Source of the DNA: Gammaproteobacteria bacterium | GTDB taxonomy: Bacteria > Pseudomonadota > Gammaproteobacteria > Burkholderiales > Gallionellaceae | Assembly: GCA_018813765.1 (NCBI GenBank) | Contig: JAHJBC010000012.1 | Span: forward strand, 124,001 to 188,000 | Length of the DNA stretch: 64,000 nucleotides | Direction: 5' to 3' | In this document: piece by piece, positions 1 to 64,000 of the stretch | Layout of the letters: every line of letters begins with the position of its first letter | Position numbering within the stretch: position 1 is the stretch's first letter | Translations under genes and position numbers: made by a program | Notes under the pieces: generated by a model | The model's database searches: none | The model's input: the letters and a program-made list of their open reading frames with translations, nothing else | Told to the model about the DNA's origin: nothing

Positions 1-49
1 GCTGACACTCGGCCGGTTATGTGGGCGTTAGCCCTCACTAGATTCCCCT

Positions 50-1135
50 ATGGACAAGCGATACCAAGTTTTTGTCAGCTCGACATATGAAGACCTGAAG
101 GCGGAACGTCAGGAGGTAATGCACGCCCTTTTGGAATTGGACTGCATTCCATCAGGTATGGAGCTTTTCCCAGCAGCGAACGAGGATCAATGGACCCTGA
201 TCAAGAAAGTAATCGACGAGTGTGACTACTATCTCGTCATTTGCGGTGGGCGATATGGATCGTTAGGGCCACATGGATACAGTTACACCGAAATGGAATA
301 TCGGTATGCGCTCGAATCTGGAAAGCCAGTTATCGCCTTTCTGCACAAAGATCCTCAGCAGTTGCCAGTCGGGCGCTGTGAGCAAACCGATGAAGGTCGC
401 AATAGGCTCAAGGTGTTCCGAGATTTCATCCAACAAAAGATGTGCAAGTTTTGGGACAGCCCGGCGGACTTGGGCTCTGTAGTCAGCCGGAGTTTCGTCC
501 GTCTTACAAAGACTAATCCGGCGGTTGGTTGGGTTCGCGCGGACCAGATCACTGACACTTTGGTGGCCGCTGAGGTCTTGAAGCTTCGAAAAAATATTGA
601 AGACCTCGAGTCCAAACTACGCGAGGCAAGACTCTCGGCCCCCATTGGAAGCGAACGGCTTTCTCAAGGAAGTGATCTATTTAATGTTGAGTACAAGTTT
701 GAATCGGTGGATCAGAAAAGCCAAGGCTGGACTTGGACCCTCGATTTTGACGTTTCCTGGAATCATGTCTTTTACGATATTGGGCCTTTGATGATTGACG
801 AAGCAACAGAATCTGAACTTCGTCAGGGCCTTAACAAAATGGTGAGAGAGCGCTCGCGTGCCGCTCGGTCTAAAGAAGAGCGATTGACTGGCCACAAGTC
901 AATCCGCAATTTCGAAATCAGTGAGCACGATCTTCAGACTATAAAGATTCAACTCCGCGCGCTCGGTCTGATAGCAAAGAGCGAAAAGGCAAGAAGCGTA
1001 AAAGACCCCTACACATACTGGACGCTGACACCGTATGGCGATCAAGTATTGACGACCCTCCGTGCGATTCCGAAAGAGGACGAAACTGATGAAATGGACG
1101 AGGCGGTGGAGCAGGAAACTGCCCGCGAGGGCTAA
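50..1135 (+). CDS. DUF4062 domain protein (TIR-like fold family)
   Basis: Residues 1-100 carry the DUF4062 signature: the opening KRYQVFVSSTYEDLKAERQ, then a GGRYGS turn and YTEMEYRYALESGKPVI. The family is predicted to adopt a TIR-related fold and often forms the N-terminus of multidomain NTPases in bacterial conflict systems. Here it stands alone (361 aa), with a short coiled-coil-like stretch near residues 180-200 and a C-terminal region (about 290-340) that reads like a winged helix. No NTPase motif is visible. The base composition is visibly less GC-rich than the neighbours, which suggests transfer. Biochemical function unknown. Confidence 0.8.
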   Translation: MDKRYQVFVSSTYEDLKAERQEVMHALLELDCIPSGMELFPAANEDQWTLIKKVIDECDYYLVICGGRYGSLGPHGYSYTEMEYRYALESGKPVIAFLHKDPQQLPVGRCEQTDEGRNRLKVFRDFIQQKMCKFWDSPADLGSVVSRSFVRLTKTNPAVGWVRADQITDTLVAAEVLKLRKNIEDLESKLREARLSAPIGSERLSQGSDLFNVEYKFESVDQKSQGWTWTLDFDVSWNHVFYDIGPLMIDEATESELRQGLNKMVRERSRAARSKEERLTGHKSIRNFEISEHDLQTIKIQLRALGLIAKSEKARSVKDPYTYWTLTPYGDQVLTTLRAIPKEDETDEMDEAVEQETAREG

Positions 1136-1322
1136 CTAAAAAACGTTGACATCTGCTTTGGTCAACTTGCCGCCAGATTCCAATACATGATGGGCTGACC
1201 GCTTCGGCAGATCTGCAGACCATCAAACCAAAGCTGCATCGAAGACTTCCCGTCTTTCGCAACTCATTACCGCCGCTAGGGCGTCGGTGCTCATCGCACT
1301 TAAAACTCAATGCATCCCGCGC

Positions 1323-3695
1323 TCAGGGACGTTCTTCCGCCAGCACCTCAAAATTGCGTGCGATCCGGTTGCCCTTCTGGTCAACGATGGTGATGGTGTG
1401 CGCACCCGGCGTGGCGTCCAGTGCTAGTTGGTGGAAGGTGCGCGTCGATCCCAGGTATTGTTCGTCGAGGTGCCAGTGGATGACGGCGTTGCGGTCGCGG
1501 TGTACGGCTTCGAATACGGTGCTGCTCTTCTTTTCTGCCAGGTCGATCGGGATGTAGATGCGGGCGCCGTGGTCGGGGTACAGGAAATCCAGCGGGCGTC
1601 TGCCAGCTTCGGCATTTTCCGATGTGGCGCAATCCGGCCTGAATTCCGGAAGCATGCGGTATTCGGCATGTTGCCGCCGGTAGTAATATTCCTGCGCGGG
1701 TGTCAGTACAAACCAGTCCGCAGTCTCCATTTTTGAGATGCGCTCGCATCCGCTGTGGACGCGGTAGCGGCGCGATTTGTCCAGGTGCAGGCGCACATGG
1801 TAGGGGCTGGGCTGGTCGAAATCGCTGTTGCTCGGCACCCACTGCTTTTTCGTTTCGCAATAGCCGTTGGCGAGGAATCCATCGTCCTTGCAGACTTCGA
1901 GTTCTTTCAGGTGGTATTCCGGCATGTTGAACCAGCGCGCCGGTTCGACCAGGTTGAACAGGTCAAACAGGATGGGGGCGGCGACCACGCTGCCGGTCAG
2001 TCCGGGCCGGCCTTCGCCGCTGGCATTGCCGCCCCAGACCGCGATGGTGTGGCGCGCGCTGTTGCCCACCGCCCAGGCATCGCGCAGTCCCCAACTGGTG
2101 CCGGTCTTCCAGGCGATCTTGCGCGAGCTGGCAAAGTTCTTCCAGTGTCCTTCTTCGCCGGGGCGCGCCACTTCGAGCAGCGCGTTCAGTGTCAGCCATG
2201 CGGCGCCGGGGCTGATCTCGGCATGGGGCGCGGGCGTTGTCTTCTCTCCGTCCCACAGGTGCAATGGGCGATAGGTCTCTTTGCCGTCTGCTTCGTTGGC
2301 GCGGGCGATGTTCGAGAGGTTGGCGTAGAAGTGGGCGACTTCCCACAGGCTGACTTCTGCACCGCCGAGGATGAGCGACAGGCCATAGTCCTCGACCGGC
2401 CGGTTCAGGCTGGTCATGCCGAGATGCTTGAGGAAATCGTGGAACCGGTGCACGCCATGTTTCTTTAGCATGCGCACCGAGGGCACGTTGAGCGATTGCG
2501 CCAGCGCCACTTCTGCCGGCACAGCGCCGCGATAGGCGTGGTCGAAGTTCTCCGGCATGTAGCCGCCATACTGGGTGGGTACATCGGACACCAGCATGCC
2601 GGGCAATATTTCTCCGGCATCCAGCATGGCCGCGTAGAGCAGGGGTTTGAGGATGCTGCCGCTGCTGCGCGGCCGTCGCACGATGTCCACGGCGAATCCG
2701 CGCTCCCTGTCCATCGAGTATTCCGGATTGCCGACATAGGCGAGTATCTCGAAACTCTGGTTGTCCACGATCAGCGCGGCGGCGTTGTGGATGTGCTGGC
2801 GGGCGAGGTCGGTTGCGCGGTTGCGGATGATTGCGCTGACGGCGCGTTGCAGTTGCGCATCGAGTGTGGTGCGGAAACGGTGTGTGCCGGGGGATGTGGC
2901 TTGCAGGGTGTCGAGCAGGTGGGGCGCGAGTTGCGGCAGCGGCTGCGGTTGTTGCGGCAGGGGTTCGGTGAGTGCGAGTTCCAGGTCCATTTCCGTCAGG
3001 CGTCCGTCGGCGTGCAGGCGCTGCAACAGGCGATTGCGTTTTTCCAGCAGGCGGGACTGGTTGCGCCCCGGATGGATCAGCGACGGGCTGTTGGGCAACA
3101 CCGCCAGGGTGCAGGCTTCCGCCCAGGTGAGCTGCTGCGGATTGCGCCCGAAATAACGCCATGACGCCGCTTCCAGTCCCACCACGTTGCCGCCGAAGGG
3201 CGCGTGCGCGGCATACAGTTCCATGATCTCGCGTTTGCTGTATTGCAGTTCCAGACGCAATGCCAGCAGCATCTCGATGATCTTTTCCGGGTAAGTGCGT
3301 TCGGGGCTGCCGCGCGCCAGACGTATGGTCTGCATGCTGAGGGTGCTGGCGCCGCTGACGATGCGATCCTGGCTGGCATTCAGGCGGATGGCGCGCGCCA
3401 GCGCCAGCGGGTCGATGCCGGGATGGTAGGCGAAACGTTTGTCTTCGTAGGTGGTCAGTGCGAGGCGGAATTTGTCGGGGACTTCTTCACCGGCCGGGAA
3501 GCGCCATTGCCCGTCGCTGGAGATCCGCGCGCCCAGCAGCGAGCCGTCGCGGGCGAGGACGATGGTGGACCAGGGTTCAACGAACAGCGGGGTCGGCAGG
3601 CTGCGCCAGATACCCCATCCTGCCAGCAACAGCATAGCTGCCCACAGCACCCTGCGCCTGTGGCGGGTGAAAAAGTTCTTTGCCGCGACGTTCAT
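1323..3695 (-). CDS. pbpC: Penicillin-binding protein 1C
   Basis: A 790-aa class A-type penicillin-binding protein that polymerises glycan strands in the periplasm. It has an N-terminal membrane anchor (about residues 14-30), a glycosyltransferase family 51 domain with the EDKRFAYHPGID motif (the E is the catalytic glutamate), a transpeptidase domain with SILK (SxxK), SLN and KTGTS motifs, and a C-terminal BiPBP_C-type region. Length is typical of PbpC. It lies downstream of the alpha-2-macroglobulin gene, the usual pairing in proteobacteria, but the 212-bp gap holding a repeat is wider than usual. Confidence 0.95.
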   Translation of the reverse strand: MNVAAKNFFTRHRRRVLWAAMLLLAGWGIWRSLPTPLFVEPWSTIVLARDGSLLGARISSDGQWRFPAGEEVPDKFRLALTTYEDKRFAYHPGIDPLALARAIRLNASQDRIVSGASTLSMQTIRLARGSPERTYPEKIIEMLLALRLELQYSKREIMELYAAHAPFGGNVVGLEAASWRYFGRNPQQLTWAEACTLAVLPNSPSLIHPGRNQSRLLEKRNRLLQRLHADGRLTEMDLELALTEPLPQQPQPLPQLAPHLLDTLQATSPGTHRFRTTLDAQLQRAVSAIIRNRATDLARQHIHNAAALIVDNQSFEILAYVGNPEYSMDRERGFAVDIVRRPRSSGSILKPLLYAAMLDAGEILPGMLVSDVPTQYGGYMPENFDHAYRGAVPAEVALAQSLNVPSVRMLKKHGVHRFHDFLKHLGMTSLNRPVEDYGLSLILGGAEVSLWEVAHFYANLSNIARANEADGKETYRPLHLWDGEKTTPAPHAEISPGAAWLTLNALLEVARPGEEGHWKNFASSRKIAWKTGTSWGLRDAWAVGNSARHTIAVWGGNASGEGRPGLTGSVVAAPILFDLFNLVEPARWFNMPEYHLKELEVCKDDGFLANGYCETKKQWVPSNSDFDQPSPYHVRLHLDKSRRYRVHSGCERISKMETADWFVLTPAQEYYYRRQHAEYRMLPEFRPDCATSENAEAGRRPLDFLYPDHGARIYIPIDLAEKKSSTVFEAVHRDRNAVIHWHLDEQYLGSTRTFHQLALDATPGAHTITIVDQKGNRIARNFEVLAEERP

Positions 3696-3787
3696 GATTT
3701 TATGCAGAGCAACCCCCGGCTATGCCGGGGGGCCATTTTGACCTATGCGAGAGTTATGCGCGATGTGGAGTTCGAGCGGTGCGGAAA

Positions 3788-3892
3788 CAGCCCCCCTTTG
3801 TAAAAGGGGGGTGTGGGGGGATTTGCGGCAGGATGAAATATTGCGGTCCGCTAAATCCCCCTCCTGTCCCCCTTTTTCAAAGGGGGAAGCTG
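3788..3892. repeat. Inverted repeat of CCCCCTTT/AAAGGGGG type
   Basis: Two imperfect arms of about 37-40 bases (3788-3824 and 3853-3892) are inverted around a 28-base centre. Each arm is itself a small C-run/G-run hairpin ending in an AAATCCCC-type flank. It lies between pbpC and the alpha-2-macroglobulin gene. Similar elements are dispersed in many proteobacterial genomes. It could act as a transcription barrier or processing site between the two genes. Confidence 0.8.
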
Positions 3893-3907
3893 ATGGCGCA
3901 GGGTGAC

Positions 3908-6900
3908 TCACTTCGCGGATGTCGTCACCTCTATCCACTGCCCCTTGGTGCGGGCATACCGGGTGGCGTCATACATCGCCTCGACCTGCAAGCCGGGCTG
4001 GTAGAAACGTCCCAGATAAGCGGCATTGAGGCGGGTGGTGAACGTCAGGCTCTCGCCCGCCTTCAGCCCGAAATAACGCAACACGCGATCATCGCGGATA
4101 TCCATGTGTTCCAGGCCGGGCTGGATGCCGGTTCCTTCCATGCGTTCGTTGTTGATCTCGTAAGTCGCGGCGACCATCTGGGTCAGTGCCAGGTTGTCCA
4201 GCTTGAGATTGGAGATGTTCTTCACGGTCACCGTGGCAACGATATCCTGTCCCTGGCGCAAACGCGAAACATCCAGCACCGCTCCGTCCTCGTTCTTGTA
4301 AGCGACATCCAGCGACAGCCCGGAGGAGGCCGCTTCATCCCCGCCCGATTTTGCGATGCCACGGGTCATGAGGGTCGCATACAGGCTGCGTTCCGAGGTG
4401 TTCTTGATCTTGACCTTGGCGCCCTGATCCGGGAAGTTCCCCATCATTGCCGTGTGGATGGCCGCGTTGGACTTGAAGCTTTCGGTCTTGCCCTGCACGG
4501 AGCGATCGAAGCTGTAATCGCCGATCTTGCCGTTGCCGACGAATTTGGACATCGCCATCAGCGAGTAGGCGAGCGTTTGCGTGCTGTGCCATCTCTCGGA
4601 TGCGAGCTGGGCGGAGATCTCGTCCACCAGCGGCTTGGCCTGATCCAACTGGTTGAGGATCACCAGGCTGTTGAGCACGATGGCCGTGTCGCGCAGCCGC
4701 GAGCCGAAGGTCGCATCTGGCTGGGCATATTCGCCGAGGGTCATCGGGTCGCCCTTGACCAGACTGGTCGCGGCATCGCTCTGTCCCGCCAGTTTGTACG
4801 CGGCCGCCAGCATCCAGCGTGCCGAGGACGGCAGCTTGGGCGTTTCGCGCAGACGGTTCATCGCGCCCACTTCCGGCTGGTTCGCCAGCGCCAGCGTATA
4901 CAGGCGATATGCCTGATCCAGCATCGAAGCATCGCCGCCCGCTGTCCAGGCCTGAGCGGCGGATTTCTGGAAGCGCGCCCAGTCGGAGAGCATGCTGGGC
5001 GGAACCTGGTAGCCCAGCTTGTTGGCTTCGACCAGGAAGTGCCCGGCGTAATTGGTGGACCAGGCATTGCGTGCATCGAAGCCGGAAGTGAATCCGCCCG
5101 GCCAGTAGCCGAATGCGCCGCTTGGCAACTGGAAGCCGCGCAGGCGCTGGAACGCCGCGTGCATGTGTTTCTCGATCTCCTGCTTGCGCGTCTCTTCGAG
5201 CTTGACCAGCGATGCCAGATACAACTGCGGGAACGCGGAGGAGGTGGTCTGCTCCACGCAGCCGTGCGGATACTGGATCAGGTAATGCAGGTGCCGCTCC
5301 AGGTCGAGCGGGGGCACGCCCGAGATCTCCAGCGTGGTGACGTTGGTGCCCGGCATGCCATGCGGGATCACCTCGGCTTCCCACGATTCGCCCGGCATCA
5401 ATGCCTTGCGCTGGTAGCGGGTGGAGGGCGGATTGGGGCTGCGTATCTCCAGGAACACATCCGCCTGGGCCTGGTGCTTGCCGCTGGTGGCGATGATCCT
5501 GAGCTTGCCCTTGCCCAGCCGCGCACTGCTCTTCAGCTTGAGCATGCCCAGTTTTTCGTCGGGTTGCGAGAAGGCCACTTTCACGGGCGTCGGGTCCGAC
5601 AACTGGAATTCCGGTCCGGTTTCCAGTTTGAGCGTGACTTCCTTGATGCCATTGTCCATCACGAACAACGACACCGGCACGGAGAACTCTTCTTCCGGGC
5701 CGACCACGCGCGGCAGCGTGGGCAACAGCATCAGCGGCTGACGCACAAAGACGGATTTTTCTGCGGAACCATAGGCGCTGCCGCTGTCGCTGCTGCCTGC
5801 TTCGGCAGCGACCACCATGACCCGCAGCGATCCGACATAAGGCGGCAGTTGCAGCTCATGTTTCTTGCGTTCACCGGAACTGAGTTTGAACGGACCAAGG
5901 TATTTGACGACCGGCGGGAAGCGCTTCTTCTCCCGCTTGGCCGCCTGTGCGGCATCGCCATCGCTGCCGCCCAGCGCCAGCAGGCGGTCAAGGCTGGCGC
6001 CGTATGCACCGGCGACTTCGTCGAACAGGTCCCAGGTGGTGACGCCCAGCGCCTCGCGCTGGTAGAAGTGGCTATGCAGGTTGGGTGTGCTGAAATTGGT
6101 GAGTCCCAGCAGGCCTTCATCCACCACGGCCAGGGTGTAGCTCATGGGCTGGCCATTCGCTTCCGATACTTCAACCGATACGTTGGACTCGGGTCTCCAT
6201 TCGTCGGCGGCGTTGATCTGCGGTTTCAGCTCCGTCTTCGGATCGGTGACGTGGATGGGAATCACGCCGTACAGTCGGATCGGCAGGTCGTTGTTTTTGC
6301 CTTCGTGCGGCTGGATCAGGGTCACGCTGACATAGACGTTGGGTGCCAAGGCGCGGGTGATTGGCAATTCGAACCTGGCCTTCTCCTTGTTGTCGCCTTG
6401 TCCGGGCGCGAATTCAATCCAGCGCGCTTCCAGGATGCCTGCTCCGTTCTCGACTGTGACCAGGGCGCGTCCCTGCGTTGCCTCGGGAAGCTGGATCACG
6501 GCCTTGTCGCCGACGGTGTATTTCTGTTTGTCGGATTGCAAGGTCAGCATGCTGGCACCCGGACCGGACTGATCCTGCGCACGGCCCGCCCAACCCGGCC
6601 AGTCGATGTACAGCGTGCTGCCGGTGCAGTGTTGTTCTTCGCCTTCGCTGATGTCGCAGGCACGCACCAGATAACGTCCCCAGTCGGGATATTTGATCTC
6701 GAATTCCCAGTTACCCTTGCCGTTGCTGGTGGCGACGGTGGATTGCAGGAGTTTGCTGGCGTGGGAAGCCGAGGCGTAATTTGCCAGCGATTCGCCGGAC
6801 TGGTCCCACCACCATTTCCAGTTGATCTTGTACAGCGTGACCTGGACCTTCTTCACCGAGACGGGCTTGCCGTCCGACGACAGGCTGGCGATCTCCACCA

Positions 6901-9568
6901 CATGTTTCTTGTCGGTCAGCAACATATTGCGGCTGGCGTCGCCTTTGGGCAGCTTGATGCCGATGTATTGCGCGTAGGGCGAGTAGGGCATGCTCTGGCG
7001 ATTGATGCTGAATGCGCCGCCGCGTTCGAACACGCGACTGGTCAGTGAGGCGGTGAGCATGCCGGGCGCGTTTGCGTCGAGTTCGATCTCGTGTTCGAAG
7101 TCGGCTTCCCCGGACTCATTCAGATCACCTTCGAAAATGGTGGTCGGTACTGCGGTGAACTCGCGCGCCGGGTCTTCGAAGTTGAAATCCGTGTAACGGT
7201 CGAAGCGGGTGCTTGCACGGTTCAGGCGCAGCTCCACGTCGGCCTTGAGTCCGGCAGCGCTGGCCCCGGTGAGCCACTGCGCGGCCAGCTTGCCGCTCAG
7301 CGGTTCGCCGCCGGAGAGTTTCTTCGCCAGTTCCACTCCCACTTTGAGGCGGTTGGGCATCACCGTTTCCACCTTGATGGTCTTGCTGAAGCTGGCGCCG
7401 CCCAGGATGGCTTTTGCGGTCCAGTCACCGGTGGGGGAACTTTCCTCGGTACGCATCGTGAACTTGTACATCTCGCCGACCGGCGAGGCGTTGGTCAGGG
7501 TTTGCACCACTTGTCCCTGCGGGTCGCGCAGTTCCATCGTCACCGGGTGGTTGGCGGGCAGGCTCTTGTCCTTGTCTTGCAACACAAAGGTCAGGAAGAT
7601 ATCGTCGCCGGGCCGCCATACGCCGCGTTCGCCATAGATGAATCCCTTGATTCCTGCCGCGATCTTTTCGCCGCCCACATCGAAATGGCTGATCGGCAGT
7701 GCAAGTCCCTGGGCCACTTTCAGATAGCCTTTTTGTCCGTCCTTCTCGGCCAGCAGGTAGAAAGGCGTACCACCCTGTTTGAAGCGAGCCATGCCATCGC
7801 CGTCGGTGGTCTCGGTGGTGATCACCTGGTTCTGGAAATTCATCGCGTTGACCTTGATACCCTTGAGCGGTGCCGAGGTCCTCAGGTCGGTGGCGACCAC
7901 CAGCATCCGGCCTTGCGGATCGCGCTTGGCGATCAGGCCGATGTTGGAGGCCAGGAAATTGCGTTCATCGCGGATGCTGAACTTTTCCTGGTTGCCATAG
8001 TAATAATTGCGGCTGGCATTGAGGCGGTAATAGGAATTCGAGCAGGGGTTGGCGCGCTCATTCCAGTTGATGGCTTCCGACTGGTTGTAATAGTCCTCCG
8101 CATAATCCCAACTGCTGGCTTCGTTGACTTCCAGTGTTTCGGCATTGCCGGGCGGGGCATCGATCTCGCTGTCGGCCGCAGCATCGCCTGAACAGGGATA
8201 GACGGAATCCGCTTTGGTGATGGAGAGGGTCAGGCGGAACAAACCGCCGGGGTGTTTCTGGAAGAGTTCCGACACATCCAGGTGGTGGCGCTGCCATTTG
8301 TTGGCTTCCAGCGCAGACAGGGGGATGGTCTTGCGCCACAGGACGCGGCCGACCCGCGACAATTCCTGATTGCCGTCCAGCTTGTTCACTTGCAGGAATT
8401 GCCCCACGTTGTCGTCGTAGATGCGCATGGCCGCGACGCGCACCGAGCGCACATTGACCGCCTCGAACGGGACGCTCAATACCTTGCTGTCGGGCAGGAT
8501 CACCCCCTTGCCGACAAAACGCACCTGGGGCTTCGAGCTGATGAAGGTAAGGGTATGCTGGGATTGCGCCGTCGTTCTCTCGCCTTCGGCATTGCGTATG
8601 CCGGGCTCCAGTGTGAGCAGGACTTCGCCCTGGATACCGCTCTCGGGATAGATCTTCAGGATGTTGCCTTCGATGCGCTGGGTGGTGCGCAGGTCGCTGC
8701 CCAGCCGCACCAGTCCCTGCAGGTTCTGGTTGGCCTTCAGCGAGTCCGAGAAGAAGACTTTAATGAACGGCTGCTGGTCCTCGCTGGCGATGCTGGCCTG
8801 CATGACCTTGAACTGGGACAGGCCGGGGATGACTATCGTGCGCTCGCCCTGGTTGTTCACACCGATGGGTTCGCCGTTCCATTTCAGGGTGATGTTCGAG
8901 TCGGCTTCCGCGCGTTGTATGCCTTTTACGGTGAAGTCGTGGTGGCGTGCATCGACGTTGTGGTTCCAGGCGATGGTCGCCTCTTTGTCCTGATAGCGGG
9001 CTTGCAGCAAGGACTCGATCTTTTGCGCCTCTTCCACATCGGCGGTGACCAGGTTTCCGTTCAGGGTCATCACCTGCTTGTTGTCGGCGTCGGCGACCAG
9101 TCCGCCCACATTCACCTCGAATTGCTGCGGCTGCACCTGCACCACGAATTCGTAGGTCTTGAGTTTCTCCACCATGTTGAGCAAACCGGACGTATCCAGT
9201 GTCACGTGATAGGCCGTTCCTTGCTCCAGTTCGGTTTCCGGCGTCAGCACGATCTCGCGCTGGCTGGCAAAACTGATCTTGCCCTTCACCGAGGGTTTGG
9301 TTTCGAGATGATCCTCCGCATCCTGACCGACGCGGTCGCTGGTGATGATGTCGTTGGCGAACACCACGCGGATGGACGATTTGCGCGAAATCATGCCGCT
9401 GCTGTGCGCGCTGATGATGTGGCTCCAGGCCGCATCCTGTACGGGGATGACCGGGAGGTCGGCTGATGATTTGAAGAGGTCGCAGCCGGAAAGCGCGCCG
9501 AATACGAGCAGGAACAATGAAATGAAGAACGGAAAGACTCGATCGAAACGCTTGACTGCACGTGGCAT
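3908..9568 (-). CDS. yfhM: Bacterial alpha-2-macroglobulin lipoprotein (YfhM-like)
   Basis: An 1886-aa envelope protease trap. The N-terminus is a lipoprotein signal with lipobox ALSGC (Cys29). A long array of beta-sandwich MG domains follows, and the thioester motif GCVEQTT lies near residue 1437, followed by alpha/alpha-toroid and receptor-like regions. Family knowledge: the thioester covalently captures attacking proteases in the periplasm, and PbpC is thought to repair peptidoglycan, which explains the adjacent pbpC. ATG at 9568 is chosen because it opens directly into the signal peptide. This is the large thioester-containing class, not the thioester-less one. Confidence 0.95.
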   Translation of the reverse strand: MPRAVKRFDRVFPFFISLFLLVFGALSGCDLFKSSADLPVIPVQDAAWSHIISAHSSGMISRKSSIRVVFANDIITSDRVGQDAEDHLETKPSVKGKISFASQREIVLTPETELEQGTAYHVTLDTSGLLNMVEKLKTYEFVVQVQPQQFEVNVGGLVADADNKQVMTLNGNLVTADVEEAQKIESLLQARYQDKEATIAWNHNVDARHHDFTVKGIQRAEADSNITLKWNGEPIGVNNQGERTIVIPGLSQFKVMQASIASEDQQPFIKVFFSDSLKANQNLQGLVRLGSDLRTTQRIEGNILKIYPESGIQGEVLLTLEPGIRNAEGERTTAQSQHTLTFISSKPQVRFVGKGVILPDSKVLSVPFEAVNVRSVRVAAMRIYDDNVGQFLQVNKLDGNQELSRVGRVLWRKTIPLSALEANKWQRHHLDVSELFQKHPGGLFRLTLSITKADSVYPCSGDAAADSEIDAPPGNAETLEVNEASSWDYAEDYYNQSEAINWNERANPCSNSYYRLNASRNYYYGNQEKFSIRDERNFLASNIGLIAKRDPQGRMLVVATDLRTSAPLKGIKVNAMNFQNQVITTETTDGDGMARFKQGGTPFYLLAEKDGQKGYLKVAQGLALPISHFDVGGEKIAAGIKGFIYGERGVWRPGDDIFLTFVLQDKDKSLPANHPVTMELRDPQGQVVQTLTNASPVGEMYKFTMRTEESSPTGDWTAKAILGGASFSKTIKVETVMPNRLKVGVELAKKLSGGEPLSGKLAAQWLTGASAAGLKADVELRLNRASTRFDRYTDFNFEDPAREFTAVPTTIFEGDLNESGEADFEHEIELDANAPGMLTASLTSRVFERGGAFSINRQSMPYSPYAQYIGIKLPKGDASRNMLLTDKKHVVEIASLSSDGKPVSVKKVQVTLYKINWKWWWDQSGESLANYASASHASKLLQSTVATSNGKGNWEFEIKYPDWGRYLVRACDISEGEEQHCTGSTLYIDWPGWAGRAQDQSGPGASMLTLQSDKQKYTVGDKAVIQLPEATQGRALVTVENGAGILEARWIEFAPGQGDNKEKARFELPITRALAPNVYVSVTLIQPHEGKNNDLPIRLYGVIPIHVTDPKTELKPQINAADEWRPESNVSVEVSEANGQPMSYTLAVVDEGLLGLTNFSTPNLHSHFYQREALGVTTWDLFDEVAGAYGASLDRLLALGGSDGDAAQAAKREKKRFPPVVKYLGPFKLSSGERKKHELQLPPYVGSLRVMVVAAEAGSSDSGSAYGSAEKSVFVRQPLMLLPTLPRVVGPEEEFSVPVSLFVMDNGIKEVTLKLETGPEFQLSDPTPVKVAFSQPDEKLGMLKLKSSARLGKGKLRIIATSGKHQAQADVFLEIRSPNPPSTRYQRKALMPGESWEAEVIPHGMPGTNVTTLEISGVPPLDLERHLHYLIQYPHGCVEQTTSSAFPQLYLASLVKLEETRKQEIEKHMHAAFQRLRGFQLPSGAFGYWPGGFTSGFDARNAWSTNYAGHFLVEANKLGYQVPPSMLSDWARFQKSAAQAWTAGGDASMLDQAYRLYTLALANQPEVGAMNRLRETPKLPSSARWMLAAAYKLAGQSDAATSLVKGDPMTLGEYAQPDATFGSRLRDTAIVLNSLVILNQLDQAKPLVDEISAQLASERWHSTQTLAYSLMAMSKFVGNGKIGDYSFDRSVQGKTESFKSNAAIHTAMMGNFPDQGAKVKIKNTSERSLYATLMTRGIAKSGGDEAASSGLSLDVAYKNEDGAVLDVSRLRQGQDIVATVTVKNISNLKLDNLALTQMVAATYEINNERMEGTGIQPGLEHMDIRDDRVLRYFGLKAGESLTFTTRLNAAYLGRFYQPGLQVEAMYDATRYARTKGQWIEVTTSAK

Positions 9569-9801
9569 GTTCCACTCCCAGAGAAGTTGGCGGATGTTAA
9601 GTTACATGTCCGGGAATGCCGACCTTATTGAAGGTGAGCATCTTGCCTCGGACTATTGCACCAGCCTCCTGGCCTGGGTCATTGCTACCCGTCACGCATT
9701 ATTCTTTGTATTTGCGACATCCGGTATAGCAAAGTTGCAAGCGGGCGGATTGTGCTGTATCTCTTTCGGCATTGTCAATTTTACGGGCAGGGATATTGGT
9801 G

Positions 9802-10431
9802 ATGAGAGTCGGACTGGTTGTACTAGCGATGTCGCTGGCGAGCAATGCCGCATGGGGAGGCGAACAATTCTGTTCATACACGACCTACCAATGGAACGTA
9901 AACACGAGGAAATCGGTGGGACATCGCAAGGTCGTCAAACCGTATGGCGAGCTAACTGAAGCGGAACGGGATGTGCGGAGCGGTTGCACGGTCTGCGAGG
10001 AAGACCAGGTCACCCTGGCTTTTCCCGGACTCAGGCCTTTCAAGGTCTGCAAATCCGTCGCGCCGCATGTGCGCGAGATCATCGATATCCTGCAACGCAG
10101 GCAGGCCCCCCTGCTTGAAGTGACAGGCTACCGCGTCGGCATGACGCGCGGCGATGTCGATGCTGCAGGCAACCGCACCGGATTCAGCAACCATTCGTTC
10201 GGCGTGGCCCTGGACATCAATACCAGTCACAACGGCCTGTACGAGAACTGCGTCGAGTTCAACTCATCCTGCCGGTTGATCAAGGGCGGTAACTGGGTGC
10301 CCGATGATCCACTCAGCCTGATTCGCGGATCGATCATCGTCGAGGAATTCAAACGGAATGGATTTTTATGGGGTGGGGAGATCGCCGGTCAGCAGAAGGA
10401 TTTCATGCATTTTTCGCTGACGGGGTATTGA
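9802..10431 (+). CDS. VanY-like M15 family D,D-/L,D-carboxypeptidase
   Basis: About 209 aa. A signal peptide (MRVGLVVLAMSLASNAAWG) precedes an M15 peptidase domain. The zinc-binding set is visible as SNHSFGVALDIN (H and D ligands) and DFMHFS (third ligand, H), with the substrate-side GYRVGMTRGD segment ahead of them. The role is trimming of peptidoglycan stem peptides in the periplasm. ATG 9802 is chosen over the upstream TTG 9772 because it starts the hydrophobic leader and has CAGGGA upstream. Four extra cysteines in the mature protein suggest disulfides. It stands alone between yfhM and a toxin-antitoxin pair. Confidence 0.8.
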   Translation: MRVGLVVLAMSLASNAAWGGEQFCSYTTYQWNVNTRKSVGHRKVVKPYGELTEAERDVRSGCTVCEEDQVTLAFPGLRPFKVCKSVAPHVREIIDILQRRQAPLLEVTGYRVGMTRGDVDAAGNRTGFSNHSFGVALDINTSHNGLYENCVEFNSSCRLIKGGNWVPDDPLSLIRGSIIVEEFKRNGFLWGGEIAGQQKDFMHFSLTGY

Positions 10432-10567
10432 GGGTGGTCATTTGGCATGGTTCAGGATGAGCGCGAAACGGAGTTTCAATGTCATGTTCCGGTCAGAGCG
10501 GAGGTTTCGTCGGGCATCTTGGCGGGTGTATGATGCATCCGCAAATGCTATTGGTTAGGAGGATCGA

Positions 10568-10834
10568 ATGGCGCAAATTTTGGAGAAACTTGAGGCCGAG
10601 GCCTTGCAGCTTTCCGTGCAGGAGCGAGAGAAGCTGATCCATCGCCTGATTGTCAGCATCGAAGGCGATCCGGAAGATACACCTGAGGCCATTGCCAAGG
10701 CGTGGGATGATGAGATCGCCCGGCGCGTGGCTGATATGGAAGCCGGGCGTACCGAATGGGTGCCGGCGGACGAAGTGATGACTCGGCTGCGCAACAAAAT
10801 CAATGTCGCAAGAAACGAATCGACCAATTCTTAG
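10568..10834 (+). CDS. Addiction-module antitoxin (TIGR02574 / Unstab_antitox family)
   Basis: An 88-aa protein with the family pattern: a helical N-terminus (ALQLSVQEREKLIHRLIVS), a central WDDEIARRVADMEAG segment and a hydrophilic tail. Family members neutralise ParE/RelE toxins and usually autorepress. A strong AGGAGG ribosome-binding site (10557-10562) lies 5 bases before ATG. It overlaps the downstream toxin gene by 32 bases, which implies translational coupling. Confidence 0.88.
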   Translation: MAQILEKLEAEALQLSVQEREKLIHRLIVSIEGDPEDTPEAIAKAWDDEIARRVADMEAGRTEWVPADEVMTRLRNKINVARNESTNS

Positions 10835-11111
10835 CCGCCAGGCCGAAGCGGATGTCGATGCTGCCGTTGAGTGGTACATCGACGAGGGTGCATACACTGC
10901 GGCAGATGATTTTCTGGACGAGATCGAACGGGCGATGGGTGTGCTGGCCCAATTTCCCAAGGTTGGAGAAGCCGGGGCATACAACACCCGGTTGCTCCCC
11001 CTCAATAAATTCCCCTATTCACTGATCTACCGATTACCTGGCGACGTTGTTCGCATCATTGCCGTCGCACATCACAGCCGCCGCCCTGTATATTGGGCTG
11101 GACGGCGTTGA
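10803..11111 (+). CDS. ParE/RelE-family toxin
   Basis: A 102-aa small basic protein of the ParE/RelE superfamily. It begins with the typical RQAEADVDAAVEWYID helix and ends with LIYRLPGDVVRIIAVAHHSRRPVYW, the conserved beta-strand with the RP-x-YW tail. The start lies inside the antitoxin gene with no separate Shine-Dalgarno, so it is probably translated by coupling. Whether it poisons gyrase or cleaves mRNA cannot be decided from sequence. Confidence 0.88.
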   Translation: MSQETNRPILSRQAEADVDAAVEWYIDEGAYTAADDFLDEIERAMGVLAQFPKVGEAGAYNTRLLPLNKFPYSLIYRLPGDVVRIIAVAHHSRRPVYWAGRR

Positions 11112-11134
11112 TACCCATCACGCTATCTGAAAAC

Positions 11135-12007
11135 TCAGGATGAACGCGTTCCGGAGATCTGCTGGAACAGCTTCAATCTCCGCTCGTCGATCTTCCCCTC
11201 CGCCGTCGCCTTGCGTATCGCGCAGTCCGGCTCGTGCGAGTGGGTGCAGTTGGCGAAGCGGCAGTCGCCCAGGTAGGGCAGGAATTCGGGGAAGCTTCTT
11301 TCCATCGCGGCGAAATCCAGATGATGTAATCCGAACAACTGCACGCCGGGACAGTCGATGATGTGGCTGTCGGCGTTGAGGTGATATAGCCTGGCGTGGG
11401 TGGTGGTGTGTTTGCCGGAATCGAGCACGGTGGAGATCTCGCGCGTGGCGGCTTGCGCTTCGGGGATCACGGCATTGAGTAGCGTCGATTTGCCCATGCC
11501 GCTTTGCCCAACCAGCACGCTGGTGTGGCCCTGCAGATAGGGTAGCAGCGGTGTCGCATCCTGCTTGGCGGATATTTCCAGCACGCGGTAGCCAATCTTC
11601 ACATAAGGCGCGAGTTGGGCACGGGCCGCCGCGATCTGCGGCAGGTCGCATTTGTTCAGGATGATAAGGATGTCCAGCTTCTGGTCGTGTCCGGCGAGCA
11701 GGCAGCGCGCCAGCAATTCGTCGTTGAACGAGGGTTCGGTGGCGACGACGATGATGAGCTGGGTGACGTTGGCGGCGATGAGCTTCTGTTTGAACGCGTC
11801 GGAGCGGTAGAGCAGGGTGGTGCGCGGGGCGATGCTGTCGATGACGGCTTGATCCGAACTGGTGCGCACAAGCTCGACGGTATCGCCGCAGGCGATCTCG
11901 CTCTTCTTGCCGCGCGGCACGCATTCGAGTATCTCGCCGCCGGGTAGTTCGGCCAGGTAGTGGCGGCCGTGGGCGGCGATGATGTGGCCGGTGATCGAGT
12001 TATTCAT
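11135..12007 (-). CDS. rsgA: Ribosome small-subunit-dependent GTPase A
   Basis: A 290-aa circularly permuted GTPase that acts in late 30S maturation. An N-terminal OB-fold is followed by G4 (NKCD) ahead of G1 (GQSGMGKST), then G3 (DCPG), the permuted order that defines RsgA. A C-terminal zinc knuckle (DCRFANCTHSHEPDC) follows. Last gene of a minus-strand run with phhB, a small cytochrome c and an M48 protease; a palindromic repeat separates it from phhB. Confidence 0.97.
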   Translation of the reverse strand: MNNSITGHIIAAHGRHYLAELPGGEILECVPRGKKSEIACGDTVELVRTSSDQAVIDSIAPRTTLLYRSDAFKQKLIAANVTQLIIVVATEPSFNDELLARCLLAGHDQKLDILIILNKCDLPQIAAARAQLAPYVKIGYRVLEISAKQDATPLLPYLQGHTSVLVGQSGMGKSTLLNAVIPEAQAATREISTVLDSGKHTTTHARLYHLNADSHIIDCPGVQLFGLHHLDFAAMERSFPEFLPYLGDCRFANCTHSHEPDCAIRKATAEGKIDERRLKLFQQISGTRSS

Positions 12008-12028
12008 AATTCACAATGCACACGTGCC

Positions 12029-12112
12029 GTCATACCGGCGAAGGCCGGTATCCAGCAAGAAAAAATGCATTTTTGATTGAACCTGCTGGATTCCGGCCTG
12101 CGCCGGAATGAC
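12029..12112. repeat. Inverted repeat of GTCATTCCGGCG...CCGGAATCCAGCA type
   Basis: Two 29-base arms (12029-12057 and 12084-12112) match as inverted copies with few mismatches around a 26-base A/T-rich centre. The arms carry internal CCGGCG/CGCCGG palindromes. This motif is widely dispersed in proteobacterial genomes. It fills most of the gap between phhB and rsgA and is likely transcribed with them. Confidence 0.88.
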
Positions 12113-12132
12113 GAGATTCAAGGAGTCTTGGC

Positions 12133-12471
12133 TCAAATCTTGAACAGTGCATCCACTTTCGCGGCGCAGATGAAGTCGTTTTCGGACAAACCGCCGATGG
12201 CGTGGGTGGAGTAGTCCACGCGGCACTGGTTGTAGCTCACCGCCATGTCGGGATGGTGGTCTTCGCGGTGCGTCATCCAGGCCACGGCGTTGACGAAGGC
12301 CATTACCTGGTAATAGTTCTTGAACTCGAAGTTCTTGCTGATGTGGTTGTCCTTGAGACTCCAGCCGTCGAGCTGTTTCATCAGTTCCTTCGCTTCATCC
12401 TGCGACAGCGGCGGCACGCCGCCTTCGCAGGGCTTGCAGTTCTTGTTGTTGAGGTCGCAGACGGCAGCCAT
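12133..12471 (-). CDS. phhB: Pterin-4a-carbinolamine dehydratase
   Basis: A 112-aa cytoplasmic enzyme that dehydrates 4a-hydroxytetrahydropterin. The family motif HREDHHPDM is present with its catalytic histidines, followed by VDYSTHAIGGLSENDF. The N-terminus carries extra cysteines (C5, C12, C15). A strong AAGGAGG ribosome-binding site overlaps the stop codon of the upstream cytochrome gene, so the two are probably coupled. No phenylalanine hydroxylase gene is in the window, so a role in another pterin pathway is possible. Confidence 0.93.
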   Translation of the reverse strand: MAAVCDLNNKNCKPCEGGVPPLSQDEAKELMKQLDGWSLKDNHISKNFEFKNYYQVMAFVNAVAWMTHREDHHPDMAVSYNQCRVDYSTHAIGGLSENDFICAAKVDALFKI

Positions 12472-12481
12472 GGCAGCCTCC

Positions 12482-12787
12482 TTATTTGAAGTGGTAGTAG
12501 GTCTTGTTAAGCCAGGCGGCGAGGTCGAGCTTTTCCTGCTCGCTGAGCTGCTTGCCGATGGCGCCGGAACATTGTTCCATGCGGTCTATGAGGATGTCGG
12601 CGCTGGTCACGCGGCGCTCCATGCGGGTGTAGATGGCTGTGCCGTCGCCGCCCATCTTGCCCTTGTGGCAACTCTCGCAGTCGTATTTAACCATCAGTTT
12701 CTGGCCATTAGCGGCATCGCCTTTGGCGAACGGGTCGGCGTGGGCGCTAGTTGCGGCGAACAGGATCAGGAAGAGATATTTCTTCAT
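12482..12787 (-). CDS. Small monoheme c-type cytochrome
   Basis: A 101-aa protein with a signal peptide ([17 protein letters not shown]) and a single CESCH heme-attachment motif, followed by an M-rich segment (RMEQC) typical of a class I cytochrome c axial-ligand region. ATG 12787 overlaps the stop codon of the upstream M48 protease (ATGA), giving translational coupling. Likely a periplasmic electron carrier; partner unknown. Confidence 0.85.
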   Translation of the reverse strand: MKKYLFLILFAATSAHADPFAKGDAANGQKLMVKYDCESCHKGKMGGDGTAIYTRMERRVTSADILIDRMEQCSGAIGKQLSEQEKLDLAAWLNKTYYHFK

Positions 12788-14040
12788 TTGGTTTCTCCTT
12801 TCTGTTGCAGATGCGCGATGCGTATCGGCGCGGGTGGATGGGACTCGTAGAAGGTAGCGTACACCGGATCGGGGGTCAGTGTCTTGGCGTTGTCCTGGTA
12901 CAGTTTGACCAGTGCGCTGACGAGGTTTTTTGCGTCGGTGTAGGTGGCGGCATAGTCGTCCGCCTCGAATTCGTGCTTGCGCGACCAGGCCGAGGCGAGC
13001 GGATGCAACAGGAAGGTGAACACCGGCAACGCCATGACGAACAGCAGCAGCGCCAGGGCGGTGGTCTGGGTGGTCACGCCCAGTCCCTGGTAGAACCATT
13101 CCGCATGCAGCAGTTGCGCCAGCCCCCACAGGAAGCCGAGGCTGACGGCGAAGGTGACGGCTATGCGTTGCAGCACATGATGCTTCCTGAAATGGCCTAG
13201 TTCATGGGCCAGCACGGCATCGATCTCGTCCGGGGTGAGGCGCTGCAGCAGGGTGTCGAAGAACACGATGCGCTTGGTCTTGCCGAAACCGGTGAAGTAG
13301 GCGTTGCCGTGGGTGCTGCGCTTGCTGCCGTCCATGACGAAAAGGCCGCCGGAGGAGAAGCCGCATTTGGCCAGCAGTGCCTCGATGCGCGATCTTTGTG
13401 TTTCGTCCTGCATCGGCTCGAACTTGTTGAACAGCGGTGCGATGTAAGCGGGGTAGATGAACAGCATGAGCAGGTTGAACGTCACCCACACACCCCATAC
13501 ATACAGCCACCACAGATCGCCCATCCTCCCCATCAACCACAGCACGCCGAACAGCAGCGGCAGGCCGAACGCGGCGCCGAGCAGCAGGCCTTTGATGCCG
13601 TCGATGAGGTAGAGCCTGAGCGTCATCTTGTTGAAGCCGTAGCGAGCCTCGATTTTGAAGATGCGGTAGAGGTCAAACGGTATCTCCAACAGCGATTGCA
13701 ACATCAATACTGCGACGATGACGGCCACTCCCTGCACCAGAGCGTTGTCGAACATGCCGGTGGTCCAGTCGCTCAGCCACTGGATGCCGCCACCCAGGGT
13801 GAAACCCAGCAGCAGGGCGACGTCGAACAGGATGTTGAGGATGCCGAAGCTGACCTGGGTGTGCGTGTAGTCGGCGGCCTTGTGGTGCGCTTCGAGGGAG
13901 ATGCTGTCGCGGAAGGCGGCCGGAACTTCGGCGCGATGCGCGGCGACATGGTCGAGTTGCCGCCAAGCCAGCCAGAGTTTGATGACTGTGTTGGCGAGCA
14001 GGGCAGCAACAAAGATGGCGGCAAATTGCGTGGTGTTCAT
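12784..14040 (-). CDS. M48 family zinc metalloprotease (Ste24/CAAX protease-like)
   Basis: A 418-aa integral membrane protease with several transmembrane helices, an [10 protein letters not shown] zinc site (HExxH) and the downstream EFEADDYA glutamate ligand. The layout matches the Ste24-type M48A family rather than the shorter HtpX. Likely role: membrane-protein quality control. ATG 14040 is preferred to 14070 because the membrane segment starts directly there and the longer form runs toward the divergent orn promoter. First gene of the run to the cytochrome, phhB and rsgA. Confidence 0.9.
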
Positions 14041-14104
14041 CGTGGATAGTGCGGCGCGGCTGTGCGACAATGCGCCGGATCAATTACAGGGAATGCGGCG
14101 GATT

Positions 14105-14650
14105 ATGGCACAAAACCAAAACAACCTCGTCTGGATAGACATGGAGATGACAGGGCTTTTGCCCGATACGGACCGTATCATCGAAGTGGCTCTGGTGGTG
14201 ACCGACAGCGAACTGAACACGGTCGCCGAAGCGCCGGTGCTGGTCGTGCACCAGCCCGACAGCGTACTCGACGCCATGGACAACTGGAACAAGTCCACCC
14301 ACGCCAAGTCCGGCCTGATTGACAGGGTCAAGGCATCGACGCTGGACGATGCGACGGTTGAAGCGCAGATGATCGAATTCCTCAAGGAGTACGTGCCGAT
14401 CCGCACCTCGCCGATGTGCGGCAACTCCATCTGCCAGGACCGTCGCTTTCTGGCGCGCTGGATGCCCAAGCTGGAGGATTATTTCCATTACCGCAACCTG
14501 GATGTGAGTACGCTCAAGGAACTGGCGAAGCGCTGGAAACCGGAAGTGGCGAGCGGCATCAAGAAGCACGGCAAGCACGAGGCGCTGGCGGACATCTACG
14601 AGTCCATCGCCGAGATGAAGCATTATCGCGAGCATTTCATAAAACTATAA
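14105..14650 (+). CDS. orn: Oligoribonuclease
   Basis: A 181-aa DEDDh 3'-5' exonuclease that degrades 2-5-nt RNA and linear pGpG. Exonuclease motifs are visible: WIDMEMTGL (ExoI, D/E), the NSICQDRRF region (ExoII) and HEALADI (ExoIII, H and D). The start at 14105 fits the family N-terminus ([17 protein letters not shown]). It is followed within 26 bases by a diguanylate cyclase gene, a fitting neighbour because Orn removes the c-di-GMP breakdown product pGpG. Confidence 0.97.
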
Positions 14651-14675
14651 AAGTCGCACTGCAAGCGGGGGACAG

Positions 14676-16367
14676 ATGAACGCCTTGAAGAAAGGATGGC
14701 GCGAGACGGGCGTGCAGGAGAAGCTGCATATCCTGATCCAGGGTGCGCTCATCCTGCTGTTCTTCATCCTCATGGAGTGGGTGATCAACCGCTTCGAGTT
14801 GCAGATCGAGAACACCGCCGAATCGCGCGCCGTGGTGACGGCGGACGGCCTCATCAACGGCATGAACATGCTGATGCTCACCGGGCAGATTTCCATCCCC
14901 GAGAACCGCAAGTTGTTATTGAGCAAGATGTCGCAGTCGATGGGCGTGCTCGAGTTGCGCATCATTCGCGGCAGGTCGGTGGTCGAGCAATACGGACCGG
15001 GACTGCCCGAGGAGCAGCCGCTGGACGAGATGGACCGCGAAGTGCTGGCCACCGGCAAGACGCTGTTCCGCAAGGTGTACGGCAGGGACGGGCGGCCGGC
15101 CCTGCGCGTGGTGGTGCCGTTCATCGCCAAACAGGATTTTCGCGGCACCAACTGTCTGGATTGCCACAACACCCAGTCCGGCGCCATCAACGGCGCCGCC
15201 AGCGTGACCATCGACCTGACCGGCGAAGAGGCACAGCTCGCCGAGATCAAGGACTGGCTGTGGGTGGGGCATGCCGCAGTGCAGGTGCTGCTGCTGGTCA
15301 TCATCACGCTGTTCGTGCGCATGGTCATCGTGCGCAATATCACCAAACCCGTGAAAAAACTCCATAGTGCAATGTCCGAGATCCAGCACGACATGGACTT
15401 GTCGCGGCGCGCGGACGTGGATGCCAACAATCCCGACATCGGCGAGATGGCCAAGAGTTTCAATGTGTTCGTGGACAAGCTGGAGGATGCGACCGGACGC
15501 CTGCAATTGTTCGCCAAGATGTTCGACAACAGCAGCGAGGCCATTGTTATCACCGACGCGAACCGCAACATCCTCGCGGTGAATCCGGCCTTCGTCCAGA
15601 TCACCGGCTATTCGGTCGAAGAAGTGATGGGCAGGAATCCGAAGCTGCTCAGTTCCGGCAAGCAGACGGCGGATTTCTACGAGTTGATGTGGCAGACCAT
15701 CAACGAACTCGGCCAATGGCAGGGCGAGATATGGAACCGGCGCAAAAGCGGCGAGGTGTATCCGGAGTGGCTGTCCATTGGCGTGGTCAAGAACGCCAGA
15801 GGCGAGGTGATCAACTACATCTCGCTGTTCTCCGACATCACCAAACGCAAGGAGTCGGAAGCGCGCATCGAATTCCTCGCGCATTACGATTCGCTGACCA
15901 AACTGCCTAATCGTACGTTGTTTGCCGACCGGTTGCGCCGGGCGCTGATTGCCGATGCGCGCGCCAAAAAGAAGACGGCGTTGCTGTTCCTCGACCTGGA
16001 CAAGTTCAAGGCGGTCAACGATACGCTGGGTCATCTGGCCGGGGATATGCTGCTACAGTCTGTCGCGGAGAGGCTGCTATCGTGCGTGCGCGAGTCCGAC
16101 ACCGTCTGCCGCCAGGGCGGCGACGAGTTCCTGATCCTGTTGCCGGGCATCAATGAAGCGGAGGATGCGGGAGTGGTCGCGCGCAAGATCGTGTCGGCGA
16201 TGTCGGCTCCGCATCTGATCGGAGAGCACGAGTTGACTATCACGTTCAGTATCGGCATCAGCATCTGTCCGGACGACGCGCAGGACGACGAGACGCTGGT
16301 CAGGCATGCGGACGATGCGATGTATCGCGCCAAGGAGCGCGGGCGGAACAATTTCCAGTTCTATTGA
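14676..16367 (+). CDS. Sensor diguanylate cyclase with periplasmic CxxCH motif, HAMP, PAS and GGDEF
   Basis: 563 aa. TM1 is about residues 18-37 and the periplasmic domain about 38-193, with TM2 about 195-215. These are followed by HAMP (about 215-268), PAS (about 280-395) and GGDEF (about 400-563). The periplasmic part contains CLDCH (Cys160-His164), a c-type heme attachment motif, so the sensor may bind heme. The active site is an intact GGDEF, with an I-site RESD five residues upstream for product inhibition. It makes c-di-GMP in response to a periplasmic, perhaps redox or gaseous, signal. The neighbouring orn and PilZ genes form a c-di-GMP cluster. Confidence 0.9.
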   Translation: MNALKKGWRETGVQEKLHILIQGALILLFFILMEWVINRFELQIENTAESRAVVTADGLINGMNMLMLTGQISIPENRKLLLSKMSQSMGVLELRIIRGRSVVEQYGPGLPEEQPLDEMDREVLATGKTLFRKVYGRDGRPALRVVVPFIAKQDFRGTNCLDCHNTQSGAINGAASVTIDLTGEEAQLAEIKDWLWVGHAAVQVLLLVIITLFVRMVIVRNITKPVKKLHSAMSEIQHDMDLSRRADVDANNPDIGEMAKSFNVFVDKLEDATGRLQLFAKMFDNSSEAIVITDANRNILAVNPAFVQITGYSVEEVMGRNPKLLSSGKQTADFYELMWQTINELGQWQGEIWNRRKSGEVYPEWLSIGVVKNARGEVINYISLFSDITKRKESEARIEFLAHYDSLTKLPNRTLFADRLRRALIADARAKKKTALLFLDLDKFKAVNDTLGHLAGDMLLQSVAERLLSCVRESDTVCRQGGDEFLILLPGINEAEDAGVVARKIVSAMSAPHLIGEHELTITFSIGISICPDDAQDDETLVRHADDAMYRAKERGRNNFQFY

Positions 16368-16401
16368 GAGGCCGGTGCCTTGTGACTGAGCGGAAGTGAC
16401 G

Positions 16402-17136
16402 ATGACACCCCATCACCATCATATTGACGATTCCGAGTTTGCCATCCATAACCGCAAGGAGATTATCTTCATTCTTGAGGATCTGGTCAGGCATGGTGTC
16501 ATGGTCAATCTTGCCGCGCATGGGGATGTCCATCTGGTGACCACGGTACTCGGGGTCAATCCCGAAGCGAACCAGGTCTATATCGATGTCTGCGGGGATA
16601 ATCGCCTTAACCAGAAGATCGCGGAAAGCGATTACGTCTCGTTTGTCACGCAGGATGGCGTCAAGGTGCGTTGGCATTCCACCCATCTGCGGCTGATTCC
16701 GATGACCGATGGCGGAGATTCGTTCGCCATGCTGATCCCGTCGGTCATCGAACGCGTCCAGCGCAGGCAGTACTTTCGCCTGACCACGCCGCAGGGCAGT
16801 CGGGCATTGATCTGCAAGATCCCGGCTGGCGCGGAAATCATTGAGGCGAACATTCACGACATGAGTGTCGGAGGTATCGGCGTTTCGTTCAGGGGGGTGC
16901 TGCACGAGATTTTTTCGCAGGGCGCCATTCTGGAAGGATGCAGCATCGAATTCCCGCAGGTGGGCGTCGTGCCGATGAGCCTGCGGGTGTGCGGGAAGTG
17001 GGTATCGACCGCGACCAGGAGCGGCGAGCAGGTGCACCGCATCGGGCTGGAGTTTGTTGATCTGAGTCGCGGTGCCGGCAATGTCTTGCAGCGTTACATG
17101 ATCCAGCTCGAGGCGGAGAAGATCAGCCTGACCTGA
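16402..17136 (+). CDS. YcgR-like PilZ domain c-di-GMP receptor
   Basis: About 244 aa with a YcgR-type N-terminal domain (about residues 1-110) and a PilZ domain. The c-di-GMP binding signature is intact: RRQYFR (RxxxR) and, about 45 residues later, DMSVGG (DxSxxG). In relatives the protein acts as a flagellar brake. ATG 16402 has GGAAG seven bases upstream; GTG 16396 is an alternative start. It lies 28 bases after the diguanylate cyclase gene and is likely co-transcribed, making a synthase-receptor pair. A His-rich N-terminus (HHHH) is unusual. Confidence 0.88.
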   Translation: MTPHHHHIDDSEFAIHNRKEIIFILEDLVRHGVMVNLAAHGDVHLVTTVLGVNPEANQVYIDVCGDNRLNQKIAESDYVSFVTQDGVKVRWHSTHLRLIPMTDGGDSFAMLIPSVIERVQRRQYFRLTTPQGSRALICKIPAGAEIIEANIHDMSVGGIGVSFRGVLHEIFSQGAILEGCSIEFPQVGVVPMSLRVCGKWVSTATRSGEQVHRIGLEFVDLSRGAGNVLQRYMIQLEAEKISLT

Positions 17137-17142
17137 ACGGGA

Positions 17143-18195
17143 TCACCGCTGCGCGGTTGTTGCCGATGCATCCGGCAGTTCGAGCCAGCCATGCAGGTTG
17201 TCCAGCACCAGTCCAGTCAGCGCATGTATCCAGTCGTCGCGTTCATTGAGGCAGGGGATGTAGTGATACTCGCCGCCGCCCGCATGCTGGAATTCTTCCT
17301 TCCCTTCCTGCGCGATCTCTTCCAGTGTCTCCAGACAATCGGCCACGAAACCGGGGCAGGCCACGTCCACGCGCGCAGTTCGTCGCTGTCCCAGTTCTTT
17401 CAGTATGGCTGAAGTGTAGGGTTGCAGCCATTCCTGCCTGCCGAAGCGCGACTGGAAAGTGATGAGGTATCCCTGTTCGCCCAGCCCAAGTTCCTGCGCC
17501 AGCAAGTGTCCAGTGCGCAGGCACTGCGCGTGATAGGGATCGCCCAGATCGATGGAATTGCGCGGCAGGCCGTGGAAGCTCATCACCAGCTTCTCCGGTC
17601 TGCCGTTCTTCATCCAGTAGTCGTTGATGCTGCCCGCCAGCGCCTTGATATAGCCGGGGTGTTCGTGGAAATCCTTGATGGTGCGCAGTGCCGGTGTGTC
17701 GCGCATCTTTTGCAATTCGCCGAACACGATGTCGGTGACCGTCGCCGTGGTGCTGGCGGAATATTGCGGATACAGGGGTACGACCAGAATGCGCTGGCAG
17801 TTCTGTTCTTTCAGCTTGCGCAGCACGTCCGCTATCGACGGATTGCCGTAGCGCATGGCGTGCTCGACCACAAACGGTGCTTTGCTGCGTTCGCCCAGAT
17901 AGCCTTGCAGCAGCGCGGCCTGCTTCTCGGTATGTACGCGCAGGGGCGAGCCCTCAGGCGTCCAGATGGACGCGTATTTCGCAGCCGACTTCTTCGGCCG
18001 CGTGTTGAGGATGATGCCGTTGAGGATCAGCCACCAGATAGCGCGCGGTATCTCCACCACGCGCGGATCACCGAGGAATTCCTTGAGGTAGCGGCGCACT
18101 GCCTGCGGCGTGGGGGCGTCCGGCGTGCCGAGATTGACCAGCAGGATGCCGGTCTTTTCGGGTGTGCGATGGGAGGGTTCGGCCTGGTAATTCAT
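17143..18195 (-). CDS. hemH: Ferrochelatase
   Basis: A 350-aa enzyme inserting Fe2+ into protoporphyrin IX, the last heme step. Family signatures include the N-terminal [13 protein letters not shown], the catalytic-histidine segment [27 protein letters not shown] and [14 protein letters not shown] near the C-terminus. It lies 7 bases downstream of hrcA and is probably co-transcribed. It supplies heme for the several c-type cytochromes encoded nearby. Confidence 0.97.
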
Positions 18196-18202
18196 CGTCG
18201 GT

Positions 18203-19222
18203 TCAGTGTTGTGAAAGCGCGTTGCTCAGCAGTTTGGCGGTGATGTCCACAATCGGCACCACGCGCTCATAGTCCATGCGTTTCGGCCCGACCACGGCGA
18301 GCGTGCCGACGATCTGGCCGTCGGCGGTGTAGGGCGCGCTGACCACGCTGCACTCGTCCAGTCCGGCCAGCCCGGATTCGTTGCCGACGAAGATATGCAC
18401 GCCCTGCGCGTGGCGGCCCGCATCCAGCAGTTGCAGCAGTTCGGTTTTCTGTTCGAACACGTTGAACAGGTTGCGCAGCTGGTTCATGTTGGCGGCGAGG
18501 TCGTTGATGTGCAGCAGGTTGCGTTCGCCGCTGATGACGTAGTCCTCGCTCTTGCGTGCGATGGCCTCGTCGCTGACCGCCATCGCCGCGCTCATCAGTG
18601 CGGTCATGTCGTGCTGCAACTGGCGCAGCTCGTTCTGCACGCGCTGGTGGATGTCGCCGAAAGCGAGGTTGGCGTAATGCTGGCTGAGGAAGTTGCCCGC
18701 CTCGGTGAGCTGCGGCTGGCTATAGTCCTTGGGCGTCACCAGCACGCGGTTCTCCACTTCGCCGTCCGGCATCACGATGATGAGCAGCACGCGCTTCTCG
18801 GACAGACGCAGGAATTCGATCTGGCGCACGGTGATGCTGGCGCGTTTGGGCGTCGCGACCACACCCGCGAAATGGGTCAGTTCGGAAAGGACATTGGAGG
18901 CCTGTGTCAGCAGGCGGCTGGGGTTGTCCGGCTGCAGTTGGCTTTCCAGCCGCTGCACGCGCGCTTCCGACAGCGGCTGCACCACCATCAGGGTGTCGAT
19001 GAACAGCCGGTAACCCAGTGCGGTGGGGACGCGGCCGGCCGAGGTGTGGGGGCTGGAGACCAGACCCATGGCTTCCAGGTCGGCCATCACGTTGCGGATG
19101 GTGGCCGGGCTGACCTCCAGGCCGGAGAATTGTTGCAGCGCGCGCGAGCCCACCGGCTGGCCGTCGCTGATATAGCGTTCCACTAGGGTCTTCAGCAGTA
19201 TCTGTGCGCGGTCGTTGAGCAT
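18203..19222 (-). CDS. hrcA: Heat-inducible transcription repressor HrcA
   Basis: About 339 aa. An N-terminal winged helix ([20 protein letters not shown], then [31 protein letters not shown]) precedes the GAF-like dimerisation core. Family role: binds CIRCE operators upstream of groESL/dnaK. ATG 19222 is the usual family start; ATG 19231 (three residues longer) is possible, and neither has a clear Shine-Dalgarno. I saw no CIRCE inverted repeat in the short upstream gap, so no sign of autoregulation through CIRCE. Divergent from nadK; operon with hemH. Confidence 0.96.
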
Positions 19223-19245
19223 GGCTGGCATTCTAGCATTCCGCT

Positions 19246-19274
19246 TTGTCATTGAATGGCGCCTATGGTTTAAT
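19246..19274 (+). promoter_or_regulatory. Sigma-70-type promoter for nadK
   Basis: TTGTCA (19246-19251), a 17-base spacer and TTTAAT (19269-19274) each match consensus at 5 of 6 positions. The nadK ATG begins only 8 bases after the -10 element, so transcription would start at or within a base or two of the start codon. Confidence 0.6.
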
Positions 19275-19282
19275 CCCGCGCT

Positions 19283-20155
19283 ATGGACAGACCCTTTCAA
19301 ACCATCGCGCTCGTCGGCAAATACAAGTCTCCGGAGATTGCCGAACCGCTGCTCAAGCTGGCCGAATTTCTGGCGGGTACGGGGCTGGCCGTGGTGGTCG
19401 ATAACCTGACCGCCGAGCATCTCGGACAGCATGCCTACGCCGAATTGGCGCTGGAGGAGATGGGAGGCAAGGTCGATCTCGCCATCGTGCTGGGCGGCGA
19501 CGGCACCCTGCTCAATGTCGCGCGCACGCTGGCGCCGTTCAATATCCCGCTGGTCGGCGTCAACCAGGGGCGTCTGGGCTTCCTGACCGATATCTCCATC
19601 GATACCATGCAGCGGACCATCGCGGGCATCCTGAAGGGCGATTTCGTCACCGAAAAGCGCATGCTGCTGAGCGCCTCGGTGGTTCGCGGGAAAGAACACA
19701 TCTTCGATTCGCTGGCGCTCAACGATGTGGTCATGCACCGCGGCAACAACAGCAGCATGCTCGAATTCGAGGTGCGCATCGACGGCGAATACCTGTACCA
19801 CCAGCGCGCCGACGGCCTCATCGTGTCCACACCGACAGGCTCAACCGCCTATGCGTTGTCGGCGGGCGGCCCCATCCTGCATCCGGCGCTGGAAGCCATC
19901 GCGCTGGTGCCGGTCGCGCCGCACACCCTGAGCAACCGGCCCATCGTGCTGAAGAGCCAATCCACGCTGGAGATTCTGCTGCATTGCTGCGAAGAGGCGC
20001 GCGTGCGCTTCGACGGGCATACCTTTTTCGACTTGCAGCGCGACGACAAGGTGAAGGTTGCGCGTTACATCGACCCGGTCAACCTGCTGCACCCGACGGG
20101 GCACAGTTATTACCATACCTTGCGCGAGAAATTGCTTTGGAATCAATCTCCGTGA
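19283..20155 (+). CDS. nadK: NAD kinase
   Basis: A 290-aa cytoplasmic enzyme phosphorylating NAD to NADP. The [11 protein letters not shown] motif (catalytic GGDG) and the NE/D-type second motif around [12 protein letters not shown] are present, as is [16 protein letters not shown]. No Shine-Dalgarno is visible and the predicted -10 box ends 8 bases before ATG. Divergent from hrcA; followed 38 bases later by recN. Confidence 0.97.
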
Positions 20156-20193
20156 TGCAAGCTGCTGCTCCTTACCGCATGCTAGGAATATAA

Positions 20194-21855
20194 ATGCTCA
20201 CGCACCTCGTCATCCGCGACTTCGTCATCGTCGACAGTCTCGACCTGGATTTCTCCTCCGGCTTTACCGCGCTGACCGGTGAGACCGGCGCGGGCAAATC
20301 CATTCTTATTGATGCTTTATCACTAGCTCTCGGAGAGCGCAGCGACGCGGGCATGGTGCGGGCCGGTTGCGAGAAGGCGGATATCGCTGCCGAGTTCGAC
20401 ATTGCAGCCATGGCGCAAATGCAGACATGGCTGCGCGAGCAGGAGCTGGAGGGCGACGAGGGAGTGTGCCTGCTGCGCCGTACGCTGGATTCCAGCGGAC
20501 GTTCGCGCGGTTTCATCAATGGCCGCAGCGCCACGCTGCAACAGATGCGGGAGGCGGGCGAGATGCTGCTCGACATCCACGGCCAGCATGCGCACCAGTC
20601 GCTGTTACGCGCTGATGCGCAGCGCGACCTGCTCGACAGCCATGCCGGCCTGGGCAAACAGGCGGAAGAGGTCGCGAACGCTTTCAAGGCCTGGCAGACG
20701 CTGCATCGTCGCCGCCTGCAACTGGAACAGAACGCCGAAGCGGTTGCCGCCGAGCGCGAGTTGCTGTCGTTCCAGCGCCGCGAGCTGGAAACGCTGAATT
20801 TCTCGGTCGCCGACTGGATGGCCATGCAAGGCGATCATGCGCGCCTGTCGCATGCGGCCAGCCTGCTGGAGACCGCGCAATTCGGCGTCGAAGTGCTGTC
20901 CGAGTCGGATAGCGCCTGCCTGGCGCAACTCAATGCGCTGGTGACGCGCCTGCGCGCGGGGATGGAATTCGACGCGGGGCTGCAGGACACGCTGACCATG
21001 CTGGAGAGTGCGCAGAACGAATTGCAGGAGGCGGTCTACGCGCTGCGGCATTATCAGGAAAGACTGGATACCGATCCGCAGCAGTTGCAGCGGCAGGAGC
21101 AACGCATGGCCGACGTGGTGGAGGCCGCGCGCAAATACCGCGTGCCGCCGGAACAGTTGCCGGAGACGCTGGCCGGGATCGCGGCACGGCTGGACGAGCT
21201 TGGCGGCAGTGCCGACCTGGCCGAACTGGCCAAGCAGGATGAAGCTGCGCGCAACCACTATCTGAGCGAGGCGGTGAATCTGAGCGAGGCGCGCATCGCA
21301 GCGGCAGCGGTCTTATCCGACGAGATCACCGCCGCCATGCAGACATTGGCGATGCAGGGAGGCCAGTTCTCCGTCGCCTTGCTGCCCCTGAACGAGGGCA
21401 ATGCGAACGGCCTGGAGATGGTGGAATTCCAGATCGCCGCCAACCAGGGCACGCCCCTGCGCAGCATGGCCAAGGTCGCTTCCGGCGGCGAACTGTCGCG
21501 CATCAGTCTGGCCATTCAGGTGGCCGCCAGCCGCGCCGCTACCGTGCCGACGCTGATCTTCGACGAAGTGGACAGCGGCATCGGCGGGCGCGTGGCCGAG
21601 ATCGTCGGCAGCCTGCTCAAGCAACTGGGCAAGCGCCATCAGGTGATGTGCGTCACCCACCTGCCGCAGGTGGCGGCACAGGCCGATGCGCAGTGGCAGG
21701 TGAGCAAGGCCGCGCATGCGGGCAAGACCCTGAGCAGCATCCGCGTGCTGGCCGAGGCCGAGCGCATCGAGGAGATCGCGCGCATGCTGGGCGGGGTCAA
21801 GATCACCGAAACCACGCGCAAGCATGCTGCCGAACTGCTTGGTATCCCGGCTTGA
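20194..21855 (+). CDS. recN: DNA repair protein RecN
   Basis: A 553-aa SMC-like ATPase for double-strand break repair. Walker A GETGAGKS is near residue 30, two coiled-coil arms form the middle third, the ABC signature ASGGELSRISLAIQV lies near residue 430, and Walker B is LIFDEVDSGIGG. Length fits the family. The gene order nadK-recN-bamE is common in proteobacteria. No LexA box was recognised upstream. Confidence 0.97.
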   Translation: MLTHLVIRDFVIVDSLDLDFSSGFTALTGETGAGKSILIDALSLALGERSDAGMVRAGCEKADIAAEFDIAAMAQMQTWLREQELEGDEGVCLLRRTLDSSGRSRGFINGRSATLQQMREAGEMLLDIHGQHAHQSLLRADAQRDLLDSHAGLGKQAEEVANAFKAWQTLHRRRLQLEQNAEAVAAERELLSFQRRELETLNFSVADWMAMQGDHARLSHAASLLETAQFGVEVLSESDSACLAQLNALVTRLRAGMEFDAGLQDTLTMLESAQNELQEAVYALRHYQERLDTDPQQLQRQEQRMADVVEAARKYRVPPEQLPETLAGIAARLDELGGSADLAELAKQDEAARNHYLSEAVNLSEARIAAAAVLSDEITAAMQTLAMQGGQFSVALLPLNEGNANGLEMVEFQIAANQGTPLRSMAKVASGGELSRISLAIQVAASRAATVPTLIFDEVDSGIGGRVAEIVGSLLKQLGKRHQVMCVTHLPQVAAQADAQWQVSKAAHAGKTLSSIRVLAEAERIEEIARMLGGVKITETTRKHAAELLGIPA

Positions 21856-21892
21856 GGTATCATGCCGGCTGTTTCGTGAGAGTCCATCCAAA

Positions 21893-23039
<1,147 letters not shown>

Positions 23040-23094
23040 ATATTTCTGAAAACTGTTCTTGGTTCTCTCGTAAAGGTTGCGGAAAGGCTGGGTT

Positions 23095-23277
23095 ATGGAT
23101 AAGCAGAAATCTATGATCGCGAACTATGAGCGCTTGGTTGCGTTACATAATGTGATGACCGAATCCGAGAAGAAGGCTTTAGCGGAATGGGAACGCAATC
23201 ACGTGGATGGCAGTAGTAAATATGGCACTTCAGACTGGCCCGGATGGACCGCTATTGCTGCACGACATGCACACTAA
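23095..23277 (+). CDS. Small hypothetical protein
   Basis: A 60-aa ORF beginning MDKQKSMIANYERLVALHN and ending in a Trp/Gly-rich GTSDWPGWTAIAARHAH. A GGAAAGG ribosome-binding site lies about nine bases before ATG. There are no signal, membrane or catalytic motifs. The conserved look of the Trp-rich tail suggests a real small family rather than a chance ORF, but I cannot name it. It sits between dapB and a large repeat element. Confidence 0.5.
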   Translation: MDKQKSMIANYERLVALHNVMTESEKKALAEWERNHVDGSSKYGTSDWPGWTAIAARHAH

Positions 23278-23325
23278 CTTAAAGCTAGGTAGGGTAGGCA
23301 CATCGTGCTCTCGCGGCAGCATGCG

Positions 23326-23356
23326 TAGGATGGGTGGAGCGTAGCGATACCCATCG
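23326..23356. repeat. Half-copy of GGATGGGTTGAGCGCAGCGATACCCATC repeat
   Basis: A single arm that matches the left arm of the inverted repeat at 37495-37524 with a few substitutions (GGAGCGTAGCG for TGAGCGCAGCG). There is no inverted partner nearby, so this is a solo arm next to the large element at 23361. Confidence 0.7.
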
Positions 23357-23360
23357 AAAA

Positions 23361-23901
23361 CCGTCGGGGGTAGCCCGACAGCTAGTCACTTTTTCTTGCT
23401 TCGCCAAGAAAAAGTAACCAAAAAGAAGGCGACCCCAGCGCGCCGCCCCTGCGGGGTTCCCTGCGTTGCTCAACCAGACAGGCCTCCTCATAAACTCGCA
23501 CGATCCGCTGCGCGTCCACGTGCTCAAACATATTCGTCGGACTTCCCCTGTCTGGTCTGCGCTACTCGGCGACGCACAGGGGAAGGTAAGGCCAAGGCGG
23601 TTTTGTGTGCGCTTCGCGCACGATTGTTTTGTTGGTTTGGCGAGGCGGGCGTTGCCCGCCTCGCTGGTTTTGGGGTTCGGTTTTTGAATTTCATCCCCTG
23701 TGCGTCCGCCGAGTAGTGGAGACTGGTCAGGGGGTGTCGGCGAGGACTGTCTGAGCGCGCAGCGCGAGTTCCGCAGCCGCCTGACCAGTCGAGCAACGCA
23801 GGGAACCCCGAAGGGGCGGCGCACCGGGGTCGCCTTTTCTTTGGCTACTTTCTTTTGGCGAAGCAAAAGAAAGTAGCTTGCTGTCGGGCAACCCCCGACG
23901 G
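23361..23901. repeat. 541-bp element with about 110-120-bp inverted arms
   Basis: The left arm (23361 to about 23483) and right arm (about 23778 to 23901) are imperfect inverted copies. Both contain CGTCGGGGG...CCCGACAG, a CTTTTTCTTG/CAAGAAAAAG-like stem, an AAGGCGACCCC block, and GGGTTCCCTGCGTTGCTC. The roughly 300-base centre holds smaller inverted pieces, such as GGCGAGGCGGGC/GCCCGCCTCGC near 23640-23665. The ORFs across it are repeat-derived and not convincing genes. It has no transposase, so it looks like a nonautonomous mobile or structural element. Confidence 0.8.
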
Positions 23902-23934
23902 TATTGACTTTGAATTGAATGCAAGGGTGCAGGA

Positions 23935-24012
23935 AGCGCAGCGCATTGCACCGGATGTTTGTTGAAATCCATGCGGCGCAATGCTCGTTGGTTATTGCGC
24001 CCTACGGAAGAC
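23935..24012. repeat. Dispersed GCGCAATG...TTATTGCGCCCTACG repeat
   Basis: The segment contains GCGCAGCGCATTGCACCGG and GCGGCGCAATGCTCGTTGG followed by TTATTGCGCCCTACGG. This resembles a repeat often scattered between genes of proteobacteria. It lies directly between the large inverted element and the end of the hemerythrin-cyclase gene, so 23278-24023 is essentially all repeat sequence. Confidence 0.5.
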
Positions 24013-24023
24013 GTAAGGAACCT

Positions 24024-26072
24024 TCAGGAGGCGCCCTTCCTTCTCAGTTGCTCGGCCAGCCCCGTATCGAAATCGCGTATGTGTTTCATCAACCATTCGT
24101 TGACCTCGTGGGACAGCGTCGTCAGTTCCTGTTCGTCATAACTAGGATTGCCGAGCAGCTTGCGCAGACTTTTCAACTGTTTCTCGTGCTCTTCCTGATG
24201 CTCGGACAGACCGGGGATGTCATGGCTGCGCATCAATTCTTCTTCGGTGTGGTAGTTGATGCGGCAGAGTTCGAGCAGCAGATCGACCCGCTTGCGCAAG
24301 GCGACGCTCTTGTCGCCGTTCCTGAGCGCATCGAGAATGCCCTGGATGTAATTGGCCATGGACAGGTGCTGGGCATCCATGATGGCGATGCCAAGGTTCA
24401 TATTGCTATATGTCGATTCCTTTGCATCTGGTTCTGGCCTGTCGGAATCGGCTATTGAACTGCTGAAACTGAATCGCCCCTTGCCATTCTTCTTTGCCTC
24501 ATACATTGCATGATCCGCCAGATTCAGCAGAGACTGAATTGAATCGGCGTCATCCGGAAACAATGCGATGCCCAGACTGCAATCGATTCTCGAGGTGGTG
24601 CCGTCGAATTCGAACGAGAGGGAGTGGACGGACTGAACGATGCGTTCGGCCAGCATCTTGACCTCTTCGTTGCTGGCATTGAGTAACAGCAGGGCGAACT
24701 CGTCTCCGCCGATCCGGTAGAGGACTTCGTTGCGGCGCATTTGCCCGGATAGCTTCTGCGCGATCTGCCTGAGTACGATGTCTCCCGCAGCATGTCCGTG
24801 TATGTCGTTGATGGGCTTGAAGTCGTCCAGGTCGAATACCAGCAGGGCAACCCTGGAGCCGTCGCGTTCTGCCTGCGCGATGATGCGTTGCAAGTCCTGA
24901 TCGTAACGGCGGCGGTTGTAGAGCATGGTCAGCGCATCCTGTTCGCCGCGCATTTCCGCCAGTTCCAGCCTCTTCTTTTCTTCCGTTGCATCCTCGAACA
25001 GCCAGAAGCGCCCGAGGTAGCGATTGCCCTCGGTCGCGATCACCGTGTTGGAGATCATGCGCAGTGTGCGTCCATCCTTCAATTCGAAGTAGGCCGATTC
25101 GGTCAGCGTGCGCTTTTCGAGGATCTCGGCAATGGTTTTCAGGAACTTATCCGCGTCGGTGACCGTCCGGCCGAGACGTAGCAGCAGTTCGTCGTTCCTG
25201 ATCCCGACGAACTGCTCGTCCGGTTTAAGCATGAACATGCGGTTGAAGGCCGTGTTGCAATAGCGGACATGGCTGCGGTCGGCAAAGATCACGCCCACGG
25301 GTATGGTGGTCAGCAGTGCATCCAGTGTGGATTTTTCGTTGTTGAGTTCCGCCAGGCTGGCGGCCTGCTCGTCCCGGTTGCGCACCAGCGCCTGCGACAT
25401 CGCCTGGAAGCTGGTGGTCAGTTGCGATACTTCATCCTCTCCCTGCAGGGGTGGCGGTGCGGGGTAATCCAGGTTGCCGTTGGCGAATTGTTGCGCGGCA
25501 AGGGATAGTTTCCCCAGCGGTCGTACCATGCGGCGGATTTGCACGAAGAAAGGCAGCAGCAGGATGACGAACCAGAACATGGCGAAGAACGTGCTATCCC
25601 GGATCAGGCTTTGCCGCGCTCTGGCGATATCGTCGGTACGCACGCCCATGCGTATCGTACCCAGCAGTTGGTCATCGCGAACCACGGGAATGATCGTGTT
25701 ATAGCAACCGTCGCGGCTGTCCGGGTCGAATTCGCTATCGGTGGTTACGCGCACGTCGCCCACCTTGTAGACCACGGTCCCGATATTGTCCTTCAACTGG
25801 AAATTGCACAGTGGCAGTTTTGCCTGCACATCCTGCAGTCTTGTCTGCAAAAGCGACAAGTCGTTGGCAAAGAGCGGATCGGCCAATACCCGGCTCAGCA
25901 GATAATTGCTGCTGCGCAGGTTCGATTCGGCCTGGCGGATGAAATAGTCCTGTACCAGGTATACCTGGCTGAACAGGATCGCTGTCAGACCGAGCGCAAC
26001 AATGGCGGTCAGCGACAGGAACAGCTTGAACTGTATCGAGCTGCGGCATGCGTACAGGAAATTCGACAACAT
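24024..26072 (-). CDS. Hemerythrin-linked diguanylate cyclase
   Basis: 682 aa. TM1 is about residues 15-35 and the periplasmic sensor about 36-160, with TM2 about 162-182. HAMP (about 184-240), PAS (about 260-375), GGDEF (about 385-540, intact GGDEF) and a C-terminal hemerythrin domain (about 555-675) follow. All seven diiron ligands can be assigned: His569, His608, Glu612, His625, His629, His664 and Asp669. Inference: the diiron site senses oxygen or redox state and tunes c-di-GMP synthesis from the far end of the protein, while the periplasmic domain takes a second signal. It is transcribed away from mntP with a long upstream gap. Confidence 0.92.
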   Translation of the reverse strand: MLSNFLYACRSSIQFKLFLSLTAIVALGLTAILFSQVYLVQDYFIRQAESNLRSSNYLLSRVLADPLFANDLSLLQTRLQDVQAKLPLCNFQLKDNIGTVVYKVGDVRVTTDSEFDPDSRDGCYNTIIPVVRDDQLLGTIRMGVRTDDIARARQSLIRDSTFFAMFWFVILLLPFFVQIRRMVRPLGKLSLAAQQFANGNLDYPAPPPLQGEDEVSQLTTSFQAMSQALVRNRDEQAASLAELNNEKSTLDALLTTIPVGVIFADRSHVRYCNTAFNRMFMLKPDEQFVGIRNDELLLRLGRTVTDADKFLKTIAEILEKRTLTESAYFELKDGRTLRMISNTVIATEGNRYLGRFWLFEDATEEKKRLELAEMRGEQDALTMLYNRRRYDQDLQRIIAQAERDGSRVALLVFDLDDFKPINDIHGHAAGDIVLRQIAQKLSGQMRRNEVLYRIGGDEFALLLLNASNEEVKMLAERIVQSVHSLSFEFDGTTSRIDCSLGIALFPDDADSIQSLLNLADHAMYEAKKNGKGRFSFSSSIADSDRPEPDAKESTYSNMNLGIAIMDAQHLSMANYIQGILDALRNGDKSVALRKRVDLLLELCRINYHTEEELMRSHDIPGLSEHQEEHEKQLKSLRKLLGNPSYDEQELTTLSHEVNEWLMKHIRDFDTGLAEQLRRKGAS

Positions 26073-26408
26073 CTGCGCTTCCTCTCAAGTTGGCGGCCGC
26101 AACCCAATGGCTGCGCCTTGATATCTTCACGGCCCTCGTTCCCATGGTGGCTACTTGTCCCGCATCGCCCGCCGGCTGGCCGGAGGCTACGGTCTGGGGG
26201 GGCAGACATTCGGATTCGGTGACTCTGCGGCCTGTGTAGTGGACAACCAAACTCTTGGCCGACTGAACAGGCTTTCGGATGCATGCACGATAGGCTTGTT
26301 CGGGCTAAATGGGTATATGTCAAATTATATAGACCGCGAACTATTACGTACAGCAAACATGGTTATTATAGGGCAGTGAATCACTCAACCTTGGAAGCCG
26401 TTTGCCGG
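26073..26408 (-). other. 336-bp gap: possible structured leader of the hemerythrin cyclase gene
   Basis: No gene was found here. On the minus strand a TATATAAT-like -10 occurs near 26328-26335, without a convincing -35. Downstream lies a GC-rich segment with a GTCTG/CAGAC hairpin around a C-run loop and an AGCCTCCGGCC string. That string occurs in the c-di-GMP-I (GEMM) riboswitch core, but the rest of the GEMM consensus is not obvious. It may be a long 5' leader, or partly the 3' region of mntP. Confidence 0.3.
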
Positions 26409-26942
26409 TCACTGCAGGAGTATCTTGATGCCGATCAGGATCAGGACCGTTCCGCCGAACAACTCGGCCTTGTTCTCCAGCCAGGTGCCGCTCTTTTCGC
26501 CGATGCGCACACCGGCCCAACTGAAGGCGAAGGTGGTCACGCCGATGATGAGGCAGGCGAGGTATGCGTTGACATCCAGCAAGGTCAGGCTGAACCCGGC
26601 CGCCATGGCGTCGATGCTGGTGGCGATGGCGAGCAGTAACATCATCTTGTTGGTGATGGCTTCGATGTTCTCTTCGATGCCCTCGTGCAGGCCTTCGTAG
26701 ATCATCTTGGCGCCGATCAGTGCAAGCAGGCCGAATGCAATCCAGCCGGCATAGGCCTCTACCCAGCCCAGTACGCCCTTGCCGCCCAAATAGCCGATGA
26801 AGGGCATCAGCGCCTGAAAAATGCCAAAGAGCAGTCCGGCCTTCAGTCCCAACCCCTTCGCGTTGCCTTTCGAGCCCAGGCCGATGGAAACGGCAAAGGC
26901 ATCCATGCTTAGGGCGATTGCCAGGACTATCACTTCAAACAT
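26409..26942 (-). CDS. mntP: Manganese efflux pump MntP
   Basis: A 177-aa membrane protein with six predicted helices. The two family repeats are marked by [14 protein letters not shown] and [13 protein letters not shown], each with the conserved Asp in a membrane helix. It exports Mn2+ across the inner membrane. The predicted leader is short (about 45 bases), so the yybP-ykoY manganese riboswitch known from E. coli mntP does not appear to be present. Divergent from carA. Confidence 0.95.
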
Positions 26943-26994
26943 GCAAAGATTCTCCGGTCGGGTTGTTTGGTTGCTGCCAGAGCGGCGGCGCGGA

Positions 26995-27000
26995 ATTATA
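26995..27000 (-). promoter_or_regulatory. Candidate -10 element for mntP
   Basis: A perfect TATAAT on the minus strand, about 52 bases upstream of the mntP start. No hexamer close to TTGACA lies at the expected spacing, so this is weak support only. Confidence 0.35.
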
Positions 27001-27042
27001 CGGCACCCTGGTTTTCAACAGCCGTGCGGGCTACGCTTGCGT

Positions 27043-27071
27043 TTGATGAGGCACCCCTAATCGGCTATAAT
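27043..27071 (+). promoter_or_regulatory. Sigma-70 promoter of carAB
   Basis: TTGATG (27043-27048), a 17-base spacer and a perfect TATAAT (27066-27071). It predicts a transcript start near 27078 and a leader of about 65 bases that contains a strong hairpin. Confidence 0.75.
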
Positions 27072-27085
27072 GCGCACCGAATCAA

Positions 27086-27120
27086 AAGCGGGATGAACGC
27101 AACGTTCTTCCCGCTTCTTT
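27086..27120 (+). promoter_or_regulatory. Leader hairpin ahead of carA, possible attenuator
   Basis: AAGCGGGA (27086-27093) pairs with TCCCGCTT (27109-27116). After one mismatch, GAAC pairs with GTTC around the loop GCAAC. A short CTTT follows. It resembles a terminator with a weak U-tract and sits in the predicted 5' leader, 28 bases before the carA start. Pyrimidine- or arginine-responsive attenuation is possible but unproven. Confidence 0.5.
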
Positions 27121-27144
27121 ATGTCCAGCTTGAAGGAGCCTCCT

Positions 27145-31475
<4,331 letters not shown>

Positions 31476-31494
<19 letters not shown>

Positions 31495-31568
31495 TCGTTA
31501 GCTTTTAGTTCAAATCAAAAGCGCACAGCGACGACACCAACTAACGACCAGAGACCAACGACTAATTA
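31476..31568. repeat. TAGTCGTTAG-type inverted repeat overlapping the carB end
   Basis: The left arm 31476-31503 and right arm 31540-31568 are imperfect inverted copies, built from CTAGTCG, CGGTAGTCGTTAG and CTAACGACCA, CGACTAATTA steps. It overlaps the last six codons of carB and fills most of the gap before greA. The architecture is like the GTAGC/GCTAC repeats downstream but with a different core word. Confidence 0.8.
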
Positions 31569-31584
31569 CTGATAGGGTTACAGA

Positions 31585-32061
31585 ATGAGCAAGGTTCCAT
31601 TGACACTGAACGGCGCAGAGCTATTACGTCAGGAGTTGCACCGGCTGAAGACGGTGGATCGCCCCTCGGTCATCACCGCGATCGCGGAAGCGCGCGCTCA
31701 GGGTGACCTGTCGGAGAACGCCGAATACGAGGCCGCCAAGGAACGCCAGTCGTTCGTGGAAGGGCGCATCGTCGAATTGGAATTCAAGCTGGGTAGCGCG
31801 CAAGTCATCGATCCCAAGACGCTCAATGCGGACGGGCGCTGTGTGTTCGGATCGACCGTGGTGCTGGAAGACACCAACAACGGCGATGTGGTGACCTATC
31901 AGATCGTCGGCGACGACGAGGCAGACATCAAGCATCGCAAGATTTCCATCAGTTCACCGATCGCGCGCGCGTTGATCGGCAAGTCCAGTGGCGACATCGC
32001 CGAGGTGCAGGCACCGGGCGGGATACGCGAGTACGAAGTGGTGGATGTGCAGTATATCTAG
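31585..32061 (+). CDS. greA: Transcription elongation factor GreA
   Basis: A 158-aa factor that rescues backtracked RNA polymerase. The N-terminal coiled coil includes the acidic tip ([19 protein letters not shown]) and the C-terminal FKBP-like domain ends in [16 protein letters not shown]. The TAG stop (32059-32061) coincides with the first bases of a GTAGC-type repeat. It follows carB, an arrangement common in betaproteobacteria. Confidence 0.97.
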
Positions 32062-32132
32062 CTGGTAGCGCGTAGCCTGTAGGAGGTAGCCAGGCGGTTC
32101 TGCTACAAGCTACTGGCGACGAGCTGCCAGCT
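32060..32132. repeat. GTAGC/GCTAC palindromic repeat, copy 1
   Basis: The left arm 32060-32090 and right arm 32102-32132 are imperfect inverted copies of GTAGC/TGTAG steps, with a loop GTAGCCAGGCGGTTCTGCTAC similar to that of copy 3. It sits between the convergent genes greA and yhbY and overlaps both ends, giving the final codons or stop codon of each. It may also act as a bidirectional terminator. Confidence 0.85.
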
Positions 32133-32463
32133 GTTTTTTCGTGAGCGGCTTGCCCCTTGGGCGCTTGGGTGCTTTGGCGATGGGGATATCCAGCGGGCGA
32201 TACACCACCAGCATCTTGCCGATGTGCTGCACGGGGCCTGCCTTGAGCACTTCGCATATCTCCTGCAACATGGCCTCGCGCGCTTCGCGGTCATCGTTCA
32301 TCACGCGGATCTTCAGCAGGTCGTGGCTTTTCAGGCTGCGTTCTATCTCATCCAGCACGGCAGGCGACAGCCCGGCATTGCCGATGATGACGACAGGTTT
32401 GAGGGAATGGGCGCGGCCTTTGAGTTCGAGGCGCTGCGGGACGGTAAGGGTTAACATGTTCAT
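32110..32463 (-). CDS. yhbY: Ribosome assembly RNA-binding protein YhbY (CRM domain)
   Basis: A 117-aa CRM-domain protein associated with pre-50S particles. The core segment LKPVVIIGNAGLSPAVLDEI carries the GxxG RNA-binding loop (GNAG). The extended basic C-terminal tail (APKRPRGKPLTKKQLAARRQ) is longer than in E. coli, and its last codons and TAG stop lie in the palindromic repeat 32060-32132. ATG 32463 or 32457 could be the start. Divergent from rlmE across another copy of the same repeat. Confidence 0.93.
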   Translation of the reverse strand: MNMLTLTVPQRLELKGRAHSLKPVVIIGNAGLSPAVLDEIERSLKSHDLLKIRVMNDDREAREAMLQEICEVLKAGPVQHIGKMLVVYRPLDIPIAKAPKRPRGKPLTKKQLAARRQ

Positions 32464-32467
32464 TGAG

Positions 32468-32538
32468 CCTGTAGGTGGTAGCTTGTAGCCTGTAGCTGAA
32501 CCGGGGGTGGCTACACGCTACCAGCCACAAGCTACGGG
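32468..32538. repeat. GTAGC/GCTAC palindromic repeat, copy 2
   Basis: Arms 32468-32496 and 32509-32538. The loop ACCGGGGGTGGCTAC is the reverse complement of the loop in copy 3 at 35.1 kb, so this copy is homologous but inverted. It occupies almost the whole 89-base gap between the divergent yhbY and rlmE, where their promoters would be expected. Confidence 0.85.
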
Positions 32539-32552
32539 CCAAGGATTATACG

Positions 32553-33173
32553 ATGAAAGCTTCCAAGACCAGCAAACAATGGATGCAAGAGCATGTGAAC
32601 GATCCTTTTGTGCAGATGGCGCAGAAGGACGGTTATCGCGCGCGCGCGGCCTATAAACTGCTGGAGATAGACGAACGCGACCATCTTATCAAGCCCGGCA
32701 TGGTGGTGGTGGACCTGGGGGCGGCACCGGGCAGTTGGTGTCAGGTGGTAGCGAAAAAACTGGGCGCGCACGGGCGCATCATCGCGCTCGATTTGTTGCC
32801 GCTCGATCCCTTGCCGCGCGTGGAGTTCATCCAGGGCGATTTTCGCGAGGACAGCGTGCTGGCCCAACTCGAAGAAAAACTGGAAGGACGCCCCATCGGC
32901 CTTGTAATTTCCGATATGGCGCCCAATATGAGCGGTGTGAGTTCTGCCGATCAGGCGCGTGCCATGTATCTGGCGGAACTGGCGCTGGAGTTTGCCGACA
33001 AACACCTGACTCCGGGCGGAGCCTTCGTGGTGAAGGTGTTCCAGGGGGTGGGGTTCGAGGATTTCATGAAGGCGATGCGTAACCATTTTGCAAAAGTGGT
33101 CGCGCGCAAGCCGAAAGCCTCGCGCGACCGCAGCAGCGAACAATATCTGGTGGGGCTGGGCAAGCTTGAGTAA
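32553..33173 (+). CDS. rlmE: 23S rRNA (uridine-2552-2'-O)-methyltransferase
   Basis: A 206-aa FtsJ/RrmJ SAM-dependent methyltransferase. The SAM motif [14 protein letters not shown] is present, with the K-D-K-E catalytic set spread over [18 protein letters not shown] and FVVKVFQG. It is followed 58 bases later by ftsH, the usual heat-shock pair. Its upstream gap is nearly all repeat, so the promoter must overlap the repeat or sit in yhbY. Confidence 0.97.
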
Positions 33174-33231
33174 TGGCATCGGACAGTGTCTAATGCTGTC
33201 CATGTGCAAGGCTCATCATTAAGGAGCGAGT

Positions 33232-35130
33232 GTGAATAATCTGTTCAAGAGTATCGGGATATGGCTGGTCGTGGCGTTGGTGCTGATGACCGTGTTCAAC
33301 CAGTTCAATGCGCGCCAGCAATCTACTGCTCAGGCGCAACTGGATTATTCGCAGTTCCTCGAAGCGGTCAAATCGGGTCAGATCGATAAGGTGACCATCG
33401 AAGGGCGCACGCTCAAGGCGACCACCGCCGAAGGTAAACGTATCACCACCTATGCACCAAACGACCTGTGGCTGGTCTCCGACCTGCTCAAGAACGGCGT
33501 GCAGATCGAGGCCAGGCCGGACGAGGAGCAGGGCTTCCTGGCGCAGGTTTTCATCTCATGGTTCCCCATGCTGTTGCTGATCGGCGTGTGGATATTTTTC
33601 ATGCGCCAGATGCAGGGCGGCAAAAGCGGCGGCGCGTTCTCGTTCGGCAAGAGCAAGGCGCGCATGCTGGATGATTCCAAGGAACGAGTCACCTTCGCCG
33701 ACGTGGCCGGTTGCGACGAAGCCAAGGAAGATGTCTCCGAACTGGTCGATTTCCTGCGCGACCCGTCCAAGTTCCAGAACCTCGGCGGCCGCATTCCGCG
33801 CGGTGTACTGATGGTGGGCAGTCCCGGCACCGGCAAGACGCTGCTGGCCAAGGCCATCGCGGGCGAAGCCAAAGTGCCGTTCTTCTCCATCTCCGGTTCC
33901 GATTTCGTCGAGATGTTCGTCGGCGTTGGTGCCGCGCGCGTGCGCGACATGTTCGAGCAGGCCAAGAAGCAATCACCGTGCATCGTGTTCATCGACGAGA
34001 TTGACGCGGTCGGGCGCCAGCGCGGTGCCGGCCTCGGCGGCGGTAACGACGAGCGAGAGCAGACGCTGAACGCATTGCTGGTCGAGATGGACGGTTTCGA
34101 GGGTGCATCCGGTGTGATCGTCATCGCCGCAACCAACCGTCCCGACGTGCTCGACCCGGCGCTGCTGCGCCCGGGCCGTTTCGACCGCCAGGTGGTGGTG
34201 CCGCTGCCCGACATCCGCGGTCGCGAGCAGATCCTTATGGTGCACATGCGCAAGGTGCCGGTGGCGCCCGACGTGAAGGCCGACATCCTGGCGCGCGGCA
34301 CGCCCGGCATGTCCGGTGCCGACCTCGCCAACCTGGTGAACGAGGCGGCATTGTTCGCCGCACGCCGCGGCAAGCGCTTCGTCGAGATGGACGATTTCGA
34401 GTCCGCCAAGGACAAGATCATGATGGGCACCGAGCGCAAATCCATGATCATGCCGGAAGAGGAGCGCCGCAATACGGCGTATCACGAGTCCGGCCATGCA
34501 CTGGTGGCAAAACTGATGCCCAAGACCGATCCGGTGCACAAGGTCACCATCATTCCGCGCGGCCGCGCACTGGGATTGACCATGCAGTTGCCGTCTGAGG
34601 ACCGCTACAGCATGGACAAGGTGCGCATCCTCTCCACCATCGCCGTGCTGTTCGGTGGCCGCATCGCTGAAGAGCTGTTCATGAACCAGATGACCACCGG
34701 CGCTTCCAACGATTTCCAGCGTGCCACCGACATGGCGCGCAAGATGGTCACGCAATGGGGTATGTCCGAATCGCTGGGCACCATGGTCTATGCCGAAGAG
34801 GAAGGTGAGATATTCCTCGGCCGCTCCGTGACCACGCACAAGAACATCTCCGAAGCCACCATGCAGAAGGTGGACGCCGAGATCCGCAGCATCATCGACC
34901 AGCAGTATGGTCTTGCGCGCAAACTGATCGAAGACAACCGCGACAAGATCGAGGCGATGACCAAGGCGCTGCTGGAATGGGAGACCATAGACGCCGAGCA
35001 GATCGACGACATCATGGCGGGCAAGCCGCCGCGTCCGCCCAAGCCCAGCCAGAGCACGAAAGTGACCGAGCCGCCTGCGGACGAGACGCCGACCGCACCG
35101 GCGACCGGCAAGCCGGCCGAGGAAATTTAA
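33232..35130 (+). CDS. ftsH: ATP-dependent zinc metalloprotease FtsH
   Basis: A 632-aa membrane-anchored AAA+ protease. Two TM helices (about residues 7-24 and 103-123) flank a small periplasmic domain. Walker A GSPGTGKT, Walker B VFIDEID, the second region of homology [20 protein letters not shown] and the HESGH zinc site follow. The start is GTG 33232 with AAGGAG six bases upstream. The proline-rich C-terminal tail is of normal length. The stop is immediately followed by a GTAGC-type repeat. Confidence 0.98.
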
Positions 35131-35133
35131 AGC

Positions 35134-35209
35134 AGCTCGTGGCAGGTAGCTTGTAGCGGGTAGCCACCCCCGGTTTTGCTACCAGCTACGGGCTACAAGC
35201 TACAAGCTT
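35134..35209. repeat. GTAGC/GCTAC palindromic repeat, copy 3
   Basis: The left arm 35134-35164 and right arm 35178-35209 are inverted copies (GGTAGCTTGTAGC against GCTACAAGCTAC), with loop CACCCCCGGTTTT. It lies three bases after the ftsH stop and ends directly at the folP ATG (35210), replacing the normal ribosome-binding region. Confidence 0.88.
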
Positions 35210-36037
35210 ATGCTTCGTTGCGGCAAATTCCCCCTCTCTCTCGACCGCCCACTCGTGATGGGCATCGTCAATGTCACTCCCGATTCCTTCTCCGATGGCG
35301 GGCAGCATGCATCTGCTGCTGCAGCAATCGCCTACGCAGAGCAACTGATCGCTGACGGAGCCGACATCCTCGACATCGGCGGCGAATCTACGCGCCCCGG
35401 AGCCGCTCAGGTGAGCGAGCAGGAGGAACTGGATCGTGTGCTGCCGGTCATTGAAGGCCTGCGCGGCATTTCCATCCCGATCTCCATCGATACATGGAAG
35501 CCTCAAGTGATGCGCGTTGCCCTGGCGGCGGGCGCGAGCATGGTCAATGACGTGAATGCCTTGCAGGCAGAGGGTGCCTTGCAGGTTGCCGCAGATTCCG
35601 GTGCGGCAGTCTGTCTGATGCACAAGCAAGGCACGCCGCAGACCATGCAGCAACGCCCCGAATATGAGAACGTCATGGCCGAAGTGAGTGCATTCCTGAG
35701 CGAACGTATCTCCTTGGCGGAAGCCGCGGGGATATCCCGTCAGCGCATCGTGATCGATCCGGGTTTTGGTTTTGGCAAGACACTGGCGCATAATCTCGAC
35801 CTGTTGCGTCAACTGGAAGCATTCGGCGCACTGGGCGTGCCGGTGCTGGCCGGGCTGTCGCGCAAGTCCATGCTGGGAGCGATCACCGGGCGCGAAGTCG
35901 GCGAGCGGGTGGCGGCGAGCGTGGCGGCAGCGTTGCTGGCAGTGCAGAGAGGCGCCGCCATCGTGCGTGTGCACGATGTGCGCGAGACGGTGGATGCCTT
36001 GAAGATTCTGGATGCAGTGAACGGGAGAGAACGATGA
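35210..36037 (+). CDS. folP: Dihydropteroate synthase
   Basis: A 275-aa enzyme joining p-aminobenzoate to the pterin pyrophosphate in folate synthesis; the sulfonamide target. Signatures: [26 protein letters not shown], and [13 protein letters not shown] 35210 gives the family-typical N-terminus (about 16 residues before MGIVNV), yet it has no Shine-Dalgarno because the palindromic repeat ends at it. The 3' end overlaps glmM (ATGA). Confidence 0.96.
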
Positions 36038-37389
36038 GCAGAAAATTCTTCGGGACTGACGGTATACGCGGGCGCGTTGGGGTGCATCCCATCACGCCGC
36101 AATTCGTGATGACCCTGGGCTACGCGGCGGGCAAGGTGCTGGCGAAGGCGGAGCACACGCAGAACGAGCGGCCCGGTGTGCTGATCGGCAAGGACACCCG
36201 CATTTCCGGCTACATGCTGGAATCGGCGCTGGAAGCCGGACTCATCGCGGCCGGCATCGACGTCTATCTGGCCGGGCCGATCCCGACCCCCGCCGTGGCT
36301 TATCTCACGCGAGCCTTGCGCCTGCAGGCGGGGGTGGTCATCTCCGCTTCGCACAACCCGTTCGAGGACAACGGCATCAAGTTTTTCTCCGGCGGCGGCA
36401 CCAAATTGCCGGACGAGGTCGAGATTGCCATCGAGGCCGAACTGGGTAACGCGATGCAGACCAACCCGTCGGAAAACCTGGGCAAGGCCAAGCGCATCGA
36501 TGATGCCGTTGGGCGCTACATCGAGTTTTGCAAAAGCACCTTCCCGGCGGACATGAACCTGCGCGGTCTCAAGATCGTGGTGGACAGCGCGCATGGTGCG
36601 ACCTACCACATCGCGCGCCATGTTTTCCATGAACTCGGCGCGGACGTCATTGCCATCGGCGCCGATCCGAACGGCAAGAACATCAATGACGGCTATGGCG
36701 CCACCAAGCCCCTGAACCTGCAAAAGGCCGTTGTCGAGCACAAGGCCGACATCGGTATCGCACTCGACGGCGACGGCGACCGACTCGTCATGGTCGATGC
36801 GGCAGGCAAACTCTACGACGGCGACCAGTTGCTCTACGTCATCGCCAAGCACCGCCAGGCACAGGGTGTCCTGAAAGGCGGCGTGGTCGGCACACAGATG
36901 ACCAATCTAGCCTTCGAGCATGCCATGCAGAAATTCGGCATCCCCTTCGCGCGCGCCAAGGTCGGCGACCGTTACGTGCTGGAACTGATGCAGGAAAAAA
37001 AATGGCAACTCGGCGGCGAGAATTCCGGCCATATCATCTGCCTGGACAAACACAGTACCGGCGACGGCATCGTTTCCGCCTTGCAGGTCCTGCATGCGTT
37101 GCGCATGAAGCAGCAGACGCTGGCGCAGGCGGCGGGAGACCTGCACATGTATCCGCAGATACTCATCAACGTGAAAGTCACCGGCAAGGCGGCCGATCTG
37201 CTGGAGCGTACCGAGGTCACGGCGGAGGTGGCCAAAGCCGAACGCGACTTGAACGGCAAGGGGCGGGTGTTGTTGCGACCTTCCGGAACGGAACCCTTGT
37301 TACGGGTGATGGTTGAAGGCGAGGATGGGGTGCAGGTCAAGATGTGGGCGGAGAAGATCGCCGGTGTGGTGAAGGGGATGGCTGCCTGA
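36034..37389 (+). CDS. glmM: Phosphoglucosamine mutase
   Basis: A 451-aa enzyme converting glucosamine-6-P to glucosamine-1-P for peptidoglycan and LPS precursors. The catalytic serine is in [16 protein letters not shown], the metal loop is DGDGDR, and the sugar and phosphate loops are GGENSGHI and [14 protein letters not shown]. It overlaps folP by four bases. The gene order ftsH-folP-glmM is conserved in proteobacteria. Confidence 0.98.
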
Positions 37390-37494
37390 ACTTGTTCAAG
37401 TTGCCGGAGCAATGGAGAACGCCGGATGATGCCCGGCGACTTTCATTGCGCAACTGGCCGGATCAGAAGTGGCTCAGCTTTGCACATTAGCAGG

Positions 37495-37570
37495 TAGGAT
37501 GGGTTGAGCGCAGCGATACCCATCGTTTGAAATATTGGATGTTGGGTATCGCTGCGCTCAACCCAACCTA
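37495..37570. repeat. Inverted repeat GGATGGGTTGAGCGCAGCGATACCCATC
   Basis: The left arm 37495-37524 and right arm 37539-37570 form a long near-perfect hairpin with a 14-base A/T-rich loop. It lies between the convergent glmM and pstB, where it could stop transcription from both sides. A solo arm of the same family is at 23326. Confidence 0.88.
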
Positions 37571-37580
37571 CATGCGGCGT

Positions 37581-38354
37581 TTAGCCGAAACGACCGGTAA
37601 TGTAATCTTCCGTCTCTTTCCGTTTCGGATTGGTGAACACCGTACTGGTATCCCCAAACTCGATCAGATCTCCCAGATACATGTAAGCCGTATAGTCAGA
37701 GACACGTGCAGCCTGCTGCATGTTGTGCGTCACGATGACGATGGTGAACTCCTTTTTCAATTCATCGATCAATTTTTCGATGTGCGCTGTGGAGATCGGG
37801 TCGAGCGCGGAGGTGGGTTCGTCCAGCAGCAGCACTTGCGGTTTGACGGCGATGGCGCGGGCGATGCACAGACGCTGCTGCTGTCCGCCGGACAGGCTGG
37901 TGCCGCTCTGTTTCAGTTTGTCGCTGACCTCGCCCCACAGTGCGGCTTTCTTCAAGGCCCATTCGACGCGCTCATCCATCTCGTAACGACTCAGGCTCTC
38001 ATACAGTTTTACGCCGAAAGCGATATTGTCGTAGATGGACATCGGGAACGGAGTCGGCTTCTGGAATACCATGCCGATCTTGGCGCGCAACATGTTGAGG
38101 TCCTGCTTGGGGTCGAGCACGTTTCTGCCGTCCAGCATGATCTGGCCGGTGGCCTTCTGCTTGGGATAGAGCTGATACATGCGGTTGAAGGTGCGCAACA
38201 GTGTCGACTTGCCGCAGCCGGACGGTCCGATGAAAGCGGTCACCATCTTTTCCGCGATATCCAGATTGATGTCCTGGAGGGCGCGGTAGTTGCCGTAGTA
38301 GAAGTTTAGGTCGCGTACGATGACCTTGGGCGTGTTGACTGTTTCAGCGTTCAT
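37581..38354 (-). CDS. pstB: Phosphate ABC transporter ATP-binding protein
   Basis: A 257-aa ATPase of the high-affinity phosphate transporter. Walker [10 protein letters not shown], the [16 protein letters not shown] signature and Walker [13 protein letters not shown] are intact. Last gene of the pstSCAB run, 18 bases after pstA. No phoU follows; the next feature is a repeat. Confidence 0.98.
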
Positions 38355-38372
38355 GAGTAGTGATTCCCGATA

Positions 38373-39218
38373 TCAATGTGTGGTTGCACTTTGGCGGAAC
38401 AGGATGCGCGCCAGGATGTTGAGCGTGAGTACGCTGATGGTGATCAGCAGCGCGCCGGCCCAGGCGAGATGCTGCCAGTCTTCGTAAGGGCTCATGGCGA
38501 ACTGGAAGATCACCACCGGCAGGTTGGCCAGCGGGCTGTTCATGTCGGCACTCCAGAACTGGTTGTTCAGGGCGGTGAACAACAGCGGGGCAGTCTCGCC
38601 GCTGATGCGGGCGATGGCCAGCATCACGCCGGTGATGATGCCGGCGCGAGCGGCGCGCAGGGTGACGAAGCTGACGATCTTCCATTGCGGCGCACCCAGA
38701 GCGGAAGCGGCCTCGCGCAGGGTGTTGGGGATCAGGCGCAGCATGTTCTCGGTGGTGCGGATCACGATGGGGATGACGATGATGGCCAGCGCCAAAGCGC
38801 CTGCCCAGCCGGAGAAGTGGCCGACGCGGATGACGTACACTTCGTACACGAACAGGCCGATCACGATGGAGGGGGCGGATAGCAGGATGTCATTGATGAA
38901 ACGGGTGACCGGTGCCAGCCAGCCGCGCTGCCCGAACTCGGCCAGATAAGTGCCGGCCAGGATGCCGATGGGCGTGCCGATCAGGGTGCCGAGCAGGCTC
39001 ATCATCAGCGTGCCGGCGATCGCGTTCAGCAGGCCGCCCGTGCTGCCGGGCGGCGGCGTCATCTGCGAGAAGACGGCAGGGGTGAGCGCGGTAAGGCCGT
39101 GGCTGAGCAAGGTGAACAGGATCCAGCACAGCCAGAACAGGCCGAAGGCCATGGCCAGCATGGAGACCAGCAGGCCGGTGATGTTGACGATGCGACGGCG
39201 GGTATAGAGTGTCAGCAT
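38373..39218 (-). CDS. pstA: Phosphate ABC transporter permease PstA
   Basis: A 281-aa inner-membrane permease with about six TM helices. The ABC-permease EAA-type loop is [21 protein letters not shown]. An [18 protein letters not shown] segment is typical of PstA. It lies five bases after pstC on the minus strand and pairs with it to form the channel. Confidence 0.97.
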
Positions 39219-39223
39219 GGCGT

Positions 39224-40189
39224 TCAGGTGGTCTGGCCCTCGCCTTTGCCCAGCTTGTGCAGCATCAGGCGCGCGAGTGACAGGACGACGAAAGTGATGA
39301 AGAAAAGGATCAGGCCCAGCTCGATCAGCGCCGAGGTATACAGCTCGCCGACCGCTTCGGTGAACTCGTTGGCCAGTGCCGAGGAGATGCTGTTGCCCGG
39401 CATCAGCAGGGATTTGCTCAGTTCATGCGCATTGCCGATGACGAAGGTGACGGCCATGGTCTCGCCCAGGGCGCGCCCCAGGCCGAGCATGATGCCGCCG
39501 ACCACGCCGATGCGCGTGAAGGGCAGCACGATCTTCATCACCACTTCCCAGGTCGTGGCGCCGACGCCGTAGGCAGATTCCTTCAGCATGGGCGGCACGA
39601 CTTCGAACACGTCGCGCATGACCGAGGCAATGAAGGGGATCACCATGATGGCGAGGATGATGCCGGCGGTCAGGATGCCGATGCCCATCGGCGGGCCGGC
39701 GAAGAACGGGCCGAGCATCGGCAGGGTGCCGATGTGGTCGTTGATCCAGGGCTCGAAGTGATCAGCGAACAACGGCGCGAACACGAACAAGCCCCACATG
39801 CCGTAGATGATGCTGGGAATGCCCGCCAGCAATTCAACGGCGATGCCGAGCGGCCGGCGCAACACGCGCGGCGACAGCTCGGTCAGGAATATGGCGATAC
39901 CGAAGCTGACCGGAATGGCGATCAGCAGTGCGATACCTGAGGTAACCAGTGTGCCTACGATGGGGACCAGTGCGCCGTATTCATCGGTGACCGGATTCCA
40001 TTCGTCACTGACGAGAAAGTGGAAACCGAACGCCTCTATGGCAGGCATGCTGCCGATCACCAGCGAGGCGATGATCGCGAGCAAGAGTGCCAGCACTCCG
40101 AAAGCCGATAGCCGGGTCAGACCACGGAACAACATGTCCAGCCATATCTGTTGCTTGAGCCGGGCTTGGTGCAGGAGCGTCGATTTCAT
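39224..40189 (-). CDS. pstC: Phosphate ABC transporter permease PstC
   Basis: A 321-aa inner-membrane permease. The PstC markers are [20 protein letters not shown] near residue 55 and the EAA loop [21 protein letters not shown]. It follows pstS after 88 bases, enough room for the usual partial terminator or processing site, though none is obvious. Confidence 0.97.
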
Positions 40190-40277
40190 TTGTGCAATAG
40201 GTCTTGAGTGAAATTGGGGGGCATAGCGCCCCCCGAATTATAGCTTGCGCGCGCCGTTCGGCACACTCAGGCTTGGC

Positions 40278-41324
40278 TTACTTCCAGATCGCCTTGCCGT
40301 GGCCGTCGGTGATCTGTTCTTTCCAGGACTTGCGGATCATGGCGGTGACATTGCCCGGCAACGGCACGTAGTGCAGATCGGAAGCCATCTGGTCGCCCTT
40401 GCTGTAAGCCCAGTCAAAGAACTTCAGCACTTCAGCAGCGGTAGCGGCATTTTCCTGATTTTTGTATACCAGAATGAATGTCGCGCCGGCGATAGGCCAG
40501 CTGTCTGCACCCGGCTGATTCACGAGGATCTCTGCAAAGCCTTCCGAAGCTTTCCACTTGGCATTGCCGGCGGCAGCCTTGAAGCTTTCAGCTGTAGGAG
40601 AAACGAAGTGACCGTCGCGGTTCTTCAGTTGCGCGTAGGACATCTTGTTCTGCAGGGCGTAAGCATATTCAACATAGCCGATCGCACCCTTGATGCGCTG
40701 CACATAGGAAGCAACACCCTCGTTACCCTTGCCGCCCGTACCTGTGGGCCACTTCACTGCCTTGTCGGCGCCGACTTCGCGCATCCAGTCGGTGCTGACT
40801 GCCGCCAGATAGGAAGTGAAGATGTGGGTGGTGCCGGAGCCGTCAGCGCGGTGTACCACGGTGATCGCCTGGTCTGGCAGGTTCAGGCCTTTGTTGTCTG
40901 CAGCGATCTTGGAGTCGTTCCACTTGGTGATCTTGCCCATGAAGATGTCGACCAGGGTGTCGCTGGACAGCTTCAGTTGACCGGGGGATACGCCTTCAAC
41001 GTTGATGACCGGTACCACGCCGCCGATCACGGTCGGGAACTGTGTCAAGCCCAGCATGCCCAGTTCGTTGGCGTTCATCGGGGCGTCGGTAGCACCAAAG
41101 TCCACGGTTTTGGCTTTGATCTGCTTGATGCCGCCGCCGGAGCCGATGGATTGATAATTCATGCCTACACCGGTCTCATTCTTGTAGGCTTCAGCCCACT
41201 TGGCGTAAACGGGGTAGGGGAAGGTAGCACCAGCGCCGGTGATGTTCCCGGCGAACGCGGTACCGGCAGACAGCAGGGCAACTGACAGGCCGATGCTGTT
41301 AAAAAGTCGATTCAGTTTGCTCAT
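40278..41324 (-). CDS. pstS: Phosphate-binding periplasmic protein PstS
   Basis: 348 aa with a signal peptide ending SAGTAFA and the mature start GNITGAGATFPYPVYAKW. Phosphate-binding segments such as GSGGGIKQIKAKTVDFGATD and RADGSGTTHIF are visible. It captures phosphate for PstCAB. First gene of the operon; a Pho-box-like array and a -10 element lie about 60-100 bases upstream. Confidence 0.97.
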   Translation of the reverse strand: MSKLNRLFNSIGLSVALLSAGTAFAGNITGAGATFPYPVYAKWAEAYKNETGVGMNYQSIGSGGGIKQIKAKTVDFGATDAPMNANELGMLGLTQFPTVIGGVVPVINVEGVSPGQLKLSSDTLVDIFMGKITKWNDSKIAADNKGLNLPDQAITVVHRADGSGTTHIFTSYLAAVSTDWMREVGADKAVKWPTGTGGKGNEGVASYVQRIKGAIGYVEYAYALQNKMSYAQLKNRDGHFVSPTAESFKAAAGNAKWKASEGFAEILVNQPGADSWPIAGATFILVYKNQENAATAAEVLKFFDWAYSKGDQMASDLHYVPLPGNVTAMIRKSWKEQITDGHGKAIWK

Positions 41325-41383
41325 TTCAAGTTCTCCAATGGATAGGGGATTGTTCGTTTGCTCGCCGTTTGCCAGCGAATCGC

Positions 41384-41427
41384 ATCATAGAGCTTGTTTA
41401 TTACACAATTATTACACAATGTAACAA
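41384..41427 (-). promoter_or_regulatory. Candidate PhoB-dependent pst promoter
   Basis: On the minus strand three 7-mers recur every 11 bases: TTGTTAC, TGTAATA and TGTAATA, each separated by ATTG (41399-41427). Nine bases later comes TATGAT (41384-41389) as a -10. Two or more 7-base direct repeats with 4-base AT-rich spacers, set about 10 bases before a -10 and replacing the -35, is the layout of Pho boxes. The words differ from the E. coli CTGTCAT, so this is inferred. Confidence 0.55.
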
Positions 41428-41566
41428 ACGGAAGCTGGGTTGCTGACATGAGGGCGGAGGGCCGATTCGGGGGCTGTAATGAGCTTTGCGGAGTAACACT
41501 CCCGTCTGAGTGGCTTAGGATAGCTGGCGCAGTTTCAGCGGCGGTGAAATGGTCGCCAAATGAAAT

Positions 41567-41597
41567 AAAAAAGGCGACCGAATGGTCGCCTTTTTGT
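41567..41597 (-). terminator. Rho-independent terminator after the PpiC gene
   Basis: AAAAAGGCGACC and GGTCGCCTTTTT form a 12-bp stem around a short loop, with A-runs and T-runs on both sides so that it could work in both directions. It lies about 15 bases past the stop codon of the PpiC gene. Confidence 0.88.
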
Positions 41598-41611
41598 CGA
41601 AGTTGAACCGC

Positions 41612-42400
41612 TTACTCGATCCTGGCCTTGCCGCGCAATTCCTCGATGGCCTTCTGCAACGCTTGCTGCTGCAGGCGTTTTTCCAGATTGGGCTTGATCT
41701 CGTCGAATGACGGCACCTTCAACTCGCGCGTGTCCTCCAGTTTGATGATGTGCCAGCCGAACTGGGTCTGCACCGGGGCGCTGACCTGTCCCTTTTTCAG
41801 TTGGGCTGCCGCTTCGGCAAAGGGTTGCACGAAGTTGGCGGGAACAGACCAGCCCAACTCGCCGCCCTTGTCCTTGGAGCCGGGATCCATGCTCTTGGCC
41901 TTGGCTGTCTTGGCAAAGCTGGCCCCCTTCTTCTTCAGATCGGCAGCCACCTTGTTCGCCTCTTCCTCGCTGGCGACGAGGATGTGCGAGAGCTTGAATT
42001 CCTTGTTGCCGATGCGCGACTTCATGGCATCGAATTCCTGTTTCAGCGCTTCCTCGCTCACGGGATGGGTCTTGGCGTAATCCTGCACGTAGGCGCTGGC
42101 CAGGATGGATTGGCGCGACAACTCGATCTGCTCGGCGGTCTCTGCCTGCTTGTCGAGTCCGGCCTTGGCTGCGGCCTGCGAGATGACTTCCAGATTGATG
42201 AGGTCGTCCTTGATGGCCTTCTGCAATTCCGGGGTGTCCGGCTGGCCTTGCTGGGCGGCGAACTTGACGCGCAAATCCACGCGCGACTGGGGAATGGCCA
42301 CGCCGTTCACCAGTGCGGCAGCCTTCTCGTCGGCGGCCTGCGTGCATGCGGTGAAAGCCAGCAATGTCGACAGCATGGCGAATTTGGAAAATTTCAGCAT
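41612..42400 (-). CDS. PpiC-type (parvulin) peptidyl-prolyl isomerase lipoprotein
   Basis: 262 aa. A lipoprotein-like signal (LLAFTACTQA, lipobox-like FTAC) precedes a SurA/PrsA-like N-terminal helical region and a parvulin domain. The domain runs from FKLSHILVASEEEANKVAADL through GGELGWSVPANFVQPFAEA to TQFGWHIIKLEDTRE. Likely role: folding of exported proteins in the periplasm. ATG 42400 has GGAAAG eight bases upstream. The gene stands alone, closed by a terminator. Confidence 0.9.
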   Translation of the reverse strand: MLKFSKFAMLSTLLAFTACTQAADEKAAALVNGVAIPQSRVDLRVKFAAQQGQPDTPELQKAIKDDLINLEVISQAAAKAGLDKQAETAEQIELSRQSILASAYVQDYAKTHPVSEEALKQEFDAMKSRIGNKEFKLSHILVASEEEANKVAADLKKKGASFAKTAKAKSMDPGSKDKGGELGWSVPANFVQPFAEAAAQLKKGQVSAPVQTQFGWHIIKLEDTRELKVPSFDEIKPNLEKRLQQQALQKAIEELRGKARIE

Positions 42401-42467
42401 GTTTCTTTCCTTTGAAGGTTGAGTTGGGGGCGGTTCAGAAAATACCCGAGGCGCAATATAGCACGGC

Positions 42468-42770
42468 TCAGACGGGAAATACTTTACGGAACGGACGAAC
42501 GGCGACCTGCGCATAGACCCCCGCTGCAACATAAGGATCGGCCGCCGCCCAGGCTTCCGCCTCGGCCAGCGAGTCGAATTCTGCCACGATCAGACTGCCG
42601 CTGAATCCGGCCGGACCGGGGTCGACGGCATCGACCGCAGGGAAGGGCCCCGCCATCAGCAGACGGCCCTCATCCTGCAAGGTCTGCAAACGTGCCAGAT
42701 GCGCGGGTCGCGCGGCCGCGCGCTTTTTCAGGCTGTCGGGGATGTCGTTTCCAAAAATGGCGTAGAGCAT
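42468..42770 (-). CDS. yciI: YciI-like protein
   Basis: A 100-aa protein of the YCII superfamily: the N-terminal [23 protein letters not shown] carries the family His, and the C-terminus has [22 protein letters not shown] with the D-P-Y motif. Function is poorly known; related domains act as small dimeric enzymes. The start overlaps the yciB stop (TGATG); GTG 42773 is an alternative. Last gene of the phoH-gst-msrB-yciB-yciI operon. Confidence 0.9.
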
Positions 42771-43318
42771 CACTGCTCCTCTTTCTCGTCATCTTCGACG
42801 TACTTCGACAGCATTGCGGCTTGTGCGATGACGAACAGCAGCATCAGGCCGGTGGCGCCGAACAGTTTGAAATTGACCCATGTGTCCGTGGAGTAATTCA
42901 ACGCGACATACAAGTTGAGCACGCCGAGCACGGCGAAGAAAGCACTCCAGGCAAGGTTCACGTTGCCCCACACCGGATCGGACAGGGAGATTTTTTCCTG
43001 CATCAGGGCGCGCATCAGATTTTTCTTGAACAGGACGGGGGAGAGTATAAGCGTGGCGGAAAAGAGCCAATACAACACGCTCGGTTTCCATTTGATGAAG
43101 GTCTCATCGTGCAGCAGCAGCGTCGCGCCGCCGAACACGGTGATGATGCCCAGACTAACCCACAACATGGTGTCGACCTTGCCGTGGCGGTATTTGACCC
43201 AGGCGACTTGGGCGAAGGTCGCCAGGATGGCGGTGGCGGTGGCAGCAAAGACGCCCGCGAGTTTGAAAACACCGAAAAACAGGATAACGGGGAAAAGGTC
43301 GAAGAGAAGTTTCATCAT
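42770..43318 (-). CDS. yciB: Inner membrane septation-related protein YciB
   Basis: A 182-aa membrane protein (older names ispZ or septation protein A) with five predicted helices and the family segments [14 protein letters not shown] and [19 protein letters not shown]. Linked to envelope integrity and cell division in enterics. The start overlaps the msrB stop (TAATG). The acidic C-terminus (VEDDEKEEQ) is typical. Confidence 0.95.
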
Positions 43319-43710
43319 TACTTTCTATCGAGTGCGAGCGAGGCGGAATTGATGCAGAAGCGCAATCCGGTGGGTTCCGGGCCGTCCTCGAACACATGGC
43401 CGAGGTGAGCGTCGCAATTGGCGCAGCAGACTTCGATGCGGTCCAGCCCGAGCGGGTCGTCCTCGTTGTAGACGACAGCCTCCTCGTCGATGGGCTGCCA
43501 GAAGCTGGGCCAGCCGGTGCCGGATTCGTATTTGGTCTCCGAGTCGAACAGGGGGTGGCCGCAGCACACGCAGCGGTAGATGCCGATGTCGTGGCAATCC
43601 CAGTATTCGCCGGTGAAGGCGGGTTCGGTGCCACACTTGCGGCATACTTCGAATTGTTCCGGCGTCAGCTCTTCCTGCCACTCGTCATCGGTCTTGTCGA
43701 ATTCGTTCAT
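43318..43710 (-). CDS. msrB: Peptide methionine (R)-S-oxide reductase
   Basis: A 130-aa enzyme repairing Met-R-sulfoxide. Zinc-binding CxxC pairs (CVCC and CANC), the substrate segment [12 protein letters not shown] and the catalytic RFCINSASL (Cys) are present. The start at 43710 overlaps the gst stop (ATGA). No signal peptide, so cytoplasmic. Confidence 0.96.
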
Positions 43711-44317
43711 TTGTTGTCTGCCAGAGAAAGCGCCACACCGGGAAGCGCGCTCACGCGCTTGAACCAGGCGGACAGGTCGGGATGTGCACTGCGCCAGTCG
43801 CGTTCCGGTTGGCGCAAGTCGAGGTAAGCCAGGGCGCTCAGCAGTGCGAGGTCGCCCAGCGTGATGCTGTTCCCTTCGCACCACTCGCGTCGGCCGAGTT
43901 GTTCGGCGACATATTGCAGCGTGCGGGTGATGGCATCATTGTGCAGTGCTGGCGTGGCGGCGAGTTGCATTTCCTTCGGGCGCAGCACTTCGTTGCGCAC
44001 CACGATGGCCGAATCCATGATGCCGTCGGCCAGCGCCTCCCAGCGTTTCACACGCATCCTTGCCAGCGCGTCTTGGCGCGGGATGAGGATGGGCGAATCG
44101 TTGAGCGTGTCGGCGTATTCCGCGATCACCACGGAGTCGAAGATGCACTCGTCGTTATCAAGGATGAGCGCGGGAATGCGGCCGAGCGGATTGACGCGAT
44201 AGACCTCGCTGTTCGGGTCGCTGGGCGGATCCACCACGTATTCGTGTGCAATGTTCTTTTCCAGCAACACCAGCCGTGCCTTGCGCACGTAAGGGCTGGT
44301 GTTTGAACCGATCAGTT

Positions 44318-44321
<4 letters not shown>
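43707..44321 (-). CDS. Glutathione S-transferase family protein
   Basis: A 204-aa two-domain GST. The N-terminal thioredoxin-like domain starts [20 protein letters not shown] and has the cis-proline RIPALIL and the glutathione-binding DSVVIAEY. The all-helical C-terminal domain follows. GTG 44321 overlaps the phoH stop (GTGA), suggesting translational coupling. The class-defining residue after SNTSPY is Val, as in several bacterial beta-like or YibF-like GSTs. Substrate unknown. Confidence 0.9.
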
Positions 44322-48024
<3,703 letters not shown>

Positions 48025-48096
48025 AGCGGTCAGAAGAATAACAGCGTTTCTTTTTCCGCCGGCAATATGGCCGATGGAAAACACAGGAGATGAGTT

Positions 48097-48534
48097 ATGA
48101 CAACACCTTTCACTGTCAGTCTGGTCTGCTGGCACGACGGCGAGCCCTTGCTGCGGGCCATACGCGAAGCGGTGTTCATCCGCGAGCAGCATGTTCCCGA
48201 AGAACTGGAGTGGGACAACATGGACGGCGGCAGCCGCCATGCGCTGGCACTTACGCTCAAGGGCGAAGCCATCGGCTGCGGGCGCATCCTGCCGAACGGG
48301 CATATCGGCCGCATGGCGGTCTTGCCGGAGTGGCGCAACAAAAGGGTGGGCACGGCCATCATGGAAGCGCTGCTAGACGAAGCGCGTGCGCGCGGCCTCA
48401 AGCAGGTTGACGTGGAGGCGCAGGTGCAGGCGCTGCCGTTCTATCATCTCTTCGGCTTCGCCGAACACGGCAAGGAATTCATGGACGCAGGCATGCCGCA
48501 CAAGAAGATGAAACTGAAGCTCGAACCGCGCTGA
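48097..48534 (+). CDS. GNAT family N-acetyltransferase
   Basis: A 145-aa GCN5-related acetyltransferase. The early motif (IREAVFIREQHVPEELEWD) is ElaA-like, and the acetyl-CoA site is GRMAVLPEWRNKRVGTAIMEAL (Q/RxxGxA form R-N-K-R-V-G-T-A), followed by AQVQALPFYHLFGFAEHG. Substrate unknown. It follows the L,D-transpeptidase gene after 72 bases. Confidence 0.9.
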   Translation: MTTPFTVSLVCWHDGEPLLRAIREAVFIREQHVPEELEWDNMDGGSRHALALTLKGEAIGCGRILPNGHIGRMAVLPEWRNKRVGTAIMEALLDEARARGLKQVDVEAQVQALPFYHLFGFAEHGKEFMDAGMPHKKMKLKLEPR

Positions 48535-48535
48535 A

Positions 48536-49204
48536 CTACTTCCCGTTGATATATTCCTCGTCGCTGAAATTCATCACCGCATCCGGCTGGAACACGGTGA
48601 AGGCGGTGATCATCATGCCGGTGACGAAGGCTTCGGTCAGCATCAGGATGGGGATGGCGACGAGGTAATGGTGCTGGATCTCGCCCCAAGTATAAGGGCT
48701 CAGGAATACCAGGATCAGCGTGGTCGCCACCGCGTTCAGGAAGATGCTCAGCGCGCCGCACACGAATCCGTTGAACAGCACGAACAGGAACAGATTCTTC
48801 GGCAGGTTATTCTTGCTGAAGCGCAGCAGCCAGTCGCTGAACAGCACGGGAATGGCGATCATCAGCAGGCCGTTCACGCCCAGCGTAAGCAGATCTATCC
48901 CGCTGTATATCCAGGTGCCGGTCATCACCAGCGTGAGGGAGAGGGTGGCGACCTGCCAGCCGAACATCAGCATGAACAGCGTCGCTCCGAGGATATGGAA
49001 ATTGAGTCCCGGGCGGATGCCGACATTGAAATGCCAGAACACGATGGCACCGAGCAGCAAGCCTACCAGCGCGTTCACCATGATGCCGTTGTCCAGCACC
49101 TTGCGCCACGGCATGCCGACTGTCGCGCGATACAGGAAAAACGCAAACAGTGCGTTGGTCAGCCACAACCAGTCTACGCTGAACAGACTGGCGGGCAGGT
49201 TCAC
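48536..49204 (-). CDS. Orphan CbiM-like ECF transporter permease
   Basis: A 222-aa membrane protein with about six to seven helices, matching the CbiM/energy-coupling-factor substrate-binding family: GIRPGLNFHILGATLFMLMFGW and the C-terminal LTEAFVTGMMITAFTVFQPD. CbiM proteins recruit Co2+ or Ni2+, but the N-terminal metal-binding MHIxDG start is absent and no cbiN/Q/O genes are near. GTG 49204 overlaps the ygfZ stop (GTGA). Function uncertain. Confidence 0.8.
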   Translation of the reverse strand: MNLPASLFSVDWLWLTNALFAFFLYRATVGMPWRKVLDNGIMVNALVGLLLGAIVFWHFNVGIRPGLNFHILGATLFMLMFGWQVATLSLTLVMTGTWIYSGIDLLTLGVNGLLMIAIPVLFSDWLLRFSKNNLPKNLFLFVLFNGFVCGALSIFLNAVATTLILVFLSPYTWGEIQHHYLVAIPILMLTEAFVTGMMITAFTVFQPDAVMNFSDEEYINGK

Positions 49205-50244
49205 GGGATGGGGTAGGGCAGGGGTTGGAACTGCAAACGCGCGCCGGAGATCGCACCCAGATGGACCGGGAAGGCGTCATGGCTGGCGATCTGCACCACG
49301 GCCAGCACATCGTAACCGCCGCCCGGTGCAGCGGCAGCGTTGGCGACGAGGCCGCAACTCTGGCCTTCCATCTCCATGCTGAACAGTTCCGCACCCGGCT
49401 GCGGGGCGGTGTCGCCATCGACGTGCGCCAGATACATGCGGCGTTTGTTCTTGCCCAGATACTGCATGCGCGCCACGATCTCCTGCCCCGGATAACAGCC
49501 CTTCTTGAAATTCACCGCGCCGATCAGATCGAGGTTGGCCATCTGCGGCACGAACGCCTCCTGCGTCTGCAGCAGGATTACCGGAATGCCCGCGCGGATA
49601 TTGAGCCAGTCCCAGCGGGGCGAGCCGACGGGCCTGGCTGTGGCGCTGAGCTTCTGCCACAGCGATTGCGCCTGTTGCGGCGTGGTGCTGATCTGGAAAC
49701 GATCTGCCGCGAGGCGGATGACGATGCTGTCCTCGTGCGGCACGGCATCGAGCGGGGCTTGCGGCAGGGTGGGGAAGTGCTGCTGCAACAAGGTCGCCGC
49801 ATCCGCACCGGAAAGGCCGAGGCAGACGATATCGTCACTCGCGTTCGCGATCTTTACCTTGGCGCGCAGCACGTACATGGTGAGCTTTTTCTGGATGGCC
49901 GCGAGCAGGCTTTGCGGCAGGTGCAGGAAAAACTCCGCCGGATTGCGCCAGATCAGGAAGGTCGCCAGTGCGCGCCCCTTCGCGGTGTTGAAACTGCCGG
50001 GCAGCGCGTGCTGCGGCGTGAGCGCATTCACGTCGCAACTGAACAGGTTGTGCAGGAACCCTTGCGCTTCTTCGCCCGAGACCTTGAGCACACCAAACTG
50101 CGACAGGTCGCACAACACCGTGCCGTCGCGGGTGGCGATGCGCTCTGCGGCGGCATCGCCGAAATGTTGCACGACGCCGTCCTGAATCTGTGCGCCTTGG
50201 GTAGTGAGGAAGTTTTGCCAGTTTGCGTTCATTTCGATGCCCAT
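49201..50244 (-). CDS. ygfZ: YgfZ/CAF17 folate-dependent Fe-S cluster protein
   Basis: A 347-aa GcvT-related protein helping repair or assemble certain Fe-S enzymes with tetrahydrofolate. The signature KGCYPGQEIVARMQYLGKNK with its conserved Cys is intact. The start may be 50244 (MGIEMNANW) or ATG 50232 (MNANW); the second matches the family better. Translationally coupled to the downstream CbiM-like gene. Confidence 0.93.
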   Translation of the reverse strand: MGIEMNANWQNFLTTQGAQIQDGVVQHFGDAAAERIATRDGTVLCDLSQFGVLKVSGEEAQGFLHNLFSCDVNALTPQHALPGSFNTAKGRALATFLIWRNPAEFFLHLPQSLLAAIQKKLTMYVLRAKVKIANASDDIVCLGLSGADAATLLQQHFPTLPQAPLDAVPHEDSIVIRLAADRFQISTTPQQAQSLWQKLSATARPVGSPRWDWLNIRAGIPVILLQTQEAFVPQMANLDLIGAVNFKKGCYPGQEIVARMQYLGKNKRRMYLAHVDGDTAPQPGAELFSMEMEGQSCGLVANAAAAPGGGYDVLAVVQIASHDAFPVHLGAISGARLQFQPLPYPIP

Positions 50245-50280
50245 TTGTATCTGTTCAGTGTTATGCCTGCCGCTTCATTC

Positions 50281-50390
50281 CCTCCCCCGCAAGCGGGAGA
50301 GGGTTAGGGTGAGGGGCGGTTGATAATACTGTTTCGAATTTTGAAACTAGACCCTCATCCCCATCCCTTCTCCCGCTTGCGGGAGAAGGG
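50281..50390. repeat. Inverted repeat of CTCCCGCTTGCGGGAG type
   Basis: The left arm 50281-50316 and right arm 50351-50390 are inverted copies. Each contains the CCCGCAAGCGGG palindrome and a GGGTTAGGGTGAGGGG-like flank. It sits between the divergent ygfZ and the ABC binding-protein gene. This repeat type is scattered between genes in many proteobacteria. Confidence 0.88.
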
Positions 50391-50439
50391 TGTGTCAATC
50401 TTACCGCGAAGCGCAGCCTTTCGGCTAAACTCTAGCGCC

Positions 50440-52560
50440 ATGAAAGTGCTATTTTCTGTCTCGCTATGTTTGTTGCTTGCCTCCTGCGATGGCGGTCTGT
50501 GGAACGATCCCTATCCGGCCGGCGATGCGGGCAAGTCCATCCTTTACACCGCTTTTCTTGAACGCCCCAAGCACCTCGACCCGGCGCAGGCCTACAGTGA
50601 GAACGAATACGACTTCCTCGCGCTGATCTACTCGCCGCCGCTGCAATACCATTACCTGAAGCGCCCCTATCAACTGGTGCCGCTGGCCGCCAGCGCCATG
50701 CCCAAGGTCAGCTATTTGGACAAGCGACTCAAGCGCCTGCCGGACAATGTCGCGCCCGAACGCATCGCCTACAGCGTGTACGAGATAACCATCAAGCCGG
50801 ACATGCAATACCAGCCGCACCCTGCCTTCGAACTGCAATATCTCCGGCTCAAGGATGGCGACCTCGACGGCATCCATTCCCTCGGCGACTTTGCCAGGGC
50901 CGGGACACGCCCCGTGCTGGCGGCGGACTATGCCTACCAGATCAAACGCCTTGTACATCCGCAGTTGCACACGCCCATCGCCGGAGTGATGGAAGAATAC
51001 ATCGTCGGTCTCAAGGAATTTTCCGCCACGCTGCAGGCGGCAGTGCAGGCGCATCCGGAGGAATTTCTCGACCTCAACGACTATCCACTATCCGGCGTCG
51101 AGGTGGTGGACGACACCACCTACCGCATCACCATCCACGGCAAATATCCGCAGTTCGCCTACTGGCTGGCGATGCCGTTCTTCGCGCCGATGCCGTGGGA
51201 GGTCGAGCGTTTCTATGCGCAGCCGGGCATGAAGGAACGCAACCTCACACTGGATTGGTGGCCGATAGGCAGCGGGCCGTATTACCTGTCGGAGAACGAC
51301 CCGAACCGGCGCATGGTGCTGACCCGCAATCCCTACTACAGCAGCGAGCAGTATCCATCCGAAGGCGAAACAGGCGATACCGCATCCGGTTTCCTCGACG
51401 ACGCGGGCACGCGCTTGCCGCTGATCGACAGCATCGTGTTCAGCCTGGAGAAGGAAACCATCCCCTACTGGAACAAGTTCCTGCAAGGCTATTACGACGC
51501 CTCCGGCATCAGCTCGGACAGCTTCGACCAGGCGGTGCAGGTGAGCGTGAGCGGCGAGGCCAACGTCAGCGACGCAATGAAGGCTCAGGACATCATGCTT
51601 TCCACCGCAGTCGCCACCTCCACCATGTACACCGGCTTCAACTGGCTCGATCCCGTTGTCGGCGGACCTTCCGAGCGCGCGACCAGATTGCGCCGCGCCA
51701 TCGCCATCGCCGTCGACTTCGAGGAATTCATCTCCATCTTCGCCAACGGGCGCGGCATCAGCGCGCAGTCGCCCTTGCCGCCCGGCATCTTCGGACACCA
51801 CGAGGGCTGTGCAGGTGTCAACCGCTACGTCTACGATTGCGTGCAAGACAAGCCGAAACGCAAATCCATCGCGGAAGCGAAACGCTTGCTGGCCGAGGCC
51901 GGCTATCCCGGCGGCGTAGATGCGAAGACCAAACAGCCGCTAGTGATCCACTTCGACACCACCGCCACAGGCTTGGGCAACAAATCGCGACTCGACTGGC
52001 TGCGCAAGCAGTTCGACAAGCTGGGCATCCAGCTCGACGTACGCAGTACCGACTACAACCGCTTCCAGGACAAGATACGGCGCGGCGACACGCAGATGTT
52101 CTTCATCGGCTGGAATGCCGATTACCCCGATCCCGAGAACTTCCTGTTCCTGCTGCACGGCCCGCAGGGCAAGGTGAAATTCAGCGGCGAGAACGCCAGC
52201 AACTACAGCAGCCCTGAATTCGACCGCCTGTTCGAACGCATGAAGAACATGGACAACACACCGCAACGCCAGCAGATCATCGACGACATGCTGGAGGTGC
52301 TGCGCCGCGACTCGCCCTGGCTGTGGGGCTTCCACCCCAAGAGCTACGTGCTGCAGCACGGCTGGCTACACAACATCAAATCCAACATCATGGCTAACAA
52401 CAAACTCAAATACTGGCGCGTGGATGCGGAGCAGCGCGACAAGATGCGCCGCGAGTGGAACCAGCCAGAGCGCGCGCCGTTGTGGTTTGGGGCGGCGGCG
52501 GTGCTGCTGTTCGGGGTGTGGATGTGGCGGGTGTTGCGGAAGCGGGAGCAAGCGAAATGA
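50440..52560 (+). CDS. Family 5 ABC transporter substrate-binding lipoprotein with C-terminal TM
   Basis: 706 aa. The lipobox LLLASC gives a lipid anchor at Cys17. The rest is an extracellular solute-binding family 5 domain (peptide/oligopeptide type; segments LDPAQAYSENEYDF, WPIGSGPYYLSENDPNRRM, IGWNADYPDPENFLFLLHG). Unusually, the C-terminus has a TM helix (APLWFGAAAVLLFGVWMWRV) followed by RKREQAK, so the protein would be anchored at both ends. It overlaps the permease start (ATGA). ATG 50440 is chosen because it opens the signal peptide. Confidence 0.88.
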   Translation: MKVLFSVSLCLLLASCDGGLWNDPYPAGDAGKSILYTAFLERPKHLDPAQAYSENEYDFLALIYSPPLQYHYLKRPYQLVPLAASAMPKVSYLDKRLKRLPDNVAPERIAYSVYEITIKPDMQYQPHPAFELQYLRLKDGDLDGIHSLGDFARAGTRPVLAADYAYQIKRLVHPQLHTPIAGVMEEYIVGLKEFSATLQAAVQAHPEEFLDLNDYPLSGVEVVDDTTYRITIHGKYPQFAYWLAMPFFAPMPWEVERFYAQPGMKERNLTLDWWPIGSGPYYLSENDPNRRMVLTRNPYYSSEQYPSEGETGDTASGFLDDAGTRLPLIDSIVFSLEKETIPYWNKFLQGYYDASGISSDSFDQAVQVSVSGEANVSDAMKAQDIMLSTAVATSTMYTGFNWLDPVVGGPSERATRLRRAIAIAVDFEEFISIFANGRGISAQSPLPPGIFGHHEGCAGVNRYVYDCVQDKPKRKSIAEAKRLLAEAGYPGGVDAKTKQPLVIHFDTTATGLGNKSRLDWLRKQFDKLGIQLDVRSTDYNRFQDKIRRGDTQMFFIGWNADYPDPENFLFLLHGPQGKVKFSGENASNYSSPEFDRLFERMKNMDNTPQRQQIIDDMLEVLRRDSPWLWGFHPKSYVLQHGWLHNIKSNIMANNKLKYWRVDAEQRDKMRREWNQPERAPLWFGAAAVLLFGVWMWRVLRKREQAK

Positions 52561-53534
52561 TCGCCTACCTCATCCGCCGCATCCTCTACGCCATCCCCAT
52601 CCTGATCGGGGTGAACCTGCTCACCTTTGCGTTGTTCTTCGTGGTGAACACGCCGGACGACATGGCGCGCATGCAGCTCGGTGTCAAGCGCGTGACACAG
52701 GAAGCCATCGACAAGTGGAAGCAGCAGCGCGGTTACGACAAGCCCTTGCTGCTCAACAGCGCGGCCGACGGAGCGGACAAGCTCACCGACACCATCTTCT
52801 GGAAAAAATCGGCCAGCATGTTCGTGTTCGATTTCGGCTATTCCGACGACGGTCGCAGCATCGGCCGCGAGATCGCCAAGCGTATGGGACCCAGTCTGAC
52901 CATCGCCATCCCCACCTTTCTTGTCGGTCTTGCCGTGTATATCAGCTTCGCCCTGCTGATGACGCTGTTTCGCGCCACCGTGCTGGACATGGCGGGGGTG
53001 GCGCTGTGCGTGCTGTTGATGTCCATCTCCGGCCTGTTCTACATCATCGGCGGGCAGTTCGTGGTCAGCAAGCTGTGGCATCTGGTGCCCATCTCCGGTT
53101 ATGCGGGCGGTGCGGACAGTTTCAAATTCGTGGTGCTGCCCATCCTGATTGGCATAGCGGGCGGCATCGGTTCCAGCAGCCGCTGGTATCGCACCATTTT
53201 CCTCGAAGAGATCGGCAAGGACTATGTGCGCACCGCGCGCGCCAAGGGCCTGTCCGAGTTGCGCGTGCTGTTCACCCATGTGCTGAAGAACGCGATGATC
53301 CCGATACTGACCGGGGTGGTGGTGGTCATCCCGCTGCTGTTCATGGGCAGCCTGCTTACCGAATCGTTCTTCGGCATCCCCGGTTTGGGCAGCTACACCA
53401 TCGACGCCATCAACGCGCAGGACTTCAGCGTGGTGCGCGCGATGGTGTTCCTGGGCTCGGTGCTGTACATCGTGGGACTGATATTGACCGACATTTCCTA
53501 CACCGTTGTCGATCCAAGGGTGAGGCTGCAATGA
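52557..53534 (+). CDS. Peptide-type ABC transporter permease (DppB/YejB-like)
   Basis: A 325-aa permease with about six helices. It begins MIAYLIRRILYAIPILIGVN, typical of DppB/OppB, and has the EAA loop YVRTARAKGLSELRVLFTHV. It overlaps the binding-protein gene by four bases. A 112-base gap holding an inverted repeat separates it from the second permease. Confidence 0.93.
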   Translation: MIAYLIRRILYAIPILIGVNLLTFALFFVVNTPDDMARMQLGVKRVTQEAIDKWKQQRGYDKPLLLNSAADGADKLTDTIFWKKSASMFVFDFGYSDDGRSIGREIAKRMGPSLTIAIPTFLVGLAVYISFALLMTLFRATVLDMAGVALCVLLMSISGLFYIIGGQFVVSKLWHLVPISGYAGGADSFKFVVLPILIGIAGGIGSSSRWYRTIFLEEIGKDYVRTARAKGLSELRVLFTHVLKNAMIPILTGVVVVIPLLFMGSLLTESFFGIPGLGSYTIDAINAQDFSVVRAMVFLGSVLYIVGLILTDISYTVVDPRVRLQ

Positions 53535-53544
53535 AAAACCTTTG

Positions 53545-53631
53545 GTCCACGAAAAACACGAAAGGCACGAAATACACCTGCCAAATTCAGTCCGTGTACA
53601 TTGTTCGTGTATTTCGTGAATTTCGTGGACT
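53545..53631. repeat. CACGAAA-rich inverted repeat inside the transporter operon
   Basis: The left arm 53545-53577 (GTCCACGAAAAACACGAAAGG then CACGAAATACAC) and right arm 53607-53631 (GTGTATTTCGTGAATTTCGT then GGAC) are inverted. The left arm has one extra CACGAAA unit. It fills the gap between the two permease genes, so it is transcribed and could reduce read-through or protect the upstream message. Confidence 0.88.
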
Positions 53632-53646
53632 GATTAAGGGTTTGAA

Positions 53647-55008
53647 ATGAATTTTATCCCCGTCATCCTCTGGAGCGATGCGCTGGTGTTCCTGTTGCTG
53701 GCGACGATCATCGCCGCGGTCTGGTACGTGCGCCGGCACGAACACCTGCTGCTGCCCTGGCGGCGGGTGGTGCACAACAGTGTGGCGATGGTGTCGTTGT
53801 TGCTGCTGTCGCTGCTCCTCACAATCGGCCTGCTGGATACGCTGCATTTCAGGGTCGCGCTGCCGCAGGCCAACGGCAGCGACAAGGTGTATTCGCCCGA
53901 AGTGCTGAGCGTGTTCGACAAGCTGGTAGAGCCGCTGCGCGCACAGACCGAAAAGACCTACTCCGAGCCGTTCGCGCTGCGCCTGTATGCCAGGGAGAGC
54001 ATGAGCGATGCGCAGGGCAACATCGTGCGCGACTTCCCGCGCCTTAAATACGGCGGGGCGCATCTGGCGGATGAGTCGCAGAGAACTGCGGATATATTGA
54101 AGCGCGCGCTGCTCGGCGGCGGGCTTGGCTTGCTGGTCGGGCTGTTGTCGTTCTATCTTACCCACCGGACGCTGCACTGCGCTTCCGGATGCGACCTTGC
54201 GGCCTCTTTCACCACCATGGTCCTCACTACCCTTATCGGCGCCGTCGTCAGCCTGGCCGCTGCTTATCACGTGCTCGGTACCGACAAGGTGGGGCAGGAC
54301 GTGTTGTACCTCTCGCTCAAGAGCATACGCACCGGCCTCATCATCGGCACGGTGACCACGCTGGTGACGCTGCCGCTGGCCCTTTTCCTCGGTGTGGCGG
54401 CAGGCTATTTTCGCGGCTGGGTGGATGATGTCATCCAGTACATCTACACGGTGCTGAGTTCCATCCCCAGTGTGTTGCTGATTGCGGCGATGGTGTTGAT
54501 GATGCAACTGTTTATCGACAAGCATGCCGATTGGTTTGATCTTGCAATTTTACGTGCCGATGCGCGTTTGGTCGCCCTGTGCCTGATCCTCGGCCTGACC
54601 AGTTGGACCGGCCTGTGCCGCCTGCTGCGCGGCGAGACGCTGAAGCTGCGTGAGATGGAATATATCCAAGCGGCCCAGTCGTTCGGCGTGTCCGGCTTGC
54701 GCATCCTCGCGCGCCACATCATGCCCAATGTCATGCACATCGTGCTCATCGCGCTGGTGATGGACTTCTCCGCGCTGGTGCTGGCCGAGGCGGTGCTGTC
54801 CTATGTCGGCGTGGGGGTCGATCCCACCATGATCTCCTTCGGCACCATGATCAACGGGGCGCGGCTGGAGATGGGGCGTGAACCCATGGTGTGGTGGGCG
54901 CTGGCCGCCGCCTTCGGTTTCATGCTGGTGCTGGTGCTGGCCGCCAACCTGTTCGCCGACGCCGTGCGCGACGCCTTCGATCCGCGCCTGAACCGGACCG
55001 GTCCATAG
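53647..55008 (+). CDS. Peptide-type ABC transporter permease (DppC/YejE-like)
   Basis: A 453-aa permease, longer than the 300-340 aa usual for DppC. Extra length lies between the first helices, where a periplasmic stretch of about 90 residues (about 70-155) includes AQTEKTYSEPFALRLYARES. The EAA loop is YIQAAQSFGVSGLRILARHIMP, and GTDKVGQDVLYLSLKSIRTGL marks the DppC class. Partner of the permease upstream; the ATPase for both is probably the double ATPase at 60.8 kb. Confidence 0.92.
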   Translation: MNFIPVILWSDALVFLLLATIIAAVWYVRRHEHLLLPWRRVVHNSVAMVSLLLLSLLLTIGLLDTLHFRVALPQANGSDKVYSPEVLSVFDKLVEPLRAQTEKTYSEPFALRLYARESMSDAQGNIVRDFPRLKYGGAHLADESQRTADILKRALLGGGLGLLVGLLSFYLTHRTLHCASGCDLAASFTTMVLTTLIGAVVSLAAAYHVLGTDKVGQDVLYLSLKSIRTGLIIGTVTTLVTLPLALFLGVAAGYFRGWVDDVIQYIYTVLSSIPSVLLIAAMVLMMQLFIDKHADWFDLAILRADARLVALCLILGLTSWTGLCRLLRGETLKLREMEYIQAAQSFGVSGLRILARHIMPNVMHIVLIALVMDFSALVLAEAVLSYVGVGVDPTMISFGTMINGARLEMGREPMVWWALAAAFGFMLVLVLAANLFADAVRDAFDPRLNRTGP

Positions 55009-55141
55009 GGGTGAAATGGCGGGTTTTTCGGAACACCATAATGCAAAAAAAGCAAGGGCTGGCGCGGGGTTGGGGGGAATGGTAAGGTACGAAAAGATGC
55101 AATCTTCCATGACAACCAAACTGTAACCGGGTAAGCGATCT

Positions 55142-55834
55142 ATGCGTGTATTGATCATCGAAGACAACAAGGATCTGGCTTCGAACATGTTCGACTTTCT
55201 GGAGGCGAAAGGGCATGTGGTGGATGCGGCCGGAGACGGCATCACCGGCCTGCATCTCGCTCTGGTCAACGATTACGACGCCATCGTGCTCGACCTGATG
55301 CTGCCCGGCATGGACGGCATCACCCTGTGCCGCAAGCTGCGCGAGGAAGGCGGCAAACATACCCCCGTGCTGATGATCACCGCGCGCGACTCGCTGGACG
55401 ACAAGATCGCCGGGCTGGAGGCGGGGGCCGACGATTACCTGGTCAAACCGGCCGAACTGCGCGAAGTGGAACTGCGCTTGCGCGTGCTGTTCCGCCGCGT
55501 CGGCGACCAGACCGTGCAGCAGAAGAAGATGGAAGTGGAAGATATCGTCCTCGATACGCTCACCTGCTCGGTGCGGCGCGGCGACAAGCCCATCGAACTG
55601 CCACCCATTCCCTACAAGATACTGAAGCTGCTGATGTCCCGCTCCCCCAATGTCGTCAACCGCGAGGAGATCGAGCAGGCGGTTTGGGGCGAAAGCCGCC
55701 CGGACAGCGATTCCCTGCGCGCGCACATGCACCTGCTCAGGGATTTCATCGACAAGCCGTTCCAGCGGAAACTGCTGCGCACCCTGCGCGGTTTCGGATA
55801 CCAACTGGTCAGTCCGGATGTTCCAGACCAATAG
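55142..55834 (+). CDS. OmpR/PhoB-family response regulator
   Basis: 230 aa. The receiver domain has the acidic pair Glu9-Asp10, phosphoacceptor Asp in IVLDLMLPGMDG (about residue 53) and Lys in DDYLVKPAELRE. The C-terminal winged helix ends in RTLRGFGYQLV. It overlaps the partner kinase gene by 17 bases. Targets unknown. It lies directly after the ABC transporter genes, and regulation of that cluster is a guess from position. Confidence 0.94.
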   Translation: MRVLIIEDNKDLASNMFDFLEAKGHVVDAAGDGITGLHLALVNDYDAIVLDLMLPGMDGITLCRKLREEGGKHTPVLMITARDSLDDKIAGLEAGADDYLVKPAELREVELRLRVLFRRVGDQTVQQKKMEVEDIVLDTLTCSVRRGDKPIELPPIPYKILKLLMSRSPNVVNREEIEQAVWGESRPDSDSLRAHMHLLRDFIDKPFQRKLLRTLRGFGYQLVSPDVPDQ

Positions 55835-57089
55835 TCTGCGGTTCCGCGTCGCCTTCTATTACGCTTTGTTCGGTGCCGGACTCAGCATCATGCTGTCCGG
55901 TGGCGTCTATCTGACCGTGCAGAGGATAGGCACCCACCTCATTGACGAGACCCTGCAGGTGGAGATGGACGAGCATGCCGGCTATCTGGCGTTCGTCTCG
56001 CCCAACACCAAATCCATCATCGGCTACGCCCTCTACCGGAACGAACCCGAGGAGCGGATTCCTGTTGAACTCAGAAAGCTCAATCCGGGCAGGTACGATA
56101 TCAAGGTCCGGAATCACAATTACCGCGTGCTGGTGGAGGACAAGAACGAAGCGCGCTTCTACATGCTGTTCGATACGGAAAGCCTGCACACGCGGGAAGA
56201 GCAGTTCTTCCGCTACATGATCTTCTTCGCCATATTCATGATCGTCAGCTCGTCCATCGGCGGCGTGCTGCTGGCCAGCCGCGTCACCGCATCCGTCACC
56301 CGCCTGGCCAGGCAGGTCGGACAGGCCGAGCCCGGCGATCCAAACCTTGATCTGGTCGAACTGACCAGCAACGACGAAGTCGGCGAACTGGCGCGCGCCT
56401 TCGACCGCTACCTGAAACGACTGCGCGAATTCATCGAACGCGAGAAATACTTCACCGCGGACGTGAGCCACGAACTGCGCACGCCGCTCGCCATCATGCT
56501 GGGTACGGTCGAAGTGATGGAACAGGACGAGACCCTGTCGATGCGGCAGAGAACCAAGCTCGCGCGCATCCGCCGCGCGGCACAGGACATGATCGACCTG
56601 ACTTCGGCGCTGCTGCTGATGGCGCGCGAACAGCAGCACTTTGCGGACGAGAACCCCTGCCATGTGGGCGAAGTATTGAGAAGCTGCGTCGAGAAGCACC
56701 TGCCGCTGACCGCCGGTCGGCCCATTCGCCTGGAAGTGGAATTGATCGCCGAGCCCGACCTGACCGCCGAACAACCCCTGCTCGAGATCGTGATCGGCAA
56801 CCTGATCCGCAATGCCCTGTTCAACACCAAGTCGGGCTCGGTGCTGCTGCGGCTCGAAAAGGACAAGCTGATCGTCAGGGATACCGGCGTCGGCATGCGG
56901 CCGGAAGTGCTGGCGCGCGCGCTCGACCACTATTACAAGGGCCCCTCCAGCGCCGGGTCGGGCGTCGGCCTGTCGCTGGTCAAGCGCATCTGCGAGCGTT
57001 ACGGCTGGCAGATCGCGCTCGAGAGCGAGGAGGGCAAGGGCACCACTGCAACGATTGGATTCGCGCCATCGCAAAGCCGGAGCGAGTAG
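55818..57089 (+). CDS. Sensor histidine kinase
   Basis: 423 aa. TM1 is about residues 10-32 and the periplasmic sensor about 33-128, with TM2 about 133-155. HAMP, then an H-box with phosphorylated His in ADVSHELRTPLAIML, and a HATPase domain with N-box IVIGNLIRNALFN and G-boxes DTGVGM and GSGVGLSLV follow. ATG 55818 overlaps the response regulator end. The periplasmic ligand is unknown. The sensor is short and unlike PAS-containing kinases. Confidence 0.93.
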   Translation: MFQTNSLRFRVAFYYALFGAGLSIMLSGGVYLTVQRIGTHLIDETLQVEMDEHAGYLAFVSPNTKSIIGYALYRNEPEERIPVELRKLNPGRYDIKVRNHNYRVLVEDKNEARFYMLFDTESLHTREEQFFRYMIFFAIFMIVSSSIGGVLLASRVTASVTRLARQVGQAEPGDPNLDLVELTSNDEVGELARAFDRYLKRLREFIEREKYFTADVSHELRTPLAIMLGTVEVMEQDETLSMRQRTKLARIRRAAQDMIDLTSALLLMAREQQHFADENPCHVGEVLRSCVEKHLPLTAGRPIRLEVELIAEPDLTAEQPLLEIVIGNLIRNALFNTKSGSVLLRLEKDKLIVRDTGVGMRPEVLARALDHYYKGPSSAGSGVGLSLVKRICERYGWQIALESEEGKGTTATIGFAPSQSRSE

Positions 57090-57127
57090 GCCGGGGTGAG
57101 CTTGCGATCACCCGCTACCGATTGCGG

Positions 57128-57145
57128 GTCGGGCTTAAGCCCGAC
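57128..57145. repeat. 18-bp perfect palindrome GTCGGGCTTAAGCCCGAC
   Basis: A perfect palindrome preceded by GG, between the kinase and the YkgJ gene. It shares the GGTCGGG...CCCGAC design with the in-frame pair at 61138-61192, so it may be a member of the same family. Confidence 0.7.
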
Positions 57146-57207
57146 ATGTTTTACCGGGAAAGGCAGGACGGCACTGATTGATTCTGGCCAGGCTGGAAGC
57201 GCCTGCC

Positions 57208-57609
57208 TCAGGCGCCGAGTTCCTTCACCTGCGCGAGTATTGCGCGTGAACTTTCCTCGCTCAACATCCGCTCTGGCGCATAGCCATGCGGGCAGCGCAA
57301 TTCGCCTGTCGTCCCGAATATCCGGCAGATCGCCGGACGGACTGCATACACGGAACATTGATTGGTTTTCCGGTTCAGGAACGGGCAGCGGTAGTCGTTG
57401 TTGCTGACATCCTTCTGGATTTGATCGCGTACCTGTTGCAGGCTGCGGCCGGAAGCTTTCACGCAACGGTAGAATTCGAGACGCGAGTAGTGGATCGGGC
57501 CGCAGCAATCGGCACATCCCGGCTTGCACTTGAAGGACGGGATCGTGCTGTACAGTGCGTCGATCTCGGTCAGTTTTTCAGCGTTGGTCTTGTGGGTTTC
57601 GGTACTCAC
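57208..57609 (-). CDS. YkgJ family zinc/iron-chelating cysteine cluster protein
   Basis: 133 aa with the conserved cysteine set of the family: CKPGCADCC near the N-terminus, then CPFL, QCSVYAVRPAICRIFG and CPHG. These bind a metal or Fe-S cluster, and the exact function is unknown. Convergent with the sensor kinase and divergent from the cytochrome-porin. Confidence 0.9.
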   Translation of the reverse strand: MSTETHKTNAEKLTEIDALYSTIPSFKCKPGCADCCGPIHYSRLEFYRCVKASGRSLQQVRDQIQKDVSNNDYRCPFLNRKTNQCSVYAVRPAICRIFGTTGELRCPHGYAPERMLSEESSRAILAQVKELGA

Positions 57610-57935
57610 TTCGTGGCATGTCTTTCAGGTTGATTTTGCCGGACAACGTTTTGTTGAAGCCTGCATTGACTGATAGACTCGCAACAGAAGGATTCGGGTG
57701 ATGGGATGCCAATCCGTCGAGCTGGCCGCAGGATTATATCCAAACCCCCAGCACATCATTCGCCAACATTTTTCGCCTTGTGTTGCAAAAAACACAACTT
57801 CACGTTTCTTTCACATTCCATTGACATGACTTTAACAAGTGCGTTGCTAGTATCCCCCCCAACTTGTGCAGGGAGATTGCTTTTGCAGTTGCATGAGGGT
57901 TGTTTTTACACTCACTAATTTGGAGGAGAAACGCA
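57610..57935. other. 326-bp gap upstream of the cytochrome-porin
   Basis: No gene was found. The right half is A/T-rich and carries a TTGACA at 57821-57826. A short ORF at 57706-57918 lacks a ribosome-binding site and coding character. The last 95 bases form the leader with GGAGGA before the porin ATG. Confidence 0.6.
57821..57853 (+). promoter_or_regulatory. Candidate promoter of the cytochrome-porin
   Basis: A perfect TTGACA (57821-57826) is followed after 17 bases by TTGCTA, or after 21 bases by TAGTAT. Neither -10 is ideal, so an activator may be needed. The leader would be about 80 bases. Confidence 0.35.
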
Positions 57936-59165
57936 ATGAAGAAAATCGTACTGTCTCTGGCTGGCGTCCTGGCTGCCACCGCTTTCGCACCGGAAGCATC
58001 CGCCATCCCCGCTTTCGCAAGACAGCAGGGCAAGGCATGTTCCACCTGTCACTTCCAGCACTATCCCGCACTGAACGACTACGGTCGCAGCTTCAAGGCC
58101 GGCGGCTTCACCGACATGGGCAAGCAAGGCCTGATCAAGGGCCCGGCCATGTCCCTGCCCGAAGTGGCCAACTCCAGCCTGTTCTTCAAGTTCCGCTATC
58201 AGGATACCAACGGTACTGACGGTACTGGCACTGGACAATCCACCATCGCCAGCGGCGAATGGCAGATCCCCGACGAGTTCGCACTGCTGATGGGCGGCCG
58301 TGTCGCCGAGAACATCGGCTACATGTTTGAAGGCCAACTGGCCGACGGCACTGCGCCGGTTCTGGCCGGCTTCAAGATGCCGATCATGTTCCCGGTCGGC
58401 GAAGGCGAGATGAAGGTCGGCGTGGTGCCGTTCTCTACCGACGGTCTGGGCGCCTCCTACGGCTTCGAACTGCTGAACACCGGCGCCGTGCGTAACGTGC
58501 GTATCTCCGAGATGCGTAGCGAGACTTCCGCCCAGCAGTACATTGGCGCAGCGCGTGAAGCGCAGGGTCTGGCCTTCGTGGTGGTCGACCCGATGTTCTT
58601 CGTCAACGTGACCAAGTATACCGATGGTCTCGCCGGCGGCCAGAAGATGCTGGGTGGCCTGACCTATCTGCGCGCGGGTGTGACCCCGACCGTGGGTGAG
58701 TGGGATCTGGGTGTCGGCGTCCAGTCTTGGTCGGGCACTTCAACCGAAGCTAATGGTTTCAAGAACGACGACGTCAAGGCAACCGCCATCGACGCGCAGG
58801 CACAAGGTGCCGTGGCCGGCATGCCGATGGGGGCGTATTTCACCTATGCGACCGCTCCGGCTTCCGGCACTACTGTCAACGTGTTCAACACCGGAACTGC
58901 CAATGCCAAGAAGGCCATGACCATCATGGCTGAACTCGGCGTGCTGCCCGGCTCTGTGACCGTCATGGCTGCCTACCGCAAGGCGGATACCGGTGCTGCG
59001 ACCAACTCCAAGGACGATGCCATCACCATCGGTGGCACCTATGCGATCGCCCAGAACGTCTCGTTCCAGGTGTCGCATACCACTCGCAGCAAGAACGGTA
59101 ACGTCGGTCGTTATGCCGGTGGTGGCGACCAGTTCACCAACTTCATGCTGTCCGCAGGTCTGTAA
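57936..59165 (+). CDS. Monoheme cytochrome-porin fusion (Cyc2-like architecture)
   Basis: 409 aa with a signal peptide (MKKIVLSLAGVLAATAFA...ASA). The mature N-terminus IPAFARQQGKACSTCHFQHY holds one CxxCH heme motif (CSTCH) and LNDYGRSFKAGGF. About 340 residues of alternating polar/hydrophobic, glycine-rich strands follow, ending in aromatic FMLSAGL, as expected for an outer-membrane beta-barrel. This heme-plus-porin plan is that of Cyc2-type iron oxidases, which pass electrons across the outer membrane. The CHFQHYP variant may be a distinct subfamily, so the substrate is unproven. A strong GGAGGA ribosome-binding site lies upstream. Confidence 0.72.
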   Translation: MKKIVLSLAGVLAATAFAPEASAIPAFARQQGKACSTCHFQHYPALNDYGRSFKAGGFTDMGKQGLIKGPAMSLPEVANSSLFFKFRYQDTNGTDGTGTGQSTIASGEWQIPDEFALLMGGRVAENIGYMFEGQLADGTAPVLAGFKMPIMFPVGEGEMKVGVVPFSTDGLGASYGFELLNTGAVRNVRISEMRSETSAQQYIGAAREAQGLAFVVVDPMFFVNVTKYTDGLAGGQKMLGGLTYLRAGVTPTVGEWDLGVGVQSWSGTSTEANGFKNDDVKATAIDAQAQGAVAGMPMGAYFTYATAPASGTTVNVFNTGTANAKKAMTIMAELGVLPGSVTVMAAYRKADTGAATNSKDDAITIGGTYAIAQNVSFQVSHTTRSKNGNVGRYAGGGDQFTNFMLSAGL

Positions 59166-59181
59166 TGAAGGGTTGACCATT

Positions 59182-59212
59182 AAAGGAAGGCCGCAAGGCC
59201 TTCCTTTTTTGT
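59182..59212 (+). terminator. Rho-independent terminator after the cytochrome-porin
   Basis: AAAGGAAGGCC (59182-59192) pairs with GGCCTTCCTTT (59197-59207) as a perfect 11-bp stem around a GCAA tetraloop, followed by a T-run. It separates the porin transcript from the cytochrome genes downstream. Confidence 0.95.
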
Positions 59213-59255
59213 TTTTTGCGTGATCAAATTAATACAGAATTCATGGGAGGATCGC

Positions 59256-59975
59256 ATGAAGCATAACTATAAAAGCATCGGCAGATGCCTGCGCACATTG
59301 GGTGTGCTGATCGGCATGATGTTCATGCCGATGACTTCTGCCTGGGCCGAGGATGCACCGGCACCTGCGACGGAAGCCGCAGCACCGGCAACGGAAGCCG
59401 CACCCGCACCAGAAGTCGCGGCGGCACCTGCCGGGCCGCAGCCGCTGGAAGAGCGCCTGCAACTGTGCGCTGGTTGCCACAACCCCGACGGCAACAGCAT
59501 CATTCCGGAGAACCCCAAGCTGTCCGGTCTGGATGCCAAATATCTCCTCCGCCAGCTCAAGGACTTCAAGAGCGGCGACCGCACCAATGACATCATGAGC
59601 GGCATCATCGGCATGGTGGATGAGTCGGAGTTCAAGGATCTGGCTGCCTACTTCAACGAGCAGAAACGCTCGGAGGGGGTCACCGAGAAACCCGAACTGG
59701 CCGCGCAGGGCAAGCAGATATTCGACGAAGGTATCATCGGCAGCGCTGTACCGGCCTGCTCCGGTTGCCACAATGAGGATGGCAGCGGTACCAACAAGTA
59801 TCCGCGCCTGAACGGACAGAACCCGGTATACGTTGCCAACCAGTTGAAGAATTTCAAGAGCGGCGCGCGCAAGAACGACCCGAAGGCAGTCATGCAGACG
59901 GTTGCCAAGCGTATGAACGATGCCGAGATTGAAGCCGTGGCCGAGTATATCGTTACCCTGAAGGAAGCCCAATGA
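59256..59975 (+). CDS. Diheme cytochrome c4-type protein
   Basis: A 239-aa periplasmic protein. The signal peptide ends SAWA. An Ala/Pro/Glu-rich linker (about residues 32-62, repeated ATEAA and APAP units) follows. The first heme domain has CAGCH and the second CSGCH, with the C4 pattern of PRLNGQNPVYVANQLKNFKSG. It probably shuttles electrons between an outer-membrane donor and inner-membrane oxidases. GGGAGG lies five bases before ATG 59256. It overlaps the next gene (ATGA). Confidence 0.92.
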   Translation: MKHNYKSIGRCLRTLGVLIGMMFMPMTSAWAEDAPAPATEAAAPATEAAPAPEVAAAPAGPQPLEERLQLCAGCHNPDGNSIIPENPKLSGLDAKYLLRQLKDFKSGDRTNDIMSGIIGMVDESEFKDLAAYFNEQKRSEGVTEKPELAAQGKQIFDEGIIGSAVPACSGCHNEDGSGTNKYPRLNGQNPVYVANQLKNFKSGARKNDPKAVMQTVAKRMNDAEIEAVAEYIVTLKEAQ

Positions 59976-60673
59976 TGAAAACATTACTCTCTATCTGTGT
60001 GGCGCTGCTGTTGCCTTTGCAGGCAGTTGCAGCCGATGCTTACGTTCCCAAGGTCTACGGCAAGAAGGGTTACGTCTGGGACGAGATGACCCCGGAACGC
60101 GTCGAAGTGCTGCGTCTGGGCGGCGACCCGGTCAAGGGCAAGGAAGCCTTCCGCGGCTGTCGCGGTTGCCACAAGGCCGATGCGGCCGGCGTACGCGAAG
60201 GCGTGTATCCGCGCCTCTCCGGACAGCACACCAGCGTGCTGATCAAGCAGATCACCGAGATCCGCGCCGGCATCCGCCTCAACCCGAAGATGCTGCCGTT
60301 CGTCGAGGACCCTGCCATCGCACTGGAAGAGATCGGTGATATCGCCGTCTATCTCAACCAGGTGGAATCGCTGCGCGAGAACGGCAAGGGTCCCGAGGAT
60401 ATGTCGGCCAAGGGCAAGAAGCTGTATTTCGCCAACAAGTGCGACACCTGCCACGGCAAGAACGGCGAGGGCGATGCTGCCAAGGCCTTCCCGGTGCTGG
60501 CCGCCCAGCACTATGGCTACCTGATGCGCGAAATGAAGTTGATCGAGACCGGGGCGCGCGGCAACTCGCACCCCGACATGGTCAAGGCGATCGCCAAGTT
60601 CTCGCAGACAGACCGCGAGGCCGTGGCCGATTACCTGTCGCGTCTGCCGGATTACCGCACGCTCGCCAAATAA
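59972..60673 (+). CDS. Diheme cytochrome c (c4-like)
   Basis: 233 aa with a signal peptide (MMKTLLSICVALLLPLQAVAA) and two heme motifs, CRGCH and CDTCH, each followed by PRLSGQ- or PVLAAQHYGYL-type c4 segments. A family-atypical N-terminal insert (DAYVPKVYGKKGYVWDEM) comes before the first heme. Translationally coupled to the previous cytochrome gene, so the two are made together, and a terminator closes the operon. Confidence 0.9.
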   Translation: MMKTLLSICVALLLPLQAVAADAYVPKVYGKKGYVWDEMTPERVEVLRLGGDPVKGKEAFRGCRGCHKADAAGVREGVYPRLSGQHTSVLIKQITEIRAGIRLNPKMLPFVEDPAIALEEIGDIAVYLNQVESLRENGKGPEDMSAKGKKLYFANKCDTCHGKNGEGDAAKAFPVLAAQHYGYLMREMKLIETGARGNSHPDMVKAIAKFSQTDREAVADYLSRLPDYRTLAK

Positions 60674-60701
60674 ATAACAACCAGAAAGCAGCACCAAATC
60701 C

Positions 60702-60728
60702 GAGCCCGGGCAACCGGGCTCTTTTTTT
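60702..60728 (+). terminator. Rho-independent terminator after the diheme cytochromes
   Basis: GAGCCCGG (60702-60709) and CCGGGCTC (60714-60721) form an 8-bp stem with a GCAA loop, followed by seven T. Confidence 0.95.
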
Positions 60729-60792
60729 GTGGCGAGAATATGTGCCTTCTCTGACGGTCTGCCGCACATTCTGCGGTAATATCCTGCGCACC

Positions 60793-62814
60793 ATGCTTCA
60801 AGTCAAAAACCTGCTTACGCGGCTGCGCGGCGGCGCGAATATCGTGGACGATATCTCGTTCGAGATCGCGCCGGGCGAGACCTTCGCCCTGCTCGGCGAA
60901 TCCGGCTGCGGCAAATCCATGACTGCGCTTTCGCTGATGCGCTTGCTGCCGGATGGCCTGGAGAACAGTGGCGGCGAAGTGCGGCTGGAGGACATCACCC
61001 TGTTCGGTTTGAGTGAGCGCGAGATGTGCGAAATGCGCGGCGGCAGGATGGCGATGATCTTCCAGGAACCGGGGCTGAGCCTGAATCCGGTGATGACGGT
61101 GGGGGAGCAGATCGCGGAGGTGCTGAGGTTGCATGGTGTGGGTCGGGATTCATCCCGACGCAGTTTCGATGTCGGGATAAATCCCGACCCACAGACCTCC
61201 GTGCAGCAGCGTTGTATTGAGTTACTGGACGAGGTCGGCATCCCCGACGCTTCCCGCCGCATGGACGAATACCCGTTCCAGCTTTCCGGCGGCATGAGGC
61301 AGCGCGTGATGATCGCGATGGCACTGGCGGGCAGCCCCAAGCTGCTCATCGCGGACGAACCGACCACGGCGCTGGATGTGACGATCCAGGCGCAGGTTCT
61401 GCAACTGCTGCGCGACACGCAGGACAATTCCGGTATGGCAATGCTGCTCATCACCCACGATCTCGGCGTGGTGGCGGAGAACGCGCACCGTGTCGGTGTG
61501 ATGTATGCCGGGCAGATTGTCGAGCAGGCCACGCGCGAGCAGTTGTTCGCAAATCCTTTGCATCCCTACACCCAGAAACTGTTCGCCGCATTGCCGGACA
61601 GGGCGCGCGCGACACTCGCCGCCATCCCCGGCAGCGTTCCTGCGCCGGGCAGTATCGTGCAAGGCTGTCGCTTTGCACCGCGTTGCGACAAGGCGTGGGA
61701 GCTGTGTCGCGAGCAGACGCCGGAATTGCTTGCGGTGGAAGGGCGCGGGGTGCGGTGCCATCTGTATTCGGAGCGGGTAGCTGGTAGCTTGTCGCCGGTA
61801 GCAAAGAACGAAAATTCGGAAGATGAGCAGACTCAGCCTGGCTACAAGCTACCAGCTACGAGCAACAAGCTCTTGCAGGTTGAAAACCTGCAAGTTCACT
61901 TCCCCATCCGCAAGGGCATCCTCAAGCGTATGGTCGGCAGCGTGAAAGCAGTGGATGGTGTCTCGCTATCCATCGCCCAAGGCTGCACCTTGGCATTGGT
62001 GGGTGAATCCGGTTGCGGCAAGACGACGCTGGGCAAGGCGTTGCTCGGGCTGGTGCCGGTCACGGCAGGCAGTGCAAGTTTTGAGGGCAGGGAGCTGAGC
62101 GTTGCCAAACGCAACAGACCCATGCAGATGGTGTTCCAGGACCCATATGCTTCGTTGAATCCCAAGATGCGCGTGGCCGAGATACTGGAAGAGGGGATGG
62201 GCGCGCTGGGCATCGGTGGCGACAGTGCGGCGCGACAGGAACATATCGACGGTTTGCTCGACAAGGTCGGTCTGGCGCGCTACAGCAAGTGGCGTTATCC
62301 GCACGAGTTCTCCGGCGGCCAGCGCCAGCGCATCGCCGTCGCGCGCGCGCTGGCGGTGTCGCCGCAACTGCTGATCTGCGACGAACCGACTTCCGCGCTG
62401 GATGTGTCGGTGCAGGCGCAGATATTGAATCTGCTGAAAGCGCTGCAACAGGAGCTGGGTTTGAGTTACCTCTTCATCACGCACAACCTTGCGGTGGTGG
62501 AATATCTCGCGCAGGAAGTATGCGTGATGTATCTGGGACGTATCGTCGAGCGTGGTTCGACGGAAGAGGTGATGCGATCGCCGAAGCATCCCTACACGCA
62601 GGCGCTGCTTGCTGCGGTGCCACGCATCGATGGAGCGGGAAGACAGCACATCAGGCTGGAGGGCGATATGCCGTCGCCCGCCGCGCCTCCCGCTGGCTGC
62701 CATTTCGCGCCGCGCTGTGCGCAGGCGATGGCGGCTTGTGCCGAATATCCTGGCGAGACGCAGCTCAGCGCAACGCACGGCGTGCGTTGCCATCTGTACG
62801 GAAAGGGAGCCTGA
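60793..62814 (+). CDS. Double ABC ATPase for peptide-type transporter (DppD-DppF/YejF-like)
   Basis: A 673-aa protein with two complete ATP-binding domains. Domain 1 (about 1-325): Walker A GESGCGKSM, signature LSGGMRQRVMIAMAL, Walker B LLIADEPTTALD. Domain 2 (about 360-673): [36 protein letters not shown]. Both end in oligopeptide-transporter C-terminal motifs (CRFAPRC and CHFAPRC). At 673 aa it is longer than the roughly 530 aa typical of YejF-like fusions. The excess includes two palindromic repeats read in frame: 61138-61192 within domain 1 and 61771-61872 in the linker. It is the likely engine for the permeases at 52.6-55.0 kb. Confidence 0.93.
   Translation: MLQVKNLLTRLRGGANIVDDISFEIAPGETFALLGESGCGKSMTALSLMRLLPDGLENSGGEVRLEDITLFGLSEREMCEMRGGRMAMIFQEPGLSLNPVMTVGEQIAEVLRLHGVGRDSSRRSFDVGINPDPQTSVQQRCIELLDEVGIPDASRRMDEYPFQLSGGMRQRVMIAMALAGSPKLLIADEPTTALDVTIQAQVLQLLRDTQDNSGMAMLLITHDLGVVAENAHRVGVMYAGQIVEQATREQLFANPLHPYTQKLFAALPDRARATLAAIPGSVPAPGSIVQGCRFAPRCDKAWELCREQTPELLAVEGRGVRCHLYSERVAGSLSPVAKNENSEDEQTQPGYKLPATSNKLLQVENLQVHFPIRKGILKRMVGSVKAVDGVSLSIAQGCTLALVGESGCGKTTLGKALLGLVPVTAGSASFEGRELSVAKRNRPMQMVFQDPYASLNPKMRVAEILEEGMGALGIGGDSAARQEHIDGLLDKVGLARYSKWRYPHEFSGGQRQRIAVARALAVSPQLLICDEPTSALDVSVQAQILNLLKALQQELGLSYLFITHNLAVVEYLAQEVCVMYLGRIVERGSTEEVMRSPKHPYTQALLAAVPRIDGAGRQHIRLEGDMPSPAAPPAGCHFAPRCAQAMAACAEYPGETQLSATHGVRCHLYGKGA
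61138..61192. repeat. In-frame GTCGGGATT/AATCCCGAC palindromic pair inside the ABC ATPase
   Basis: The left arm 61138-61159 and right arm 61171-61192 match at 21 of 22 positions as inverted copies around an 11-base loop. Each arm is itself near-palindromic. It encodes residues 116-134 (VGRDSSRRSFDVGINPDPQ), a stretch not expected between LRLHG and the helical segment CIELLDEVGIPD of DppD/OppD proteins. Confidence 0.88.
61771..61872. repeat. GTAGC/GCTAC palindromic repeat, copy 4, in the ATPase linker
   Basis: The left arm 61771-61802 and right arm 61840-61872 share a 16-base identical inverted core, GTAGCTGGTAGCTTGT. It encodes about residues 327-360, exactly the junction between the two ATPase domains, and is open in the frame used. 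Other copies of the family, at 32.1, 32.5 and 35.1 kb, lie between genes. Confidence 0.88.
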
Positions 62815-62821
62815 TCCGGGT

Positions 62822-64000
62822 TTACAGCGGAGTGAGGGATGTGCGGGCCGGTTGGCTTGCGCTGGCCTTCTTGACCTTGCTGGATTTGGACGCGACCTTG
62901 CGCTTGCGGCTGGAACTGCGGTCGGCAAGCACGATGTTGAAACGCTGGCCGACGCGCAGGAAGGTGCGGCCATGGTTCTGTTCACGTAGTTGCGCCTGGC
63001 TTACATGGAACTTGCGCGCGATGGTGGAGATGGTGTCGCCCCTGCGTACGGTGTAGCGCACAGCCCCGTACATCTCCTGCACGGCGGTCGGATGCATGTT
63101 GAACGCGGCGAATTCCGCAGCGGGCTGTTCTTCCACGATGGGAACCAGCAGGGTCTGGCCGTTGCTTTCCTGGGCGAACCTGGACAGGCCGTTCGCCGTG
63201 CGCAGTTCGGCCACGCTGAGATCGAAGCGTGCGGCGATCTGGTCGAAACGCTCGCCCTTCTTGCTTTCATACGGTTGCCACGAGACCAGGCGTTGGTCGG
63301 TCTTTTCCAGGTTATTGCGGAAGTTCTCCACCTTGTCCACCGGTAGCAACAGCACGTCGTTGGTATCTTGCAGGATCACCGGACGGTTGTGGCCGGGGTT
63401 GAGGGCGAGGAACTCGTCCATCGAAATGTCGGCCAGTTCGGCGGCCACTTTTACGTCGATGTGGCGCGAAGTCGCGACCGCTTCGAAATAGGGCTGGTCC
63501 GGGATCTCGCTCAGCGTCAGGCCGAAGCGGGCCGGGTCGGAGACGATGTTCTTGACGGCCATCAGTTTGGGCACGTAATTCTGCGTCTCGCGCGGCATCC
63601 GAAGATGGGAATAGTCGGTTGGTTTGCGCAGCCTGCGATTCTTGGCCTGCGCGCGTGCGACTGCGTTCTCTCCCCAGTTGTAGGCGGCCAACGCCAGTTC
63701 CCAATCGCCGAACTGGCTGTGCAGCTTTTCCAGGTAGTCCAGCGCGCCGTTGGTTGCACCGATGATGTCGCGGCGGCCGTCGTACCACCAATTCTGTTCC
63801 ATGCCGAAATGTTTGCCGGTGGAGGGGATGAACTGCCAGATGCCCGAGGCGCTTGCCACCGAGTTGGCGCCGGGATTGAACGCGCTCTCGATCATCGGCA
63901 GCAGCGCAATTTCCATCGGCATGTTGCGGCGTTCGACTTCTTCCACAATGTAGTGCAGATAGCGGCGCGCGCGCTCTGTCATGCGCAGGACATATTCGGG
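62822..64000 (-). CDS. mltD: Membrane-bound lytic transglycosylase D, N-terminus cut by window edge
   Basis: At least 392 residues are in the window; the frame stays open through 64000, so the start and signal peptide lie outside. The GH23 domain has the catalytic Glu in MIESAFNPGANSVASASG, then GIWQFIPSTGKHFG and the AAYNWGENAV segment. Three LysM-like repeats follow; the last is the clearest (YTVRRGDTISTIARKFHVSQ). The basic tail (KRKVASKSSKVKKA) is unusual. It cleaves glycan strands. The visible PEYVLRMTERARRYL supports coding upstream of the internal ATG at 63982. Confidence 0.93.
   Translation of the reverse strand, partial: PEYVLRMTERARRYLHYIVEEVERRNMPMEIALLPMIESAFNPGANSVASASGIWQFIPSTGKHFGMEQNWWYDGRRDIIGATNGALDYLEKLHSQFGDWELALAAYNWGENAVARAQAKNRRLRKPTDYSHLRMPRETQNYVPKLMAVKNIVSDPARFGLTLSEIPDQPYFEAVATSRHIDVKVAAELADISMDEFLALNPGHNRPVILQDTNDVLLLPVDKVENFRNNLEKTDQRLVSWQPYESKKGERFDQIAARFDLSVAELRTANGLSRFAQESNGQTLLVPIVEEQPAAEFAAFNMHPTAVQEMYGAVRYTVRRGDTISTIARKFHVSQAQLREQNHGRTFLRVGQRFNIVLADRSSSRKRKVASKSSKVKKASASQPARTSLTPL

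Follow-up and report, generated by a model that had tools for sequence, protein, structure and literature searches.

In a member of the Gallionellaceae, a relative of iron-oxidising bacteria, a dispersed palindrome built of 7-bp units is read in frame as the linker between the two halves of a fused DppD/DppF-type ABC ATPase. Relatives often hold different heptad palindromes in the same linker, a wider pattern than the earlier note on this DNA had described, the class of palindrome has changed many times over the tree of the gene, and two other coding sites are similar. It is probable that palindromes resident in the genome repeatedly take the place of permissive coding linkers, in a way that resembles intragenic REPs. 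The resulting natural series of linkers lets one ask how repeats enter genes and which joints tolerate arbitrary sequence, and it also bears on the way in which a palindromic array of 7-bp units preserves its form despite sequence change.

Coordinates refer to the window, the whole 64,000-nt stretch of DNA that was analysed, in which the gene and its parts are arranged as follows.

60793–62814, plus strand: fused DppD/DppF-type ABC ATPase, 673 aa (domain matches, PRK11308, orthologues)
60793–61767, plus strand: first ATPase half (NBD1 and its C-terminal region), residues 1–325
61768–61869, plus strand: interdomain linker, residues 326–359 (orthologue alignment)
61770–61804, plus strand: left arm of the linker element, GGAGCGG-GTAGCTG-GTAGCTT-GTCGCCG-GTAGCAA
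61805–61838, no strand assigned: loop of the linker element, 34 nt (~8 nt in canonical copies)
61839–61866, minus strand: right arm of the linker element, four heptads, minus-strand reading
61870–62811, plus strand: second ATPase half (NBD2), residues 360–673

The 673-aa frame contains two ABC_tran and two oligo_HPY domains, the composition of a fused dipeptide/oligopeptide ABC ATPase, and its protein passes the dipeptide ATPase model PRK11308 (score 592 bits, cut-off 408). It scores below the cut-offs of the YejF (microcin C) model (543 vs 834 bits) and the GsiA (glutathione) model (545.6 vs 1077 bits). In the ORF list for window positions 57000–64000, c-type cytochrome-like genes precede the fused ATPase and no ABC permease is evident by eye. 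The inverted 16-base core reported earlier between the two NBDs is indeed there, with GTAGCTGGTAGCTTGT matching exactly at 61777–61792 (plus strand) and 61844–61859 (minus strand), both inside the 673-aa frame; a repeat finder returns 20-nt arms at 61777–61796 and 61840–61859 that are 95% complementary. The whole element spans 61770–61866 and consists of five left heptads, the 34-nt loop and four right heptads. With up to three mismatches the core is matched 16 times in the window, as compared to a mean of 0.21 and a maximum of 2 in 100 shuffles.

These matches extend to the rest of the 3.14-Mb genome, in which GTAGCTGGTAGCTTGT has 68 sites with up to two mismatches (one site for the reversed control). 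From the window and 27 further stretches of this genome we assembled a set of 34 elements, 28 of them two-armed. A typical element reads 4×(GTAGCNN), a loop of ~8 nt and 4×(NNGCTAC); in some copies the loop is longer and encloses a nested GC-rich palindrome. The consensus is matched in 235, 229, 218, 242 and 236 of 242 heptads at the five successive core positions, and between arms the cores pair at 524 of 565 positions and the spacers at 82 of 226 (shuffled mean 62.9; equally high in 6 of 1000 shuffles). Core positions are thus 90–100% conserved and spacers much less so, apart from the loop-adjacent ones, which are non-random (of 28 arms on each side, 20 left and 19 right ones have CA or AA there), although this contrast is inflated because the elements were chosen by their core, using heptads with no more than one core mismatch. 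Even decay from a single master copy is a poor fit, given that the core is kept and the spacers less so, with the same inflation by the choice of core.

By a simple ORF rule, 20 of the 34 elements are in codirectional, six in convergent and four in divergent settings, and four are intra-ORF; two of the last (L119 and L130) lie solely in minus-strand ORFs that may be spurious. Conserved proteins hold a GTAGC element in frame in two of the 34 cases, namely the ABC linker and a loop of an FAD-linked oxidase with Fe-S domains (L124). Three further copies in the window are noncoding.

32058–32127, no strand assigned: noncoding GTAGC heptad palindrome
32471–32535, no strand assigned: noncoding GTAGC heptad palindrome
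35132–35203, no strand assigned: noncoding GTAGC heptad palindrome

At the first two of these, and at L126, L127, L132, L135, L137 and L141, an ORF end reaches 4 bases into the element, which would be the picture if a neighbouring gene took its stop codon from the TAG of the outermost GTAG.

The linker element is open in only one of its six frames, namely the coding frame, so that it is read through without a stop as had been claimed. The companion claim, that other copies are stop-rich, holds for most full-size copies, but some short half-elements are open in two or three frames; 13 of the 33 other elements have stops in all six frames. Within the coding copies, the TAG of every third left-arm heptad falls in frame, and three heptads stand in this phase: GGAGCGG and GTCGCCG, the first and fourth left heptads of the linker, and GTTGCCT of the FAD loop. 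TAG is absent from all three, compared with 214 of 250 heptads of the other elements that retain it (Fisher P=0.003, with only three heptads on one side), and the left-arm heptads of the two coding copies that stand in other phases keep it in six of seven instances. GAG-type linkers have CGA where their class would give TGA at ten loci, possibly through shared descent. The genome-wide family, the open coding frame and this sign of selection bear out the proposal that a dispersed repeat has come to be read as protein.

A stop codon in the linker hidden by a sequencing error, which had been raised as a way in which that proposal could fail, is unlikely, because the coding frame is free of stops in all 33 distinct Gallionellaceae linkers, while their other forward frames contain one in 47 of 66 cases. 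The stop-free linkers of the loci from the named collection are a biased sample, because an open frame was a condition for keeping those loci. No such condition applied to 21 congener loci, in which the sole stops are at residue 579 of L019 and residue 659 of L020, both outside the linker. The L019 stop (genome G011) is an in-frame TAG in the second half of the ABC gene, and this gene may therefore be broken or misassembled.

Relatives were compared using 37 Gallionellaceae rows, some of them assigned to the family by identity and tree position, which reduce to 33 distinct linkers after four duplicate pairs are collapsed; many of the assemblies are metagenome bins. Relative to codon shuffles, a 7-bp periodicity is present at p≤0.01 in 29 of the 37 rows (26 of the 33 distinct) and in 2 of 62 other rows, and an inverted repeat in 24 of the 37 (22 of the 33) and 6 of the 62. 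Neither is present at this threshold in six of the 33 distinct linkers (L021, L024, L026, L027, L030 and L050). The heptad is GTAGCNN here, GAGTGCT in L012–L014 and GGATACG in L018, L019 and L022; L015, L017, L020, L040 and L047 have GAGGACT-like linkers, and L010, L011, L016, L028, L029 and L042 have GGGAA-rich ones, all of these classes being assigned by eye and some on degenerate sequence. The linker of the Gallionellaceae locus L051 adds another kind of repeat at this site, a long inverted repeat (score 31) without 7-bp periodicity. Outside the family, the linkers of L058 (a Burkholderiales bin) and L084 (Chromatium weissei) are 7-bp periodic, and because of them the phenomenon may be wider.

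We built a tree from the ABC cores (a single gene, with the linker and the NBD1 insert described below left out; 32 tips, omitting the fragment L030), on which 11 of 34 inner branches are unresolved. Counting 'none' as one state, the repeat class changes at least 16 times over the 32 tips, for a possible minimum of 6 and a shuffled mean of 18.4, with values as low in 11 of 200 shuffles. Linker class is thus tied to ancestry weakly. The closest view of a change is given by L019 and L012, which share 83–93% identity in each of the windows outside the linker and 34% inside it, whereas the linkers of L019 and L022 are 83% identical and their flanking windows 67% and 83%. The group of four that includes L012 and L019 is firm, with a tree support of 97, and the L012–L019 pair is modestly supported, at 86, and 0.51 in a second analysis. 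None of the compared loci offered a clean empty site with a target duplication.

Several of the linker heptads correspond to families resident in the same genome. With at most one mismatch GTAGCTGGTAGCTTGT has 30 sites here, two of them in the linker, and none in 27 other genomes, 24 congeners among them. AGTGCTG is present in 10 of the 28 genomes (54 sites in G007, 45 here, 13 in G016, 9 in G013, and 8 each in G004, G008 and G014), and GGATACG in 11 of the 28 (52 in G013, 39 in G024, 20 in G019 and 9 in G011). Among the sites listed, those of the linker's own class lie outside the linker in 51 of 54 cases in G007, 6 of 8 in G008 and 8 of 8 in G014, and likewise in 6 of 9 in G011, 49 of 52 in G013 and 35 of 39 in G024. 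GAGGACT has three sites in the 28 genomes, one of which is the G005 linker itself (reversed control 1); within G005 the linker is the sole match with at most one mismatch, and a degenerate pattern allowing three mismatches finds seven sites, three of them in the linker. The G005 linker fits drift in place better, because its heptad is not a resident family, and part of the turnover is divergence, because GAGTGCT- and GAGGACT-type linkers share register and codons.

Two further coding sites, one within NBD1 and one in the FAD-linked oxidase, behave like the linker. The first is an inverted pair of a different family.

61138–61192, no strand assigned: inverted GTGGGTCGGGATTCATCCCGAC-family pair in frame inside NBD1, with units at 61138–61159 and 61171–61192 (inverted repeat, family sites)

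The NBD1 stretch between EVLRLH and ELL is 13 aa long in 60 of 61 non-Gallionellaceae rows and has another length in 11 of 32 Gallionellaceae rows. The GTGGGTCGGGATTCATCCCGAC family, at up to three mismatches, has 13 sites here, 90 in G015, 93 in G017 and 92 in G021, with matches in 12 of 28 genomes and none for the reversed control, and it has the appearance of an ordinary GTAG-type REP family. In the FAD-oxidase loop, 24 rows classified by eye comprise eight with a repeat (of five kinds), 11 that share one common non-repeat form, and five others. The repeats are GTAGC here, AGTGCTG in L155 (G007), GTCGTTA in L158 (G005), a GTAGGTCGGG pair in L164 (G021), and CTCTCCC–GGGAGAG types in L156, L173, L175 and L176. 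GTCGTTA has 21 sites in G005 (three of them in the FAD loop), 14 here and 19 in G017, and the control has one match each in G003 and G011.

In the reading that we prefer, the linker of the anciently fused DppD-DppF-type ATPase would be a permissive site, presumably serving as a flexible tether only, and non-autonomous resident palindromes (here the GTAGCNN heptads) would enter or overwrite it. Insertion or conversion from resident copies could be followed by trimming and selection against stops, such that palindromes would be kept only while the product remains in frame, stop-free and ~30–40 residues long. A rather unlikely alternative, although the strongest of those considered, is that an old linker palindrome alters its heptads in concert by slippage between arms or template switching, with no donor. 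Long tandem heptad arrays are present in the genomes compared, linkers of the GAGTGCT and GAGGACT types have a common register and, at ten loci, the same CGA codon, and the linkers of L015 and L017, with a heptad that is hardly resident, agree at 85 of 105 aligned positions, all of which would suit change in place. It does not sit well with the wholly different linkers of L019 and L012 between such similar flanks, with an FAD loop that is non-repeat in 11 rows and of five repeat kinds in eight, or with a GTAGC family that is resident here and found in none of the 27 other genomes. We also offer, tentatively and as a still less likely view, that heptad palindromes are a distinct bacterial element class with a 5-bp core, 7-bp spacing and inverted arrays, kept by some machinery, with species trading classes and so rewriting intergenic gaps and tolerant coding linkers, and with mRNA hairpins that are possibly in part selected.

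It is improbable that the palindromes are selected, regardless of their sequence, as a useful hairpin in which RNA at the domain boundary slows translation and aids folding of the two halves. The palindrome does persist while its sequence changes, and the linker RNA folds far better than shuffles here (−46.2 kcal/mol, z −6.3) and in L012 (z −7.0), L017 (z −8.0) and L019 (z −10.3), four of a hand-chosen sample made up of this linker and five of the 32 others; such folding is no evidence of function, as it is a consequence of the palindromes. The RNAs of L024 (z −0.4) and L026 (z 0.5) fold no better than shuffles, the inverted repeat is found at p≤0.01 in only 6 of the 62 other rows, and intergenic copies have the same form, implying that the palindrome is a property of the repeat. 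An ordinary low-complexity linker that is palindromic by chance or codon bias is scarcely credible: linkers are variable in all relatives, as would be expected of it, but each of 200 codon shuffles misses the observed periodicity or palindrome here, and the 16-mer family is genome-wide. The earlier suggestion that the repeat joined once-separate dppD- and dppF-like genes is highly improbable as well. Elsewhere palindromes do occupy small gaps between codirectional genes, where loss of a stop could fuse the neighbours, but the fusion spans the linker in 21 of 24 congeners, where other linkers are present, and in other families and phyla, mostly with no palindrome. We conclude that the fusion is ancient and was not made by the repeat, because fused orthologues are present in all of these and in mycobacterial Rv1281c, the closest solved sequence, which is itself fused.

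The survey on which this conclusion is based gave full-length fused matches at 75–79% identity in 19 of the 24 congeners and linker-spanning matches cut by contig ends in G010 and G001. ATPase fragments were found in G017 and G023, and G020 (99% complete) has no orthologue of the fused ATPase, giving low-scoring paralogues alone. Sixteen genomes of other families yielded eight fused matches at 59–63% identity, a fused match at 52% with an internal TAA (G027), and, in seven, weaker ABC matches alone. The named collection comprises 80 loci that range from Gallionella, Sideroxydans, Sideroxyarcus and Nitrotoga to Nitrosomonas, Accumulibacter, Chromatium and other phyla; a fused frame is present in 69, and the 11 without one under a length and motif filter were excluded. 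Expansion of the linker in an existing fusion, the other possibility raised earlier, has weak backing: the linker is 34 aa here, with a median of 35 aa (range 29–55) in the 33 distinct Gallionellaceae linkers versus 29.5 aa (22–50) in 40 other beta/gamma rows, but two Nitrotoga-type rows already have 35 aa with no inverted repeat. These two rows form the deepest Gallionellaceae branch of the tree (inverted-repeat p of 0.58 and 0.54), and one of them, L049, scores as 7-periodic.

Repeats read as protein are already known, mostly as single insertions. REPs are read in frame in many proteins, with insertions in flexible linkers and loops suggested to be possibly neutral, and different REPs occupy about the same recB site in two Xanthomonas species, as described in PMC3733652. 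The intragenic GTAG REPs described there resemble the linker element in being palindromes in frame in linkers and loops, and the NBD1 insert is of this kind. GTAG/CGTC REPs are found mostly close behind stop codons, and GTAG forms an unpaired end tag on a stem of 5–13 bp (PMC3733652). The GTAGC family is similarly positioned near gene ends in codirectional or convergent settings, but the linker element lacks an unpaired GTAG tag, GTAGC being instead the paired core (524 of 565 positions across the family) of each 7-bp unit, with 4–5 units per arm.

Rickettsia palindromic elements likewise add in-frame segments to proteins of unrelated genes (PMC3733652), and as with those elements a palindrome stands in frame in a conserved protein in two of our 34 cases. 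They differ by description in sequence and host, and here, unlike there, different kinds occupy one site across species with little net growth. The TAACTGA heptamers of Beggiatoaceae are dispersed 7-bp direct repeats of one fixed unit, mostly intergenic, with some in ORFs and there mostly near the ends (PMC4679880). The heptads described here differ in forming inverted arrays, in being of several sequences and in lying between domains. Degenerate 7-nt units also make up the STRR heptanucleotide repeats of cyanobacteria. Rv1281c, YejF and GsiA similarly have two NBDs per chain, and it is the repeat-derived linker that sets the present protein apart. In a literature search that left subscription journals largely outside, we did not recognise heptad palindromes or their mutual replacement in linkers.

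A RAYT was considered as the mover of the heptads and set aside: in six genomes, 18 stretches of 2.0–4.0 kb that surround part of the Y1_Tnp hits contain no heptad chain of any of five classes, and the same test recovers 27 of 27 element loci. Y1_Tnp hits occur in 11 of 15 genomes, with five in this one.

The GTAGC class has a patchy distribution and is not confined to this species. Four exact GTAGCNN units in tandem are present in 11 of 399 genomes of the order, with 67 sites in G085, 31 here, 24 in G303, 19 in G329, 12 in G058, 7 in G066 and 1–3 in five others. Matches to the reversed control occur in 7 of the 399 (23 sites), and genomes with few sites or one tandem array therefore prove little. 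GTAGC heptads are abundant in G085, G058 and G303, which belong to other genera and families. The same pattern is found in 56 stretches of viral contigs, and in one of these (L221) two GTAGC palindromes, at 6387–6465 and ~6925–7007, fill the space from a stop codon to the start codon that follows. A GTAGC palindrome at ~1496–1572 of L205 (G387, from another genus of the family) is similarly placed between a stop codon and the AGGAG and ATG of the next gene.
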